From Luteolibacter sp. Y139 (GTDB taxonomy: Bacteria; Verrucomicrobiota; Verrucomicrobiia; Verrucomicrobiales; Akkermansiaceae), in contig NZ_JBBUKT010000002.1 of NCBI RefSeq assembly GCF_038066715.1, forward strand, positions 1 to 64,000: a stretch of DNA of 64,000 nucleotides, in the 5' to 3' direction. Each line of letters opens with the position of its first letter. Within the stretch, counting starts at the first letter, position 1. The notes beneath the pieces were generated by a model. It had not been told where the DNA came from. It ran no database searches and saw nothing but the letters and a program-made list of their open reading frames with translations. The translations under genes and the position numbers were made by a program. Shown one piece after another: positions 1-64,000 of the stretch.

Positions 1-105
1 GGTGAAGCCAAGCAAGGTGAAGCCAAGCAAGGTGAAGCCAAGCAAGGTGAAGCCAAGCAAGGTGAAGCCAAGCAAGGTGAAGCCAAGCAAGGTGAGGCCA
101 AGCAA
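1..105 (+). repeat. 15-bp in-frame tandem repeat (GEAKQ), seven copies
   Basis: Six identical copies of GGTGAAGCCAAGCAA are followed by a seventh with one A-to-G change and an eighth that starts GGTGAGG and then diverges. The array reaches the left edge, so its true copy number is unknown. The period is a multiple of three, so copy-number change would keep the frame. Confidence 0.95.
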
Positions 106-942
106 GGTGAGGAAGGCGAGAACACCGCGCAGCAAGCCGAGATGAAAGCGGAGGTGAATGCCTTGGCCGAGCGGCAGGAGAAGGTGGCGAAGGCGCTGGA
201 TGCTTTGGCTGAGGGAAAGAATGCAGAGGCGATGCAGGGGCTTGAGCAGCTTCAGGCGGACGAGGCGAAGCAGCTCGCGGAAGCGGTCGCTGAGATGCCG
301 ATGGCGGAGGGATCGGGCCACATGAACGAGGCCCGTGAGACCTCGCGCCAAGGGGGAGAGCAGGCGCAGTCGGCGGCGCAGAAGAGTGGCGAAGGCAAGC
401 CTCAGGAGGCTGCGGGCCAGCACCAGCAATCGGCTGGGAATCTTCAGCGGAGCTCCGAGGCGCTTGGCCGGGCGGCGGAGGAATTCAACCGGAACGCCGA
501 GCAGGCGAAGGGGCAGCAAGCGGAGCAGCATCGTGCGCCGCTCGCGCCCCAGGATCTCGCCGAGGCATTCCAAGCGGCGTCACGGGCATCCGATCAGAAT
601 CAGGCGACCCAGTCCGCGAATGAAGCGACGCAAGCCGCCGAGGCGATGGCCAAGGCGGCTCAGGCGGCCCGACAGGAGATGCAAGGCCACGGGAAACCCG
701 GCCAGCCGATGCCGGGCATGCCGGGTCAACAACCGGGCGACAAGCCTGACGAGAAGCTCCGCACTCCGGAGGCGGACCCTGGAGTGCCGCCGGAATTGGC
801 GAAGCTCGGGATCAGCGCCTCGGATTGGGAGAAGATCCAGGCGACCCTGAAGTCCGATGTGGGAGGCAGTGGTGCTGCCGGCGTGCCTGAGGAATACCGC
901 GGGCTGGTGAAGAAATACTTCGAAGCGATGACCGACAAATGA
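1..942 (+). CDS. Gln/Ala/Glu-rich protein, C-terminal part (DUF4175-like?)
   Basis: The reading frame is open from the first base, so the N-terminus lies outside the window. The visible 313 residues begin with seven GEAKQ pentapeptides, then a low-complexity Ala/Gln/Glu region that should form helix or coiled coil, a Pro/Gly/Met-rich stretch (around residues 235-250), and a more ordered tail ending in EEYRGLVKKYFEAMTDK. Such tails are typical of the large DUF4175-type membrane proteins of Planctomycetes and Verrucomicrobia, which sit beside prenyltransferase-like repeat proteins, as here. The stop overlaps the next ATG (ATGA), so the two genes are probably translationally coupled. The DUF4175 assignment is inferred from tail and neighbour only, because the membrane part is not visible. 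Confidence 0.6.
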   Translation, partial: GEAKQGEAKQGEAKQGEAKQGEAKQGEAKQGEAKQGEEGENTAQQAEMKAEVNALAERQEKVAKALDALAEGKNAEAMQGLEQLQADEAKQLAEAVAEMPMAEGSGHMNEARETSRQGGEQAQSAAQKSGEGKPQEAAGQHQQSAGNLQRSSEALGRAAEEFNRNAEQAKGQQAEQHRAPLAPQDLAEAFQAASRASDQNQATQSANEATQAAEAMAKAAQAARQEMQGHGKPGQPMPGMPGQQPGDKPDEKLRTPEADPGVPPELAKLGISASDWEKIQATLKSDVGGSGAAGVPEEYRGLVKKYFEAMTDK

Positions 943-1994
943 AGGCCCGTTTTATTGCATTGATGCTTTGTCTGGTCGCGCCTGTTGCCATCGCGGCAGA
1001 GGCGGCTGATCCGGTTTTCACCGAGTGGAAGGATCGCGTTGATCCGGCGGTGGAGTCCGCCCTCGAATATCTAGCCCGGGTTCAGAAGAGTGATGGCTCC
1101 TTCCCGGAAAGCTATGGGGATTCCACGGGGATCCCGGCGCTTGCAGGAATGGCGTTTCTTTCGAAGGGGCATCTGCCTACGGAAGGGCCGTATACGCAGG
1201 CACTGAACCGCAGCATCGACTTCGTGCTCGCGAACCAGCGGAACGACGGGCTTTTCGAAAAGGGGAACGCGGGCAGTGGGCCGATGTATGCGCACAATAT
1301 CGCCACGCTGTTCCTTTCCGAAGTGAGCGGCATGGTCGATCCGGAGCGGCAGAAGAAGATCGCCGCAGCGTTGCCACCCGCCTTGAAGCTGATCCTGCAA
1401 GCCCAGGCGGTGAAGAAGGAGGCGCGCCATCAGGGCGGCTGGCGTTATCATCCGGGTTCTTCGGACAGTGATACCTCCTGCAGTGGCTGGGCGCTGATGG
1501 CTCTGCGCTCGGCGAAGCTGAATGGGGCGGCGGTGCCCGACCAATCGATCGCTGATGCGGTGGGCTATCTCGGCCGGCACCAGGACGAGAAGGAAGGGGC
1601 ATTCGGCTACATGAACTATGGCGACCACGCGCGCTCGCTGACCGGGATGGGGCTGCTCTGCCTGGAACTCTGCGGCAAGCACGGCTCGCCGGAGACGACC
1701 AAGGCGGCGGACTACGTCATGAAGACTTTCCGCGACCTGCCCGGGGACCAATTCGAGTTCTACGGGAACTACTACAATGCGCAGGGGACCTTCCAGATCG
1801 GCGGCCGCTACTGGAGCGAGTATGCGAACTGGATGTACGAGACCTATTTGAAAAAGCAGTCCGACGACGGCTCATGGAACAGCCGCGAGGCCGGGCGCAT
1901 CTACGGCACCTGCATGATGGTGCTGGCCTTCACGGTGCCCTACCGCCAGCTCCCGATCTACCAGCGGGACGAGACGGTGGACGAGACCGAATGA
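939..1994 (+). CDS. Exported prenyltransferase/squalene-oxidase-repeat protein
   Basis: A 351-aa protein with a signal peptide (MKARFIALMLCLVAPVAIAA). The mature part has alpha/alpha-barrel repeats of the prenyltransferase and squalene cyclase fold: QKSDGSFPES, ANQRNDGLF, GYLGRHQDEKEGAFGY and KKQSDDGSW are the QxxDGSW-like turns. The DxDD motif of true class II terpene cyclases was not seen, and the protein is exported, so a terpene cyclase role is unlikely. In this phylum such proteins accompany VWA/DUF4175 envelope clusters of unknown function. The start overlaps the preceding stop by four bases. The gene converges on the FHA gene, with 4 bp between the stops. Confidence 0.8.
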   Translation: MKARFIALMLCLVAPVAIAAEAADPVFTEWKDRVDPAVESALEYLARVQKSDGSFPESYGDSTGIPALAGMAFLSKGHLPTEGPYTQALNRSIDFVLANQRNDGLFEKGNAGSGPMYAHNIATLFLSEVSGMVDPERQKKIAAALPPALKLILQAQAVKKEARHQGGWRYHPGSSDSDTSCSGWALMALRSAKLNGAAVPDQSIADAVGYLGRHQDEKEGAFGYMNYGDHARSLTGMGLLCLELCGKHGSPETTKAADYVMKTFRDLPGDQFEFYGNYYNAQGTFQIGGRYWSEYANWMYETYLKKQSDDGSWNSREAGRIYGTCMMVLAFTVPYRQLPIYQRDETVDETE

Positions 1995-1998
1995 GTCC

Positions 1999-2667
1999 TC
2001 ACTCGGCCTTCTTTTCCTCAGCCGACGGTGCCGGTGTAGCGGAAGGGTCGGCCGGGGCCGTAGCGGCGGCCTTGGCCTTTCCGGTCTTCATGTCCTCCAA
2101 CAGGCTGCGTCCGGTTTCCTTCTGGTGACGGACGGTCAGACCGACGAAAAACGCTCCCGCTGCGAGCAGCAGGAAGAGGAGGGTCATGAAGAAGCTCGCG
2201 GCCGCGCTGGGCTGGGAGGACTTGATGATTACGCGCTGAGGGCCGGCTCCGGGGCCATTGGCGGCCCGGCGGGGACCGCCCCCACCACCTGCGGCGGCTC
2301 CTGAGAGCGCTTCTTCCCTGATGATGGGGGACTCCACCGGCGGCTTTTCGCGGGCCAGAGCCTCGCGCTCTTCTTCGGTCAGGGTGAAATCGAAAGAGAC
2401 GTCACCGATTTTCACGGAAAGGCCGTGGCGCAGGGGGATGGTCTCTTTCTGGACGCCGTCCAGCTTGATGCCATTGGTCGAGCCGAGGTCGCGGAGCTGG
2501 TAGCCACCATCGAGGCGCTCCATCACGGCGTGGCGGACGGAAACCGAGCCGTCATCGATCACGATGTCGTTCTCGCTGCCCCGGCCCATATTGACCTTCA
2601 TGCGGTCGAGTTGGAAGCGGTAGGGCTGCGGCGTGCGGTCGAGGACGGTGATGGTGACGCGAGGCAT
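1999..2667 (-). CDS. FHA-domain protein with C-terminal membrane anchor
   Basis: A 222-aa protein. Residues about 1-95 form a forkhead-associated domain with the diagnostic GRGSENDI, SVSVRHA and LGSTNG motifs, so the phosphothreonine-peptide-binding residues are present. A Gly/Pro-rich linker follows, then one hydrophobic helix (about residues 160-183, ASFFMTLLFLLLAAGAFFVG) and an Ala/Pro-rich tail. The likely topology is a cytoplasmic FHA domain tethered to the inner membrane. The phosphorylated partner and kinase are not in the window. Confidence 0.85.
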   Translation of the reverse strand: MPRVTITVLDRTPQPYRFQLDRMKVNMGRGSENDIVIDDGSVSVRHAVMERLDGGYQLRDLGSTNGIKLDGVQKETIPLRHGLSVKIGDVSFDFTLTEEEREALAREKPPVESPIIREEALSGAAAGGGGGPRRAANGPGAGPQRVIIKSSQPSAAASFFMTLLFLLLAAGAFFVGLTVRHQKETGRSLLEDMKTGKAKAAATAPADPSATPAPSAEEKKAE

Positions 2668-2893
2668 GGGGTGAAAAACGTGAACTCCGGCGGTTTTCTA
2701 GCGGGAAAGCGGCTGATCCTGCACGGAAAAATTCGAACGGGCGGCAATCGTGGATTAATATGCGTAAACCCTTGGCCCGGCGATAAAATTTCAACTTGCA
2801 CGAGTAGGAGAGAAGCGCTAATCGACCGCGCCCGATTTTCCAGCAGCGGGCGGTATTCCAGTTTTACCAACGATTTCAAGAGACCCCACCGAC

Positions 2894-3523
2894 ATGGCCG
2901 AAAAGAAGCAACCCGCGAAAAAGGCGGAACCCGCCAAGCCTGCGAAGAAGCCTGCTGAAAAGCCCGCTCCAAAGGCCGAGTCCAAGAAGCCCGCCGCCAA
3001 AACCGAGCCGGAGCCCGAGGAAGTCGTTGAAATCAAGGCTCCCGCCGGCCCGGTGAAGGTCAGCGGCTTTGTCCTCAAGCAGAAACAGCGCCTGCTGGAC
3101 CTGCGGGACGAGCTGGTGGACGCGATGTCCGGCATGACCGGGGAAATCCGCAATGCGCCCGAAGGCAGCGAGGCCTCCGGCAGCGGCATGCACCAGGGTG
3201 ACGCTGGCAGCGATGCCTACGACCGCGACTTCGCGCTCAGCGTGCTGGCCAAGGAACAAGACGCCCTTTACGAGATCGAGCAGGCCCTGCGCCGGATCGA
3301 CCGCGGTGCCTACGGGATCTGCGAAATGTCCGGAAAGAGCATCCCGCAGGCCCGTCTGGAGGCGATTCCATTCGCCCGCCTGACCGTGGAATGCCAGGCC
3401 CAGTGGGAGAAGGAATACGGCAACCGCCGCTTCCGTCCGTCCAATGAAGTCGGCTTCGCCGGAGGAAATTATTCGGATGATGAAGATTCCGAAACGGTTT
3501 CTCTTGACGAGGACGACGACTAA
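2894..3523 (+). CDS. DksA/TraR-family protein with degenerate zinc finger
   Basis: A 209-aa protein. The N-terminus (about 1-55) is a Lys/Ala/Pro-rich histone-like tail. A coiled-coil region with DAYDRDFALS follows, then the DksA/TraR signature YGICEMSGKSIPQARLEAIP. Only Cys143 and Cys167 of the expected four zinc ligands remain; Ser146 and Thr164 occupy the other two places. The C-terminus is strongly acidic (DEDSETVSLDEDDD). DksA relatives act in the secondary channel of RNA polymerase. The lost ligands and charged tails suggest a diverged regulator rather than standard DksA. rpmG and rpsR follow on the same strand 33 bp downstream. Confidence 0.8.
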   Translation: MAEKKQPAKKAEPAKPAKKPAEKPAPKAESKKPAAKTEPEPEEVVEIKAPAGPVKVSGFVLKQKQRLLDLRDELVDAMSGMTGEIRNAPEGSEASGSGMHQGDAGSDAYDRDFALSVLAKEQDALYEIEQALRRIDRGAYGICEMSGKSIPQARLEAIPFARLTVECQAQWEKEYGNRRFRPSNEVGFAGGNYSDDEDSETVSLDEDDD

Positions 3524-3556
3524 ATTAGCGTTCGCGCCCCAACTTCCCGCCGCACA

Positions 3557-3730
3557 ATGCCACGCGAAATTATCATCCTCGAATGCACGGAAGCCCGTGC
3601 CGAAGGCAAGCCGCCTTCGCGCTACGTCACCACGCGCAACAAGAAAAGCCTGCGGACTCCGGGTCGCTTGGAGAAGGTTAAGTTCAATCCAAGCCTTCAG
3701 CGCCGCACCGTCCATCGCGAACTCCGCTAA
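3557..3730 (+). CDS. rpmG: 50S ribosomal protein L33
   Basis: A 57-aa protein starting MPREIIILECTEARAEGKPP, with the family core SRYVTTRNKKS and a basic C-terminus. Length and pattern fit L33. It has one cysteine only, so it is the zinc-free (C-minus) form. It lies 12 bp upstream of rpsR, and the pair is likely co-transcribed. Confidence 0.93.
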   Translation: MPREIIILECTEARAEGKPPSRYVTTRNKKSLRTPGRLEKVKFNPSLQRRTVHRELR

Positions 3731-3742
3731 TTGCCTTTTCCC

Positions 3743-3985
3743 ATGACCGAACCGAAGACTGTCGAACGCCGGATCCGCTTCCGGAAGTCGAACCGAAAAA
3801 TGACCACCCGCCGGCACGATATTCCGGCGGCCGAGGTCCACTTCCTGAATCCCGATCTCCTCTCGAAGTTTACTTCGGAGACCGGCAAGATCCTGCCTCG
3901 TCGCGTGACCGGTGTTTCGGCCAAGCTGCACCGCAAGATCACCCGTCAGATCAAGCGCTCGCGCGCTGTGAACCTGATGCACTGA
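3743..3985 (+). CDS. rpsR: 30S ribosomal protein S18
   Basis: An 80-aa basic protein. Family features include [11 protein letters not shown] near the N-terminus, [20 protein letters not shown], and the hallmark [15 protein letters not shown] at the C-terminus. The ATG at 3743 gives the normal length; an in-frame TTG 12 bases earlier is less likely. Many bacteria place rpsR with rpsF, ssb and rplI, but here its partner is rpmG. A hairpin terminator follows. Confidence 0.95.
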
Positions 3986-4015
3986 TCGGCGTTTCCGAAA
4001 GCAACGCTTTACCGG

Positions 4016-4050
4016 AAGCCTGCCCCTGAACCGGGCGGGCTTCTTTTGTT
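4016..4050 (+). terminator. Rho-independent terminator after rpsR
   Basis: AAGCCTGCCC at 4016-4025 pairs with GGGCGGGCTT at 4033-4042 (one G-T pair), followed by CTTTTGTT. It separates rpsR from folE2. Confidence 0.8.
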
Positions 4051-4066
4051 TCCGGCTATTGCCCAC

Positions 4067-4849
4067 ATGAAGGAACTCAAGGATACCCAGAACGAGCGGG
4101 ACGACCGCAATTTGGCCATCGACCGCGTCGGTGTGAAAGGCCTGCGCTTCCCGGTGGAAGTGCGCGACAAGGGCGGCTCGGCCCAACGCACTGTCGCTAC
4201 GGTGGCGCTCGCCGTCGATTTGCCGCACCACTACAAGGGCACTCACATGAGCCGCTTCGTGGAGGTGCTGAACTCTCACGGCGGCTTCCTGGATGTCCGC
4301 TCGATGGCGGGCCTGCCGCGCGAGCTGCTGAAGCGGCTGGATGCGCGGAAGGCGCATGTGGAGTTCCAGTTTCCCTTTTTCCGCAGCAAGGCCGCGCCGG
4401 TGACGGGGCAAGCCGGCTTGATGGACTACGAGGTGCGCTTCGAGGTGGAGGCGATCAAGGGTGGGCCGCTGGATTTCATCGTCACGGTGATGGTGCCGGT
4501 GGCAACGCTTTGCCCGTGCTCGAAGGAGATCAGCGACCGCGGCGCGCATAACCAGCGTGGAGTGGTGACCTACTCGGTCCGCTGCAAGGAGCCGGTGTGG
4601 ATTGAGGATCTGATCGAGCTGGTGGAGCGCTCGGCGAGCTGCGAGCTGTATAGCTTGCTCAAGCGGCCGGATGAGAAGGCCGTGACGGAGCGGGCTTACG
4701 ACAATCCGGTGTTCGTGGAGGACTTGGTGCGGAATGTGGCGTCACGTTCCAATGCGCATGCGGACATTGAGTGGTACAAGGTGGAGGCGGAGAATTTCGA
4801 GTCGATCCACAATCACAATGCGTATGCGGTGATTGAGAAGGTGATGTGA
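4067..4849 (+). CDS. folE2: GTP cyclohydrolase FolE2 (type IB)
   Basis: A 260-aa protein converting GTP to 7,8-dihydroneopterin triphosphate, the first step of folate (and queuosine) synthesis. Family marks are LPHHYKGTHMSRFVEVLN and VPVATLCPCSKEISDRGAHN with its metal-binding/catalytic cysteine. FolE2 enzymes accept metals other than zinc, so they can serve under zinc limitation. The ATG at 4067 was chosen because it begins the conserved DTQNERDDRN-type N-terminus; a TTG at 4046 falls in the preceding terminator. No other folate genes are adjacent. Confidence 0.95.
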   Translation: MKELKDTQNERDDRNLAIDRVGVKGLRFPVEVRDKGGSAQRTVATVALAVDLPHHYKGTHMSRFVEVLNSHGGFLDVRSMAGLPRELLKRLDARKAHVEFQFPFFRSKAAPVTGQAGLMDYEVRFEVEAIKGGPLDFIVTVMVPVATLCPCSKEISDRGAHNQRGVVTYSVRCKEPVWIEDLIELVERSASCELYSLLKRPDEKAVTERAYDNPVFVEDLVRNVASRSNAHADIEWYKVEAENFESIHNHNAYAVIEKVM

Positions 4850-4915
4850 TTTCATTCTCCTTTTAGAGGCATCCCCGAGGCTTCCTTGGACCGTCGGAAG
4901 ACCGGCACGCATGAG

Positions 4916-5374
4916 ATGAAGCTGCCATCGACATCAGGAAGGGGCGTGATGCTGGCGATCATCGCCATGCTGGTGTCGAGCTGTGGTGAAAGCGACCCGG
5001 CTCGTGCCGACGATCATTCGAAGAAGGCGGATGACAGCGCTTCTGCTTCGGGAGGCGAACACGCTAGCAGACCGTCGAAGGTGGCTGAGCGGGAGATGAG
5101 CGCTGACGAGAAGGGATGGCGTGAGGCGAATCTCGAGAAGAGCTATGTCGGAAAGGTGAGATCCATGGGTGTCATGGAGGTTATTGCCGAATTTGAAGCT
5201 GGGAGGATTTCCACGCTTCAGCAGTTCAAAGCCCTGTTTCCCAAGGGATCGAGCGGGAATAAAATCGAAGGGGTATTCACGCATAGCGTGCACATCGAGG
5301 GTAAGACGTTCATCATTGTATGGGCGGATAAGTCCGGTTCTCTCACTGGTTGGCAGGCGCGCGACTCGTATTGA
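4916..5374 (+). CDS. Small lipoprotein of unknown function
   Basis: A 152-aa protein from the ATG at 4916. The N-terminus MKLPSTSGRG is followed by a hydrophobic stretch and a lipobox (AMLVSSC), so it should be lipid-anchored. A charged Ser/Asp/Lys linker leads to a compact C-terminal part (about residues 70-150, WREANLEKSYVGKVRSMGVM to the end). I do not recognise the domain. An upstream in-frame TTG at 4886 would put extra residues before the signal and is less likely. Confidence 0.7.
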   Translation: MKLPSTSGRGVMLAIIAMLVSSCGESDPARADDHSKKADDSASASGGEHASRPSKVAEREMSADEKGWREANLEKSYVGKVRSMGVMEVIAEFEAGRISTLQQFKALFPKGSSGNKIEGVFTHSVHIEGKTFIIVWADKSGSLTGWQARDSY

Positions 5375-5719
5375 GTCCGGGAGCGTGGACAGAACTGCTA
5401 CATACGTGGGGATAGCCGCGAGTGGGAAGCGGCGCCGATGTCTCTCGCTTGTCGCATCGACCGAAGGTCGACACCCCTTATCGACTTCGGCGTTCTCATT
5501 CCTTCCTCCGCCTTCCAAAACAATCAGTAGATCTTAAGGGCGGGCAAAAATCTGGCGGCGATGGCGGTTGTATATCGTATTGTCAGTGATCGTACGCGCT
5601 CTGACCCAGGGTGCGCGAAAAACCCAAGCCACCCCTCCGCTTTACTGCTCCTCCCGAAATCAAAAGGGAGGAGGAGAAGACTGGTTGACGCGTGGTGACC
5701 CGACCTAAGACCCAAGAAC
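5375..5719. other. 345-bp intergenic region upstream of the GH85 gene
   Basis: No convincing gene was seen. It contains a short hairpin (TCGACCGAAGGTCGA near 5456-5470) and a purine-rich stretch (GGGAGGAGGAGAAG, about 5665) shortly before the next start. It probably holds the promoter and leader of the following gene. Confidence 0.5.
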
Positions 5720-8700
5720 ATGGGAAAGACGACCCGACTTCTCCGCATCGCAGCCTTCCTGATTCCGCTGATTGCTTCGGCGGTCCTTGCGGCGGACAAG
5801 ACGTATACCTGGTTCCGGTTCACGCCGACGCGCTTGCGAGATACCGCGCAGCCGAACTCGGTCCAGCTTTCCGAGTTCAAGTTCTACCGCCACGGTCAGG
5901 CGCTGAATCTTTCCCAGGTCATCGTCGCGAATCCGGGCGGCAGCAATCCTGCGGCGGAGACACCGGCGAAGCTCATCGACGGGGATACGGCCACAAAGTG
6001 GCTCGATCTGAATCGCCGGGCTGTGACCTTTCGTTTTCCCAGCGCTGTCACGATCGACTCGTACTCGTTCACGACGGCGAACGACTCTGCCGAGCGCGAT
6101 CCGGGAAATTGGCGGCTTGAGGGGAGTGACGATGGCGCGACTTGGTATCTCCTTGATGAGATCATCAATGGCTCGGTCCCTACCGCTCGCCTCACTTCCA
6201 CGGCGGTCTTTCCGCTGAATATCACGGTGCCGCCTTACACCTCGTTCTGGCACCCGGATTACCTGCTGCGCTGGACTCCGGCGGACGATAGCAGTGCGGA
6301 CTTCAATCGCTCTTACGTGCCCCGTGCCACGCGCGCGGTGAATCCGGCGCTGAATGTGAACGCGAATGCGAGGCCGAACGAAGGGCGGGTTGCGGTGCTT
6401 ACTACCTTCGGCTCGACCAGTTTCCAGCCATCGCAGGGATCGGCCGTGGAGCACTTCAATGCCTACACTGGCTGGCCCTACACGGATAAGCTGGTCTTCT
6501 GGGGTGGTTCGGCGGGCGAGGGGCTCATCCTCGCGCCCTCCGCGCCGGTCATCGATGCGGGGCACCGCAATGGTGTGCCGGTGCTGGGGAATGTCTTCCT
6601 TCCGCCCACTGCTTACGGCGGCCAGGTTCACTGGGTGCGGACCTTCATTCAGAAGAACGGCAGCGAGTTTCCGGTGGCTGACAAGCTCATCGAGGTGGCC
6701 CGCTATTACGGGTTCGACGGCTGGTTCCTCAATCAGGAAACGGCTGGCACCAACTCGACCGATGCGGCGAACATGCGTGACTTCATCAGCTACTTCCGCA
6801 GCCGCGCGCCGGAGCTGGAGATCATGTGGTACGACGCGATGACTTCCAGCGGCAGCGTCTCATGGCAAAACGCGCTCACGGCCAGCAACGAGATGTTCAT
6901 GAAGTACAACTCGCAGCCGGTGTCGCACACGATGTTCCTGAACTTCTGGTGGAACTCGACGATGCTGGCCGACTCGCGGACGCGTGCGGTGAATCTGGGA
7001 GTCGATCCGTATTCGATCTATGCGGGGGTCGATGTGGAAAGCGGAGGCTCCAGCACCACTGTCGATTGGGATGCAGTATTTCCCGCAGGGCAGGCGCACC
7101 GGCTGTCGCTTGCGTTCTACGGCCAGCAGCGCGTCTTCCAGAACTCGGGGAATCCGGCTGGGTTTCAGAATGCGGAACTCCGTTTCTGGACAGGAGCGAA
7201 TGCCGACCCGTCCAATACCACCACGTCCGATGCGTGGAAGGGGCTGGCGAATTACATCCCAGCGACCTCTCCGCTGCGGCAGTTGCCTTTCGTGACGAAT
7301 TTCAACCGCGGCCAAGGGAATCGCTTCGCCGTCGATGGCACGGTGCTGGCGACCCGCGGGTGGAACAATCTGAGCCTGCAGGACGTACTGCCCACCTGGC
7401 GGTGGATCGTTGGTAGCACTGGTGCCAACAAGCTCCAGCCGAGTCTGGAACTGGATGATGCCTACTATGGGGGCACCTCGCTGAAGATCTCCGGGGTGCT
7501 GAATGGCACGAATGACGTGAAGCTCTACGCGGCCAGCCTGCCGGTCGGCGCGGACACCCGCTTCCGGATCGTCTACAAGTGCAACCAAGGCGTGGCCGCC
7601 ACCCGGCTGCAGGTCGCGCTGGCCTTCGAGGATGCGCCGACGACTTTCACCTATCTCAACGTGGGCACTGCGCCCACCGCAGGATGGAATACGGCGACCT
7701 TCAATCTTGGCGCGAATGCCGGGAAAAAGATCGCGGTCATAGGCCTGCGCTTCCTGGGCTCTCCGGCGATCAGCGACTACCAGATGAGGATCGGGCGCAT
7801 CGCCGTTTACGACGGTCCCACCACACCGGCGGCACCGGCACCCGCTACGAACCTGCGGGTGGTGAAGAAGGATGCGCTCGATGCCGACACGCTCGCGATC
7901 CGGTTGAAGTGGGATGCTTCCACTACCGCTGGCATTCATCATTACCGGGTCGTGCAGTTGCTTCCGAATGGCACGCGACGCTGGCTGGGTGGTACGCCAG
8001 GTCCGGCCTTCTTTATCCCGTCCGTGCGGCGGCTCTCGTCCGAGGCAAACATGACGCTCGAGGTTACCGCGGTCGGTGGTGACTATGGTGTGTCACCGGT
8101 GGCGACCTTGACGGTTCCGATTCCTGCTGGGCCGGATGTGACCAATCGCCTCACCGGCACGTGGGTGGGCACGGCGGGGTCCTGGAACAATGGCGGGGAT
8201 ACCGGCGACAAGGTTTTCGACGGGAATCTGAATACCTTCTTCGACGCGCAGGAAGACTCGGCGTGGACCGGTCTGAATTTCGGTGCCCAGCGTAGGATTA
8301 CTGCCATCCGTTATGCGCCGCGCGGTGGATGGGCTTGGCGGATGCTTTTGGGCGGGGTTTTTGAAGGCGCGAATCAGGCTGACTTCAGCGATGCCGTGAC
8401 TCTCTTCAAGCTCGAGTCCGAGCCGCCGGATGGGGTCTACACCACGGTGCCGGTCAGCCATCCCGGCCTGTTCCGCTACTTCCGCTTCCGCTCGGATGGG
8501 CATGGGAATGTCAGCGAGGTCCAGGTCTACGGCTACGCTGCTCCGGTGAGTCCAGCGGCACCGACCGCTAGTCTCTCGATCGGGAGTGCAGTGGTTTCGT
8601 GGGGGACGACTGCTTGGGCTGCCAGCTATCGCATCGAGCGATCCGCCACTGCAGGTGGTGCGTTCACCGTGCTCGCGGAGAATATTGCCAGCACCAGCTT

Positions 8701-9187
8701 TTCCGATGCGACTGTCCCGGCCGGACAGCGTCCTTGGTACCGGATCACGGCCATCAATCCGATTGGTACGAGCACGCCGTCTGCCGCGGCCCAGGCCCAG
8801 CCAGCCTCGCCGTATGTCGCGTGGTATCTCGATACCTTCGGCTCCGAGACCTCGCCGGCCATCACCGACCTGCAAGCCGACCCGGATCGCGATGGCCTGC
8901 CGAACCTCCTCGAGTATGCGATGGGTCTGCCAGCGCTCACCCGGAATGCTCCGAATTTCGCTCCGGCCTACGCGGGGAATCGCGTGTCCATCACCTATTC
9001 CCGGAATCTCGCCGCCACCGATGTTCCGCTCACGGTCCAGTGGACGGACGATCTCCAGACTTGGCGCACCGACGGCGTAACCCACGAGACGCTCGCCGAG
9101 AGCAATGGCGTCCGGACGATCCGTTCGTCTGCTCCGGTGGGTGCGGTGGGCAAGCGTTTCATGCGCTTGCAGGCGGGGGCTCCTTGA
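5720..9187 (+). CDS. Secreted endo-beta-N-acetylglucosaminidase (GH85)
   Basis: An 1155-aa protein with a signal peptide (about 1-24). A discoidin/F5-8-like domain (about 25-155) precedes the GH85 barrel (about 165-560). The barrel holds GFDGWFLNQET, in which Asn338 and Glu340 match the substrate-assisted catalytic Asn/Glu pair of endo-D and endo-M type enzymes. GH85 enzymes cleave the chitobiose core of N-linked glycans. After it come a carbohydrate-binding-like region, FN3 (about 705-790), a second F5/8-like domain (about 800-925), another FN3, and a DPDRDGLPNLLEYAMG calcium-type motif with a short beta-rich end (KRFMRLQAGAP). The enzyme implies access to eukaryotic glycoproteins. No dedicated transporter lies beside it. 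Confidence 0.9.
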   Translation: MGKTTRLLRIAAFLIPLIASAVLAADKTYTWFRFTPTRLRDTAQPNSVQLSEFKFYRHGQALNLSQVIVANPGGSNPAAETPAKLIDGDTATKWLDLNRRAVTFRFPSAVTIDSYSFTTANDSAERDPGNWRLEGSDDGATWYLLDEIINGSVPTARLTSTAVFPLNITVPPYTSFWHPDYLLRWTPADDSSADFNRSYVPRATRAVNPALNVNANARPNEGRVAVLTTFGSTSFQPSQGSAVEHFNAYTGWPYTDKLVFWGGSAGEGLILAPSAPVIDAGHRNGVPVLGNVFLPPTAYGGQVHWVRTFIQKNGSEFPVADKLIEVARYYGFDGWFLNQETAGTNSTDAANMRDFISYFRSRAPELEIMWYDAMTSSGSVSWQNALTASNEMFMKYNSQPVSHTMFLNFWWNSTMLADSRTRAVNLGVDPYSIYAGVDVESGGSSTTVDWDAVFPAGQAHRLSLAFYGQQRVFQNSGNPAGFQNAELRFWTGANADPSNTTTSDAWKGLANYIPATSPLRQLPFVTNFNRGQGNRFAVDGTVLATRGWNNLSLQDVLPTWRWIVGSTGANKLQPSLELDDAYYGGTSLKISGVLNGTNDVKLYAASLPVGADTRFRIVYKCNQGVAATRLQVALAFEDAPTTFTYLNVGTAPTAGWNTATFNLGANAGKKIAVIGLRFLGSPAISDYQMRIGRIAVYDGPTTPAAPAPATNLRVVKKDALDADTLAIRLKWDASTTAGIHHYRVVQLLPNGTRRWLGGTPGPAFFIPSVRRLSSEANMTLEVTAVGGDYGVSPVATLTVPIPAGPDVTNRLTGTWVGTAGSWNNGGDTGDKVFDGNLNTFFDAQEDSAWTGLNFGAQRRITAIRYAPRGGWAWRMLLGGVFEGANQADFSDAVTLFKLESEPPDGVYTTVPVSHPGLFRYFRFRSDGHGNVSEVQVYGYAAPVSPAAPTASLSIGSAVVSWGTTAWAASYRIERSATAGGAFTVLAENIASTSFSDATVPAGQRPWYRITAINPIGTSTPSAAAQAQPASPYVAWYLDTFGSETSPAITDLQADPDRDGLPNLLEYAMGLPALTRNAPNFAPAYAGNRVSITYSRNLAATDVPLTVQWTDDLQTWRTDGVTHETLAESNGVRTIRSSAPVGAVGKRFMRLQAGAP

Positions 9188-9297
9188 TCGACTCGTCCGC
9201 CGAAAGCCAATTTGGCCGCTTTACGCGCCCTGCCAACCGGGTCTAACGTGCTTCATTCAGGAAAGCGCGCCGAGTTGGCCCGTGGCCTGCTAAAACG

Positions 9298-10746
9298 ATG
9301 TCCACCCCAAGAACGCGCATGTTTGACGCCTACGAGGCCAATGGATTTTTCGATGAAATGTTCGACGAAAGCGGAGCAGTCCGTCCCCACTACAGGACGC
9401 TGCTGAACCGCTTCTCCAGCTATCCCGCAGAGGATTTCGAGGCGCGACGAGCGTCCTGCGACCAGCATTTCCTGAGGCAGGGGGTCACCTTCAACGTCTA
9501 TCACGACGACCGGGGCACGGAGCGGATTTTCCCCTTCGACCCGGTGCCGCGGGTGATTCCGTCGGACGAGTGGGAGCACTTGGAGGCGGGACTGACCCAG
9601 CGGATCATCGCGCTGAACCTGTTCCTGCACGATATTTATCACGAGCAGCACATCCTGCGGGACGGGATCATTCCGCGGTTCTACATCGAGGAGGCGAAGC
9701 ACTACCGGCCCGAGTTCCGCGGCATGAACGTGCCGAAGGACATCTACATTCACATCTGCGGGAGCGACCTGATCCGCGGGGCGGATGGGACCTATTTCGT
9801 GCTGGAAGACAATGGGCGCTGTCCGTCCGGGGCTTCCTACCTGTTGGAGAACCGGAATGCTTTGAAGCGTGCTTTCCCGGGACTGTTCGAGTCGCTCGGG
9901 GTGAGGCCAGTGGATTCCTATCCGCGGGAGCTGCTGAACATGCTGCACTATGTTTCCCCGCATCGCGAAGGGGAGCCGGTGTGCGTGCTGCTGACGCCGG
10001 GTTGCTACAATAGCGCCTACTTCGAGCACTGCTATCTGGCCCGTGAGATGGGCATCGAGATCGTAGAAGGCCGCGACCTGGTGGTGATGGATGATTTCGT
10101 CTACATGCGCACGACCAAGGGTCTGGTGCGGGTGGACGTGATCTACCGCCGCATCGATGATGATTTCCTAGACCCGACGGTTTTCCGGAAGGACTCGGTG
10201 CTCGGCGTGCCGGGTATCATGCGCGCCTATCAGGCGGGCAATGTCGCGCTGGCGAATGCGGTCGGCACCGGCGTGGCGGACGACAAGGTGATCTACTACT
10301 TCGTCCCGAAGATCATCGAATACTACCTCGGCCAGGATCCGATCCTGCCGAACGTGCCGACTTACCTCGCGTCGGAGGACAGCGATCGGAAATACATCCT
10401 GGAGCACTTGCCGGAGTTGGTCGTGAAAGCGGCGAATGAATCCGGCGGCTATGGGATGTTGATGGGGCCGTCTGCGACGCAGGAAGAGATCGCGAAGTTC
10501 AAGGACAAGATCATCGAGGACCCGCGGAACTTCATCGCCCAGCCGGTGGTGGCTCTTTCCCGCTCGCCCACTTACTGCGACGGGCTCATGGAAGGCCGCC
10601 ACATCGACCTGCGCCCGTACATCATCTACGGGGATGACGTGAAGATCGTCCCTGGCGGATTGACCCGCGTGGCATTGAGAAAAGGTTCGCTGGTTGTGAA
10701 CTCGTCGCAAGGCGGCGGCAGCAAGGACACCTGGGTTTTGAAATAG
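9298..10746 (+). CDS. Circularly permuted ATP-grasp type 2 protein
   Basis: A 482-aa protein of the CP_ATPgrasp_2 (former DUF404/DUF407) family. Recognisable stretches include [16 protein letters not shown] near the start, [40 protein letters not shown], and the C-terminal [19 protein letters not shown] and [12 protein letters not shown]. The family is predicted to make amide or peptide bonds with ATP; the substrate is unknown. It is the first gene of a three-gene set with the alpha-E protein (9 bp downstream) and a transglutaminase-like protein. Confidence 0.92.
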
Positions 10747-10755
10747 TTTTCCGTC

Positions 10756-11784
10756 ATGCTTTCCCGCGTTGCCAATAGTCTCTACTGGATGGTCCGCTAC
10801 ATCGAGCGGGCCGACAATCTCTCCCGTCTGATCGAGGTCAATGGCCAGCTCCTGCTCGATCATGAGCGGCTCGATAGCGAACGCCTGCGCGCCTTTTGGA
10901 AACCGATCATCCTCGCCACCGGTGATGATGAGCTGTTCTCCGAACTCTACAGCGACGCTAGCAGTGGTGAGGTGATCCGTTTCCTTACCGATGACCGGAA
11001 GAATCCGAACAGCATTGTTTCTTCCATCGCTCATGCCCGTGAGAACGCGCGGATGGTGCGGGACCAGCTCTCGGAGGAGCTGTGGGAAGAGCTGAATTCG
11101 CTCTACCTTTTCATCAATTCGCGTGACGGCGAGATCCTGCTTTCGGCCGATCCGACGCGTTATTACGAGACGATCCGTCGCGCGACGTTTACGTTTCACG
11201 GGATCGCAGCGGCATCGATCGCGCGCAGCGAGGCATGGGAGTTCATGGATCTGGGCCGCCACTTGGAGCGGGCGGACAAAACGACCCGCTTCCTCGATAT
11301 CACGAGCTTCCTGCCCGAGGTGGAAGACGGCAATGGTGCCGCGACCTTCCACTGGACGGCGATCCTGCGGTCCTGCGGTGCGCTCGGCGCTTTCCGCGCG
11401 GAGCATCGCGGGCAGCCGGCCGCGAAGGGCGTGGTGGAGCTTCTGATGTTCTCGAACCGCTTTCCCCGCTCGGTGCGCTACTGCGTGGACCGGATCGACC
11501 GCAACCTGCACTCGATCTCCGGCACAGCCCGCGGAACCTACGCGAACGAGGCGGAGCGTGTTTCCGGCCGGATGCTGGCGGAGCTTTCCTACGGGTCCGC
11601 GAGCGATGTTCTGGACAGCGGCCTGCACGAGTATCTCGACGAGGCACAGTCCCGTTTCAATCAGATCGGCGAGGGCCTTTTCAGCGCCTACGTGTTCCCC
11701 GACATCACGGACAAGCGGCCGCCCATTCCCGCGGCGAGCGTTTCGGCAGCTGTGGCTTGGCAAATGTCGCAGCAGCAGCAATAG
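10756..11784 (+). CDS. Alpha-E domain protein
   Basis: A 342-aa, almost wholly helical protein of the alpha-E (former DUF403) family. It starts MLSRVANSLYWMVRYIERAD, the family hallmark, and has a second ARSEAWEFMDLGRHLERADK unit, showing an internal duplication. Alpha-E proteins nearly always accompany the permuted ATP-grasp, and comparative genomics has proposed that they jointly synthesise or modify a peptide. The biochemical role is unproven. Confidence 0.92.
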   Translation: MLSRVANSLYWMVRYIERADNLSRLIEVNGQLLLDHERLDSERLRAFWKPIILATGDDELFSELYSDASSGEVIRFLTDDRKNPNSIVSSIAHARENARMVRDQLSEELWEELNSLYLFINSRDGEILLSADPTRYYETIRRATFTFHGIAAASIARSEAWEFMDLGRHLERADKTTRFLDITSFLPEVEDGNGAATFHWTAILRSCGALGAFRAEHRGQPAAKGVVELLMFSNRFPRSVRYCVDRIDRNLHSISGTARGTYANEAERVSGRMLAELSYGSASDVLDSGLHEYLDEAQSRFNQIGEGLFSAYVFPDITDKRPPIPAASVSAAVAWQMSQQQQ

Positions 11785-11864
11785 AGCGCTGCGCCACCCG
11801 CCCGCCGCCCTTGAACACTCTCTTCGAAACTGGCTCGAAACCTGCGCCCACTGCAGGACCTCCC

Positions 11865-12734
11865 ATGGGACAACCGTTGCAGCCCGGTCCGATTTACAAG
11901 GTCCTTCACCGAACCGTCTTTGACTATGACGCGCCGGTGCGGGACAGCTTGAATACGCTTCATCTGGAGCCGCGGACGTTTCCCTTCCAGCGCACGCTCT
12001 CCGCAGTGGTGAAGGTGCTGCCGGCGACGCGGGTGCGGCGATTTCACGACCTCTTCGAGAACGTCACCCATCACTTCGAGGTGCTGGGAGATCACCGGCG
12101 GCTCGAGATTGAAAGCCGGATCCGGATTCAGAATCTTCCGCTGATCGTTCCGCAAGCTTCGCAGCAGGCGCTGCTGCACGAGTATCGCGGTGGGGATATT
12201 CCGGAGCAGACCTGGGCTTATTTGCAGGATAGCCGATTTGTCTTCCGGCATCCTCAGATTTGGAGGCAGGCGCTGGATATTACTTCGGGCATCGGGCCGG
12301 TGTTTGAGCAGGCGGTGGCGATCATGCACTGGGTGCATCGGGAGTTTCGCTATGAGGCGGGCTCCACGCATGTGAACACGCACATCGAGGAGGCTTTCGC
12401 GTTGCGGCGTGGGGTTTGCCAGGACTTCACCCATGTGATGCTTGGTTTGTGCCGGGCCATTGGCATTCCGGCGCGCTATGCTTCGGGTTACCTCTACAAT
12501 GGTCCGCGCGATCATTTGCTCGGTGCGCAGGCCTCGCATGCGTGGCCAGAGGTGTTCTTCCCTGATGTGGGGTGGATCGGATTTGATCCGACGAATGAGA
12601 CGCTGGCCGATGAGCGGTACATCAAGGTCGCGGTTGGCCGCGACTATGACGATGTCGCTCCGGTGCGCGGCACCTACCATGGAACCGGTCACTGCAAGAT
12701 GAGCGTGGCGGTGGAGGTGGAGAAGGCGGAGTGA
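11865..12734 (+). CDS. Transglutaminase-like cysteine protease-fold protein
   Basis: A 289-aa protein. An N-terminal bacterial transglutaminase-like beta domain (YKVLHRTVFDYDAPVRDSLN) is followed by the papain-like core with the catalytic Cys in RRGVCQDFTHVMLGLCRAIG, His in SHAWPEVFF and Asp in WIGFDPTNET. All three residues are present. The frame is open further upstream, but that part overlaps the alpha-E gene and has no family similarity, so the ATG at 11865 is preferred. It is the third member of the set and is expected to cleave or transfer on the peptide made by its partners. Confidence 0.93.
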   Translation: MGQPLQPGPIYKVLHRTVFDYDAPVRDSLNTLHLEPRTFPFQRTLSAVVKVLPATRVRRFHDLFENVTHHFEVLGDHRRLEIESRIRIQNLPLIVPQASQQALLHEYRGGDIPEQTWAYLQDSRFVFRHPQIWRQALDITSGIGPVFEQAVAIMHWVHREFRYEAGSTHVNTHIEEAFALRRGVCQDFTHVMLGLCRAIGIPARYASGYLYNGPRDHLLGAQASHAWPEVFFPDVGWIGFDPTNETLADERYIKVAVGRDYDDVAPVRGTYHGTGHCKMSVAVEVEKAE

Positions 12735-12784
12735 GGGGCAGACTGTGATTGCTTGAAGAGTCGGGATTTCTCCAAATGTAGGAG

Positions 12785-13099
12785 ATGAAACGACGTCTCG
12801 CTGTCCTCTTCGCCGTGGTGCTGGCGGTGGCGATCGGTCTTCTAGGGTGGTCGGGCCCTTGGAAGAGTAGTCTGCCGCCTTTCCATAAAGCTTCGGTGAG
12901 CATTTATGGAAGAGAGGCGGAGACTGTCGTGCAGCTATCGCTCGCGCAACAGGAGGAGTTCCATGATCTTTTCAGCGGGATTCCCAGAGATCGGAATCCG
13001 ATGAAATGGAAGGTTCTCGGAACGGTCCGGCTTTTTGATGAAGCCGGCCGCGAAGTGTCGACCGTGGATGTATTCTCAAGGCATTCCGCGAGATGCTAG
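12785..13099 (+). CDS. Small membrane-anchored protein of unknown function
   Basis: A 104-aa frame beginning MKRRLAVLFAVVLAVAIGLL, a signal or membrane anchor, followed by about 80 polar residues. No family was recognised. The last residues (FSRHSARC) look unlike a folded end, so the gene may be frameshifted or truncated near 13070-13100. A start 50 bp after the transglutaminase stop leaves open whether it belongs to that operon. Confidence 0.5.
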   Translation: MKRRLAVLFAVVLAVAIGLLGWSGPWKSSLPPFHKASVSIYGREAETVVQLSLAQQEEFHDLFSGIPRDRNPMKWKVLGTVRLFDEAGREVSTVDVFSRHSARC

Positions 13100-13166
13100 A
13101 ACTCCCGGATGTGGGTGACTCATCCCATTGAATGGAATGGGGTGGGCGAGCGAGTCGCCTGATTTC

Positions 13167-14465
13167 TCAAACCTTGTCGAACACTCCCGTCGAGTCGCCG
13201 ATGCGCTGGGCTTTGGCACCCATGCGATCGAGGAGCGAGAGGTAGAGATTGGTCATCGGCGTGCCTTTCGGGGCTTCGATGAGGCGGCCGGGAGTGAGAG
13301 CTCCGTTGCCCTTGCCGGCGAGCAGTACGGGGAGGTCGTCGTGATTGTGGCGGTTGCCATCGGCGATACCGCCGCCGTAGACGATCATGGAGTGATCGAG
13401 GAGCGATCCTTCGCCATCGGGGGTGTCGCGCATCTTCTTCAGGAAGTAGGCGAGTTGTTCGACGTAGAAGTGATCGATCTTGCCGATGCTTTCGAGAGTC
13501 TGCGGGTTGCCGCGGTGATGGGATAGCTCGTGATGCGCGGAATTGACATCCACCTCAGCGAACGTGCGGTTTGAACCATCGTGCGCGAGCAGGAAGGTGG
13601 AGACGCGGGTGGTATCGGTCTGGAAGGCGAGGTGCATGAGGTCGAACATCATGCGCATGTGCTCGCCGTAGGTTTCCGGCACGCCGTTCGGGCGCTTGTC
13701 CTCGGGGACTTCGGTTCGGAATTTCTCCGCGCGTGCGATGCGTTGCTCCACATCGCGCACGGCGGTGAGATACTCGTCCATCTTGCCGCGGTCGGTGGAG
13801 CCGAGTCGTGATTGCATTCGCTTCGCATCCGCCATGACGAAGTCGAGGATGCTCTTGCGATAGGCTCGGCGGCGTGCGTCTTCCTTCTCATTGCCGGAGC
13901 CGAACATCTTTTCAAAGACCAGCCGTGGATCGCGCTCTGCCGGGGCAGGGGTGGTGTCGTTGATCCAGGAGAGATTGAACTGATAGGCGCAGGAGTAGCC
14001 GGAGTCGCAGTTGCCGGAACTGCGCGCGGGATCGGTGGAGAGCTCGAGTGATGGCAGTCGTGTGAGATGGCCGATCTGGCGGGCTGCGATTTGATCGACG
14101 GACTCGCCGAGCTGGATGTCTGCGCCGGCGGTTTTTCGGGCCTGGCAACCGGTCAGGAAGGTTGCATTGGCGCGGGCGTGGTCGCCGGCGCCGTCGCCAT
14201 TGGCGAAGGCCTTGTCATGATCGAGGCCGCGGAGAACGGAGAAGTGCTCGCGGAGTTCGGCGAGAGGTTCGAGGGTTTTCGAGATCGCGTAGTCCTTGCC
14301 GCTGCCGGTGGGTCGCCACAGGTCGAGGTTCACGCCATTCGGGATGTAGATGAACGCCATCCGCGTGGGTGGGCCGGCCTTGGCGACGGTCTGGGCCAAT
14401 GATGGCAATGACGGAAGTGCCAGCGTGGCGGCGATGCCTTTCAGGAATGTGCGTCGCGGGGTCAT
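13167..14465 (-). CDS. DUF1552 protein, Tat-exported
   Basis: A 432-aa protein. The N-terminus MTPRRTFLKGIAATLALPS carries a twin-arginine motif. The body matches DUF1552: RMAFIYIPNGVNLDLWRP, GLDHDKAFANGDGAGDHAR, TFLTGCQARKTAGADI, STFLLAHDGSNRTF and HHELSHHRGNP. The fold resembles sulfatase/alkaline-phosphatase relatives, but activity is unknown. It lies 38 bp downstream of the DUF1592 gene and should form a unit with it; such pairs are frequent in Planctomycetes and Verrucomicrobia. Confidence 0.92.
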   Translation of the reverse strand: MTPRRTFLKGIAATLALPSLPSLAQTVAKAGPPTRMAFIYIPNGVNLDLWRPTGSGKDYAISKTLEPLAELREHFSVLRGLDHDKAFANGDGAGDHARANATFLTGCQARKTAGADIQLGESVDQIAARQIGHLTRLPSLELSTDPARSSGNCDSGYSCAYQFNLSWINDTTPAPAERDPRLVFEKMFGSGNEKEDARRRAYRKSILDFVMADAKRMQSRLGSTDRGKMDEYLTAVRDVEQRIARAEKFRTEVPEDKRPNGVPETYGEHMRMMFDLMHLAFQTDTTRVSTFLLAHDGSNRTFAEVDVNSAHHELSHHRGNPQTLESIGKIDHFYVEQLAYFLKKMRDTPDGEGSLLDHSMIVYGGGIADGNRHNHDDLPVLLAGKGNGALTPGRLIEAPKGTPMTNLYLSLLDRMGAKAQRIGDSTGVFDKV

Positions 14466-14503
14466 CGGCTGAGGTGTTAGATGGTGGATGGCAGCTGGAA
14501 GTT

Positions 14504-16804
14504 CTAAGAATCGCCGCGGCGATTCTGGAAGGGGACGGAGTCGATCACGGCGCGGAGCATCGCGCGCGAGCTGCCATTGGCGGCTTCGGTATCGGCGACG
14601 ATCTTGTCGAGGGCGGGCTTGTCGTACCAGTCGAGGCCGCGGCCGAGGGCATACGTGAGGAGCTTGGTTGCGACCGAGCGATGGAATTCGGAGCGATGGT
14701 CTTCGACGAGGGCCTTGCGGAGTTCATCGACGCCATGGATTTTCCGTCCGTCGGCGAGTTCGCCCGAGGTATCGATGTCCTTGCCGTTCTCGCGGTCGCG
14801 CCAGGCACCGGTGGCATCGAAGTTCTCCAAGCCGAAGCCGATGGGGTCCATCAGGGCGTGGCAGGAGGCGCAGGCGGGATCTTCACGGTGCTTCACCAAC
14901 TGCTCACGCAGGCTGCGCTGGTCGCCATGACGGGAAGGCGGTTCAAGCTGCGGTATGTTTGGCGGAGGGGGAGGCGGGGCGGTATCGAGGAGGTTCTCCA
15001 AGACATACTTGCCCCGCAATACGGGGGAAGTACGGAGGGGATAGGAGGTGAGTAGATGGAATGATCCCTGGCCTAGGATGCCGCGGCGGTGGCTGTCCTT
15101 CAGCTCGACCTTGCGGAACTCGTCACCTTTGACGTCTGGAATTCCATAGTGGCGGGCAAGGTCTTCATTGAGGAAGGTGAAGTTCGCATCGAGCAGCGTG
15201 GTCATCGGCAGGTCTTCCCGGACCACGCAGGAGAAGAGCATTTCGGTTTCACGACGCATCGACTCGCGCAAGCGCGGATTGAAGTTCGGGAAGGCGCGCT
15301 TGGCAGGGAGGGACGAGGACAGGTCGCGGAGGCGAAGCCATTGGCCGGTGAAGTTCGAGACGAATTGCCGCGAGCGCTTGTCGGCGATCATCCGGTCGAT
15401 CTCGGCAGGCAGGTTCTTCCGCAGCTCGCCACGACTCGCCAGCTCCATCAGCCGCTCGTCCGGCATGGTGCTCCAGAAGAAATACGAGAGACGCGTGGCC
15501 AGCGCATGCTCATCGATGGTGTGGATCTTCTTCGCGTTGTCGGGTTCGGGCTGGGGCTCCTCGCGGAAGAGGAAGGAGGGCGAAACTAACATCGCTTCCA
15601 AGGCCAGCCGTATGCCCTGTTCGACGCCTTCATCCTTTGCCAGGGAAACGAGTTCGAGGTAGCGGGTCACCTCGCCGTCGCGAGGTGGGCGGCGGAAGGC
15701 CTTGCGAGCGAACTGAGTCAGCACGTCCAGTGCGTAAGTGCGGTCATTCTCGCCGGGCTGGCGCTCGGTGAAGATGCGGCGATGACTCTCCGGCTTGGGC
15801 GGCGGGGGGCCATCGAGAGGGCCCGTGATCGTGATGGCATTCACCATCAGATTGCGGTCGCGGCGCGAGCGATCGGGATGGTGCTCGTCGTAAAAATCGT
15901 TCGTGAAGGAAACCCCGATCGACACCGGCTCCTTGGTTTCGATCTGGATCTCGTGCGAGTAATCCTTCGGCCGGTCCATCGGCGCATCGACCTTCCATTC
16001 GTGAAGCGTCTTGTCCCCGACCTTCAGTTCCATGGCCGGTGGCCCGTCGCCGCCGAGCGTGCCGCAGGCCTTTACCGTCACGAGATATTTTCCGGGGCGC
16101 AGGGGACGATAAAGCGTCTCTGCGGTGCCGGCCTTGAAGAGGTAGTGGCCTTCTTCCGAACGCTGGCCATTTCCTTCCAGGTCACGCCCGTTGATCTTCG
16201 TTTCCGGCGGTGGCATCACGCCGGGTTTCACCGCCTTGTCGAGGGCCACGCGAGCGGCCTCCAGATAGCGCTCGAGGTGGGCGGGAGAGAGGGTGAGAAC
16301 ATCGCCGATGTTATCGAAGCCATAGCCCGAGTCATCCGGCGGGATCAGGTCCATCACATTCACCTCGACTCCCAATAGATCGCGGAGGGTGTTCTGATAC
16401 TCGACGCGATTCAGGCGCCGCAGGGTCACCCGGCCGGGATCGGGGTGCTTCGGATCCACCGGAAAGACGGCATCATCAATCCAAGCGAGCAACTTCTCCC
16501 GCTCTGCCATGGTCGGCTGATCCTCATCGAGCGGCGGCATCAGGCGATGCTTGAGGTGATCGCGGATGCGCTTCCATGCCTCGCGATTCTGCTGCATTTT
16601 TGCGATCGAGTCGAAGCGGTCGAGGGCAAGCTCGCCCTTCTTGATCCCGTCGCCGTGGCAGTCGTAGCAGTAGGTTTCGAGCAGGGGGAGGGCCTCGCTT
16701 TTCCAACGGGCATCGACGGTCGTCTGGGCATGGCCGATGCCGCCGGTGACGACACTGCCCATCACGGCGACTTGCATCAAAATGGAACGGGCGTGTCCAA
16801 GCAT
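14504..16804 (-). CDS. DUF1592/DUF1588/DUF1585 exported c-type cytochrome-like protein
   Basis: A 766-aa protein with an N-terminal signal region. Residues about 35-110 form a cytochrome-c-like segment with CYDCHGDG (CxxCH) and DRFDS. Next come the DUF1587 region (RVTLRRLNRVEYQNTLRDLL), a carbohydrate-binding-like domain, DUF1595/DUF1592 (FARKAFRRPPRDGEVTRYL, RLSYFFWSTMPDERLMELA), DUF1588 (RRGILGQGSFHLLTSYPLRT) and DUF1585. A second CxxCH occurs in ACASCHALMDPIGFGLENFD. Two hemes c are therefore likely. The family is linked to extracytoplasmic redox or polymer breakdown in the PVC group, without proven chemistry. It is the first gene of the pair with DUF1552. Confidence 0.92.
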   Translation of the reverse strand: MLGHARSILMQVAVMGSVVTGGIGHAQTTVDARWKSEALPLLETYCYDCHGDGIKKGELALDRFDSIAKMQQNREAWKRIRDHLKHRLMPPLDEDQPTMAEREKLLAWIDDAVFPVDPKHPDPGRVTLRRLNRVEYQNTLRDLLGVEVNVMDLIPPDDSGYGFDNIGDVLTLSPAHLERYLEAARVALDKAVKPGVMPPPETKINGRDLEGNGQRSEEGHYLFKAGTAETLYRPLRPGKYLVTVKACGTLGGDGPPAMELKVGDKTLHEWKVDAPMDRPKDYSHEIQIETKEPVSIGVSFTNDFYDEHHPDRSRRDRNLMVNAITITGPLDGPPPPKPESHRRIFTERQPGENDRTYALDVLTQFARKAFRRPPRDGEVTRYLELVSLAKDEGVEQGIRLALEAMLVSPSFLFREEPQPEPDNAKKIHTIDEHALATRLSYFFWSTMPDERLMELASRGELRKNLPAEIDRMIADKRSRQFVSNFTGQWLRLRDLSSSLPAKRAFPNFNPRLRESMRRETEMLFSCVVREDLPMTTLLDANFTFLNEDLARHYGIPDVKGDEFRKVELKDSHRRGILGQGSFHLLTSYPLRTSPVLRGKYVLENLLDTAPPPPPPNIPQLEPPSRHGDQRSLREQLVKHREDPACASCHALMDPIGFGLENFDATGAWRDRENGKDIDTSGELADGRKIHGVDELRKALVEDHRSEFHRSVATKLLTYALGRGLDWYDKPALDKIVADTEAANGSSRAMLRAVIDSVPFQNRRGDS

Positions 16805-16842
16805 GCGACGCAGGTTCCTACGGCCGTTTTCGCGCCAAAATC

Positions 16843-17007
16843 GCAGGAAATTACGGATTCGCGCATAATTGATGAGATGCGAAATGCAGGGACCGGTGAG
16901 GTCCTGCGTGCCGGATCCGCGGGCGCTTCGGAGGGGAGACCGAGAATCGGCTCAAATTCCGGTCCCGCGGATCGGGGTGAGGTCGGTGCCTGTAAGTAAT
17001 TTCCTGC
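16843..17007. promoter_or_regulatory. Widely spaced 12-bp inverted repeat in divergent promoter region
   Basis: GCAGGAAATTAC at 16843-16854 is the exact reverse complement of GTAATTTCCTGC at 16996-17007, 141 bp apart. It lies between the divergent DUF1592 gene and the gene at 17085. It could be two sites for one regulator, or a long-range hairpin. The surrounding 280 bp have no convincing gene. Confidence 0.45.
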
Positions 17008-17084
17008 ACCACCCGTCAGGGAAAGACCTTGTCGGAAGCCGATCACTGGGCAGAATCGCAGAAGCTGGAACCTCCCTACCTCCG

Positions 17085-18026
17085 ATGCCTTCCGACGACG
17101 CACCCTCGCGGATTCCCGAACCCAAGCGCCGGGTAAGATTTGCCGCGCATGGAACCATGCCCGATGCGACACGGGACCTTCGCTCGGGGCACTCCTCGTC
17201 CTCCGGCTCGCGGCGACGGCGTGGCGGCGGTGGGCAGGGCTTGGCCCACGCCAAGAAGGAGTGGGTGATTGGCGGCTTGATCGTGGTGCTGTTGCTGGTG
17301 ACGGTTGCGGGGCTTTGGGTGATGGGGCGCATGCACTCCAAGGGAGGACAAGGCGAACCCGTGGCGGGCGATCGTGCGGAAGCATCGACGCCGCTTGAGA
17401 AATGGCATGGGCCGGTTCCCTCCGTGATCGCCGATCGTTTCATGAAGGCGAAGAGCCAAGAGGAACGTCTGGAGCTGATCCGGAATCCCGAGCAGGTCGG
17501 GCCGGAGATGGAGACATTCTTCAAAAGCGGGCCCGGTGCCACCGAGCAGGTCAAAGGATTCAACTGGCTGACGTCCGGTTCGTCTGGAAACTTGGTTTTT
17601 GAAACCTACTCCGTGGAGATTGCCGATGGTCCGGCGCGGTTGCTGAGCGTTACGGTCGATCCCCAAGGGGCGAAGGTTGATTTCGAGTGCTACGCGCGGT
17701 GGAGCTCGGTGGCGTGGCCGGACTTGATTGCCGGAAAGGTCGCCGAAGCGGCCGAGGTCCGCGTGATCCTCCAGCCGGGCGGCTTCTACCTTCATGAATT
17801 CAGCGACGAGCAGAAGTGGGTTCATTTCAAAGCCACCTCGCCCGACCTGCAGGAGACACTGGACCTCTATCTCGACCGCCAGAACCCGTCGATCCGGGAC
17901 ATTCAGGAGTCCGAGAACAAGATCTTTCCCGCGACGCTCTCGATCCGCGGGGTGAACGGGAGCGAGAAGCGCCGCCAGTTTGAGATCACGGCGGTGAAAG
18001 CGATGGAATGGGTGAAGCCGGGCTGA
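17085..18026 (+). CDS. Single-pass membrane protein of unknown function
   Basis: A 313-aa protein from the ATG at 17085 (MPSDDAPSRIPEPKRRVRF). The N-terminal 60 residues are basic and Ser/Arg/Gly-rich. One transmembrane helix follows (about 67-90, VIGGLIVVLLLVTVAGLWVM), then an extracytoplasmic domain of about 215 residues with alternating beta-type pattern. No family was recognised. The frame extends 72 codons upstream, but that stretch lies in the regulatory region and looks non-coding. It converges on hflX, with 9 bp between stops. Confidence 0.65.
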   Translation: MPSDDAPSRIPEPKRRVRFAAHGTMPDATRDLRSGHSSSSGSRRRRGGGGQGLAHAKKEWVIGGLIVVLLLVTVAGLWVMGRMHSKGGQGEPVAGDRAEASTPLEKWHGPVPSVIADRFMKAKSQEERLELIRNPEQVGPEMETFFKSGPGATEQVKGFNWLTSGSSGNLVFETYSVEIADGPARLLSVTVDPQGAKVDFECYARWSSVAWPDLIAGKVAEAAEVRVILQPGGFYLHEFSDEQKWVHFKATSPDLQETLDLYLDRQNPSIRDIQESENKIFPATLSIRGVNGSEKRRQFEITAVKAMEWVKPG

Positions 18027-18035
18027 GAAGAGATC

Positions 18036-19325
18036 TCAGCAGGCGAACTCTTCCAGTCGGCCGGCGATGGCGGCGGGCACCACGGCGGTCACCAGGATGT
18101 CGTTATCCTCGTACTCGGTGGAAAGCACTTTCGCATCGCGGTGGAGCATGCCCATCAGGTCGGCACGCCGCTGGGGAATACGATAGTGGCGACGGCGCAC
18201 CCGGTCGGCGAGGACCTCGGAGCACTTCTGCAAAAGCTCCGGCATGCCCAGTCCGGTGGCGGCGGAAATCCTCAGTGCGTCTGGAAAGAGTTGTCTCAAC
18301 TCTGCCGAGCGATCGGGGTCCGTCACCAGATCGATCTTGTTCAGCACCGTGACGGTGGTCTTGTCCACGGCTCCAAGCTCGCCCAACACATGCAGCGTGG
18401 TTTCATGGAAGCGCTCGATTTCGGGCGATGTGGCGTCCAGCACGTGGATCAGGAAGTCCGCGAGCACGGCTTCTTCCAAGGTGGCTTTGAACGCTTCCAC
18501 AAGCCGGTGGGGGAGATTGCGGACGAAGCCGACGGTATCCGTGATCAGCAGCGGCTGGCCGTCCGGCAGCTCGATCTTCCGGGTGGTGGTGTCGAGCGTG
18601 GCGAACAACATGTCTTTCGCCATGACGTCGGAACCGCTGAGCTGGTTGAGGAGGGTGGACTTGCCGGCGTTGGTGTAGCCAACGATCGCGGCATGGGGCG
18701 TTTCCATGCGCTCCCGTTCCTTCCGCTGGGTGGCCCGCTGCTTGCGAACTTCGTCCAACTCACGGCGGGCGCGGTCGATGCGGACATGGGCCATCCGCCG
18801 GTCCACCTCGATCTGCTTCTCACCCATGCCACGGGCGGCACCGCCACCCTGTCCGCCACCCGATCCGCCTTCACGGTCAAGGTGTCCCCACATCCGCGCC
18901 ATCCGGGGGAGCGCGTACTGCATGCGCGCGAGTTCTACTTGGAGTCGTGCTTCCTTGGTCTGGGCGCGCCGGGCGAAGATATCGAGAATGACTTCCTCGC
19001 GGTCGATCACACACAGATCCGCGGCCCTTTCCCACTCGCGCTGCTGGGACGGGGCGAGCTGGTTATCGATAACAATGACGTCGCATTGGTGAGCCTTTGC
19101 CAGCTCGATGATTTCCGCCGCCTTGCCGGTGCCGCAGAGGAACTTCCTGTGCATTTCACGGCTGCGGGCCAGCACCTTTTCCACCACGCCGATCCCGAGC
19201 GTGGATACCAGTTCGCCGAGTTCTTCTAACAGGGCCTCCGATTCCTCTTCTTCGCGTGGATCGAAATAAAGGCGCACCAGCAGTGCGCGTTCGACCATCT
19301 GGGGTTTCTCGCGGACTTCAAACAT
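18036..19325 (-). CDS. hflX: Ribosome-associated GTPase HflX
   Basis: A 429-aa protein. The N-terminal HflX domain (VIVIDNQLAPSQQREWERA, EVILDIFARRAQTKEARLQV) is followed by a Gly-rich loop (GGSGGGQGGGAARGMGEKQI) and the G domain: P-loop GYTNAGKSTLLNQL, G3 DTVGFVRNLP and G4 NKID. HflX splits or rescues stalled 70S ribosomes, especially after heat stress. All GTP-binding motifs are intact and the length is normal. Confidence 0.96.
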   Translation of the reverse strand: MFEVREKPQMVERALLVRLYFDPREEEESEALLEELGELVSTLGIGVVEKVLARSREMHRKFLCGTGKAAEIIELAKAHQCDVIVIDNQLAPSQQREWERAADLCVIDREEVILDIFARRAQTKEARLQVELARMQYALPRMARMWGHLDREGGSGGGQGGGAARGMGEKQIEVDRRMAHVRIDRARRELDEVRKQRATQRKERERMETPHAAIVGYTNAGKSTLLNQLSGSDVMAKDMLFATLDTTTRKIELPDGQPLLITDTVGFVRNLPHRLVEAFKATLEEAVLADFLIHVLDATSPEIERFHETTLHVLGELGAVDKTTVTVLNKIDLVTDPDRSAELRQLFPDALRISAATGLGMPELLQKCSEVLADRVRRRHYRIPQRRADLMGMLHRDAKVLSTEYEDNDILVTAVVPAAIAGRLEEFAC

Positions 19326-19389
19326 TCCGGCGGGACCTTGGCATCGCAGATCCCGACCTGCGAGGGCGAAAACGCGCCGCGGGAAAACA

Positions 19390-19424
19390 CAATGCCCGCC
19401 AATTCCGGGGAATGGCGGGCATTG
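19390..19424 (-). terminator. Terminator-type hairpin after the small HTH gene
   Basis: CAATGCCCGCCA (19390-19401) pairs perfectly over 12 bp with TGGCGGGCATTG (19413-19424). On the minus strand it is followed by TGTTTTCC, a short U-rich tail. It would end transcription of the gene at 19449-19790 before hflX. Confidence 0.75.
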
Positions 19425-19448
19425 AGAGAACTTGAACTGTGATCGAGC

Positions 19449-19790
19449 TTATAGCGCTGCCTTCAGGGCATTGAACTGGGACTTCAGCTTGCCGAGTTCC
19501 TTTTCAGCCTTGGCGATCTGGTCATGTAGGGCTTGGAGTTTCGAGAGCTTCTTGCCGATCGGGCCAGCCACGGATCCGGAACCGGAGGAGGCACTGATAG
19601 ATCCGCCACCGATGCCGGAGCGAATCCAGCTCGAGATGGTGAGGGGCGAGATCTTGTATTTCTTCGAGGCAGCGCTCTGGCCACCGCGACCTTTCTCCGA
19701 GTTCACCTTGTCCACGAAAGCGATGATCTCGGCTTTTTCCTTTGTGGTATAACGACGGCCTTTAGCGGCGTTGACGTTGGAGTTGCTCAT
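19449..19790 (-). CDS. Small helix-turn-helix protein with C-terminal coiled coil
   Basis: A 113-aa protein. Residues about 10-58 resemble the HTH of transposase-type or homeodomain-like proteins (RRYTTKEKAEIIAFVDKV, SAASKKYKISPLTISSWI). A Gly/Ser linker follows, then a heptad-like helix (KLSKLQALHDQIAKAEKELG) suitable for dimerisation. No catalytic transposase domain is attached, so a small DNA-binding or nucleoid-type regulator is likelier than a mobile element. A 361-bp AT-richer region lies upstream and a strong hairpin downstream, so it appears to be its own transcription unit. Confidence 0.7.
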   Translation of the reverse strand: MSNSNVNAAKGRRYTTKEKAEIIAFVDKVNSEKGRGGQSAASKKYKISPLTISSWIRSGIGGGSISASSGSGSVAGPIGKKLSKLQALHDQIAKAEKELGKLKSQFNALKAAL

Positions 19791-20151
19791 GACTCCCGAG
19801 GGTTAATCTCGATGCTGACTGGTCGCAAGATCAATCTGGAACTCGGACTCAAAAAGTTTATATATTCGTATTTTTACTACGGAGAAACCGATGACGACAT
19901 TCGCAAAATCAGACATGGGGCGCTCAGTCCTCGTTAGATGCTTGGAATGAAGCTGTAATGGGGGCTCGGGTGCTTCCTTTTTTCAGTGTAAAAGCTTATT
20001 CTCATGTAGGGGTTTACCTGACGGCTTATCCCACGAAGGTGGGAGTTGATGTTCCGAGGTGTCACCACTGATCTAACAGGGTTGTGAATCGACCTAACAA
20101 GTTTCTGGGGCGGCCGGGGGATGGCCAAGTGGGGGCCTTGCTTTCCCAAGC
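19791..20151. other. 361-bp AT-richer intergenic region
   Basis: No clear gene. The part just upstream of the HTH gene (19840-19890) is very AT-rich for this genome and likely holds its promoter. A small perfect hairpin TCCCAC-GAAG-GTGGGA lies at 20029-20044. A 41-codon frame at about 19812-19937 (+) has no supporting features. Confidence 0.45.
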
Positions 20152-21282
20152 TCAGGCAGGGGAGGAGGCGGTCCCCGGGAGCTTAATAGTCGAAAAAGCG
20201 GACATGCTCGTGATCCAGGCTCCAGCCCCTTCCTGCACGGCCTTGCGCGCGGCGACGCCGCCGAAACCGATGAATAGATCGACTTCCGGTTTTGCCTCTA
20301 GATCGGACACTCCATCGCCCACCATCACCACTGCTTCAGGATGAATGGCGCGCTTCCATTCGCGAATCACCTCCGGCTTGCCACCATTGCGAGTGGTGGG
20401 ATAGCTCTCGCCATATCCGGCATAGCTGCCGTCCGCATGGAAGTGAAGGGGAACTGCCTCCACATATTCGATGCCGAGGGCGTCGGCCAGCGGCTGGATG
20501 AGGGGTGCAAAGCCGCCGGACAAGATGACCGGTGTCCAGCCTTCGGATTTCAGCCGACTTATGACTTCCGGTACTCCTGGTACCATGGTGTCGAGATAAA
20601 GTTGTGCGACAACTTCAGCGGTGGCGCGGTCAGGTTGAATGATCTCCATGCGACGCCCGAACACCTCGCCGATCGGCACTTCGCCGTTCATCGCCTGATG
20701 AGTCAGGTGCTCGACCATCTGAAAGACTTCGGGTCCCCGGGCGCGGCCGAGTTCGTCGATGCCCTCGATGGAAGACAGCGTGGAGTCGCAGTCGAAGAAG
20801 ATCAGTTTTCCGCGCTTGCGGGTGGGTGGCAGGATTTCGACGACCGCACCTGGCTCCACGCGGTCGTGGAGGTCGATGATGTCGGCGTTGGAAAGCCGGA
20901 TGCAGCCACAGCTCGCCGGGGTGCCGAGTTTTTCCTCCTGATTGGTGCCGTGGAAATAGATGAAGCGGTCGAAGGTATTGGCGCTCTCGGGCTGGAGTCC
21001 GCTGAGGCGGAGGATGCGGGTCAGGACAAGATCCTGACCGGGGGCTTCTCCGGGCTGCCAGTGGCCGACAACCTTGCGAGCTTTGAAGATGGTGCCGACG
21101 GGCTCGCCTTCGCCGACCTTTTGCGCGATGACGAAGCGGCCGGTGGGCGTGCGATAGCTCCCTTCGGTGAAGCCGACTCCCTTGGCTGAGGTGGAGACGG
21201 GGTATTCGCGTTCCAGTTCGGTGCCGCGGTAGAGGCGCAGCTGTTGATCGTCGATGGAGACTTCGAGTCGCAGGTCGTTCAT
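20152..21282 (-). CDS. L,D-transpeptidase (YkuD) fused to SerB-like HAD phosphatase
   Basis: A 376-aa two-domain protein. Residues about 5-160 form a YkuD domain: FIYFHGTNQEEKLG then ASCGCIRLSN, the catalytic-Cys loop with the usual SHGC histidine replaced by Cys. Residues about 165-365 form a HAD phosphatase of the phosphoserine-phosphatase type: motif I FFDCDSTLSSIEGIDEL, motif II VILSGGF, the motif III Lys in NGGKPEVI, and motif IV MVGDGVSDLEA. YkuD enzymes crosslink peptidoglycan outside the membrane, but no signal peptide is visible, and SerB-type phosphatases are cytoplasmic. The start overlaps the preceding ketosynthase-like gene by 4 bp. Reading through one continuous frame argues against a sequencing join. 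Confidence 0.88.
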   Translation of the reverse strand: MNDLRLEVSIDDQQLRLYRGTELEREYPVSTSAKGVGFTEGSYRTPTGRFVIAQKVGEGEPVGTIFKARKVVGHWQPGEAPGQDLVLTRILRLSGLQPESANTFDRFIYFHGTNQEEKLGTPASCGCIRLSNADIIDLHDRVEPGAVVEILPPTRKRGKLIFFDCDSTLSSIEGIDELGRARGPEVFQMVEHLTHQAMNGEVPIGEVFGRRMEIIQPDRATAEVVAQLYLDTMVPGVPEVISRLKSEGWTPVILSGGFAPLIQPLADALGIEYVEAVPLHFHADGSYAGYGESYPTTRNGGKPEVIREWKRAIHPEAVVMVGDGVSDLEAKPEVDLFIGFGGVAARKAVQEGAGAWITSMSAFSTIKLPGTASSPA

Positions 21283-22340
21283 GGCGAAGCTTGCAGGGCG
21301 ACGAGGGAATTCTTTCCCCCGAGGGCGGAAGCGAGTTTGAAAACGGTGGCTCCGGGGGGAAGCGCGGGGGGCGTCATGGTCAGTCCGGCCGGGCAGGTCA
21401 AGTGAGGCAGCGGTGGAGGGAGCCGGTTTTCGCGGAGGAAGGCGGCGAGAATCGCGGTTTCAAGTAGTCCGCCGCCGCCGATGCCGTGGCCGGTGTAGGG
21501 CTTGAGGGGGCAGAGTGTGATGCTGTTTTTCAACGAAGCGAGGATGGCGGCGGGTTCCAAGGTGGCATGCGAGGCGGTGCCGCTGGCATGCGGACATAGC
21601 GCCACGGGCGGGCCGAATTTTCTGAGGGCCTGCTCTAACAGCCGTGCCACTCCCGGTGCTCCTGCGGGCATGCCGATGGCATCGGCGGCGTCGGCATTGG
21701 CCAGGTAGCCGGAGAGCAACGGCGAGCCGGAGTGTGAGCGACGTTCCAAGGCGATCGCCGCGGCGGCTTCTGCGGGAAGGATGCCGGTGGTCTCGGGCGA
21801 ATAGGGATCGTTGATACCGTTTTTCGAAAGGATGCCGGTGGCGGCGTAGCTGTCCAAGAGACAGGGCGAGAGCGGCAGATCCACGGCAACGACGAGCGCG
21901 CGCTCAGCCAAACCGGCGGAAAGCCATAGCGCGGCCATGCCGAGGGCATCGAGCCCCGCGGCGCATCCACTGGCCTGGACCTGCCATGGGCCCCGGATGC
22001 CGAGTTCGATGCTGACGGCGGCGGCGGGCTCACTGTGGAGGGAATTGCTGGCAGCCATCAGCGGGAAGGCGCGGCGCTCCGGCCATGGATCGATCCAGCC
22101 CGCAGCGGTGCCACGGCTGGTGCCGAGGAAGAGGGCGGTGCATTCCAGCTCGGAGGCGGTCCAGCCGGCGTCGGCGATGGCCTGTCTGGCGACATGCAGC
22201 GCGGCCATGCTGGCTGGGGCCCACTTACGATTGAGCAGGAGCTTCCGTGGCTCGATCCACGAGGCGGGGAGGTCGCGGTGCGGGCTGTCGTTTCCTAACA
22301 AATCAGCCAAAGGCCGGAAGCAGGTGCGGCCTTCATTCAC
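21279..22340 (-). CDS. Beta-ketoacyl synthase-like protein, start uncertain
   Basis: 353 aa from the GTG at 22340. It has the thiolase-fold ketosynthase layout with Cys in QASGCAAGLDAL, His in PHASGTASHAT and His in PYTGHGIGGGG, so a Cys-His-His active site is possible. The normal N-terminal strand (PLAITGLGALSGLG) is encoded in frame just upstream, from about 22413, but no ATG, GTG or TTG precedes it after the last in-frame stop. Either a non-standard start (CTG or ATC) is used or the protein begins late. It follows two lipoprotein genes and overlaps the transpeptidase-phosphatase gene, suggesting an envelope lipid or polyketide-like role. Substrate unknown. Confidence 0.8.
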   Translation of the reverse strand: MNEGRTCFRPLADLLGNDSPHRDLPASWIEPRKLLLNRKWAPASMAALHVARQAIADAGWTASELECTALFLGTSRGTAAGWIDPWPERRAFPLMAASNSLHSEPAAAVSIELGIRGPWQVQASGCAAGLDALGMAALWLSAGLAERALVVAVDLPLSPCLLDSYAATGILSKNGINDPYSPETTGILPAEAAAAIALERRSHSGSPLLSGYLANADAADAIGMPAGAPGVARLLEQALRKFGPPVALCPHASGTASHATLEPAAILASLKNSITLCPLKPYTGHGIGGGGLLETAILAAFLRENRLPPPLPHLTCPAGLTMTPPALPPGATVFKLASALGGKNSLVALQASP

Positions 22341-22473
22341 GGCGGAAACATGCCCCGCGATATCGACGCCCAGCCCTGACAGGGCTCCGAGTCCGGTGAT
22401 GGCAAGCGGCGTGTCGATGCGAGGGACTAGCGCCGTGGGATCGCCGCTGCCAAGGAAATAGAAGCGGCGTGGA

Positions 22474-23001
22474 CTAGAAGCTTGGACGGTCGGTCTTTGG
22501 CGGAATTGGTGGGAACTGCTTCTGAAGGTCAGGAGGCAGGAGGAGGATCAGATCCGTCGGGACCTTTTCGTCGGTGGGGAGCAGCTTTCCGGCGGAGATG
22601 GCCGGGCCGCCTCGTGAGCCGCCGTGGTCGGAAAGGTTGTAGTTGAGGTCGCTGGTGCCGTTGAAGAACCAGAGGCGCTGGGGTGACTCGACGAAGATGA
22701 ACCAGGGAGCCGTGGGAGACGGAAGGCTCAAGCCCGACGAGCCCGATGCACCGCCCGATCCGCCACCCGGCAGTTTCTCTTCTTTGGTGACCTCCCAAGA
22801 GACCGAGCTCGGGCTAACCGTGACGGCCAGCTTGTTGGTGGTGGTCTTGGTGTGGGCGGACCACGTGCCGGCGGTGCGGATGACCATGCCGGCGATCAAG
22901 GTGTCGGGGGTGGTGACCGCTGGGGAGGAGGTGGTGGTTACAACCTTTCGGCAGCCAATGGTGGCCAAGGTGAGCGTAAGGAGGAGGAGGGGGATGCGCA
23001 T
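22474..23001 (-). CDS. Lipoprotein, paralogue of the neighbouring 180-aa lipoprotein
   Basis: 175 aa starting MRIPLLLLTLTLATIGCRK, a lipoprotein signal with the acylated Cys in ATIGC. The mature protein shares several blocks in the same order with the adjacent gene at 23094: L(L/I)AG near the start, a WFIF/WFIY block, a (R/K)(L/I)LWF block, and the ending LPPDLQKQFPPIPP..RPSF. The two are diverged tandem duplicates. Function unknown. The frame is open 18 codons further upstream, but those lack a signal peptide. Confidence 0.75.
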   Translation of the reverse strand: MRIPLLLLTLTLATIGCRKVVTTTSSPAVTTPDTLIAGMVIRTAGTWSAHTKTTTNKLAVTVSPSSVSWEVTKEEKLPGGGSGGASGSSGLSLPSPTAPWFIFVESPQRLWFFNGTSDLNYNLSDHGGSRGGPAISAGKLLPTDEKVPTDLILLLPPDLQKQFPPIPPKTDRPSF

Positions 23002-23093
23002 TCCGGCATGTGGCCACAATCTGCCTCGGATTGGACAGGGGAAACTGCGGTGCAATTTCGAGGGCTGGGCCGGAGGAATTGGCGCGAGGAGCC

Positions 23094-23636
23094 TCAGAAT
23101 GCCGGGCGCTCCAGTGGAGGCTCGATGTCAGGGAACAGTTTCTGAAGATCCGCTGGCAGCCGCTGGATCACCGCATAAGGCGGTGTTTTGCTGTCTTTCA
23201 CCCGTTTGCCTTTCTCGTCGATGACCCGGTGGACTGGCGAATCGGAGATCCTGTCCTTTATGGTCGTGTACCAGAGCTGTCTGCCGTTGCCGTAGAACCA
23301 TAGGATCTTGGGGTTTCCGGTGTCTGCCGCGTAGATGAACCAGTTGGACGGCCAGGGCGGGAAGGTAATCGGCGATGAACCTCCATTCCCGGTTTTCCCG
23401 GCGGGCGGCAGCGGCTCGGCAAAACTGTAATAGCTGTATTCTAGCCCGCTGCCTTTCTGCTTCACCTCCAGTCGGAAGCTGCCAGATCCATGGGGTGCCC
23501 ACCACGAACCTGGCGCGTCGGCGAAGGTTCCTGCGAGCAGGGTTGGGGCTGGGGCCGGAGATGATGCTGCCGGGGCGGGTTTGCGGCAGCCGGAAAGGGC
23601 GACCAGGCAAGCCAGCGAAAGTGGGAGGAGGCGCAT
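23094..23636 (-). CDS. Lipoprotein translationally coupled to ftsY
   Basis: 180 aa, MRLLPLSLACLVALSGCRK at the N-terminus with a clear lipobox (ALSGC). Its ATG shares one base with the ftsY stop (TAATG), a classic coupling arrangement. It contains NWFIYAADTGNPKILWFYG and ends LPADLQKLFPDIEPP..RPAF, paralogous to the next gene. The reading frame continues upstream through ftsY, but that part is out of frame with FtsY and not a gene. Linkage to the signal-recognition receptor may be only operonic. Confidence 0.8.
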   Translation of the reverse strand: MRLLPLSLACLVALSGCRKPAPAASSPAPAPTLLAGTFADAPGSWWAPHGSGSFRLEVKQKGSGLEYSYYSFAEPLPPAGKTGNGGSSPITFPPWPSNWFIYAADTGNPKILWFYGNGRQLWYTTIKDRISDSPVHRVIDEKGKRVKDSKTPPYAVIQRLPADLQKLFPDIEPPLERPAF

Positions 23637-24487
23637 TACAGCATCTCTTCCACGAACTTCTGTTTGTTGAACAGGGCGAACTGCTCGGGCTCTTCGCCGG
23701 TGCCGAGGAAGCGGGGGGGGATGCCGAGCTGGTCCTGGATGGCCACGGCAACGCCGCCTTTGCCGGAGCCGTCCATTTTTGTGACGATGACGCCGTCGAG
23801 CGCGCAAGCCTTGTGGAATTCCTTGGCCTGCTGGAGGGCGTTCGCTCCGGTGGTGGCGTCGACTACCAGAAGGGTGAGGTGGGGGGCGGTCTCGTCGTTC
23901 TTGGCGAGGGTGCGTTTGATCTTGGAAAGCTCCTCCATCAGGTTGTGACGGGTGTGGAGGCGGCCCGCGGTGTCGCAGATCAGGTATTTGGAGCCGTCGG
24001 CGATGGCCTTCTGGTGAGCATTGAAGCAGACCGAGGAGGGGTCGGCGTTTGGCTGGCCCTTCACGACCGGGATATTCAGGCGCTGGCCCCAGCGCTCGAG
24101 CTGCTCGACGGCGGCGGCGCGGAAGGTATCGGCGGCGGCGAGCACGGTCGGCTGGCCGCGGCGCTGCAGCCAGTGGGCGAGCTTGGCGCAGGAGGTGGTC
24201 TTGCCGACGCCATTGATGCCGACGACGAGGAAAACGAAGGGCTTGCCGTCCATCCGGGGCAGCAGCGGCGGGGAATCCGGGGGCAGGCGGTTGGCGACGT
24301 GGCGGCGGGCCGACTCGATCACGTCTTCGGCGGAAACCTGGCGGCCGAGTTGCTGGAGTTCGTCCACGATGCCCATGGCGAGCTTGGGGCCGAGGTCGGC
24401 GGCGACGAGGTCGGCCTCGAGCTCGTCCCAGTCGATTTCCGCCTTGTTCGCGATCTTGTTGTAGAGGGATTTGAAGAAGCCGGCCAT
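23636..24487 (-). CDS. ftsY: Signal recognition particle receptor FtsY
   Basis: 283 aa containing the N and G domains of the SRP GTPase: GINGVGKTTSCAKLA (P-loop), DTFRAAAVEQLERW, CDTAGRLHTRHNLMEEL, TKMDGSGKGGVAV and GIPPRFLGTGEEPEQFALF. FtsY docks ribosome-SRP complexes at the membrane. The acidic A domain of long FtsY proteins is absent, as in many bacteria; membrane binding would rest on the N-terminal helix (MAGFFKSLYNKIAN). It heads a minus-strand series with two lipoproteins, the ketosynthase-like gene and the transpeptidase fusion. Confidence 0.96.
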   Translation of the reverse strand: MAGFFKSLYNKIANKAEIDWDELEADLVAADLGPKLAMGIVDELQQLGRQVSAEDVIESARRHVANRLPPDSPPLLPRMDGKPFVFLVVGINGVGKTTSCAKLAHWLQRRGQPTVLAAADTFRAAAVEQLERWGQRLNIPVVKGQPNADPSSVCFNAHQKAIADGSKYLICDTAGRLHTRHNLMEELSKIKRTLAKNDETAPHLTLLVVDATTGANALQQAKEFHKACALDGVIVTKMDGSGKGGVAVAIQDQLGIPPRFLGTGEEPEQFALFNKQKFVEEML

Positions 24488-24562
24488 GGAGAGGCGGGGT
24501 TCTAATGGCGGAGCGCGGAGGGGGCAAGCGTGGTTCGGCGGTCGAAGCGGGTCCCGGTGAGG

Positions 24563-24602
24563 TCCAGTAATCCAGTATGTGTAGGATACTGGACTTACTG
24601 GA
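24563..24602. promoter_or_regulatory. 40-bp compound palindrome between ftsY and infA
   Basis: TCCAGTAA TCCAGTAT, a 7-nt spacer, then ATACTGGA C TTACTGGA: two direct copies of TCCAGTA face two inverted copies, giving a 16-bp stem with one bulged C. No T-run follows on either side, so it does not look like a terminator. It lies in the divergent ftsY/infA promoter region and could be a cooperative operator or a repeat element. Confidence 0.7.
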
Positions 24603-24758
24603 GTAGCTCCCTTGGGGCGCTGACGACTGGGTTTGCGAGCGGCTACGATAGCGGGGAGCGGGATGTGGCCCTCATTCCGGGAGTTTTTGCAGTTGAACGC
24701 GGGCTTGCCTTGGGAGATGAATCGCCGTGCCCGTCACAAGACGCGGTTTTTCAATCAT

Positions 24759-25052
24759 ATGCCCCAAGGAGGATTTAGAAGAGGCGGACGCCGCGGTGAC
24801 CGGAACAGCCCGCGCGCCCGCAAGCTTGGACCAGACGGCGAAGAGAAGTCCGTGGAGGTCGAAGGCATGATTACCTCGGTTCTCGCTGGTACTCAGTTCC
24901 GTGTGCAGCTTCAGAGCGGCCACGAGGTGCTCGCGCACATTTCCGGGAAGATGCGCAAGCGTTTCATCCGTCTGGTCGTCGGCGACCGGGTGAAGATGGA
25001 AATGTCTCCCTACGACGTGACCAAGGCGCGGATCACGTTCCGCCTCGGCTGA
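24759..25052 (+). CDS. infA: Translation initiation factor IF-1
   Basis: 97 aa from the ATG at 24759. The last ~70 residues are the S1-type OB fold of IF-1 (VEGMITSVLAGTQFRVQL, GHEVLAHISGKMRKRFIRLV, GDRVKMEMSPYDVTKARITF). It binds the ribosomal A site during initiation. The N-terminus has an extra basic stretch of about 27 residues (GGFRRGGRRGDRNSPRARK) compared with the usual 72-aa protein. Earlier in-frame starts exist, but they lie in sequence with no family similarity. The gene converges on the pseudopilin-like gene, 6 bp apart. Confidence 0.93.
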   Translation: MPQGGFRRGGRRGDRNSPRARKLGPDGEEKSVEVEGMITSVLAGTQFRVQLQSGHEVLAHISGKMRKRFIRLVVGDRVKMEMSPYDVTKARITFRLG

Positions 25053-25058
25053 GGCCGG

Positions 25059-25586
25059 TCAGCGGACGAAATCGTCGTCCGTATAGATTTTCCGGTCCGG
25101 TCCGGCGCTGCGGAGCTCCATTTTCTTCGCACTGAGCTGGTGGAAGAACCATGCCGTGCCCCAAGGGTCGCAGAGTTCGCCCGCGGCATTGATGGTGGAG
25201 CCGGCGGGGATATCCAGCTTGAGCTGCTTGGCATTGTCGCCGAGCAGGGCGGCGGTGATCTCGGCATTGGTGCCGACCGGGTTGCCATTCAGCGCGACGG
25301 CGTAGTCGCGCAGGGTGAGCTCGACATTATCGACGGCGTCGCGGATGCGCTGGATGTCCTCCTTGGTCAGCTTCGAGAGGTCATTTCCCGGCGGTGGAGC
25401 GGGAGGAGGCTCGACCGGGGTGACGGCTGGCTCGGGCGGCAATTCCGGAGCCGGTGGCTTCGGGGTGGCCTTTGTCGGCGGCGCCGGGGGGGCGGGAGCA
25501 GGCGGAGGTGTGGCATCTTCCCACGGTCGCCAGAGGACGAGACCTAACAGAAGAAGCGCGGCGATGGTTCCGGCCAGGACTTTCAT
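25059..25586 (-). CDS. Pro-rich membrane-anchored protein with pseudopilin-like end
   Basis: 175 aa. One N-terminal hydrophobic helix (MKVLAGTIAALLLLGLVLW) is followed by a Pro/Ala-rich linker (about 27-70), then a domain of about 105 residues ending ELRSAGPDRKIYTDDDFVR. That ending, with CDPWGTAWFFHQL before it, resembles the C-terminal part of type II secretion GspG-type pseudopilins, where acidic residues bind calcium. The typical prepilin peptidase site is absent. It starts 28 bp after the DUF1501 stop and may be co-transcribed with that pair. Confidence 0.65.
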   Translation of the reverse strand: MKVLAGTIAALLLLGLVLWRPWEDATPPPAPAPPAPPTKATPKPPAPELPPEPAVTPVEPPPAPPPGNDLSKLTKEDIQRIRDAVDNVELTLRDYAVALNGNPVGTNAEITAALLGDNAKQLKLDIPAGSTINAAGELCDPWGTAWFFHQLSAKKMELRSAGPDRKIYTDDDFVR

Positions 25587-25614
25587 GGGCAGGGACTACG
25601 GTGGTTCTCGTAGT

Positions 25615-27120
25615 TCAGACGCGCATGAAGCCGAGATCCGGGTTCGCGAAGCGGCCGAGATTCGGGAAGACCACCGGTAGGTGGGCGGCATCGACGCCAA
25701 ACCACTTGGCCATGGTTGCGCTGTATTCGTCCACGCTGGTGGTGGGAATCCAGCGGCCGGTGCTGGTGTCGTCGGGGCCATTGACCTGAAGGACCGGGAA
25801 GGTGCCGTAGGTTTTCTTGCCGATGACGGCGCCGGTGGTGGGGTTGCCATTGCCGCCGAAGATGAGGTGGTGACTGCCCCAGCCGTGGTCGCTGCCCTGG
25901 CCATTGGTCGGGAAGGTGCGGCCGAAATCGGAGGTGGTGAAGCCGACCACGCTATTGGCCAAGGCGGGATCGCCGACGCCGGGCTTGGTCGTGTCAGCCG
26001 CGATCTGTTCGATGGCTGCCTGGAAGGCTCCGATGGCCTGGCTGAGGGTGCCGAGCAAGCCGGCGTGGGTGCCCGTGAGGGCATCGTCCCCCGCACCCAT
26101 CTGAGAGGTGTGGGTGTCGTAGCCACCCGCGGAGACGAAGAAGATCTGGCGCTTCACCTGGAGCTTGTTCCGCCCCGCGATGATACGTGCGACCATCTTC
26201 AACTGGTCGCCGAGGCTGCCGGATGGGAAAGGGGTGTTCCAAGTCCAGCCGGTTTGTGTGTCGGTCAATGCGCTGTTGAGGGTGGCACCGGCGGCGATGG
26301 CATTGTCGATGACGTCGCCGTAGGCATCGGCCTGCAAGTTGCTCTGTGACAGCTTGGCGATGTTACGGACGACGGCTTCCCTTGCGGTGCTCGTTCCTGA
26401 CAAGGTGACCGCACCGCTGGTCGAGACGTGGAATTGCTGGACGGAGTTTCCGACCTCGAAGGTATTCGCTCCCGAGATGCTGGTGCAGAGGGCGATCTTG
26501 GCCCGGCTCACCGGATCCTGAAGCAGCTCGTTTTGATAGGGATGCAGATAGTCGGCGACACGGCCACCCCAGCCGGTGCGTGGCGGCTGATCCGGGATCG
26601 AAGTTTGCCAATGGGTGACCTGGTCGGAGTGGGAGAAGAGCTGCGGCGGCAGGGCGACCAGCTTCTTCTGATACTGGACGCGGCTGGTTGGGAAGAGCAG
26701 CGGGCCGACATTGAAGAGCGTGGCAAGCTTGCCTGCCTGGAAGAGGCTCTGGAGTTGCGGGCAGACCGGGTGGAAGCCGTATTGATTGCCATCGTTGTTC
26801 AAGGGCGTGATCGCCAACGCCAGCGATTCCGGGATGGTGAGGTTCTGGCGGATCGCTGCGTAGTTGGCGTGCTGGGCGCCCTTGGGGATGATGAGGTTGT
26901 TGGCATCGTTCCCGCCGTTGAGGAAGATGCAGACGAGTGCCTTGTAGTCGGTGAAGGCGCCGCCGACGCCGTTGCCCTGGGCGAGGGCGGAGTTGATCAG
27001 CCGGAAATCCCGCAGGGTGGTGGAGATGACAGCGGAACCCATGGCGGCCCCGCCGATGGTGCGGAGGAAGTCGCGGCGGGAGCGGAGGAGACGGGCGCGG
27101 TCCTGGTCGATGGTGGACAT
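25615..27120 (-). CDS. DUF1501 protein, Tat-exported
   Basis: 501 aa. SRRDFLRTIGGAAMGSAV near residues 14-31 is a twin-arginine signal. The body is DUF1501: LVCIFLNGGNDANNLIIP, VQYQKKLVALPPQLFSHSDQ, VSAGGYDTHTSQMGAGDD, VVGFTTSDFGRTFPTNGQGS and DHGWGSHHLIFGG. The family is related to the alkaline-phosphatase/sulfatase fold and has no proven activity. It lies 19 bp downstream of the DUF1800 gene, its usual partner. Confidence 0.95.
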   Translation of the reverse strand: MSTIDQDRARLLRSRRDFLRTIGGAAMGSAVISTTLRDFRLINSALAQGNGVGGAFTDYKALVCIFLNGGNDANNLIIPKGAQHANYAAIRQNLTIPESLALAITPLNNDGNQYGFHPVCPQLQSLFQAGKLATLFNVGPLLFPTSRVQYQKKLVALPPQLFSHSDQVTHWQTSIPDQPPRTGWGGRVADYLHPYQNELLQDPVSRAKIALCTSISGANTFEVGNSVQQFHVSTSGAVTLSGTSTAREAVVRNIAKLSQSNLQADAYGDVIDNAIAAGATLNSALTDTQTGWTWNTPFPSGSLGDQLKMVARIIAGRNKLQVKRQIFFVSAGGYDTHTSQMGAGDDALTGTHAGLLGTLSQAIGAFQAAIEQIAADTTKPGVGDPALANSVVGFTTSDFGRTFPTNGQGSDHGWGSHHLIFGGNGNPTTGAVIGKKTYGTFPVLQVNGPDDTSTGRWIPTTSVDEYSATMAKWFGVDAAHLPVVFPNLGRFANPDLGFMRV

Positions 27121-27139
27121 GACGTTTCTGGGTGTGGGC

Positions 27140-30100
27140 TCAGCGTTGGATCGCGTGCTCGGGGGAAACGGCGATGAAGTAGATGATGGCGCGGACGCGG
27201 TTGCGCCGATCGGTATCGGCCGGGGAAGCGGGATAGGCGATGTTCGTGGTATTGGAGACGAAGTTGTAGATCTGGTCTTCCATGGCCGTGCTCATTTGCC
27301 CTGCCATGAGGATCTTCGAGAGCTCCTGAATCAACGGGCGTAGATTGGTGGTATTGGTCCAGTAATCGGTGGGGGTGGCGGTGCGCGGCCCCATCCACGG
27401 CGAGAAGTCCATCATGATGTCGTGGGCTCCGCCGACGAAGGCGCTGAAGCCATTCGTGTAACCGGAGGTTAGGCCGTTACCGGTGGTGTGGTAGATGCCG
27501 GCGAAGAGGAAGTTCGCCTGGCGGATCACGTTGGTATCCGAACTGATCTGGAACTCGGGGGTGACGAGGTTGTTATTCTCCAGGAGGCCGGGGAACTTGT
27601 AGTCCGGCGTGAAGAAGTTGAAGACCGTGGGGGAATTGAGCGGCGTCTGGCCGAGGGCCGTGTCCGTGTTGGCGACGTTCCAATCCGAGTAGCCTGATGT
27701 CGCGCTGCCCGTGCGATCCAAGGCTGGCGCGTGAGGTGCGGCATTGAAGATGCCATTGCGGTCGACGGTCGTCGCCGGGGTGGAGCTTGTCGGTGGCGTG
27801 GTGGTGTCGTTCACGAGTTCAATCGTGAGGCGCCGCGGTTCGGTATCGCTGATGGCCTTGATCACATAGACGCCGTCCGGTGGTGCCGCGTTGCTGACCA
27901 GGGTGAAGCTCATCGTCAGCCTGGTGTTGAGTGCGAGGCCCGGCAGGGTGCCGCAGGTCACATTCAATACGCCGCCGTTGGATTGTGCGTAGCTACCGCG
28001 GAAGTAGGCGACATCGATTTCACCGGACCTCGCGGCGGCAGCGGTATCGGCCGTGACGGAGAAGGTGGTGTTTCCGATGCGAGTGACCGGGAACACGCCG
28101 CTGGTAAGGGTGCCGGCCACGCCGGTGCGGAAGCGGAGGTAAGCCGACTGGCCGGTGGCGAAGCCGTGGTCGCTCGGAGTGGTGACCGTGATCACATTGC
28201 TTCCTATCGGCTGAGTCCAGGTTCCGCGGAAGATATCGCGGGTTCTAACAGTGAAGGAAGTGGCGGGCGGAATAGCGCTCACCGTGTAGTCGCCATCGTG
28301 CGACTGGGGACCCGCGCCCGAGAACCCGAGCAGCACCTTCTGGCCATTGCCGAGGCGATGGTTGATCGCGCCGGTGTCGACGGTGATGAGTCCGCCGTCC
28401 TGGGTGTAGGTGCCGGCGAAATTGTTCGCCGGGCGGAAGGCGCGGGCGAACTGGCTGACGCGCAGGACCGGCTCACGTTGCTTGCCGAAGCTGGAGGTGC
28501 CCGCTGCTGTCAGGGAGCGCGCTTCATAATCGAGCAGGATGGCCTTGATGATGGCCTTCATGTCGCCGCGGACGCCGGAGCCGTTGTCATTGAACTTCTG
28601 GACGACGCGATACACGTAGCCCGGTGACGGCGTGGAGGTGACCAGCCGCTGGATCAACTGGCGGCAAAGGAAGGGAGCGATGTTGGGATGATTGAAGAGC
28701 TGGTCGTGGACAGCATCGAGCTCCAGCGTTGGTAGGGCTTGGAATTCCGCATTGCCTGCGATCGCCGCGCCGCTGTGGGTGCCGTAGGGATCGAGAGGGA
28801 CTCCATTGAGCACCGGGATGCCGGGGAGGACGATGTTGTTGAGAAGGCGCTTCCTGCCGGTGAAGTGGCGGGCGGGAACCTCGCGCATCGGATCGATCCA
28901 ATTCGAGGATGCGGCGAACGAGGTATTGTAGGCGCCAGTGTAGTTGTAGTCCCAGCCGGTGAAGACGTGGGCGTAGCCGATGATCGAATCCTGATCGTAG
29001 GTGGGTATCAGCTCGCCCTTCGAGTTTATCATCGGGGTGCCGTCCGGATTCAGGCGGTAGAGGCCGAGCGAGAAGAGCTGCAGGATTTCCCGTCCGTAGT
29101 TTTCGTTCGGGATGCGGCCGGCGGTGAGGCTCGGCTTGTCGTTCCTCAGCATGTCGAGGTAGCGACCCATCGCGGGATGGAGGGTCACGGCTTCCAAGAG
29201 GTCGCGCACGTTCCCGAAGGAATGATCGAGCAGCATGTCATAGTAGTCCGAGATCGTATTGGCGCGCTCGTCGAGGGGGCCGGTTTCGGAGATCACCATG
29301 ATTTCGCTGAGGGCGAAGGCGATGCGCTGGCGGAGCTGGTCGTCTCCCTGGATGGAGTTCTTCCACCAAGAGTTGAAGGTGAGGGTGCCGGGGTAGGTCG
29401 AGTTGTTGGGATTGGAGACATCGCGGAACTGCTCGACGTAGGGCAGGTGCTTGGTGACGGGTTTCGCGAACTCGGCATTGATCCACGCGTCGTAGGAAGC
29501 CAAGCCGTTGAGGGCCGTGATGTCCGAGCCATTGGCACCGAAGGTCGCCTGCTGGAGGAAGCGGGAAGCGGCGTTGACGTTGGTGTTCCCGGTGTTGGAT
29601 TCGGTCGTCCAATTGGGAGGAGCGGCCGGTGGGATGAAGGCCGGGGCGGTGCCCATGGTGACATCTTCGAAGCGGGTCAGCACGTGGCCCGGCACGGTCG
29701 CGATCACCGGGGTGGCCTTCGCCATTTCGCTCGGCGTGAGCCAGCCGACGGCGAGGTGATCGCTGCCGGTGTTTTCCTTGTGAAGGACTTCCAAATAGTA
29801 GCGACGGCCTGCTTCGAGATGCAGGAGGGGAGAAGTGGCGGCGGTGGTCCAATCGCTGGAGGAAACGGGGGCGGTGAGCTCGGCGCGCTTCCATGAATTC
29901 ACCGGTTCATCGTCATTGGAGAGGAAGAATTGAGCGACTTCATCCGCTCTGAGGTAGAAGCGGTATTCGCCGGTCTCGGGAGCGGTCAGGAAGCCACGGA
30001 GGCGAGCACCGTAGTTGTCGCCGGTATCAGAAGGTGCAGCCAGTGAGCCGAGGAGAGAGGAGGTCGGAGTGGTCGTCACCGGGATGTCGGCGATGCCGGT

Positions 30101-31798
30101 TCCCGGAGCCATGGACCACACCTCGCGGGTGATGCCGCCGCTGGTCTGGACGATGGTGATGGTGAGGAAGGCGGAGCCGGAGCCGGTGGCATTGGTTGCC
30201 GTGACCATGACCTTCCATTCGCCGGGAGTGGTCGGTGACCCGGAGATCAAGCCAGTGGACGTGGCCAAATTGAGACCCGGGGGCAGGTTCAGCGCGGAGT
30301 AGGAAGTTGGCTTGGCACTGGCCTTGATCTGATAGTTGAAGGCCGGGCCACCGATGAAGCCCAAGGCTTCAAGGGGCGCGTAGATGCGCGGAGGCGCGTT
30401 CGGGAAGAGGCGGTTCTGAGGGACGACCTGCTTGGTCTGGCTGGCCGATTGCCAGGAGAGGATCGCGCGGTGGCCGCCGGTGTTCTGGTAGTGCTCCAGA
30501 ACGATGGGGTAGCGTTTGCCGCCTTCGAGCGAGATGATGGCGGAGCTTTCGCCCTGGGTCAAAGTTACCGGAGGGGTCTCCCAGTCGCTGTCGATCACGG
30601 CGCCGTTGATGGCCATCGGAAGGAGCTGCCCATTGACCCACAGGCGGCACATCTCGTTGGCGTTGGCGAAGAACGTGTAGGTCTGAGAGTATTCGGGAAG
30701 GATCTCGCCTTCCCAGCGGCTGGAGAAGTGGTCGGAAGTGGTGCCGACGGTGATCGGACTGCCGGGCCATGCCGCGACGGCGTTGTCATAATTTACGGTG
30801 GCATCGATCCGTGTCAGGACCGGGGCTCCACCGAAGTAGGGAGTATTCAGCGCGGGGCTGGTGGCGGGCGGAATGGTGGGGTGCTTCCAGAAGCTTGCGA
30901 GGAGGCCGGTGCCGTTGGCTTGCATGCCGTCCTTGATCAAGACTCCGGCGGTGATGGCGGTTCCGCGGGTGTAGGCAGGATCCGTCTTTACCGACAGCAC
31001 GGCGAGTTCATCGGATTCGACGATGGCGTCCTGCACCGGGACGAGCGTGACCGGCACCTCGGTGGCGGACATGGGGACGGCGACGGTGGACCCCACGCCG
31101 GTGTAGTCCGAGGCACTTGCGCTGCCGGTGGCATCAAGCTTCACGAGCACGCGGCCGAGGCCGCCGCTGCGCAGCACGCGGAAGCTGCCGGAGTCGCTGG
31201 CGGGACCGGAGGTTGGCTCAGTGGCCTCGGTATCGCCGCTGACAAGGGTGATGACGGGAGTGGCCTGGAGGGCGGCGCTCACGGCGGCAAGGTCATTGCC
31301 ACCATTGGGATTGGTGCCGGCTTGGATTTCCTCCCAGTCGGTCAGGCCGTCGCCATCGCTATCGATGTCGGCCACTACCACGCGGAAGAAGGTGGTGTTG
31401 CCAGCGGGCTTCGGAATGGTGACGGAAAGATCGCCCGCGACGCCTGCATAGAGTCCGGGAACATTGACCCAGGAAGCGGCCGTGGTGGGTGTGGAGGTGG
31501 ACTGGAGCTGGTAGCGTTTGCCGGCTTGCGATGGCCATTTCAGAACCAGATTGGCAGCTTGGACGCTGATCGAGCGGACGGCGAATTGATCGATGCCCGA
31601 GAGGGGATCGGTGCCGGCTTCGGCTTCCTGTTGGTTGGTCTGGCCATCGCGATCAGAGTCATCGCCCGGCAGGAAGGTCGTGGGGCGGAACTTGGCTTCC
31701 CAGACATCACCGAGACCATTCGAATTGAGATCGAGGTCGGCGCGGGACGTAGCGACTAGGCACAGTGCCAGTGCGGCACAGCGAAAGATTCGGGACAT
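27140..31798 (-). CDS. Giant exported DUF1800 protein with PA14 and Ig-like domains
   Basis: 1552 aa with a signal peptide (MSRIFRCAALALCLVATSRA). Order: a calcium-type motif (DSDRDGQTNQQEAEAGTDP), a short beta module (LVLKWPSQAGKRYQLQSTST to TTFFRVVVAD), a second DSDGDGLTDWEEIQAGTNP, a Calx-beta-like domain (about 190-285), a PA14-like domain (about 300-455), a putative Ig domain (about 470-550), a second PA14-like domain, then DUF1800 from about residue 740 (ASRFLQQATFGANGSDITAL, NYGREILQLFSLGLYRLNPD, HVFTGWDYNYTG, PFLCRQLIQRLVTSTPSPGY). It forms a unit with DUF1501. Such pairs are very common in Verrucomicrobia; function unproven. Confidence 0.93.
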   Translation of the reverse strand: MSRIFRCAALALCLVATSRADLDLNSNGLGDVWEAKFRPTTFLPGDDSDRDGQTNQQEAEAGTDPLSGIDQFAVRSISVQAANLVLKWPSQAGKRYQLQSTSTPTTAASWVNVPGLYAGVAGDLSVTIPKPAGNTTFFRVVVADIDSDGDGLTDWEEIQAGTNPNGGNDLAAVSAALQATPVITLVSGDTEATEPTSGPASDSGSFRVLRSGGLGRVLVKLDATGSASASDYTGVGSTVAVPMSATEVPVTLVPVQDAIVESDELAVLSVKTDPAYTRGTAITAGVLIKDGMQANGTGLLASFWKHPTIPPATSPALNTPYFGGAPVLTRIDATVNYDNAVAAWPGSPITVGTTSDHFSSRWEGEILPEYSQTYTFFANANEMCRLWVNGQLLPMAINGAVIDSDWETPPVTLTQGESSAIISLEGGKRYPIVLEHYQNTGGHRAILSWQSASQTKQVVPQNRLFPNAPPRIYAPLEALGFIGGPAFNYQIKASAKPTSYSALNLPPGLNLATSTGLISGSPTTPGEWKVMVTATNATGSGSAFLTITIVQTSGGITREVWSMAPGTGIADIPVTTTPTSSLLGSLAAPSDTGDNYGARLRGFLTAPETGEYRFYLRADEVAQFFLSNDDEPVNSWKRAELTAPVSSSDWTTAATSPLLHLEAGRRYYLEVLHKENTGSDHLAVGWLTPSEMAKATPVIATVPGHVLTRFEDVTMGTAPAFIPPAAPPNWTTESNTGNTNVNAASRFLQQATFGANGSDITALNGLASYDAWINAEFAKPVTKHLPYVEQFRDVSNPNNSTYPGTLTFNSWWKNSIQGDDQLRQRIAFALSEIMVISETGPLDERANTISDYYDMLLDHSFGNVRDLLEAVTLHPAMGRYLDMLRNDKPSLTAGRIPNENYGREILQLFSLGLYRLNPDGTPMINSKGELIPTYDQDSIIGYAHVFTGWDYNYTGAYNTSFAASSNWIDPMREVPARHFTGRKRLLNNIVLPGIPVLNGVPLDPYGTHSGAAIAGNAEFQALPTLELDAVHDQLFNHPNIAPFLCRQLIQRLVTSTPSPGYVYRVVQKFNDNGSGVRGDMKAIIKAILLDYEARSLTAAGTSSFGKQREPVLRVSQFARAFRPANNFAGTYTQDGGLITVDTGAINHRLGNGQKVLLGFSGAGPQSHDGDYTVSAIPPATSFTVRTRDIFRGTWTQPIGSNVITVTTPSDHGFATGQSAYLRFRTGVAGTLTSGVFPVTRIGNTTFSVTADTAAAARSGEIDVAYFRGSYAQSNGGVLNVTCGTLPGLALNTRLTMSFTLVSNAAPPDGVYVIKAISDTEPRRLTIELVNDTTTPPTSSTPATTVDRNGIFNAAPHAPALDRTGSATSGYSDWNVANTDTALGQTPLNSPTVFNFFTPDYKFPGLLENNNLVTPEFQISSDTNVIRQANFLFAGIYHTTGNGLTSGYTNGFSAFVGGAHDIMMDFSPWMGPRTATPTDYWTNTTNLRPLIQELSKILMAGQMSTAMEDQIYNFVSNTTNIAYPASPADTDRRNRVRAIIYFIAVSPEHAIQR

Positions 31799-32156
31799 GG
31801 CGGCTGGTTTTATTGGGAAACCGATCCGCGGGGGGACGCATCAGCGGGACAGCTGGTGCGTCGGAGCGACGTGAACGAATCATTCCATGCCAGATCCATG
31901 TAGAGCTGGCGAGAGGAAAGTCGTTAGGTCGCGAAATTCAATGGGTGCGAAATGCATCGCCCGTTCGCGGTCGCTGCGCGGAGAGGATGCCTTGAAGGAA
32001 GTTCACCCCTCCGGCCTGTCCAAACCGGAGGGGTGAGAAACACCATGTCTTATCCTAGAAACCTAGAAACCAGTGGGCCGCTGGGGAGCTGAACTTGAAG
32101 ACACCTTAGCGTGTTCTCCGGAGTCTGCGATTCCCTGATCGCGTAGGTCTTTGCGT
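31799..32156. other. 358-bp intergenic region with an 11-bp stem-loop
   Basis: No gene seen. CACCCCTCCGG (32004-32014) pairs perfectly with CCGGAGGGGTG (32025-32035). No T-run follows on either strand, so it is terminator-like but not a textbook intrinsic terminator. It lies downstream of the Ig gene and may end the DUF3570-ApbE operon transcript. The part next to 31798 should contain the DUF1800 promoter. Confidence 0.5.
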
Positions 32157-33869
32157 TCACGGCGTGAGCCAGACGCGCAGGGTATAGAAGGAGTGGGGCG
32201 GAGCTGCCGCAGACGAGTAAGTCACCGGCTGATTGTTTCCGATGATATCTGAAAAGCCGGTGATGGGAGTCCACGTGCCGGTCGCGAGATTCGTGCGAGT
32301 GTCCAATGCGTAGTGGCGCGTCTTTCCGCTGTAGCCGGGGCCGGTGGCCTGACGGGCGGTGAAGACTAGGGAGAGGTTGCCGCCACTGGATGAGATTGTC
32401 AGCGGCGAAGGCTCGCGAGTGAGAGGCCCGCCTCCGAAAAGGTACTCATCCTGATTTGTCATGCCGTCGCCGTCCGGATCAGCGGTGGGGCCGGAGATCT
32501 GTGGGTTGGCGAGTTGGGCGGTGTCGAAACGGCCCGCTCGCCATTCTTCGAAAGGATCGACACCGCCAGTCACTGTCACAGTGGCAGTATTCGAGTCCGC
32601 GGAGCCGGCGGTATTGGTTGCCCGGACCCAGTAACTGGTCGTTGTTGTCAGGGCCGAGGTGGTGAAAGAGGTTGAGGTGGCGCCCACAACAGGGTCGGAC
32701 GTCACGCCTGCGTTGCCGCGGAACCACTGAAGAGAGGGCGAACTACCGGAAACTCCCACGCTCAAGGTGGTAGTGTTGCCGCTGACAATTGTTGTGGATG
32801 CCGGCTGAGTGGTGATCGATGGCGCAGTGACACCTGTGACCGTCACGGTGGCGGTGCTGGAACTCGCGGTGCCAGCGGCATTGGTTGCCCTCGCCCAATA
32901 GCTGGTCGTGGTTGTTAGAGCGGGCGTGGTGAAGGAAGTGGAGGTGGCGCCTGCGACTGGGTTGGCCGTCGAGGGTGATGTGCCCTGGAACCACTGGATG
33001 GAGGGCGGGCTGCCCGAAGTCGCGACGGTCAAGGTGGCGGTGGTGCCGCTGGGGATGCTGGTGGATCCCGGTTGTGTGGTGAAGGCTGGCGCGGTGGCGA
33101 TGGTGACCGTGGCAGTATTGGAGTTCTGGATGACTCCATCGCGGGTGACGCGGACCCAGTAGTTCGCCGGGGTATTCGCGGTCGTGTGGGTCGGGGTGGT
33201 GTAGGTCGCTCCTGCTCCCGCGGCTCCGCTGATCTGGGTGCCGGATCCGGAAGTTCCCTTGAACCACCGGTAAGTGAGGGTGCTGCCATTGGCATTTCCC
33301 ACGACGCTCAAGGTGGTAGCTGTATTGTTCGCGATTGCCACCGACGCGGGATGGGTGGCGATGATGGGCGAGCCGACTTCAATGACGAATTCCTGCGACA
33401 TGGAAGCGCCGGTCTGGTTTGGCAGCTCCCATGCAGTTACGGTGATTGTAGTAGATCCGACTTCGGTCGGGGTTCCGTAGATCAGATGAGTGGAGGGCGT
33501 GGACAAGTCCTGGTGATCGAGCCCCGGCGGAAGTCCGGAGATGGACCAGCTGACCTTGTCGAGGCCGGGTGCATTGACGACCTGGACGATGAAGTTGAGA
33601 ACTTCGCCGGTGGTTGCGGGGACGATTTGCTCGTTGGGATCGGGGTAGCTCTGGACGATCTCGGTGGCTCCGGTGACGGTGTCGTAAGCGCCGAGTCCGG
33701 CGATGGTGGCCACGGTCCACTTGGTGACTTCTCCCAAGCCCGCGCCGCCGAGAAGCTTGGCTTCAGGGAACAGCATCTGCACCAGCGGCGAGCGCTGGAA
33801 GAGCAGGATCAGCGAGCCGAGCCTCGAGGTGAGGATGCGGCTTCTGACGGAATGGAACAGACAGGTCAT
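32157..33869 (-). CDS. Ig-like repeat protein, last gene of the ApbE/TlpA operon
   Basis: 570 aa from the ATG at 33869, 5 bp after the DUF4266 stop. The first ~60 residues contain hydrophobic stretches (RLGSLILLFQRSPLVQML, VATIAGLGAYDTVTGATEI) that may anchor it. A putative Ig domain (GLPPGLDHQD, YGTPTEVGSTTITV) follows, then three Ig-like repeats; two are close copies with SIQWFQG/SLQWFRG, GATSTSFTT and TTTTSYW. The end has DPDGDGMTNQDEYLFGGGP and the short beta module (HYALDTRTNLATGTWTPI to FYTLRVWLTP). A cell-surface or periplasmic role is likely; its placement in the redox operon is unexplained. Confidence 0.75.
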   Translation of the reverse strand: MTCLFHSVRSRILTSRLGSLILLFQRSPLVQMLFPEAKLLGGAGLGEVTKWTVATIAGLGAYDTVTGATEIVQSYPDPNEQIVPATTGEVLNFIVQVVNAPGLDKVSWSISGLPPGLDHQDLSTPSTHLIYGTPTEVGSTTITVTAWELPNQTGASMSQEFVIEVGSPIIATHPASVAIANNTATTLSVVGNANGSTLTYRWFKGTSGSGTQISGAAGAGATYTTPTHTTANTPANYWVRVTRDGVIQNSNTATVTIATAPAFTTQPGSTSIPSGTTATLTVATSGSPPSIQWFQGTSPSTANPVAGATSTSFTTPALTTTTSYWARATNAAGTASSSTATVTVTGVTAPSITTQPASTTIVSGNTTTLSVGVSGSSPSLQWFRGNAGVTSDPVVGATSTSFTTSALTTTTSYWVRATNTAGSADSNTATVTVTGGVDPFEEWRAGRFDTAQLANPQISGPTADPDGDGMTNQDEYLFGGGPLTREPSPLTISSSGGNLSLVFTARQATGPGYSGKTRHYALDTRTNLATGTWTPITGFSDIIGNNQPVTYSSAAAPPHSFYTLRVWLTP

Positions 33870-33874
33870 CGAAA

Positions 33875-34093
33875 TCAATTGCAGCCGCAGCCGCCGCCGC
33901 CGACGCCACCACCGCCGAAGCAGGCTTCGCGCGAGAAGTAGGCGTGATCGGTCATGGCGGTTTCAAGGGGATCGAGGCTGTCCGCCATCACGGGCTTTGC
34001 GAGCGTGCCGCGCTCGTAGGGCTGGACGCGCACCAGCGCGGGCGAGCAGGCGGAGAGCGCGATCACGGGGATCAGGAGAATGAGCCGGGTCAT
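33875..34093 (-). CDS. DUF4266 small lipoprotein with Gly/Cys tail
   Basis: 72 aa. A lipoprotein signal (LLIPVIALSAC) is followed by VRVQPYERGTLAKPVMADSL and the C-terminal tail CFGGGGVGGGGCGCN. This matches DUF4266, a family of tiny lipoproteins found with DUF3570, ApbE and TlpA-type genes. The start overlaps the TlpA stop by 4 bp. The Cys residues in the tail could be thioredoxin targets, metal ligands or modification sites; this is inference. No biochemical role is known to me. Confidence 0.9.
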   Translation of the reverse strand: MTRLILLIPVIALSACSPALVRVQPYERGTLAKPVMADSLDPLETAMTDHAYFSREACFGGGGVGGGGCGCN

Positions 34094-34569
34094 GGTTCTA
34101 ACAGGGCTTGGATTTCCTTCTCATATTCGGCTTCGGTCTTGGCGCCCTTGAAGCCATTGTGGACATGGCGGATCACGCCCTTGCGGTCGGCGATGTAGCT
34201 GGTCGGCATGGTGGCCGGGGCGAAGAAGGCGGCGGCCTTGTGGGCGGAGTCGTGAACGAGCGGGAACTTCGCGCCCATCTTGCTGGCGAACTTCTGATGA
34301 TTGGCGGGATCGTCATCGACGCCGACGCCGATGATCACGAGCCCCTTCGCCGCATACTTGTCGTGGAGGCGATTGAAGGCGGGAAAGGAGGCCTTGCAGG
34401 GGCCACACCACGAGGCCCAGAAGTCGACGACGACGACCTTGCCTTTCGTTTCCGGAAGCTTTGCTCCGGGGATCAAGGTGGAGAGTTTGGGCAAGGCTTG
34501 TCCGACTTTTGCTGGCTCGGCGGCCAGTGTCGAAAGGGTGGCGGCAAGGATGGCGGCGACGAGTTTCAT
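34090..34569 (-). CDS. TlpA-family thiol-disulfide oxidoreductase
   Basis: 159 aa with an N-terminal signal (MKLVAAILAATLSTLAAEPA). The thioredoxin fold carries the active site in VVDFWASWCGPCKASFPAFN and the cis-Pro region PATMPTSYIADRKG. TlpA-type proteins reduce or isomerise disulfides in the periplasm. It overlaps both neighbours (ApbE and DUF4266) by 4 bp. A likely local substrate is the Cys-tailed DUF4266 lipoprotein (inferred). Confidence 0.92.
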   Translation of the reverse strand: MKLVAAILAATLSTLAAEPAKVGQALPKLSTLIPGAKLPETKGKVVVVDFWASWCGPCKASFPAFNRLHDKYAAKGLVIIGVGVDDDPANHQKFASKMGAKFPLVHDSAHKAAAFFAPATMPTSYIADRKGVIRHVHNGFKGAKTEAEYEKEIQALLEP

Positions 34570-35537
34570 GCGGCTTTCACGAGGTAGCTGCCGAAGGAAC
34601 GGGTCCCTTCGATTCCGGTTTCAGTTTGGGCACACACCTCCACGCCGCGGGCGAGCGAGGCGAGGTGGAGGCCATCACGGATGCCGAGGACGAAGACGGC
34701 GGTACTGAAGATGCCTGCTTCGAGGCAGGTGGGGCCGACCACGGTGACGGCGCGCATTCCATTTGCGACGGGCCAGCCGGTGCGTGGATCGAGGATGTGA
34801 CCGTAGCGGACGCCATCATGAGTGAAGTGGCGGGCGTAGTCGCCGGATGAAGAAACGGCTTGGCCGCTGATGGCGAGGCCGCCCCAGCATTGGCCGGGGT
34901 GGCAGCCGTCCTCGATGCCGACATGCCAGAAAGGATGCCGGCCATTGCCTCCCATGGCGAAGATGTCGCGGCCGAGATCGACCAGGGCATCCGTGATGCC
35001 GTGGGCATGCGCGATGCGGGTGAGGTGATCGACGGCGTATTCCTTGCCGAAGCCGCCGAAGTCCAGGCCCATGCCCGGTTGCGGGAGGCGCACTGCGCCG
35101 GGGCGGCGCTGGACTTTGTCCCAACCGGTGAGAGCGAGTGCGGCTTTCACCTCGCTCTTTGCGGGGAGCTTCAGGTGGACTGTCTTCCAATCCCAGACGC
35201 GCAGCAGAGGCAGCAGGGTGGGGTCGAGAATGCCGTTCGTGCGCTGATAGAGATTTGCCGCGAGCGTGAGCATTTGCTCCGTCTCGGGATCGACCGGAGT
35301 CCAGTCGCCGCCCGCTGCGTCATTGATGCGGGAGATCAATGACGTGGGGCGATAGCGGGAATACTTCGCTTCGAAATGCTCCAGCCATGTGAGTGCTGCT
35401 GCTGCAAAATTCAGGGCGGCGCGTTCATCCTCCAGCCGGAACTTGATGGAGCAATTCGTGCCGAGCGCACGGAACTCCAGATGCCGGACACCCTGTGGGT
35501 CCGGCCGGAGTGGCGTGACGGGTTGCTTGGAGGACAT
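34566..35537 (-). CDS. apbE: FAD:protein FMN transferase (ApbE family)
   Basis: 323 aa from the ATG at 35537. ApbE family marks are LEHFEAKYSRYRPTSLISRI, MGLDFGGFGKEYAVDHLTRI, a diverged DLGRDIFAMGG, SSGDYARHF and GHILDPRTGWPV with its metal-binding Asp. ApbE transfers FMN from FAD to a Thr/Ser of an exported acceptor. An evident signal peptide is missing, unlike most periplasmic ApbE proteins. No FMN-bind-domain acceptor is encoded in the window. It follows DUF3570 by 4 bp and overlaps TlpA. Confidence 0.92.
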   Translation of the reverse strand: MSSKQPVTPLRPDPQGVRHLEFRALGTNCSIKFRLEDERAALNFAAAALTWLEHFEAKYSRYRPTSLISRINDAAGGDWTPVDPETEQMLTLAANLYQRTNGILDPTLLPLLRVWDWKTVHLKLPAKSEVKAALALTGWDKVQRRPGAVRLPQPGMGLDFGGFGKEYAVDHLTRIAHAHGITDALVDLGRDIFAMGGNGRHPFWHVGIEDGCHPGQCWGGLAISGQAVSSSGDYARHFTHDGVRYGHILDPRTGWPVANGMRAVTVVGPTCLEAGIFSTAVFVLGIRDGLHLASLARGVEVCAQTETGIEGTRSFGSYLVKAA

Positions 35538-35541
35538 CGGG

Positions 35542-36714
35542 TTAAAATGCTGCGTGAATGCCGAATGTCCAGATGTCGGCATCTGCGTAGGATTGATCCG
35601 GCGAACGTTCGGAGGCGTTGCCGGTGCCGTCCATGACGTAGCGCTCGTAGGCGGCGGAGAGGCCGAGGTGGTCGTTGAAGTTGTAGTTCAAGCGGAGGCC
35701 GCCGCTGATGGCGTCGAAGGAGGAGAGGCGGTAGTCGGCGGAGTAATTCGGGCCGCTGCCGGTGGGAAAGTTGGCGGGAGTTCCGGGGAAGTTATCCAGT
35801 GTGTTCGTGAAGAAGTCGGCGGCGTCCTGATGGTAGTAGCGGATAAAGGGTGTCGCTTGGAAATGCTCGCCGACTTCCTGCCGCCATTCGATTTGCACGG
35901 TCTGGGAGGAGATGCCGAAGTCGTCGTGGGAGAGTCGGAGTGTGCCATCGAGAGCGGCCTTCACCGGGTCGAAGTAGTGGCGCGCGCCGAGTTGCAGGAC
36001 TTGGCGGAAGCGTGAGTCGGGGCGGTTTTCGCGGTAGACATTGACGACGGGCACTTGGATCGGGCCGCCGGGGCCGGGGAGGGTGATAATCGTGGTGCGC
36101 TGGATGAGCTTGTAGGGATCGTTCAGATAGCCTTCCGCGTAGCCGAGGGTGAGATTGGCGGTGAGGAGGGTGTTCTTGTCGAGTATCTGGCTGACGCCGG
36201 CGAAGAAGTCGTAGGAGCTCTTGTCCTGGTCGCCGAGGGCCGGGACCTCGACGTCGTCATCGAGGTAATTGAAGCCGAAGCGGAGGGTGGTGTTTTTCTG
36301 GTTGAGGTCCCAGGTGTCGGTGATGGCGAGGCCGTGTGAGATGTAGTCCTCTTCTCCGCTGTAGGAGAACTCGATCTCGGCGCGGTGGTCGCCGATTTGC
36401 CGTGAAATGGCGCCGAGGATGCCTTCGCGGACGTCTTCGAGCTGCGCGTAGAAGGGCTGGACGCTGCCGGGGAGGACTCCGGTGGGGGAGGATCCGCTGA
36501 TCGCGTCGTGGATGTATTGGAAGCGGATCGCTGTGTCGTCGTTCAACTCGATCCGGGCGCGGAGGTATTGCGCTTCGACTCGGATGCGGTTGTCGTCTTC
36601 CTGATAGAGTTGGAAGCCGTAGTCATACTCCTGCGGCGGGATCTCGATCTCCCCGTGCGCGCGCAGGGCAGGGCACAGGAGGGATGCGACGAGGAGCGGT
36701 GGACGGGTAAGCAT
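35542..36714 (-). CDS. DUF3570 outer-membrane beta-barrel-like protein
   Basis: 390 aa with a signal sequence (MLTRPPLLVASLLCPALRA). The mature protein alternates polar and aromatic residues in beta-strand fashion (RVEAQYLRARIELNDDTAIR, NKNTTLRFGFNYLDDD-like strands, HFQATPFIRYYHQDAADFF, GLRLNYNFNDHLGLSAAYER) and ends with a Phe, as outer-membrane barrels do. It matches DUF3570. It is the first gene of the five-gene operon, so the promoter should lie between 36715 and 36849, divergent to the ThuA gene. Possibly an outer-membrane port or scaffold for its partners. Confidence 0.9.
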   Translation of the reverse strand: MLTRPPLLVASLLCPALRAHGEIEIPPQEYDYGFQLYQEDDNRIRVEAQYLRARIELNDDTAIRFQYIHDAISGSSPTGVLPGSVQPFYAQLEDVREGILGAISRQIGDHRAEIEFSYSGEEDYISHGLAITDTWDLNQKNTTLRFGFNYLDDDVEVPALGDQDKSSYDFFAGVSQILDKNTLLTANLTLGYAEGYLNDPYKLIQRTTIITLPGPGGPIQVPVVNVYRENRPDSRFRQVLQLGARHYFDPVKAALDGTLRLSHDDFGISSQTVQIEWRQEVGEHFQATPFIRYYHQDAADFFTNTLDNFPGTPANFPTGSGPNYSADYRLSSFDAISGGLRLNYNFNDHLGLSAAYERYVMDGTGNASERSPDQSYADADIWTFGIHAAF

Positions 36715-36849
36715 GGCGACGGCTTTCGGGCGGTGGTCCGATTCCCAGCCGCTTGGTTGACCGTTTACCTAAATGAACTTCCGAAGGCAAACCCTCCTGT
36801 AAGTCCGGGCAAGTTCCGTGCGTTTATCCTCCTTTGCGCCCGATAACCC

Positions 36850-37836
36850 ATGAAAACCCCGCTGATTCTGGTCCTGTCCTTCGCTTCCGTCCTGAGTGCC
36901 GCGGAGCCCAAGCACGTGCTTTTCCTCGCCGGCACCAACAGTCATGCGTGGGGGCAGCACAAGCACCTGGCCGGTAGCACGCTGCTGTGCGAGTCACTGC
37001 GGGAAACGCCGGGGATCGAGGCGGAGGTGGTCACTGCCTGGCCGGATGCGGCGGCGCTGGCGAAGGCGGATACGCTGGTGATCTATGCGGATGGCTGGCA
37101 GGCCCACCCTGCGAATGACAAGCTGGCCGAACTGGAGGCATTCATGAACTCCGGCAAGGGGCTGGTCGCGTTGCACTGGGCGACGGGCATCCAGGCGGCT
37201 GATCCGGAGTCAAAGGACCAGAAGGAGGATCCGCGGCGAAAGCAGTGGCGTGAGCTGATGGGCGCGGATTTCGAGGCTTACAATGCCATCAGCAATTTCT
37301 GGAAGGCCGACTTTGCGGGGCCATCGGAGCACCCCGTGTCGCGGGGGGTGAAGCCATTCTCACTCTACGACGAGTGCTACTACCACCTCCGGGAGAGCAG
37401 CGATGCGAAGGTGGAGCGGGTGTGGAAGGTTCATCCACCGGCGGAGACCATCGAGCCGGGGCTTTCACCGTATCGTGGGAATGATGATGCCCGGGCTTCG
37501 GTGAACGACCGTAAGGAAGAGCAATACGTGGCGTGGACTTTTCAACGGCCGAAGGGCGGACGCGCCTTTGGTTTCACGGGCGGGCATTTCCTCTGGAGCT
37601 GGGCGAAGGATGATGCCCGCAAGCTGGTCCTGAATGGCATCTTGTGGAGCGCCGGGGGAGAAGTCCCTGCGAAGGGAATCGAATCCAAGACGCCGGATGC
37701 GAAGCGTTTGCTGACGGGGCTGCCGGAGAAGAATCCCGGCTGGACCGAGGCGGCGCTTCAAAAGGCGCTGGACCAGGCAGCGAAGGGGGAAGTCTTCCCG
37801 TGGCTGGAGTTCACCGACAAGCCGCTGCCTGAGTGA
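36850..37836 (+). CDS. Exported ThuA-like protein
   Basis: 328 aa with a signal peptide (MKTPLILVLSFASVLSA). The ThuA/GATase-like fold shows KHVLFLAGTNSHAWGQHKHL at the start, GKGLVALHWATG, EHPVSRGVKPF, DECYYHLR and RAFGFTGGHFLWSWAKDDAR. ThuA relatives are linked to trehalose and other sugar use, and large families occur in Verrucomicrobia and Planctomycetes. The specific substrate is unknown. Divergent from the DUF3570 operon. Confidence 0.9.
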   Translation: MKTPLILVLSFASVLSAAEPKHVLFLAGTNSHAWGQHKHLAGSTLLCESLRETPGIEAEVVTAWPDAAALAKADTLVIYADGWQAHPANDKLAELEAFMNSGKGLVALHWATGIQAADPESKDQKEDPRRKQWRELMGADFEAYNAISNFWKADFAGPSEHPVSRGVKPFSLYDECYYHLRESSDAKVERVWKVHPPAETIEPGLSPYRGNDDARASVNDRKEEQYVAWTFQRPKGGRAFGFTGGHFLWSWAKDDARKLVLNGILWSAGGEVPAKGIESKTPDAKRLLTGLPEKNPGWTEAALQKALDQAAKGEVFPWLEFTDKPLPE

Positions 37837-37852
37837 GGTGAGGGCACGAAAA

Positions 37853-37878
37853 AGCCGGACCCCGTGAGGAGTCCGGCT
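37853..37878. terminator. Terminator hairpin between convergent ThuA and efp genes
   Basis: AGCCGGAC (37853-37860) pairs with GTCCGGCT (37871-37878). An A-run on the left becomes a T-run on the minus strand, so it best serves efp; it may also stop transcription from the ThuA gene. Confidence 0.8.
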
Positions 37879-37906
37879 CTCCGCAAATAAATGCGGGGAA
37901 ATGAAA

Positions 37907-38470
37907 TCAGGCGCGGCTGATGTAGCTGCCGTCTTCCGTCTTGATGATGAGCTTTTCGCCCGGATTGATGAAGAGCGGAACCTGCACCACGAGGCCGGTT
38001 TCCAAGGTGGCCGACTTGTAGGCGTTGTTGGCGGAGTCGCCCTTCACGCCTTCCGGTGATTCGGTGACGATCATCACCATCGACGGCGGCAGTTCGATGT
38101 CGGCGACGAGGCCGTCGGCGAAGAGCAAGGTGTAGGTGTTGCCTTCGATCAGGTAGTTCCGCACGGAGTCGATGATGTCATCGTGAACGGCGACGTCATC
38201 GAAGGTCTCGTTGTGGAGGAAGTGGTAGCCGCCGGAATCCTTGTAGGAATACTCGTGCGGGATGCGCTCGAGGAGCACGGAGTCCATCGAGTCGTTCGAG
38301 GTCAGGCGCAGGTTGGAGACCTTCTTGTTCGAGACGCTGCGGATCGACATCACCACGTAGGACGCCATGCGCGGCGGCGTCTTGAGTTCGTGGGAAATCA
38401 CGACGCAGACGTCGTTGTTATGACGGACGGCGTGTCCCTTGCGGAGATTGATTGCGGGCGTGCTGGCCAT
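37907..38470 (-). CDS. efp: Elongation factor P
   Basis: 187 aa from the ATG at 38470 (MASTPAINLRKGHAVRHNND). The three beta domains of EF-P are present, with the C-terminal signature NAYKSATLETGLVVQVPLF and ending INPGEKLIIKTEDGSYISRA. EF-P relieves ribosome stalling at proline runs. The domain I tip reads KTPPRMAS, placing Arg34 where many bacteria have a modified Lys, reminiscent of the Arg-type EF-P glycosylated by EarP. No epmA/B or earP gene is adjacent. The upstream in-frame extension lacks similarity. Confidence 0.93.
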   Translation of the reverse strand: MASTPAINLRKGHAVRHNNDVCVVISHELKTPPRMASYVVMSIRSVSNKKVSNLRLTSNDSMDSVLLERIPHEYSYKDSGGYHFLHNETFDDVAVHDDIIDSVRNYLIEGNTYTLLFADGLVADIELPPSMVMIVTESPEGVKGDSANNAYKSATLETGLVVQVPLFINPGEKLIIKTEDGSYISRA

Positions 38471-38751
38471 GATGTGGACGGGCGGAATAGGCGGGGAGGG
38501 GCCTGTGTGCAAGCGTGGAGTGAGATGGAGGAAATCCGGCCGGCGCGGGAGGCGGGGGAGGGTGAATCCTGCGGAAACTGAAGCCGAAGTTGTCGGTCAG
38601 AATTTGGAATGGGAATTTTTTTGAGTTGTAAGTGGCTTGTTTTGAGGTTGTTGTGCGATCCTCGGTAAACTCACAGGTTCACGAATTTTGAGGTTCCCGC
38701 TACACCCGGCGGTTGGATGGCGATCCTTTTTCGCCAACTACCCAAGAACCT

Positions 38752-41700
38752 ATGAAACCCAGCTCCCATCGAGTGCTTCCGCACACGCTTGTCGTCTGCG
38801 CGGCCCCCTTGCTCGCGCTAACCGCCAACGCCAATGTTGTTTCGAGCAACGAGACGAATAACTCCGGCACGTGGACCCTTCCCGCCGGGACCAATCTCCT
38901 GACCGGCGTCACTCCTTCACCGGCCACCGTGGTGACCCACGAAGGTTCGAGCGCCAACTACAGCACTTTGACCGATGGGACCCTCGGGCTAGCAGACGGC
39001 AGCCCGGGGACCAGCTGCACGCCGAACAATGGTGACTCGGTAACCTTCCCGCTGGACCTCACGGGATTCCCGGCCGGCCGGAATATCACCTCGTTCGACT
39101 CCTACTGCACGTGGGGCAATAGCGGACGCGACAACCAGGACTACACTCTCCAGTACTCCACGGTTTCCAATCCCACCACCTTCATCAATATCCACACGGC
39201 GCGGGTCCAGACCTCGGGCGAGCGCTCGACTCACACTCGCCTGACCGAGACCACGGGCTTTCTGGCGACCAATGTGCATTCGATCCGGGTCATCTTTGAC
39301 GCTCAGGAGAACGGCTACGTGGGCTACCGCGAGTTCGTGCTGCAGGATGCGGCGTCGGTGATCTGTGCCCTCAACGAGAAGAATAACGACAACGTCTGGA
39401 TTTTGCCGACCGGTCCGAATCTTCTCACTGCTCCGGCCGTGACGCCGGCCACGCACGAGAGCTCCTCGAACACGTGGGCAACCACCATCGACGGCAGCGT
39501 GGGCGACTACACCTCGCCGGCATCCAGCGTCACGCCGAACAATAACGATTCGGTCGTCTTCCCGCTCGATCTCACCGGTTTCCCAGGGGGACGAAATCTG
39601 GTGTCCTTCGACTCGTATGCGGCATGGGCCAGCGATGGCCGGGATGACCAGCACTACACGCTGGCCTACTCCACGGTGGCCGATCCCGCGACGTTCATCC
39701 CGATCACGGCGGTATTTTCCCACAGTGAGTTCGTGAATGGGGGGCGCCGTGCGACCCATGCCCGGATCACCTCGAATACCGGCAGCCTGGCGACTGGGGT
39801 TCATTCGGTCAAACTCACCTTCAACGGTCAGGAAAACGGCTATGAAGGCTATCGCGAGTTCATCGCTCGCGATGCACCGTCACCGATCGCAGTCACGCAC
39901 GAGTCGAACAGCACCGATCTCTGGACGCTGCCGGTGGGCACGAACCTGCTGGCCAATGCGCTCCCCAAGACCCCCGCCTCCGCTGCCAACTCCAACCATG
40001 GCAATGGCGACATCACGAACGCCGACTGGACGGTGCTCACTGATGGCTCGACCGGCACGGCGGGTACACAGTTGAGCAGTGTGGCTCCGCTGAATGGTAC
40101 TTCGGTGATTTTCCCGCTGGATACCACGGTCAATTCCAACGGCTACAACATCTCGTCCTTCGACTCCTACTGCTCGTGGCAGAATAGCGGACGAGACGAC
40201 CAGAACTATACGATCTCGTATTCCACGGTCGCGGCGCCCGCCACGTTCATCCCGCTCAGGGTCGTCGAGAACCACACGCTCGCGCCGACCAACTCGACCC
40301 ACACCCGTCTGGCGGCCACGTCAGGCTTCCTCGCCACTGCCGTGGCAGCGGTGAAGATCGATTTCCAGAATCAGGAAAACGGTTACACGGGCTTCCGCGA
40401 GTTCATCGCGCTGGGCAGTGCGGTGCCGCTGGGCAGCGCCCTGACTTGGACGGGCTCGAGCAATGCCACTTGGATTTCCGGTCCGGACAACAACTGGAAG
40501 AACAGCAACACCGGCCTGCAGGCGAATTACACGAGCCTCTCACCGCTGAACTTCGATAGCACGGGAGCCAACCGGAGCATCACGATTCAGGCTGATATCA
40601 CGGCCGCGGACCTGACCTTCGCCAACGGAGCTGGACAGCCCTACACCTTCGGCGGAGCAACGCTCACCGCGAGCAATGGCATCACTCTCGCCGGTGCCGG
40701 GAGCGCCACCTTCAACAACTCGCTTGTGACGGGAGCACTGACGGTATCGGGCACCGGTAGCCTTACGCTTGCCGGCAGCAATCCATCGGTAACCGGTGTC
40801 GCGGCGGTGAGCAACGGGATCTTCACGTTGGCCAGCGACGATGCCCTTGGTGCGGCCTCGCTGGTCCTCAGCGGTGGCACCACGAAGTTCACCTCCGGCA
40901 CGCCGTCGATCAGCGGACTCTCCGGAACCGCTGGCGCGGTCACGCTGGGCAACTCCACGACGTCCGGGGATACGACGCTTCAGATCAATGCCGCGACTTC
41001 GACGAGCTACCTCGGATCGATCGGCGACGCTTCCGTCTCGGCGAACGGCAGCCTGACCAAGAGCGGACCAGGCACTCTGACCTTGGGCGGGACGAACACC
41101 TACACTGGCGTCACGACCGTCAATGAAGGCACGCTCCGGTTGAACAAGCGTCTCTCGCTCTACAACGGCACCACTGCCCAGTGGACCGCGTCGAACATCG
41201 TGGTGCTGTCTCCTTCCGAGCTCAGCCTCCGGGTGGGTGGCAGCGGTGAATTCACCAGTGCCGATGTGGCAGCCCTGAACAAGGGCGGCTTCGAAGCAGG
41301 GTCCGTCCTCAGCCTCGATACCTCGAGCGGCAACTACGAGATCTCCAGCGCCATCGGCGGTGGCATGGATATCCTGAAGGAAGGCGTCAACACGCTGACA
41401 TTGTCCGGCACCAACACCTTCACCGGCAAGCTCGCGGTGGCCCAGGGTGCGATCGCCGCAGGCAATCTCAGCGGTGCTTCGATCTCGGGCGATCTGGAGG
41501 TGGGCAACATCACCTTCGATGCCTGGGCGAACATGCTCGCCAACTCCCAATTCGGACCGAACTCGCTGATCCGCTTCAACACGGGTCCAGGTGCGGTGAA
41601 CGGGAAGGTGAACCTTCGCGGCACCAGCCAGACGGTCGCCGGCTTGGCGAGTATCACCAACAACCGGATCGCGATCATCCAGAACGATGAAACCTCGGCA

Positions 41701-43293
41701 CCGGGCTACACCACCAACCCGGGACCAGCTTCGCTCACGGTGAACGTGGCGAACGAAGAAGAGTTCAGCTTCCACGGCATCATCCGGAATCAGGACGGCG
41801 GAGCACTCTCGCTGACCAAGACCGGACCGGGCACCCAAGAACTGATCAATGCCGCGATCCAAGGCTACGGCTTCAGCGGTGCGACTACGATCAGCCAGGG
41901 AACGCTCCGCCTCCGTTTCAGCCAAAACCCGGGATTCGTCTCTCCGATCACCATCGGGGCGGGCGGTCTGCTCAACCTGCACTCGGTGGCCAATGGATTC
42001 GACCTGAATCCGGTGATCTCGGGACCTGGCCCATTGCTGGTAACCGGCGGTATTCCGGTCGCCCTGACCAATGGCAACAACTCATGGACGGGTGGCACGA
42101 CCGTTGATGGCGGCTTCTTCGCCCTCAAGACGCTCGTCGGCACCGGCCAAGGCGATGGCCCTGGCCAGACCTGCGTGGCAGGAGCCATGGACCCCTCGAA
42201 CGTGATCAATGTGATCAACGGGGGAACGCTGTCGCTCGACCTGACTGCGGCACTCGGCAACTCGCCGGTCTTGCCACAGTTCGCGCCGACGATTCGCATC
42301 AATGAAGGCTGCAAGCTCTATGGTGGCACCAACACAGTGGCCTTCGTTTCCAACATCAATCTGGACGGTGGAACGATCGACATCTCCGGCGGCGCAGTCA
42401 CCGGTGGGTTCAACACCAACCTCTGCTTCGTGGGGACGATGGTGGTGGGCGGCAGCAGTGTCTTCCCGTCGACGATCTCCACTTCAGGCACCGGCGGCAC
42501 TGCCAACGCGTCCCTCGGATCGATCGGCTTGCCGGGAACGGTGTTCCAAGTGGCTGATGTGACGGGTGATGCCGCAGCCGACCTCACGGTGTCCACGGAT
42601 CTCCGCGATGTCCTCAACGTGGCGTCCCCGCTGACCAAGACCGGTCCGGGCACGATGACGATGACGGGAAACAATACCTACAGCGGCACCACGACGGTGT
42701 CGGGCGGCGTCCTCAGTGTGAACGGCAACTCCATCGGCGACACCGGCAGGGTGGTGCTCAACGGCGGCAAGCTCGACCTCTCGGCCGACGAGACCGTGGG
42801 AACCCTGTTCTACGGGACCACCGGTCAGGTCGCGGGTACCTACGGTAGCACGGCTTCCTCCGCAATGTTCCAAGACGACACCCGCTTCTCCGGAACCGGT
42901 GTCCTGATGGTGATGCTCAATCCTAGCTTGATCTACGAAAACTGGGCGACGGTCATCCCGAACCCGAGCGACCGCGATCGAACCGACGATCCCGATGGCG
43001 ACGGCTTCACGAACCTCGAGGAGTTCCTGTTCGGCACCTCGCCGATCGCTTCCACGGGTGCGCTGGCGCAGTTCGAGACCTCCGGCTCCAACCTGATCAT
43101 CCGCTGGAACCAGCTTGAAGGCAGCGGAACGTATGTCCTTCAGGAGAGCACCACCTTGCAGAATCCATGGTCCGCCAGCGGCGCGACCATCACGAACGGG
43201 CCGGTGCAGGACCTTCCGGACTACGTTCGCAAGGAAGCGGTGATCCCGATCAGCGGCATCCGCAAGTTCGTGCGCGTCGAGGCGACCGAGTAA
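38752..43293 (+). CDS. Giant autotransporter-associated beta-strand repeat protein
   Basis: 1513 aa from the ATG at 38752 with a signal peptide (MKPSSHRVLPHTLVVCAAPL). Three related ~180-aa repeats come first (SGTWTLPAGTNLL, DNVWILPTGPNLL, TDLWTLPVGTNLL; each with GFREFIA/GYREF near its end). A long region of autotransporter-associated repeats follows (GTLTLGGTNTYTGVTTVNEG, NTLTLSGTNTFTGKLAVAQG, GTMTMTGNNTYSGTTTVSGG), predicting a right-handed beta helix. No C-terminal translocator barrel is present. The end has DPDGDGFTNLEEFLFGTSP and the short beta module (YVLQESTTLQNPWSA to KFVRVEATE). A surface adhesin or stalk is plausible. Confidence 0.9.
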   Translation: MKPSSHRVLPHTLVVCAAPLLALTANANVVSSNETNNSGTWTLPAGTNLLTGVTPSPATVVTHEGSSANYSTLTDGTLGLADGSPGTSCTPNNGDSVTFPLDLTGFPAGRNITSFDSYCTWGNSGRDNQDYTLQYSTVSNPTTFINIHTARVQTSGERSTHTRLTETTGFLATNVHSIRVIFDAQENGYVGYREFVLQDAASVICALNEKNNDNVWILPTGPNLLTAPAVTPATHESSSNTWATTIDGSVGDYTSPASSVTPNNNDSVVFPLDLTGFPGGRNLVSFDSYAAWASDGRDDQHYTLAYSTVADPATFIPITAVFSHSEFVNGGRRATHARITSNTGSLATGVHSVKLTFNGQENGYEGYREFIARDAPSPIAVTHESNSTDLWTLPVGTNLLANALPKTPASAANSNHGNGDITNADWTVLTDGSTGTAGTQLSSVAPLNGTSVIFPLDTTVNSNGYNISSFDSYCSWQNSGRDDQNYTISYSTVAAPATFIPLRVVENHTLAPTNSTHTRLAATSGFLATAVAAVKIDFQNQENGYTGFREFIALGSAVPLGSALTWTGSSNATWISGPDNNWKNSNTGLQANYTSLSPLNFDSTGANRSITIQADITAADLTFANGAGQPYTFGGATLTASNGITLAGAGSATFNNSLVTGALTVSGTGSLTLAGSNPSVTGVAAVSNGIFTLASDDALGAASLVLSGGTTKFTSGTPSISGLSGTAGAVTLGNSTTSGDTTLQINAATSTSYLGSIGDASVSANGSLTKSGPGTLTLGGTNTYTGVTTVNEGTLRLNKRLSLYNGTTAQWTASNIVVLSPSELSLRVGGSGEFTSADVAALNKGGFEAGSVLSLDTSSGNYEISSAIGGGMDILKEGVNTLTLSGTNTFTGKLAVAQGAIAAGNLSGASISGDLEVGNITFDAWANMLANSQFGPNSLIRFNTGPGAVNGKVNLRGTSQTVAGLASITNNRIAIIQNDETSAPGYTTNPGPASLTVNVANEEEFSFHGIIRNQDGGALSLTKTGPGTQELINAAIQGYGFSGATTISQGTLRLRFSQNPGFVSPITIGAGGLLNLHSVANGFDLNPVISGPGPLLVTGGIPVALTNGNNSWTGGTTVDGGFFALKTLVGTGQGDGPGQTCVAGAMDPSNVINVINGGTLSLDLTAALGNSPVLPQFAPTIRINEGCKLYGGTNTVAFVSNINLDGGTIDISGGAVTGGFNTNLCFVGTMVVGGSSVFPSTISTSGTGGTANASLGSIGLPGTVFQVADVTGDAAADLTVSTDLRDVLNVASPLTKTGPGTMTMTGNNTYSGTTTVSGGVLSVNGNSIGDTGRVVLNGGKLDLSADETVGTLFYGTTGQVAGTYGSTASSAMFQDDTRFSGTGVLMVMLNPSLIYENWATVIPNPSDRDRTDDPDGDGFTNLEEFLFGTSPIASTGALAQFETSGSNLIIRWNQLEGSGTYVLQESTTLQNPWSASGATITNGPVQDLPDYVRKEAVIPISGIRKFVRVEATE

Positions 43294-43345
43294 CCAATCA
43301 AACTACTGCGACTGTAGTAATCGCGACAGCAACCTGACAACGCAG

Positions 43346-43384
43346 ACTCCCGGAGTGCCCACCAGTGCTCCGGGAGTTTTTTTT
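43346..43384 (+). terminator. Strong rho-independent terminator
   Basis: ACTCCCGGAG (43346-43355) and CTCCGGGAGT (43368-43377) form a 10-bp perfect stem followed by eight T residues. It ends the giant repeat gene. Confidence 0.95.
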
Positions 43385-43389
43385 GTCCG

Positions 43390-43767
43390 CTATGCGGATA
43401 GTACCGGGATGCCGTAGTCCGCCAGGATCCGGTCTCGGGTGGCGAGGGTGAGATTTTCCAACAGGCACTGAGCAACCAGAGCGCGATCAAAGGGATCACC
43501 ATGGATCTCAGGCAAGGCGATCGACTCAATCGCATGCGAGGAGAGAAAGGGAAGAGACTGGATGCCGTGTTCACCCAGAATTTCATGAAAGGTCAGGGGC
43601 AAGCGCAACTTGCCTTTGGAAACCTTCAGGCCGAGTTCCCAAATGGAAACCGCGCTGGCGAAGATCGCATTGGCGGGATTCGAAATCTCCGCGCGAGCTT
43701 TGGGAGATAGCTTCAAGGGATCGTCCATCCACCACAGCAAGGCGTGGGAATCGAGGAGGATTCTCAT
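43390..43767 (-). CDS. PIN-domain toxin (VapC-like)
   Basis: 125 aa. PIN-domain features: MRILLDSHALLWWM with the first Asp, SAVSIWELGLK with the conserved Glu, HGDPFDRALVAQ with further acidic residues, and a C-terminal TRDRILADYGIPVL. This is the DUF/PIN subgroup usually paired with Phd/YefM antitoxins. It should cleave RNA with bound magnesium. Its ATG overlaps the antitoxin stop by 4 bp. Confidence 0.92.
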   Translation of the reverse strand: MRILLDSHALLWWMDDPLKLSPKARAEISNPANAIFASAVSIWELGLKVSKGKLRLPLTFHEILGEHGIQSLPFLSSHAIESIALPEIHGDPFDRALVAQCLLENLTLATRDRILADYGIPVLSA

Positions 43768-44054
43768 TTCCTACGGCGCGGCGAGGGCTTTTCCGCGACC
43801 TTCGAGGAATACCGCTCTTCGGGAAAAAGAGGGGACTTGGTCATCGAGTCGGTGAGTTCGCTATCCGGTTCCCAGCAGTCAGCAGATTCCCAGATTTGGC
43901 CGGCCAGGAATCCGCCGGTGCGCGGAGTCACTTGAGCGGAGTAGGGGACGAGCTTGGCCACCGGTTTGCCGGCTTTTGAAATTACGATCTCTTCTCCCGC
44001 GGCCACCCGCTCAATGAGCTTGGAAAGGTGGGTTTTGGCCTCGTGGATATTCAT
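43764..44054 (-). CDS. Phd/YefM-family antitoxin
   Basis: 96 aa. The N-terminal Phd fold is clear: NIHEAKTHLSKLIERVAAGE, EIVISKAGKPVAKLVPY. The C-terminal ~50 residues are longer and more polar than in minimal antitoxins and should wrap the toxin. It is the first gene of the pair. A perfect palindrome lies directly upstream of its start, consistent with autorepression. Confidence 0.92.
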   Translation of the reverse strand: MNIHEAKTHLSKLIERVAAGEEIVISKAGKPVAKLVPYSAQVTPRTGGFLAGQIWESADCWEPDSELTDSMTKSPLFPEERYSSKVAEKPSPRRRK

Positions 44055-44055
44055 T

Positions 44056-44076
44056 GGACTAGACTAAGTTTAGTCC
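44056..44076. promoter_or_regulatory. Putative toxin-antitoxin operator palindrome
   Basis: GACTAA GT TTAGTC (44062-44075) is a perfect 6+6 palindrome, and outer arms GGACTA (44056-44061) and TAGTCC (44071-44076) add a second overlapping one. It starts one base beyond the antitoxin ATG, where a Phd-type repressor would be expected to bind. Confidence 0.65.
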
Positions 44077-44146
44077 GAATTCTGTCAATGCCGGGCTTTT
44101 TGACAGGACGTTGACCGCAGTGGTTCCGGTGAGGAGCATTCATCCG

Positions 44147-45256
44147 ATGAGGATCGCCATTGTGGGACTAGGGGCAGCGGGCTCGGCGGCCTTGCTTGAG
44201 GCTGCGAGGGCTGGCTTCGAGGTTGTGGGCTTCGAGCAGTTTGAGATCGGGCATGAGCTTGGTAGCTCGCATGGGGCGAGTCGATTGATCCGGCGGACTT
44301 ATCCTGATGCGTTTCATTCGCGGTGGATGGGACCGGCGTATGAGGCGTGGGCGCGGGTGGAGGCGCTCATGGGCGAGGAGTTGTTTGTGAAGTGCGGAGG
44401 GCTGACTTTCGGGCCGGAGGATGATGCGACGCTTCGGGCGACTTGTGATGCGCTGGTGGATTGCGGGATCGCTCATAAGGTGCTTTCGCGGGAGGGGGTG
44501 GCGGAGCGTTTTCCTGCGGTCGATATCGGGAAGGGAGCGGTGGGGATTTATCAGGCGGATTCCGGGTTTCTACGGGCGGATCGTTGCGTGAGGTCGCAGG
44601 TGGAGGCTGCGAAGAAGCTCGGCGCGGTGGTGCATGAGAGGTGTGAGGTGATTGAGATCGTGGAAAAGAATGGGGGCGTGACGGTTGTCACGGATCATGG
44701 ATCGGAGCGCTTTGATGCGGTCGTGGTGACGGCGGGGCCGTGGGTGGGGAGGCTATTGCCGGGGTTGCGATTGCCGCTGCGGGTGATGTTGAGGCAGACG
44801 ATTTACTTGGGAGTGGATGACGAAGGAGGCTTCACTCCCGGTGAGTTTCCGGTGTGGATTCATCATCCCACGGATCATTATGGGTTTCCTTCAGATGGAG
44901 TGCTGCCGGGGATCAAGGTGGCGTGGCATCATGGCGGACCGGAGTTCGATCCCTCGTTGCCTGATCGGCCGGTGATGGAGGAATTCTCGGATTCTGTTAG
45001 AGATCATGCGCGGAAGCATGTCGCGGGGCTGACGGGGGAGGTCGTCTCGGCGAAGGCGTGTCTCTACACGGTGACACCAGACGAGCGGTTCATTTTGGAT
45101 TTCGTGCCTGGGTCGCGACGGCAGATCGTGTGCTCCGGGTGCAGCGGCCATGGCTTCAAGTTCTCCGCGCTGTTAGGGGAGCTGGCGGTGGTGATGGCAA
45201 GGGATGGTCGAGTGCCTGCGAATGCGGAGCCGTGGAGCCTCGCGAGGTTCCGCTGA
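44147..45256 (+). CDS. Sarcosine oxidase / N-methyltryptophan oxidase-like flavoenzyme
   Basis: 369 aa from the ATG at 44147. The FAD-binding motif IAIVGLGAAGSAALLEAARA opens the protein, followed by GSSHGASRLIRRTY. Near the C-terminus KACLYTVTPDERFILD places a Cys where monomeric sarcosine oxidase carries its covalent flavin, and CSGCSGHGFKFSALLGELA matches the family end. It should oxidise an N-methyl or secondary amine with release of peroxide. The exact substrate cannot be told from sequence. An upstream in-frame TTG at 44111 is less likely. Confidence 0.88.
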   Translation: MRIAIVGLGAAGSAALLEAARAGFEVVGFEQFEIGHELGSSHGASRLIRRTYPDAFHSRWMGPAYEAWARVEALMGEELFVKCGGLTFGPEDDATLRATCDALVDCGIAHKVLSREGVAERFPAVDIGKGAVGIYQADSGFLRADRCVRSQVEAAKKLGAVVHERCEVIEIVEKNGGVTVVTDHGSERFDAVVVTAGPWVGRLLPGLRLPLRVMLRQTIYLGVDDEGGFTPGEFPVWIHHPTDHYGFPSDGVLPGIKVAWHHGGPEFDPSLPDRPVMEEFSDSVRDHARKHVAGLTGEVVSAKACLYTVTPDERFILDFVPGSRRQIVCSGCSGHGFKFSALLGELAVVMARDGRVPANAEPWSLARFR

Positions 45257-45265
45257 AAATGAAAA

Positions 45266-45295
45266 GCCCTCCGGACGACGGGGCGTCCGGAGGGC
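45266..45295 (-). terminator. Terminator after the 787-aa secreted protein gene
   Basis: GCCCTCCGGAC (45266-45276) and GTCCGGAGGGC (45285-45295) form an 11-bp stem. On the minus strand TTTTCATTTT follows. Confidence 0.88.
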
Positions 45296-45322
45296 GGCGT
45301 TGGCAAGCAGGTGCTTGCGGCA

Positions 45323-47686
45323 TTAGGGAAGCTGGACGTCGAGACGCAGGAAGAGTTTGTTGGTTTCGCCTCCTGTTGCCTGGGCGGTGGCATCGATGGT
45401 TTGGACGCCGGTTTCCGAGGTTCCGACAAGGCTCTCGGTGATATTCACGGTCAGCGCCCCGTTCGATTCGCCGGATTGCTTCCACGTTGTCAGATCGGTG
45501 GACCACAGGACCTTGGCGTCGACGTCGGTTGCCAAGGGGCTGCGCAGGAAACGCAGGGCCGAAGGTTGGCCCGGTGCTGGATATGGACTCGTGAGGCTTG
45601 CGGCATCACTTGGCAGGGTTCCCGAGAAGTATTCGAGGACGTTGGACCAATGATCGTTATCGAAGTCATCCTCCGGGCCTTGGGTGCTGCCGGGAAGCAT
45701 GGAGGCCATCCAGCCCTGGAACGGGCGGTCATTGACGGTGGCCACGGGGTAAGAGGTCGGCACCAGCCAAGCCATGGTATTCTCGATGCCAATGGCGATG
45801 TCCTCGTTTCCTTCGTAGAGGTCGTCCGAGGCAATCGGAAGGCCGCACTGGACCGAAGATTGCCCGGCATCGAAGAGGGCGGTGGTGGGGAACTCGACCG
45901 AGAAGTCCGCGGGCGTGGCCGAGCCAAAGAAGTTCAGTGGAACTTCGAGCGAGCCATTCGGCAGACCGGAGCGAACGACATTGAAGGCGACCTGATTGGT
46001 CTGACCAAACTCACCGCCGACCGGCACGGACGCATCGACCTGGAGGAAGGGACGTGCGGGCGTGAGCGAGTGGAATGCGGCTTCACGCGCGGATGGATCC
46101 GCACCGGCGACCCAGATCGCGCGGGCATTGGTCCACGTGTTCGCGGGACCGCCGGCGTCGAGGCGCAGGTAGATCTGCTCGCCGAGTCCGGTGAAGCCGC
46201 TGGTGAACGAGTTCACGAGATAAGGCGTGGCAAAGTCGTAAGTGCCTTGAGCGCCGTTCCAGATCCATGCGCGGAGGACGCCGGTGTTGTCCGCGTGCAT
46301 TTCGATCTCGCCGATCAGGGTGTAGTGGCCGCCTGCCGAGATGGGGATTTCCGGAGATGCTGCCACGCGCGCCGTTCCGCTGCCTACGCCCTTGTTATCG
46401 AGGTAGTCGAAGATGGCGGCTCCTGCGGAACCATTGTTGCGGCCGATGTCGACGCCCCCATTGCTTGAGTTGTCGAGAGGCACGCCGCGGACGCCGAGCA
46501 CCAGGTAGCTGCTCGCATAGTTGGCCTCGCCGTAGAAGAACAAGCTGCCCTGCGCTCCGGTGGTGAAGGGATTCGGGATGGGCAGGTAAGTGCCCGTATT
46601 CAATGGGCCGCTGACCGTGACGAGGCCTCCAGTAGCGGGGAGATCCGAGATCCAAAGTTGCGCGGTGGACGGGGTCGCGACTTCGTAGCCACTGGCGGGC
46701 ACGATATTGACCTGGAGCGAGCGATCGATTTCAGGCGATCCATTCGGAATGATGTGAACCGGCAAATCCACGGTGGCGACACCGGCAGGAAGGGTGATCG
46801 TGTAACCCGTCTCGCCGTAGCCGGGGATTTGTTGGTAGTCGACGGATTCACCTGCCGTTCCTGTCAGGGAAAAGGTGATCGGGACGGCGTTGGCGAGGTT
46901 GCCGGTGCGAGTGAAGCGGACCGAGAGGTCATGATCCGATCCGCTCTCGGCACCGGTGATGTCGAGGGGTCTCACGGAGACATTCGTGGTGCTGTGAGTA
47001 TCGGTCATGGTGAGAGAATCCATGGCTAGCCAGCCCCACGAACCGTGGGCGGCATCGACGAGATCCAGCGTGTAAAGGGTGCCCGGAGCATCCGACGCGA
47101 TGGCATTGGTGAGCGTGGTCTCGTTCCACGTGACGGTTTCCCAAGAGGTTGATTGGGCATTTGAGGTGCGCCGGCCCCAGAGCAGGTAGGCACCATCGCT
47201 CACGCGCCGGAGACCGACGCCGAGATAGGCGACATCGCCCGCATTGTTCACGGAATTCGCGGGGATGTTAGAGAAATTGGCTGGTCCGGCTGCGGCCCCC
47301 TTGCCGGCCAGGAGCTTGAAGTTGATATCGGTGGGAGAGAAGGTGCCCAACTCGGCGGCGGCGTTGCTGCCCTTGAGCACAAAATTGGGTGAGCGCAGCA
47401 CGGCGGAATTGTGAGCTCCATCTCGGGAGTCGGCATTGTCGGCACTGGTCACCACGAGGCCGGCGACGCTTCCCGCAGGGTCGGTCCAAGAGATGCGGTT
47501 GCCGAAATTGCTGGCGGTGGCGAAGAACTTGCGATCGAGGCTGGTGCCACCGGGAATGGTGACCTGCGTCCATTGTGACAGGTCGCCCGCGGGGAACGCA
47601 TAGACGGTCTGGCCGGCGGCGAAGGCGGAGGGGAGGAAAACGGGGTGGAGCACGCCGAGCGCGGCGATGGCGAGGATGGGTTTCAT
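45323..47686 (-). CDS. Secreted modular protein with Calx-beta-like domains
   Basis: 787 aa with a signal peptide (about 1-24). Residues 28-228 are an unnamed beta-rich module shared with the GDPD protein at 49075: VGLRRVSDGAYLLWGRR, SWETVTWNETTLTNAIA, LYTLDLVDAAHGSWGWLAMD. A Calx-beta-like domain follows (about 240-350), then a module around residues 360-560, a second Calx-beta-like domain (about 560-660), DFDNDHWSNVLEYFSG, and the short terminal beta module (KVLWSTDLTTWKQSG to NKLFLRLDVQLP). Probably a cell-surface or carbohydrate-interacting protein. It follows the XylR-type regulator on the same strand. Confidence 0.75.
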   Translation of the reverse strand: MKPILAIAALGVLHPVFLPSAFAAGQTVYAFPAGDLSQWTQVTIPGGTSLDRKFFATASNFGNRISWTDPAGSVAGLVVTSADNADSRDGAHNSAVLRSPNFVLKGSNAAAELGTFSPTDINFKLLAGKGAAAGPANFSNIPANSVNNAGDVAYLGVGLRRVSDGAYLLWGRRTSNAQSTSWETVTWNETTLTNAIASDAPGTLYTLDLVDAAHGSWGWLAMDSLTMTDTHSTTNVSVRPLDITGAESGSDHDLSVRFTRTGNLANAVPITFSLTGTAGESVDYQQIPGYGETGYTITLPAGVATVDLPVHIIPNGSPEIDRSLQVNIVPASGYEVATPSTAQLWISDLPATGGLVTVSGPLNTGTYLPIPNPFTTGAQGSLFFYGEANYASSYLVLGVRGVPLDNSSNGGVDIGRNNGSAGAAIFDYLDNKGVGSGTARVAASPEIPISAGGHYTLIGEIEMHADNTGVLRAWIWNGAQGTYDFATPYLVNSFTSGFTGLGEQIYLRLDAGGPANTWTNARAIWVAGADPSAREAAFHSLTPARPFLQVDASVPVGGEFGQTNQVAFNVVRSGLPNGSLEVPLNFFGSATPADFSVEFPTTALFDAGQSSVQCGLPIASDDLYEGNEDIAIGIENTMAWLVPTSYPVATVNDRPFQGWMASMLPGSTQGPEDDFDNDHWSNVLEYFSGTLPSDAASLTSPYPAPGQPSALRFLRSPLATDVDAKVLWSTDLTTWKQSGESNGALTVNITESLVGTSETGVQTIDATAQATGGETNKLFLRLDVQLP

Positions 47687-47802
47687 GTTGACTGGGGTAG
47701 ATGCGGCGAGGTCGTTGCCGCGCTACCCACGATAGTGCCCGCGCTTGATGCGTGAATGGCCATGGTGGCCGGGCTACCGTGCAATGGAGGACAGGAGCGG
47801 CG

Positions 47803-48987
47803 TCACCCGGCCAAGCTCCGTTTCCGCGCCGCTTCCCGGCGTTGGTCGGTGGGGCTCATCCCATAGCGCCTCCGGAATGCCCGGAAGAAGGTCGTGTAGT
47901 CGAGGAAGCCGGAGTGCTCGGCGATCCGCTCGACCGGTTCATCCGTGACGACGAGAAGGTGCATCGCCGTCTCCAGTCGCCGATCTCTCAATTGATCGGC
48001 GAGCGATGGGCGGCCGGTGTCCTTCAGGTAGCGGCGCAAGGTACGGGCGGAGACGTGGCATAGCTCGGCCGCAGTGGCGGGATTGAAATCCGGATCGGCG
48101 TGGCGCTCTTCAAGCAGACGAAACAGGCGGCGGAGCGCGGGAGGCTCAGGTCCGCTGGCGGTGCTGGCTCGCTCGGAGACTCCCAATGGGGGGATGAGTT
48201 TCGGTGCTGATGGCCTGGGCTTGCCTTCCATCAAGGCGGTCAGCAGCGCCGCGGCGTGGTAACCCACTCCTGAGAAGTCGACCCGCACCGAGGACAAGGT
48301 GACGCTGTCATTCTCGACGTGGAAGTCATCGTCACCGGCTCCGAGAACCGCGACGTCGCCCGGCACGTGAAGGCCTGCGCGCCGGCAGCATGAGATGATG
48401 AGGCCCGCACAAGCGTCATCGCAGCAGAAGACTGCGGGGCGATCTTCACCGGGTTCGCCCGCCCAGTCCTTGAGGGCCGGACAAGCCGGTGGATCGGTGA
48501 ACTCCACGGGCAAAAGTTCGATGGGGGCGCCGGACTTTTGCAGCTCGCTGCGGAAGCCTTCCATCCGGTCGATCGAGAATCCCTTGGTGGGAAGGTGGGT
48601 GGCGTAGGCGAATCTCCTGAAGCCTTTTTCTAACAGATATCGCGCGGCTTGCCGACCGACTTCCAGGTCGTCCACGAGCACCTCGGGGATGCCATCGCAA
48701 CCCGGGACGCGGTGCATGTTCACCGTGATCAGGGCGGGCTGGCTCTTCACCCATTCGAACTGGCTGGCCTCCTCGAAGAAGCCTAACAGGCCATGGGAAG
48801 ACGAGGCGAACACGTCGGCCCATTCCAAGTGGGTGTGATTGGTCTTGCGGACCAGCGACCAGGCCGGTGACCGCTCGCGGACGAATCGTTCCACGCCGCG
48901 GCGCATTCCGAGGCGAGGATAAGTCCTCCTCCCGAGCGCGAGCGCCACGGTGGGATGGGTCTGGGACTCGGACGATGCGGAGCTCAT
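47803..48987 (-). CDS. XylR-type AraC-family transcriptional regulator
   Basis: 394 aa. Residues about 10-275 form a LacI/PBP-like sugar-sensing domain (VALALGRRTYPRLGMRRGVE, VLVDDLEVGRQAARYLLEKG, FCCDDACAGLIISCCRRAGL). The C-terminus is an AraC double helix-turn-helix (VSARTLRRYLKDTGRPSLAD, RIAEHSGFLDYTTFFRAFRR). This matches the XylR family, widespread in Verrucomicrobia, which senses pentoses or similar sugars. It lies between two secreted proteins that share a module, so it may control them. Confidence 0.92.
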   Translation of the reverse strand: MSSASSESQTHPTVALALGRRTYPRLGMRRGVERFVRERSPAWSLVRKTNHTHLEWADVFASSSHGLLGFFEEASQFEWVKSQPALITVNMHRVPGCDGIPEVLVDDLEVGRQAARYLLEKGFRRFAYATHLPTKGFSIDRMEGFRSELQKSGAPIELLPVEFTDPPACPALKDWAGEPGEDRPAVFCCDDACAGLIISCCRRAGLHVPGDVAVLGAGDDDFHVENDSVTLSSVRVDFSGVGYHAAALLTALMEGKPRPSAPKLIPPLGVSERASTASGPEPPALRRLFRLLEERHADPDFNPATAAELCHVSARTLRRYLKDTGRPSLADQLRDRRLETAMHLLVVTDEPVERIAEHSGFLDYTTFFRAFRRRYGMSPTDQRREAARKRSLAG

Positions 48988-49074
48988 GCCTGCGGGTTTC
49001 AGGACGCTGTCCGCAAACTAGCGGGCATCATCCGTGGCGCAAGCGTGCACGGTGCGAGGGAGCTGGCGATTCCG

Positions 49075-50856
49075 TCATTCGGCGGTATCGCCGCTTTCCA
49101 CGCGGAAGAACCCGCGGTGCGGCGAGAGGGAGCTGGCTGGAATGATGAACTGGTTGAGCGGGGGAGTGGCGGGCAATGGCTCTGACACGGGCGACCATCC
49201 ATCCGGGCTCAAGTCCGGGGAACGATAGACTTGGTAGGTGAAGCCGGGGTAGCTGCTCCACTCGAGCGCCATCTGCTGGAGATCGAAGGTCCTGATGGAG
49301 GTCGTGGTCGGATCACCGGGTCCGGTCCACGGGTAGGTGACGGCGTCCAAGGCAACCCAACCCCATGAGACGGTGCCGGTGGGGGAGTCCGGTCCGAAGG
49401 CATCGATCAGGTCGAGGGTGTAGTTCTCGTCCGGCTGGTCATTGGCGATGGCGGTGCGGAGTGTCGCTGCATCCCAGGTCACGGCTTGCCAGGCTTGGCC
49501 TTGCCCGGTGGCGTTGCGGCGGGCGGAGAGGAGGTAGGCACCATCGCGGCTGCGACGGAGCGCGAGGCCGAGGAAGCCGGCGGGCTTTGCGATCAGAGGC
49601 AGGAGGGTGTCCGATGAGGGTGCGGCTGCTGATCCGCCGATTCCGCCGAGCAGGCTGAAGCCGATGGCTTGGTAGTCCTTCAATCCGTGCAGGTGGAATT
49701 CGGGAGACCTCAGGAGAAGGGTCTGGTGGTAGGTGTCCCTGCCCGTGAGGAACGGCGTGTGAACGATCTTGTAGAGATCACGGACGCCGGGGGTGCGGTC
49801 GCCATAGGTTCCTGTGTCCGCCACGAAGGTGGTCGCTCCCGTGGGTGAGGACTTTGCGTTCTGCCAGCCTTGGAGGGTGCCGTCGCGAAAATCGAAGTTC
49901 ACCGAGGTGACTGATGGTGGATTGTCGCGCAGGCCTTTCCGGTGAAGGTAGGTGCCTAGATCCGTGAGATAGTCGGTTTGGAGAATCGAGGCTCCCCGGC
50001 CGAGAAGCCATCCCCAAGAGCCATCCGGGTTTCCGGCGATGGCGAGGTCATCGTGATGGCCGCCATTCAGGCTGGCCCAGAGGGAATTGATCCAGATACG
50101 GGTGCCGGTTTCCTTGGCTTTCGCGATCACCTCGGGGGCAAGCATCGGTGTGGTGGCGCTGGCGAAGATCAATTCGACCGCGGGAGGGTGAAGCTCATCC
50201 AGCATCGCCACGACCGCGGCGGCCGTGGAGTCGGTGAGCACTGGCATGTATTGGATTTGGTCCGGGTAGGATGCCAGGGCTGCCTTTACCGAAGTAGCCG
50301 GGGCGGAACCTTTGAAGATGGCCTGGTTCACCGTGCCGGTGGTCCGGAGGATATTCAAGGCGGCTGCCATTGAGGCGGGGTCGGTCACCTCGAGCTTGTC
50401 CAGATTGACCATAGCCTTGCCCTTCGCCAGGGCCATGACTTCGGCGAAGGTGGGGACCTGCTGGGTGGTGGGTTTGCCGTCCGGCCCGAGAAGTCGCAGG
50501 GCCTTGATCTGGGCGAGCGTCATGGAAGAGACGGTGCCACTGCCATTCGTGGTGCGACTGACGGTGTCGTCATGCATGATCACAAGGTGGCCGTCCGAGG
50601 TGGAGCGAAGGTCGACCTCCAGGATGTCCGCGCCGTGGTCGATCGATCGCGCGATCGCGGTCAGGGAGTTCTCCGGTAGGATCGCCCCGCTGGTCGAGAG
50701 ATAGCCACCACGGTGCGCCGTCACGAGCACATGGAGGTCCTCCGAGTCGTGGAATCGTGCGATGATTTCCGCGACCGATGCTCCGTCCGATGAGACCGTC
50801 GTGATGGTGAGCCAGAAGGCCATGGCTAGAGCGGTTGCGCCGCCTCCCGAGTTCAT
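49075..50856 (-). CDS. Glycerophosphodiester phosphodiesterase-domain protein with accessory module
   Basis: 593 aa with an N-terminal signal-like segment. Residues about 45-305 are a GDPD barrel with LVTAHRGGY, LPENSLTAIARSIDHGADIL, EVDLRSTSDGHLVIMHDDTV and SRTTNGSG; metal-binding Glu/Asp and catalytic His are present. Residues about 319-512 repeat the unnamed module of the 787-aa protein (LALRRSRDGAYLLSARRNA, AWQAVTWDAATLRTAIAND, YTLDLIDAF, VSWGWVALD). The end is the short beta module (YQVYRSPDLSPDGWSPV to RGFFRVESGD). It likely releases glycerol phosphate from extracellular phosphodiesters. Its promoter lies in the divergent region to 51020. Confidence 0.88.
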   Translation of the reverse strand: MNSGGGATALAMAFWLTITTVSSDGASVAEIIARFHDSEDLHVLVTAHRGGYLSTSGAILPENSLTAIARSIDHGADILEVDLRSTSDGHLVIMHDDTVSRTTNGSGTVSSMTLAQIKALRLLGPDGKPTTQQVPTFAEVMALAKGKAMVNLDKLEVTDPASMAAALNILRTTGTVNQAIFKGSAPATSVKAALASYPDQIQYMPVLTDSTAAAVVAMLDELHPPAVELIFASATTPMLAPEVIAKAKETGTRIWINSLWASLNGGHHDDLAIAGNPDGSWGWLLGRGASILQTDYLTDLGTYLHRKGLRDNPPSVTSVNFDFRDGTLQGWQNAKSSPTGATTFVADTGTYGDRTPGVRDLYKIVHTPFLTGRDTYHQTLLLRSPEFHLHGLKDYQAIGFSLLGGIGGSAAAPSSDTLLPLIAKPAGFLGLALRRSRDGAYLLSARRNATGQGQAWQAVTWDAATLRTAIANDQPDENYTLDLIDAFGPDSPTGTVSWGWVALDAVTYPWTGPGDPTTTSIRTFDLQQMALEWSSYPGFTYQVYRSPDLSPDGWSPVSEPLPATPPLNQFIIPASSLSPHRGFFRVESGDTAE

Positions 50857-51020
50857 TGGGGCGGATCCTTGTTGAGAGGGGCCATTTGATCCATGGCCGC
50901 TCCGGCCAGATGAGCTGGCGTTTTTGTCACAGGAGGCGAATCGGAAAGCGCGAGTCGGTCATCGCGGTGGGATGGCATTGAAAGTTTGCGGTCTTCGTGA
51001 GATGGGCGGGTTGCGCGGCG

Positions 51021-52484
51021 ATGTATCGTTTTATTCTCATCCTAGCCCTGCTCGTCTCAACGGTGGCTGCGCCGTTGCTGCTGCGTCGTGACGCGGGCAT
51101 GGCGCTGGCGGGAGAAAGCGATGATCGCCTGGTGATCATCACGGCGCACAGCAGTACGATCCGGGCCGAGTATGGTGAGGCGTTCGCGAGGCACTGGACG
51201 GCGAAGACGGGACGGAGGCTCTATATCGATTGGCGGATGCCGGGCGGGACGGCGGAGATCCGACGGGTGCTCGATAGTTCCTACGCTGCGGCGCAGGCGA
51301 TCGGTAATCAGGGTGTCGGCATCGATGTGATCTTCGGGGGTGCCGCGTATGAGTTCGTGAACCAGGCGGCGAAGGGGCGTTTGGAGCTGTTGGATGTCTT
51401 TGAGACGCATCCCGAGTGGTTTCGTGAGGAGGTGATCCCGGAGGAGTTCACCGGTGAGCGTTTCTACGATAAGAATCGTAGATGGGTGGGGGTTTGCCTT
51501 TTCCAATTGGGGATCTGCTATAACAGCGATGTGATCGAGAGGCTGGGGCTTCCGATGCCGCGTCGATGGGAGGATCTCGGTGACCCCGCGTATGCGGGTC
51601 ATCTTGCTTTCGCGGATCCGACGAAGAGCGGTTCGGTGGCAAAGGCAATCGAGATGATCGTGCAGGAGCAAATGCAGCGGGCGATCTGCGAGATGGGCGA
51701 CAATGCCGAAGCACGGGAAGAGGGGTGGCGGCGTGCCTTGAACTTGCTTCAGAGGCTGGCGGCAAATGCGCGCTACTTCACGGACTCTGCCACCCAGGTG
51801 CCCTATGATGTCGCGCAGGGGAATGCGGCTGCGGGGATGTGTATCGACTACTACGGGCGCTCGTTTGAAGAGAAACTACGGGTCTCATTGGGCAGCTCGC
51901 GTCTTCGATGGACGGCACCGGAGGGTGGGGGATCGGTGAATATCGATCCCGTTGCGATCTTGCGAGGGGCACCGCGGCCGGACATTGCCAAGGAGTTCGT
52001 GGCCTTCTGTCTTTCTGATGAAGGGCAGCTACTGTGGGACCTGAAGGTTGGCGAGCAAGGAGGGCCGCGGAAGGTCTCATTGCGTCGTCTTCCCGTCAGG
52101 CGTGACGTCTATACTGCGGAGAATCTGAAGCGCTTTGCGGATGCCTCTCCTTATGGGCGAGAGAATGGATTTGTCTATCGGAGGGAACTCACGGCGAGTG
52201 CGCTTCAGGCGATCACGGCGCTATTCCGAGCGATGTGCATCGATCCGCACGAGGAGTTGAAGGCTGCCTGGCTGGCGATGGGAGAGGACTCCGGAGGTGC
52301 GGCGGGGTGCGTGTTCTCCGATGTATCGCAGGTCAGCTATGAGCGATTGATGAACGAGTTCGTCCCGCTCTTTGAAAAGAAGGGTGCGCTGGCGTTGAAG
52401 CGGGAGATGTCGAAGGTGTCCCAGGGTTTCAGGGAGAACTACCAGCGTGCCCAGGCTCTGGCTGGAAAAGAAGGAAGCCCGTAG
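51021..52484 (+). CDS. ABC-type extracellular solute-binding protein
   Basis: 487 aa from the ATG at 51021 with a signal peptide (MYRFILILALLVSTVAAPLL). The type II periplasmic-binding fold shows VIITAHSSTIRAEYGEAFAR, IDVIFGGAAYEFVNQAAKGR, GVCLFQLGICYNSDVIERLG, AGHLAFADPTKSGSVAKAIE and CIDYYGRSF. It is closest in style to the iron or thiamine/spermidine-type binders. No permease or ATPase gene is next to it, so its transporter is elsewhere. A GTG start 24 bp earlier is possible but would place a Cys before the signal. Confidence 0.82.
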   Translation: MYRFILILALLVSTVAAPLLLRRDAGMALAGESDDRLVIITAHSSTIRAEYGEAFARHWTAKTGRRLYIDWRMPGGTAEIRRVLDSSYAAAQAIGNQGVGIDVIFGGAAYEFVNQAAKGRLELLDVFETHPEWFREEVIPEEFTGERFYDKNRRWVGVCLFQLGICYNSDVIERLGLPMPRRWEDLGDPAYAGHLAFADPTKSGSVAKAIEMIVQEQMQRAICEMGDNAEAREEGWRRALNLLQRLAANARYFTDSATQVPYDVAQGNAAAGMCIDYYGRSFEEKLRVSLGSSRLRWTAPEGGGSVNIDPVAILRGAPRPDIAKEFVAFCLSDEGQLLWDLKVGEQGGPRKVSLRRLPVRRDVYTAENLKRFADASPYGRENGFVYRRELTASALQAITALFRAMCIDPHEELKAAWLAMGEDSGGAAGCVFSDVSQVSYERLMNEFVPLFEKKGALALKREMSKVSQGFRENYQRAQALAGKEGSP

Positions 52485-52508
52485 TCCGATGAACGGACCC
52501 GGGCTTCC
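52473..52508. terminator. Bidirectional terminator hairpin
   Basis: GGAAGCCCG (52473-52481) pairs with CGGGCTTCC (52500-52508); GTCCG/CGGAC pair inside. It lies between two convergent genes and overlaps the end of the upstream one. Confidence 0.75.
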
Positions 52509-52532
52509 ATGAAGTCAGGTTGTGACTGTTGA

Positions 52533-57200
<4,668 letters not shown>

Positions 57201-57479
57201 CGCAGGGAATGGCAAAAGAGCCTTGTCCCGCGGATCCGCGCGCCGGTGTCAGGTGCGGGGTCTCCCGCGGGGCGGGGAATAAAAGGCAGCTTCGGGTGGG
57301 TGCCAAGCAGGAATTGTGCCCCCTTGACCGAATCGGGCGCGGGAAGTGAGCGGTTTCGTCAAGAGAGTGTGTCCCTTCCGCAGGATCGGGTGGAGGGGCT
57401 GCCGAATGGCTGGGGGGGCGGCCAGACTGCCTGCTTCCTTATCCCGTTGAATTCACCGCACACGGAGGGAGCGGGTCAC

Positions 57480-58334
57480 TTACATGGGCTCGACGATGCC
57501 TTCCTCGATCACGGGCGGGGGCGGGAGGATCTTAAGGTCCACCAGGAACCGGTCGGCCGCATTCACGCTCCACTCGTAGTGCTGGTCGGAGACGTTGAAA
57601 TTGAAGAACGCGTGGTCGGCGGTCTCGTATTCGACGAGCTCGATCTTATTCCGGCGCCAGCGCATCGACTTGTAGAACTTTTCGACGGTGGAGAGGGGGG
57701 TGAGGCGGTCCTTCTTGCCGTGAAAGAGGATCATCGGCGGGGCCTTGCGGCGGACCGACTTGAGCGGGCTCATGCGCTTGGCCGTGGCGTGGTCGGGGAA
57801 GCGATCTAGGAGCGGGCGTACGATCGGATCGAGCAGGCTGCTGAAAAGCAGGAATGCCGCGGGGGTGTAGGCTGGAGGCTCCGCGTTCTTGGCCGGCTTC
57901 GGCAGCGTCATGGCCAGAATGGTGAAGGCGCCACCGGCGGCACCCGCGAAGATCACCTTCGAGGGATCCACGCCGAAGTGCGGTTCGTAGGTCTTCACCC
58001 ACTTGAGGAACTCCTTCAGGTCTTCCAGCGCTTCGACCGGTCCAGTGCGGTGGACCGAGCCGACCCGCGTTTCCACGGTCACGGTCACCGCGCCGCGTTG
58101 GGCGAAGTGCAGGCAGTGCGGCACGAACTGGGTTGCCATCGGCGTGTCCCAGAATCCGCCGTGGAGGAAAATGATCAGTGGCCGCTTGTCGCCGGGCTCA
58201 AAGCCTTCGGGCGTGAAAAAGTGGGCCTGCAGCGGGCCTTCCGGCGTTTCCGAATACGTGAACGTGGTGGCCGACTTCAGCATCTCCCGCTGCCGGGCCT
58301 GGCCGATCAGCGGGGTTTTTTGGAGCAGACTCAT
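57480..58334 (-). CDS. Alpha/beta-hydrolase-fold protein lacking the catalytic serine
   Basis: 284 aa. The fold is clear: LIIFLHGGFWDTPMATQFVP (oxyanion-type HGGxW), VFIAGAAGGAF-like elbow, MILFHGKKDRLTPLSTVEKF with the acid, and ETADHAFFNF with the His. At the nucleophile elbow the sequence is VIFAGAAGG: Ala132 stands where the GxSxG serine should be. It may be inactive or have another role. No signal peptide was seen. gltB lies upstream on the same strand across a 279-bp gap. Confidence 0.82.
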   Translation of the reverse strand: MSLLQKTPLIGQARQREMLKSATTFTYSETPEGPLQAHFFTPEGFEPGDKRPLIIFLHGGFWDTPMATQFVPHCLHFAQRGAVTVTVETRVGSVHRTGPVEALEDLKEFLKWVKTYEPHFGVDPSKVIFAGAAGGAFTILAMTLPKPAKNAEPPAYTPAAFLLFSSLLDPIVRPLLDRFPDHATAKRMSPLKSVRRKAPPMILFHGKKDRLTPLSTVEKFYKSMRWRRNKIELVEYETADHAFFNFNVSDQHYEWSVNAADRFLVDLKILPPPPVIEEGIVEPM

Positions 58335-58416
58335 CGAGGGGCGGAAAAGGGAGGGGGGATCGGCGTGCGAAAAGATTTGTTATGTCCGCGGACGGCTTGT
58401 CCAATCCATTTCACCG

Positions 58417-59313
58417 ATGAGACGCATCCTCGCCCTTTTTGCCGCGCTGCTGATGCCCGCCGCGGCGCCCGCCCAGGCTCCTGCCGCGGCCGATATCAGC
58501 AAGGCGCTCGTGGCCAACTACGGCACGTGGCGCAACGCCATGCTGCGCAAGGACTACCCGGCGTGGCAGCGGACCACGGCCCAGTACCGGCAGGTGGAGA
58601 CGCGCAATCGCATCGTGTCCGAGAAGCGTCCGTTTCCCGGATCGATCTTCGAGGTTCCCGCGCCGCCGCCGCCGCTCGACGGGCTGAAAATGATCCATCT
58701 CTCGCAAAAGGGTGCGACCGCCAAGGCGGCTTTTTTCGGGAAGATCAATTTCGACATCGGCGGTGAGCCGACTGAGAACGTGCTGGTGCTTTCCTTCATC
58801 AACGAAGGTGCCTGGCACTACGATCGCGCGGATTTCGTCAATCTAGCGGGGCTGCCGGAAGTCCGGAAGGAACTTGCCGCCGGGGACCTGAAGTATGTCG
58901 CGGAGACGATCGACTTCCAGGCAACCGGCGCGGTGCCGGCGACGCCGCCCGCAGTGAATCCCGCGAAATACATCGCGAAGGTGTATGTCTTCAGCCCGGG
59001 CCGGGAGGTGCAGGTGCAGGTGAACCAGTTCAGCCGTCACCGTTTCGCGAATGCGAAGGAGGCGGAGATCGTGGTGGGGGGGGCAGTGGATGGCTCGAAC
59101 TCGGTGGCGTATACGATCAAGGGCCTGGAAGGGGGCACCGGAAAGGAAGCGCTGACGATCCGGGTCTACCTGATGTCGGAGATCGAAGGGACCAAGCCGC
59201 TCAAAGCCTTTGAGTATCAGGTGAACGAGGGGGAGCCGGTGCAGGGGTTTGGCAAGGGAACCTTTACGGTGGACCAGGCGACGGCGGCGAAATTGGTTAA
59301 TTCTTCCCGATAA
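58417..59313 (+). CDS. Secreted protein of unknown function
   Basis: 298 aa from the ATG at 58417 with a signal peptide (MRRILALFAALLMPAAAPAQ). The mature part shows ALVANYGTWRNAMLRKDYPA, then a mixed alpha/beta region (GATAKAAFFGKINFDIGG, YDRADFVNLAGLPEVRKEL) and a beta-rich C-terminal half (VYVFSPGREVQVQVNQF, VGGAVDGSNSVAYTIKGL). No family recognised. The frame is open upstream over the divergent hydrolase gene, but that is not coding. Confidence 0.7.
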   Translation: MRRILALFAALLMPAAAPAQAPAAADISKALVANYGTWRNAMLRKDYPAWQRTTAQYRQVETRNRIVSEKRPFPGSIFEVPAPPPPLDGLKMIHLSQKGATAKAAFFGKINFDIGGEPTENVLVLSFINEGAWHYDRADFVNLAGLPEVRKELAAGDLKYVAETIDFQATGAVPATPPAVNPAKYIAKVYVFSPGREVQVQVNQFSRHRFANAKEAEIVVGGAVDGSNSVAYTIKGLEGGTGKEALTIRVYLMSEIEGTKPLKAFEYQVNEGEPVQGFGKGTFTVDQATAAKLVNSSR

Positions 59314-59340
59314 TTTATCGGGATTTGCAAATTTTTTTTA
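59305..59340 (+). terminator. Hairpin terminator overlapping the stop codon
   Basis: TCCCGATA (59305-59312) pairs with TATCGGGA (59316-59323); a T-run follows at 59332-59339. The stop codon of the preceding gene lies in the loop side of the hairpin. Confidence 0.7.
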
Positions 59341-59466
59341 TTTCGGGGCGCTTTGGCGGTGCCTTGATCCCTTATTAACAAAAGGAAATTGGCGGCGACA
59401 GCTGTTAATCAGGGACGTTCAAAACTTATTCACAGATTTGCTTGTTAAGATTTCCGGATCTTTTAG

Positions 59467-59604
59467 GATGCCGCAAAGGTCAAACCTTCTAACGGGATTT
59501 GACCCAATGGAACGGTTCCATGAAAAGCCCCGGCATCATCGCCAGCAACCCCGTGATTTTCCAAGGAACGAAGCCATCTAACACCCGCACGGGTGGTGGC
59601 TTCG
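59467..59604 (+). ncRNA. Candidate structured leader RNA (three-way junction plus hairpin)
   Basis: P1 GATGCCG/CGGCATC (59467-59473 with 59531-59537) closes a junction of P2 GGTCAAA/TTTGACC (59478-59484 with 59498-59504) and P3 ATGGAA/TTCCAT (59507-59512 with 59516-59521). A second hairpin follows: CGAAGCCA/TGGCTTCG (59569-59576 with 59597-59604) enclosing CACCC/GGGTG. The region lies about 200-340 bases upstream of the 1026-aa repeat gene and downstream of an AT-rich stretch suited to a promoter. It could be a riboswitch-like leader or a small RNA. I matched it to no known class, including c-di-GMP-I. Confidence 0.45.
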
Positions 59605-59805
59605 CGATCGCGCGGGGTGTGGTGGTGCCAATGAAACGGGCGGGAACCCCCGAAGCTTTCAGAGATCGCAACCGGAATACTCCGATTCCCCCGGAGTGGA
59701 CGGCTACCTGCCCGGCAGGAGCCTCCAGCAGGTTGTGTTTCGCCTGCCCCCCGCGGCCACGTCGAGGGCCGCGCCACGTGAAACCGAACCCCTATCGCCA
59801 GAACG

Positions 59806-62800
59806 ATGAACCATTTGGTCGCCGCCAATAAAAAACCCCCACTACCCCTCGCCCAGAAACTCCCCAAGATCCTCGCCGCCGTCTTTGCCGCGGCCCTCAG
59901 TTTCGCCGGAAGCGCTTCCGCTGCCGGGACGAATTCCGTGTCTTTGGCCTGGGACCCGAATCCCGAGACGGACCTTGCCGGCTACCGCCTGCAATATGGG
60001 CTGACTCCGGGGAGCTACCCGAATGTCATCGACGCTGGCAAAACGACCTCGGCGACGGCCACCGGCCTGAACCAGGGGACGACGTACTATTTCACGGTGG
60101 TGGCCTACAACACCGCCGGGCAGACCGGGACCGCCTCTTCGGAGGTTAGCTACACGGTTCCAGGCACGCCGAACACGGCGCCCGCTGCGAGTGACTTCTC
60201 GCTCACGGTGGCGGAGGACGGCCAGGCGACGGCGACGCTTTCCGGCACGGACGGGGAAGGTGATCTGCTGACTTACAGCATTGTTTCGGCTCCAACGAAG
60301 GGCACGCTGACCGGCACGGCACCGAACCTGACTTACAAGCCGGCTGCCAACGCCACGGGCAGCGATAGCTTCACTTATCGCGCAAACGACGGCGCGCTGA
60401 ATTCCGCCAATGCGACTGTCAGCATCACGATCACGCCGGTGAACGACCTCCCGGTGGCGAGCGCGAAAAGCGCCACGGTTGCGGAAGACGGGCAGGTGGC
60501 GATCACGCTTTCCGGCAGCGATGTGGATGGCGATGTGCTCACCTATGAGATCGTCACCGCCCCGACGAAGGGCACACTCAGCGGCACCGCGCCGAACCTG
60601 ACCTACAAGCCGGCGGCCAACCTCAATGGCAGCGACAGCTTCACCTATCGGGTGAACGACGGCACGGCCAACTCGGCCGCGGCGACGGTCAGCATCACGA
60701 TTTCAGCCGTCAATGACGTCCCGGTCGCGGATGCGCAGACACTTAGCGTGGCGGAAGACACGCCGCTCACGATCAAGCTCACGGGATCGGACGTGGAGAA
60801 CAGTTCGCTCACGTATTCCATCGTCACCCAGCCGACCGGCGGGACGCTTTCGGGAACGGCTCCCAATCTCACTTATACGCCGAAGGCAAATTTCAACGGA
60901 GCAGACAGCTTCGCGTTCAAGGTGAACGATGGCAGCGCCAACTCGGCGGCTGCGTGGATTTCCCTCACGGTCACGCCGGTCAATGACGCTCCGGTGGCTA
61001 CGCCGATTACCTTGGGCACGGCGCCGAACACGGCACTGGCGGTCACCCTGGCGGGCACCGATGTCGAGGGCAGTCCGCTTACCTATGAAGTCGTTACTTC
61101 GCCGGTGAATGGCACGCTCAGCGGCACGGCACCGGCTCTGACCTACACGCCGAATCTCAACTACACCGGCAGCGACAGCTTCACCTACCGGGTGAACGAC
61201 GGCACGATCAACTCGGCCACGGCGACGGTCAGCATCACGATCGCGGCTGGCAACATCGCTCCGGTGGCGAATTCGCAAAGCCTGACCGTGGAGGAGGACT
61301 CGACGCTTTCGATCAAGCTCACTGGTTCCGATCCGGAAGCAAAGCCGATCACGTATTTCGTGATCACCCAGCCGACGGGCGGGACGCTTTCGGGAACGGT
61401 TCCCAATCTTACCTACACGCCGGCGGCGAATTTCAGCGGCGCGGACAGCTTCGCCTTCCGGGTGAACGACGGGAACTCGAACTCACCGGCGGCTTGGATT
61501 TCGATCACGGTCACACCGGTCAATGATGCGCCGGTGGCGACTGCGCGCACCATTTCCACGACACCGGGAGTGGCTGTGGGGGTTACCCTGGCGGGCACCG
61601 ATGTCGAAGGCAGCGCTCTGACCTATGTGATCGTCAATGCTCCGGCGAATGGCACGCTCAGCGGCACGGCGCCGAATCTGACCTATACGCCCAATACGAA
61701 TTTCAGCGGCAACGACAACTTCACCTACCGGGTGAATGACGGGACGCTGAACTCGGCGAATGCCACGGTGGCGATCAGCGTGGGTGTCTCGAACCGGGTT
61801 CCCCAGGCTCACACGAAATCGGCAACGACGATGAAGGGCAAGGCGGTGAAGGTGACGCTCAGCGGCACCGACCCCGATGCCGACACGCTGTCCTATCGCA
61901 TCGTCAGCGCTCCCGAAGACGGCACGCTGACGGGCACGCCGCCCAACGTGACTTACACGCCGGTGGCCAAGTGGACTGGCAATGACAAGTTCACCTACGT
62001 GGTGAACGACGGAAAGGCGGATTCGCCGGTTGCGACGGTCAACGTGAAGGTGAAAGACGCCAATCAGAAGCCGACGGCAACCTCGCGGAGCGTGGCCGTG
62101 AATCAGAACACCACGGTGACGATTTCCGTATCGGGAACCGATGCGGACGGTGACAGCCTGACCTATGCGATGGCCGCGGCTCCCAAGTTTGGGACGATCG
62201 TCGGCAACGGGGTGGATTTCCGCTACACGCCCAACACCGGCTTCAAGGGCAAGGACAAGTTCACCTTCGTGGCCAATGACGGGACCATCAATTCCGCGGT
62301 CGCCACGGTTGAGATCAACGTCGTCAATCCCAACAACAAGGCTCCGTCCGCGCTCTCCCAAAATCTGGGCGCACCGGCCAAGAAGGCGGTGGCGATTTTC
62401 CTCCAGGGCACCGATCCCGACAGTGATCCGCTGACCTTCCGGGTGGTCACTCCGCCTGCCAATGGCACGATCACGGGCAAGGGAGCGAACCTCAAGTTCA
62501 AGCCTGTGGCCACGTTCTCCGGCACGGTCAGCTTCACGTATGTGGCCAATGACGGCAGCCTTGATTCGGCGCCGGCGACGGTGACCATCACGATTGCTCC
62601 GCCAGCTCCGGCGGTGCGCAGCATTGCGGCCAAGTCGAAGGCAGCCGCCGTGGGAGAAGCGGGGCCGGTTCCGGGATTGGTCGTCAACAGCACGCCAACC
62701 GGCGGGATGATACTCACGGTGACCGGCGTGCCGGGCCAGCGCTACGCGCTCGAGCACTCTGAGAATTTGACCGGCTGGTCGAACCTCCAGGAGGTGGATA

Positions 62801-62886
62801 TTCCGGAGACGGGTGCGGTCGACCTGGAGATGACCGTGCCGCCCGGAGCGGTGCGTGTTTTCTTCCGCCTGCAGACACCGGATTGA
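59806..62886 (+). CDS. Secreted FN3 plus nine cadherin-like (tandem-95) repeats
   Basis: 1026 aa. The N-terminus has a basic stretch then a hydrophobic signal (ILAAVFAAALSFAGSASAAG). An FN3 domain (about 42-120, VSLAWDPNPETDLAGYRLQY) precedes nine repeats of about 90 residues (about 125-935). Each has the pattern VAEDG/TLSGTD...LTY..V..P..GTLSGTAPNLTYTP..N..G.DSFTYRVNDG. These calcium-binding cadherin/BIG-type folds build extended adhesins. The end is the short beta module (YALEHSENLTGWSNLQE to RVFFRLQTPD). Likely a cell-surface adhesion or matrix protein. A long structured leader precedes it. Confidence 0.9.
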   Translation: MNHLVAANKKPPLPLAQKLPKILAAVFAAALSFAGSASAAGTNSVSLAWDPNPETDLAGYRLQYGLTPGSYPNVIDAGKTTSATATGLNQGTTYYFTVVAYNTAGQTGTASSEVSYTVPGTPNTAPAASDFSLTVAEDGQATATLSGTDGEGDLLTYSIVSAPTKGTLTGTAPNLTYKPAANATGSDSFTYRANDGALNSANATVSITITPVNDLPVASAKSATVAEDGQVAITLSGSDVDGDVLTYEIVTAPTKGTLSGTAPNLTYKPAANLNGSDSFTYRVNDGTANSAAATVSITISAVNDVPVADAQTLSVAEDTPLTIKLTGSDVENSSLTYSIVTQPTGGTLSGTAPNLTYTPKANFNGADSFAFKVNDGSANSAAAWISLTVTPVNDAPVATPITLGTAPNTALAVTLAGTDVEGSPLTYEVVTSPVNGTLSGTAPALTYTPNLNYTGSDSFTYRVNDGTINSATATVSITIAAGNIAPVANSQSLTVEEDSTLSIKLTGSDPEAKPITYFVITQPTGGTLSGTVPNLTYTPAANFSGADSFAFRVNDGNSNSPAAWISITVTPVNDAPVATARTISTTPGVAVGVTLAGTDVEGSALTYVIVNAPANGTLSGTAPNLTYTPNTNFSGNDNFTYRVNDGTLNSANATVAISVGVSNRVPQAHTKSATTMKGKAVKVTLSGTDPDADTLSYRIVSAPEDGTLTGTPPNVTYTPVAKWTGNDKFTYVVNDGKADSPVATVNVKVKDANQKPTATSRSVAVNQNTTVTISVSGTDADGDSLTYAMAAAPKFGTIVGNGVDFRYTPNTGFKGKDKFTFVANDGTINSAVATVEINVVNPNNKAPSALSQNLGAPAKKAVAIFLQGTDPDSDPLTFRVVTPPANGTITGKGANLKFKPVATFSGTVSFTYVANDGSLDSAPATVTITIAPPAPAVRSIAAKSKAAAVGEAGPVPGLVVNSTPTGGMILTVTGVPGQRYALEHSENLTGWSNLQEVDIPETGAVDLEMTVPPGAVRVFFRLQTPD
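60180..62600 (+). repeat. Nine ~270-bp in-frame tandem repeats
   Basis: The DNA encoding the cadherin-like domains repeats with near-identical blocks, for example GGCACGCTCAGCGGCAC and GACAGCTTCACCTA. Repeats 2-6 are closest, with alternate pairs especially alike (3 with 5, 4 with 6), suggesting expansion by duplication of a two-repeat unit. Confidence 0.85.
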
Positions 62887-62931
62887 TGCTTCGCCTTGGC
62901 AGATACGGCTTTCATCGGCAGGATTGCATCG

Positions 62932-63672
62932 ATGAAAGCCGTGATTGTCCTCTCCCTGGTGCCGCTGGTCCTGACCGCAGGGCCGTTTGATGTTTCGCTG
63001 TTGCAAGTGCAGGCGGGGCGACCTCTGGGTGAGGATGTGCCGTTCGAAGTGAAGCCGATGGGCTATGAGCCCGGGGCGAAGCTATCATTCCTGGTGCGCG
63101 GGGAGAACCTGGTGGCGTTCAAGGACGACTCGGTGGAGATCAAGTCGTTCAAGCTCGGCGACGGCCGCGAGTGGTCGCGGACTCGCAGCGGGAAGGCGAA
63201 TTGGAAGCAGGAGAGCTTTTCCAAGGTGGGCGAGGACGGGAAGGTGGGGAGTTTCACGGTGGGGTTTCCCGGCGATCTGTTCGGATCGCTTGAGGGGGCG
63301 TCGCTTGATGGGACGATCACGGCGGTCACGGCTTCCAAGGCGGAGGAGAAGAAGATCGAGCTGACGGCCGGGGATAAGACCAAGAAGCCATTGGGACCAT
63401 TTGAGATCTCTGCTGCGGAGGGCGGGGGATTCTTGGGTGGTGGTGGCGATGGGACTTCCATCACGATCACGGGTGATCACAAGGCGGTGGTGGAGATCAC
63501 CGTCATGGATGGTGGGACGAAGCTCGATGGCAATGGCAGTTCCTCGATGAACGATGCGAAGACGTATCACTTCGACAAGGCGAAGGGCGAGAAGCTGGCG
63601 GTGACGGTGCGTTATTGGACGGACCTGAAGGAGGAGGCGGTGCCGTTCAAGATGGAGCCGGTGAAGAAGTAG
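62932..63672 (+). CDS. Secreted protein of unknown function
   Basis: 246 aa from the ATG at 62932 with a signal peptide (MKAVIVLSLVPLVLTAGPF). The mature part is beta-rich (KLSFLVRGENLVAFKDDSVE, VGSFTVGFPGDLFGSLEGA) with a Gly-rich loop (GGGFLGGGGDGTSIT). No family recognised. It starts 45 bp after the repeat protein gene and may be in the same unit. Confidence 0.7.
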   Translation: MKAVIVLSLVPLVLTAGPFDVSLLQVQAGRPLGEDVPFEVKPMGYEPGAKLSFLVRGENLVAFKDDSVEIKSFKLGDGREWSRTRSGKANWKQESFSKVGEDGKVGSFTVGFPGDLFGSLEGASLDGTITAVTASKAEEKKIELTAGDKTKKPLGPFEISAAEGGGFLGGGGDGTSITITGDHKAVVEITVMDGGTKLDGNGSSSMNDAKTYHFDKAKGEKLAVTVRYWTDLKEEAVPFKMEPVKK

Positions 63673-63743
63673 GGGCGGGTGGTTTGTGTCCCGTGGCGAT
63701 GGAATTGTTAGACGCCGCGGTGGTGCTTCAGGCGTGGCTGGAG

Positions 63744-63839
63744 TCCCTCCGGGATTCCTTTCGCGTTCCATGGGGTCCGGTGGTCTTTGCCGCTGCGCGG
63801 CTGTGACCACCGGCTACTCGCTTTGATCCCTCCGGGATC
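63744..63839. repeat. REP-like palindromic element
   Basis: CCGGTGGTC (63777-63785) pairs with GACCACCGG (63805-63813) around an inner GCCGC/GCGGC stem. On either side lie copies of TCCCTCCGGGAT (63744-63755 and 63827-63838), the second within a perfect GATCCC-TCC-GGGATC hairpin. This resembles dispersed intergenic elements of PVC genomes. Only one copy is visible here. Confidence 0.55.
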
Positions 63840-63879
63840 GTGGGGCTGCGTTTAAAAGAGAGGGTGGCGCGAAGGCGGC

Positions 63880-64000
63880 TCAATTATTGATAGAGAAATC
63901 AATTTCGGTTCTCTGCTTTTCAAACCGAGTGAATGCTCCGATCCCGAAGGCCTTCACGTCATTTTCAGGAGCAGCTACCGACCATTTCTTCTCGCCTCCT
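63880..64000 (-). CDS. C-terminal fragment of a gene running off the right edge
   Basis: An open minus-strand frame enters at the window edge and ends with TGA at 63880-63882. The visible 39 residues (GGEKKWSVAAPENDVKAFGI onward, ending EIDFSINN) have a natural composition for a protein end. Nothing else can be said about its function. Confidence 0.55.
   Translation of the reverse strand, partial: GGEKKWSVAAPENDVKAFGIGAFTRFEKQRTEIDFSINN

Follow-up and report, generated by a model that had tools for sequence, protein, structure and literature searches.

Within a 64,000-nucleotide stretch of DNA from Luteolibacter sp. Y139 (the window), five genes, all on the minus strand, constitute a genuine operon spanning positions 32157..36714 (ORFs and Pfam; Table 1). 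Its core set has been known since 2021, and is joined here by a linked gene for a predicted surface protein and by an altered ApbE. We lean, though only slightly, towards the interpretation that the operon's products form an electron relay in the cell envelope, linking dithiol chemistry with covalent FMN at the outer membrane. ApbE would place FMN on the DUF3570 barrel, at a motif on its long-loop rim, and a periplasmic TlpA-like thioredoxin would exchange electrons with the CGC tail of the DUF4266 lipoprotein. The glycine-rich end of DUF4266 might act as a swinging arm, and electrons would then move from DUF4266 to the barrel FMN and on to an outside acceptor; we infer this path, its direction and the CGC arm. 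In Verrucomicrobiia, the near-constant fifth part would be a surface Ig-repeat protein whose N-terminal domain (IgN) may bring its own ApbE-like site, perhaps as a substitute for the second site in an extended DUF3570 loop of other classes.

Porin-cytochrome conduits such as MtrCAB join a barrel to a bound redox cofactor (haems) at the outer membrane, and the window's operon may embody the same idea, using flavin and thiols rather than haems. If FMN does reside on the external side of the outer membrane, the relay would provide a haem-free electron exit from a Gram-negative cell. The locus offers a small testable set of parts, namely the barrel and its predicted site, a domain that may be an FMN acceptor, and a clade of ApbE enzymes whose active site differs from the one described. 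It also touches questions raised in the 2021 survey, in its passages on orphan ApbE genes and on the purpose of DUF3570 (PMC8238504).

Operon layout and the published core set

The tight packing of five minus-strand genes given in a preliminary description of this DNA is confirmed by the gene positions, by overlaps of 4 bp and by gaps of 4-5 bp. ApbE most likely starts at 35537, leaving a 4-bp gap after the DUF3570 stop, although its longest ORF begins at 35582. The ApbE/TlpA-like junction is a 4-bp ATGA overlap, the TlpA-like and DUF4266 genes also overlap by 4 bp, and the Ig gene has an ATG start 5 bp past DUF4266, with an alternative TTG at 33878 possible.

Table 1. Positions of the operon genes and of selected features within the window
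Feature	Position	Strand	Basis
DUF3570 gene	35542..36714	-	Pfam PF12094, 2.2e-68
ApbE gene	34566..35537	-	Pfam PF02424, 8.7e-73
TlpA-like thioredoxin gene	34090..34569	-	Pfam AhpC-TSA, 9.1e-23
DUF4266 lipoprotein gene	33875..34093	-	Pfam PF14086, 1.1e-20
Ig-repeat protein gene	32157..33869	-	Pfam Ig_7/Ig_3/I-set
Variant flavinylation motif D70-AISGS-S76 of DUF3570 (predicted)	36487..36507	-	Alignments, position
Gly275 codon of ApbE, in C271-L-E-A-G275-I-F-S-T	34713..34715	-	Alignments; Asp in aligned solved ApbEs
IgN N-terminal domain (residues 1-69)	33663..33869	-	Sequence comparison
Candidate flavinylation motif D63-TVTGA-T69 of the Ig protein	33663..33683	-	Motif scan, alignments

DUF3570, ApbE, thioredoxin-like and DUF4266 genes are all present together in the window (ORFs, Pfam), and the same four-gene set, with a CXC motif in DUF4266, is described in the survey's account of this system (Meheust et al. 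2021; PMC8238504). The association recognized earlier therefore stands, but the accompanying statement that it has no known function does not, because that account includes an interpretation. In Chlorobium luteolum the cognate ApbE (ABB24423.1) attaches flavin to DUF3570, the DUF3570 proteins of the published system carry two [S/T]GA[S/T] motifs, and DsbD is the proposed electron donor (PMC8238504). Therefore, the preliminary description was also mistaken in holding that no acceptor is encoded here, since DUF3570 itself is a probable one. The window's operon and the published DUF3570/DsbD system, as described there, have in common ApbE, DUF3570 as its substrate (a probable one in the window), a thioredoxin-like protein and the CXC-bearing DUF4266; the window differs in adding the IgN gene as a fifth member, in having one DUF3570 motif and in its short loop. 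The survey's passages on DUF4266 and DUF3570 mention neither an Ig protein nor an ApbE without the Asp, and contain no barrel model (PMC8238504). DsbD has a match in the window's genome, and adjoins the IgN operons at L021 and L036.

Searches with FMN_bind (PF04205) gave no match among the operon proteins or in the genome (96.7% complete), which likewise yielded no match to NQR2/RnfD or DUF2271. DUF3570 and IgN are therefore the sole candidate acceptors found. Although FMN_bind itself is missing from the window's system, the FMN_bind proteins that ApbE modifies (RnfG, NqrC, PplA) have a D-x-x-[ST]-G-A-[ST] site with Thr as the acceptor residue, which the candidate site of IgN resembles.

The DUF3570 barrel and its predicted site

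The AlphaFold2 model of the window's DUF3570 comprises 18 strands (mean pLDDT 91.5, pTM 0.83), and the 50 Foldseek matches listed are outer-membrane barrels, e.g. OmpG and FadL. The modelled strand number is even, the protein has the hydrophobic leader and C-terminal Phe (...HAAF) of such barrels, and the model indicates an outer-membrane-type beta-barrel. Sequence relatives in the PDB were found neither for DUF3570 nor for IgN, and a search for DUF3570 relatives on plasmids gave no match.

No [STA]GA[ST] string occurs anywhere in the window's DUF3570, which has a single DAISGSS in place of the two [S/T]GA[S/T] motifs of the published type. In the model, this motif ends strand 3 (residues 61-77), before the loop formed by residues 78-88, and lies at the rim from which the longest loops project, probably the extracellular one. 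Among the best 120 of 696 homologues (other phyla unsampled), the corresponding motif is [ST]GSS in 21 and [ST]GA[ST] in 99. The DUF3570 passages of the survey hold no flavinylation test of an SGSS-type motif (PMC8238504). The window's DUF3570 is nonetheless a probable ApbE substrate, and we infer that it is flavinylated in this genome.

A second [STA]GA[ST] is absent from DUF3570 in 53 of 54 rows with IgN and is present in 8 of 10 complete rows without it, two of the eight (L136 and L140) falling within serine-rich stretches. Ten DUF3570 ORFs in which no motif could be read are left out of this comparison (five fragments, and five belonging to a second operon type), and the 8/10 takes into account that L078 had been labelled as lacking IgN though IgN was detected there and that L133 is split over frames. 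The insert lengths obtained for L081 (45) and L146 (149) reflect an end pattern that went unrecognized, and alignment of L081 gives a short insert. A transfer of the FMN acceptor from DUF3570 to IgN was considered and rejected because the congener L072 carries both DAISGAS in DUF3570 and DTVTGAT in IgN; what DUF3570 proteins accompanied by IgN are missing is only the second site. Two changes suffice to explain the IgN label on the ApbE tree, and the second-site swap would therefore represent one or two events.

Linkage of the Ig gene and the nature of IgN

IgN was detected in 25 of 387 genomes of the phylum, all 25 of which have DUF4266; within the window's class (Verrucomicrobiia), 26 genomes have DUF4266 and 25 of these have IgN. 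The hypergeometric value for this co-occurrence is 2e-28, or 9e-17 when counted by genera (17/17), with relatedness not removed in either case. Of 36 loci with an IgN relative, three are cut by a contig end. All 33 uncut loci carry DUF4266 before IgN on the same strand and DUF3570 as well, and DUF3570-ApbE lies upstream in the same order in 32. The exception, L032, is arranged DUF4266-IgN-DUF3570, with ApbE not within reach, and TlpA was undetected by our model in 6 of the 33. The linkage of the IgN gene is not accidental. The Ig gene had been called an added fifth member; it is indeed a fifth member, but the presence of its N-terminal domain in nearly all DUF4266 genomes of the class shows that it is not a local addition.

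A common neighbour that might name the function was sought and not found: of the 25 most frequent families listed per set, none has more than 5 members in the set of 121 flanking proteins or more than 2 in the set of 65. Both sets derive from simple gene calls, with 121 of 209 and 65 of 83 selected ORFs retained; L032, which has IgN, contributed three proteins to the smaller set. Elsewhere in the window's genome there are two weak type III PKS matches, one of which is above the cut-off via a partial stretch.

The Ig protein consists of the IgN domain, a first beta-sandwich, Ig repeats and a C-terminal DPDGDG region, and it is presumably located at the cell surface. IgN has no match in the searched Pfam and NCBIfam copies, and a newer precomputed Pfam run places PF26918 in 2 of 64 homologues, with the location within the protein not given. 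Its DTVTGAT fully fits the ApbE consensus D-x-x-[ST]-G-A-[ST], but the second residue (Thr) misfits the narrower form of the motif in PMC10722498. GA[ST] is found in 63/64, 40/41, 28/29 and 120/120 rows of partly overlapping sets, the last of which was collected with a pattern that itself required GA[ST]. The 120 are the best of 152 distant sequences, and the 29-row far set contains one gene twice (L146 = L087), leaving 28 distinct. The motif Asp is present in 64/64 and 41/41 near rows (overlapping sets) and in 9/29 and 17/120 far rows, where it is mostly His, Asn or Gln; [ST] is a minority at position 4, which is mostly Ala in distant IgN (HSLAGAT in 63/120). Eight columns are invariant in a set of 19 IgN sequences (A7), the G, A and T among them. 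Strings of the form [ST]GA[ST] also occur inside Ig repeats (P0041, P0042), and the window's Ig protein has one further such string, NQTGAS. Judged from these sequences, flavinylation of IgN may occur, with a chance that we place somewhat short of even.

There is a considerable, if minority, chance that IgN is an export signal only, namely an extended signal peptide whose n-region is conserved and which is cut after [AST]-G-A. Its likeness to the ApbE motif would then be accidental, and the Ig protein would partner the flavinylated barrel at the surface without being a flavoprotein itself. Signal peptidase I accepts [AST]-x-A, and the [AST]-x-A before Thr in IgN fits this enzyme, as does the prevalence of [HDQN][SAT][LM]AGAT in distant members. 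Likewise consistent with a leader are the AlphaFold2 model, in which residues 38-67 have pLDDT <50 and the first beta-strand begins at residue 70, just past the motif, and the type II secretion genes of five loci, which adjoin the operon or, at L079, immediately precede an IgN gene that stands alone. However, signal peptidase has no need of Gly at -2 or Thr/Ser at +1, and these are among the most conserved IgN positions. The distance from Gln-Arg to the motif Thr (median 44; 43-54 near, 43-68 far) also argues against a simple export signal. Hydropathy of the second helix reaches at least 1.8 in 60/120 of the far set, as a signal would, but in only 11/62 of the near set, the window's included, compared with 59/60 TlpA leaders.

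The glycine-bearing ApbE and the thioredoxin-lipoprotein pair

The window's ApbE scores 245.5 bits against PF02424 (curated cut-off 25.6). According to a review, Ser241, His257 and Asp285 of V. cholerae ApbE are three conserved active-site residues; the window's enzyme keeps the Ser and His and has Gly275 for the Asp. The same Gly is present in 65/65 readable ApbEs of this operon type in addition to the window's. The residue was read in 67 of 72 ORFs, of which 62 are of this operon type and all Gly; L129, L131 and L132 were read as Gly by eye, and two ApbEs outside operons were set aside. Asp occupies this position in four ApbEs of the second operon type and in the one other ApbE of the genome. 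A signal-like leader (hydropathy at least 1.8) occurs in 1 of 62 scored ApbEs of this operon type (63 matched, one of them too short to score, and two unmatched). The window's enzyme lacks one, and by this measure departs from the typical periplasmic or membrane-anchored location. Cytosolic ApbEs are described in the review. The absence of a leader from ApbE, while its presumed targets are exported, counts against the relay.

Replacement of the conserved Asp means that the activity of the window's ApbE is not assured. The protein might be a former FMN transferase that now binds flavin or is otherwise altered, leaving DUF3570 and IgN unmodified, as both the uniform Gly and the near-absence of leaders would allow. 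We regard this as improbable given that the triad Ser and His are kept, that alignments reveal an ApbE-type motif retained in DUF3570 of relatives, and that in C. luteolum the cognate enzyme does modify DUF3570, according to the account cited above (PMC8238504). A more elaborate form of the relay is doubtful as a whole: the signal-less Gly-ApbE clade would represent an unrecognised branch of protein flavinylation and modify precursors before export, its acceptors would be DUF3570 and the new IgN domain, which would hold FMN at the base of the Ig protein, the second barrel FMN would in Verrucomicrobiia have moved to this surface protein, and the result would be an outer-membrane electron outlet driven by thioredoxin and CGC.

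The TlpA/ResA-like thioredoxin has a signal-like leader (hydropathy 2.35) and a CGPC site (Cys55-Cys58); it scores 85.5 bits with the ResA subfamily model, below the cut-off of 170. The DUF4266 product is, as first described, a 72-aa lipoprotein, which ends in CFGGGGVGGGGCGCN and has a lipobox-like LSAC, with Cys16 the probable lipid-bearing residue (by eye). Its C-terminal C69-G-C71-N72 invites comparison with mammalian thioredoxin reductase, whose C-terminal Gly-Cys-Sec-Gly arm is a flexible redox tail between flavin and thioredoxin. The likeness would be one of analogy only, as DUF4266 is a separate lipoprotein.

The tail could instead be a metal site (e.g. for copper), with the operon serving metal handling and no electron transfer, but we consider this quite improbable. 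CGC could bind soft metals, and in the set of 65 flanking proteins, drawn from loci counted as lacking IgN, the E1-E2 ATPase, heavy-metal-binding and YHS families each have two members. A copper-ATPase-like gene (L136) and an efflux gene pair (L132) were seen near the operon by eye, and the survey's account includes an iron transporter in 25 clusters (PMC8238504). However, no metal family has more than two members among the 25 most frequent families listed per flank set, out of 92 and 125 matched altogether, and a thioredoxin partner would better suit a thiol couple.

The Cys-rich character first ascribed to the tail holds for CGC, which ends 73 of 74 proteins in the relatives' alignment, but the rest is no family trait. 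An equivalent of Cys58 occurs in 0/74 relatives, and a functional trio that includes this extra Cys was rejected on the same count. In the alignment, this first tail Cys is private to the window's genome; the congener L072 has Ser.

The five-gene operon and its published core

The operon in the window extends a known flavinylation set to a new form with five genes. Open reading frames and Pfam matches bear out the five minus-strand genes of the preliminary description. Two of the junctions between them are 4-bp ATGA overlaps, and the other two are gaps of 4 bp and 5 bp. The association of DUF3570, ApbE, TlpA and DUF4266 that it pointed out has already been published (PMC8238504; Meheust et al., 2021). 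In that study, the cognate ApbE is shown to flavinylate the C. luteolum DUF3570 protein, and gene clusters are counted in which a thioredoxin-like protein and DUF4266, often together with DsbD, are present. Flavinylation is abolished only when both [S/T]GA[S/T] serines are changed, and redox cycling of the DUF4266 CXC is suggested. An acceptor, DUF3570, is therefore probably encoded in the operon. None of three substrate families (FMN_bind, NQR2/RnfD and DUF2271) was found in the window's genome, a 7.1-Mb assembly that is 96.7% complete.

Genes of the operon, its neighbours and the other ApbE of the same genome
Feature	Coordinates	Strand	Basis
DUF3570 barrel	window 35542-36714	-	ORF, Pfam
ApbE	window 34566-35537	-	ORF, Pfam
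TlpA-like protein	window 34090-34569	-	ORF, Pfam
DUF4266 lipoprotein	window 33875-34093	-	ORF, Pfam
Ig-repeat protein	window 32157-33869	-	ORF, Pfam
DUF1800 protein, 1552 aa, with PA14, GLEYA and He_PIG domains; after operon	window 27140-31798	-	Pfam
ThuA-like gene, divergent from operon	window 36850-37836	+	Pfam
Elongation factor P gene, next after ThuA-like gene	window 37907-38512	-	Pfam
Other ApbE (C3:440485)	L149 7396-8328, G000 contig C3		

The closest named proteins are from Luteolibacter arcticus, and the operon is also present in a genome of the same genus (G307). Five others of the genus (G178, G251, G277, G319 and G327) have neither DUF4266 nor the N-terminal domain of the Ig-repeat protein (IgN, residues 1-69), and the system is therefore patchy even within the genus. 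Two features of the five-gene form are both surprising and testable, namely the IgN domain and an ApbE clade that lacks an Asp and a signal.

IgN as the fifth member and its candidate motif

In the copies of Pfam and NCBIfam that were searched, the first ~70 residues of the Ig protein had no matching family, and IgN matched no PDB chain. A newer precomputed Pfam run assigns PF26918 to 2 of 64 homologues, its place in the protein not being given. Searching genome contigs with IgN yielded 36 loci, 33 of which reach far enough upstream for their neighbourhoods to be read. DUF4266 precedes the IgN gene on the same strand in all 33; DUF3570 accompanies it in 33, ApbE in 32 and TlpA in 27 by the model used. 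Of 387 Verrucomicrobiota genomes, 42 contain DUF4266, and a broad model detects IgN in 25 (a near model in 23), all 25 being among the 42. IgN is present in 25/26 DUF4266 genomes of the window's class and in 0/16 from other classes. The odds of this co-occurrence, with related genomes counted as independent, come to 2e-28 when genomes are counted and to 9e-17 when genera are; on the ApbE tree, two changes suffice to explain the IgN label. Some genomes carry an additional IgN copy without an operon in reach (L079, L080 and L086, the last of them close to the end of its contig) or one that lies 4.7-4.9 kb downstream of DUF4266 (L128, L145, L146).

IgN ends in D-T-V-T-G-A-T (residues 63-69), which matches the ApbE consensus D-x-x-[S/T]-G-A-[S/T] given in a review (PMC12052999). 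That review describes flavinylation as abolished by loss of the Thr and hardly affected by loss of the Asp; in another source (PMC10722498) the Asp is described as essential and the motif is D-[GAIQ]-[IALVF]-[ST]-G-A-[ST], from which the second residue of the window's motif, Thr, departs. Four partly overlapping sets were compared. The 64 protein matches have D in 64, T/S in 63 (G in 1), V in 63 (I in 1), A in 43 (S/T in 20, V in 1), G in 64, A in 63 and T/S in 64, and the 41 near loci have D in 41, G in 41, A in 40 and T/S in 41. Among 29 far rows (28 distinct genes), the first position is H in 12, D in 9, N in 7 and Q in 1, followed by G in 28, A in 29 and T in 29 at the last three. The best 120 of 152 far proteins each retain G, A and T, with H in 89, D in 17 and Ala at position 4 in 119. 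Ala at this position also occurs in a family known to be modified, because aligned DUF3570 proteins of far genomes often read DSIAGATP. Columns L8, Q13, R14, P16, G48, G55, A56 and T57 are invariant over 19 near and far IgN sequences.

Counting against IgN as a flavinylation site, [ST]GA[ST] strings are also found in the Ig repeats. In an AlphaFold2 model of the Ig protein, the motif follows a helix (43-60) and precedes the first strand, which begins at residue 70; confidence is low upstream of the motif. This predicted position would be equally suitable for an exposed tag or for a site of cleavage.

The predicted barrel, second sites in relatives and a divergent ApbE

The window's DUF3570 carries the motif DAISGSS, aligned with DAISGAS in a congener (L072); in the best 120 of 696 homologues, [ST]GA[ST] occurs in 99 and [ST]GSS in 21. 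The protein is modelled by AlphaFold2 (52 sequences) as an 18-strand barrel (pLDDT 91.5, pTM 0.83) that resembles outer-membrane barrels in general (Foldseek; best E 2.4e-10, TM 0.42 by query length). Its odd-to-even strand loops span 2 to 36 residues, among them 11, 36 and 15, and the remaining loops, on the other side, 2 to 4. The motif (residues 70-76) ends strand 61-77, directly before the 11-residue loop. Since the long-loop side of a barrel usually faces outward, we infer that the motif side probably lies outside the cell.

In operons that lack IgN, the first motif is followed by another [STA]GA[ST] in 8/10 complete DUF3570 proteins, mostly within a long insert (median 46 residues, 12 rows). 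With IgN, a further such string occurs anywhere downstream in only 1/54 rows, and the insert median is 14.5. This difference represents a few evolutionary events at most. The sole genome of the same order with DUF4266 but no IgN (G234, locus L126) has the long insert, and its would-be second site reads SGPS. Its ApbE groups with those of other classes, which may reflect transfer, but the fork concerned is poorly supported; at this fork, L094, which has IgN and a short insert, is also placed apart from the main clade of IgN operons. L126 contains DUF3570, ApbE and DUF4266, and neither TlpA nor IgN was detected there by the models used.

In ApbE proteins of this operon type, the motif C-x-x-A-G-x-x-[SA]-T, or a close variant of it, has Gly (65/65 readable, plus the window's own) where aligned solved ApbEs have Asp. 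Conserved active-site residues, in the numbering of V. cholerae ApbE, are Ser241, His257 and Asp285 (PMC12052999), and the window's protein retains the Ser and His. Leader hydropathy reaches 1.8 in 1/62 scored ApbEs versus 59/60 TlpA leaders. In the second operon type, from other classes, the Asp is present in 4/4 ApbEs read and a signal-like leader in 3/4, the fourth scoring 1.75; the other ApbE of the window's genome has both. This second type (L130, L135, L139, L142, L143) begins with the DUF4266 gene, whose product ends in CGC[YF].

A putative electron relay and possible partners

The Cys-rich DUF4266 tail had been singled out as an attractive substrate: its terminal CGC recurs in 73/74 relatives, but the window's Cys58 in 0/74. 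The window's TlpA reads CGPC. CxPC is shared by 61 of 64 relatives; of the other three, one has CTSC and one CAVC, and one could not be read. In the scheme we propose, TlpA would be reduced by DsbD or another donor and would in turn reduce the CGC of DUF4266, whose Gly-rich arm would reduce FMN on the barrel. Electrons would then exit at the cell surface, and the Ig protein would hold a second FMN there or bind the partner; the direction of flow is likewise putative.

In nine loci from a single lineage (L024, L026, L027, L029, L030, L037, L038, L074, L075), several of them labelled Prosthecobacter, IgN is followed downstream by genes for a YceI-like protein, a type III polyketide synthase and an FAD monooxygenase (FAD_binding_3), and four also have a SAM methyltransferase gene. 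Members from L024, L026 and L074 were assigned by Pfam and the others by similarity. Such enzymes yield alkylquinones in other bacteria, and alkylquinones can carry electrons (PMC10896814); the genes may thus form an alkylquinone pathway, which hints at a quinone-like partner for the relay. Against such a partner in the window, the operon there precedes the DUF1800 gene instead.

Type II secretion genes, interpreted as GspJ/K/L/M, are neighbours of the operon in L084, L091, L093 and L128, and such genes directly precede the lone IgN gene of L079. In L128, K and F have Pfam support; all remaining assignments are by similarity.
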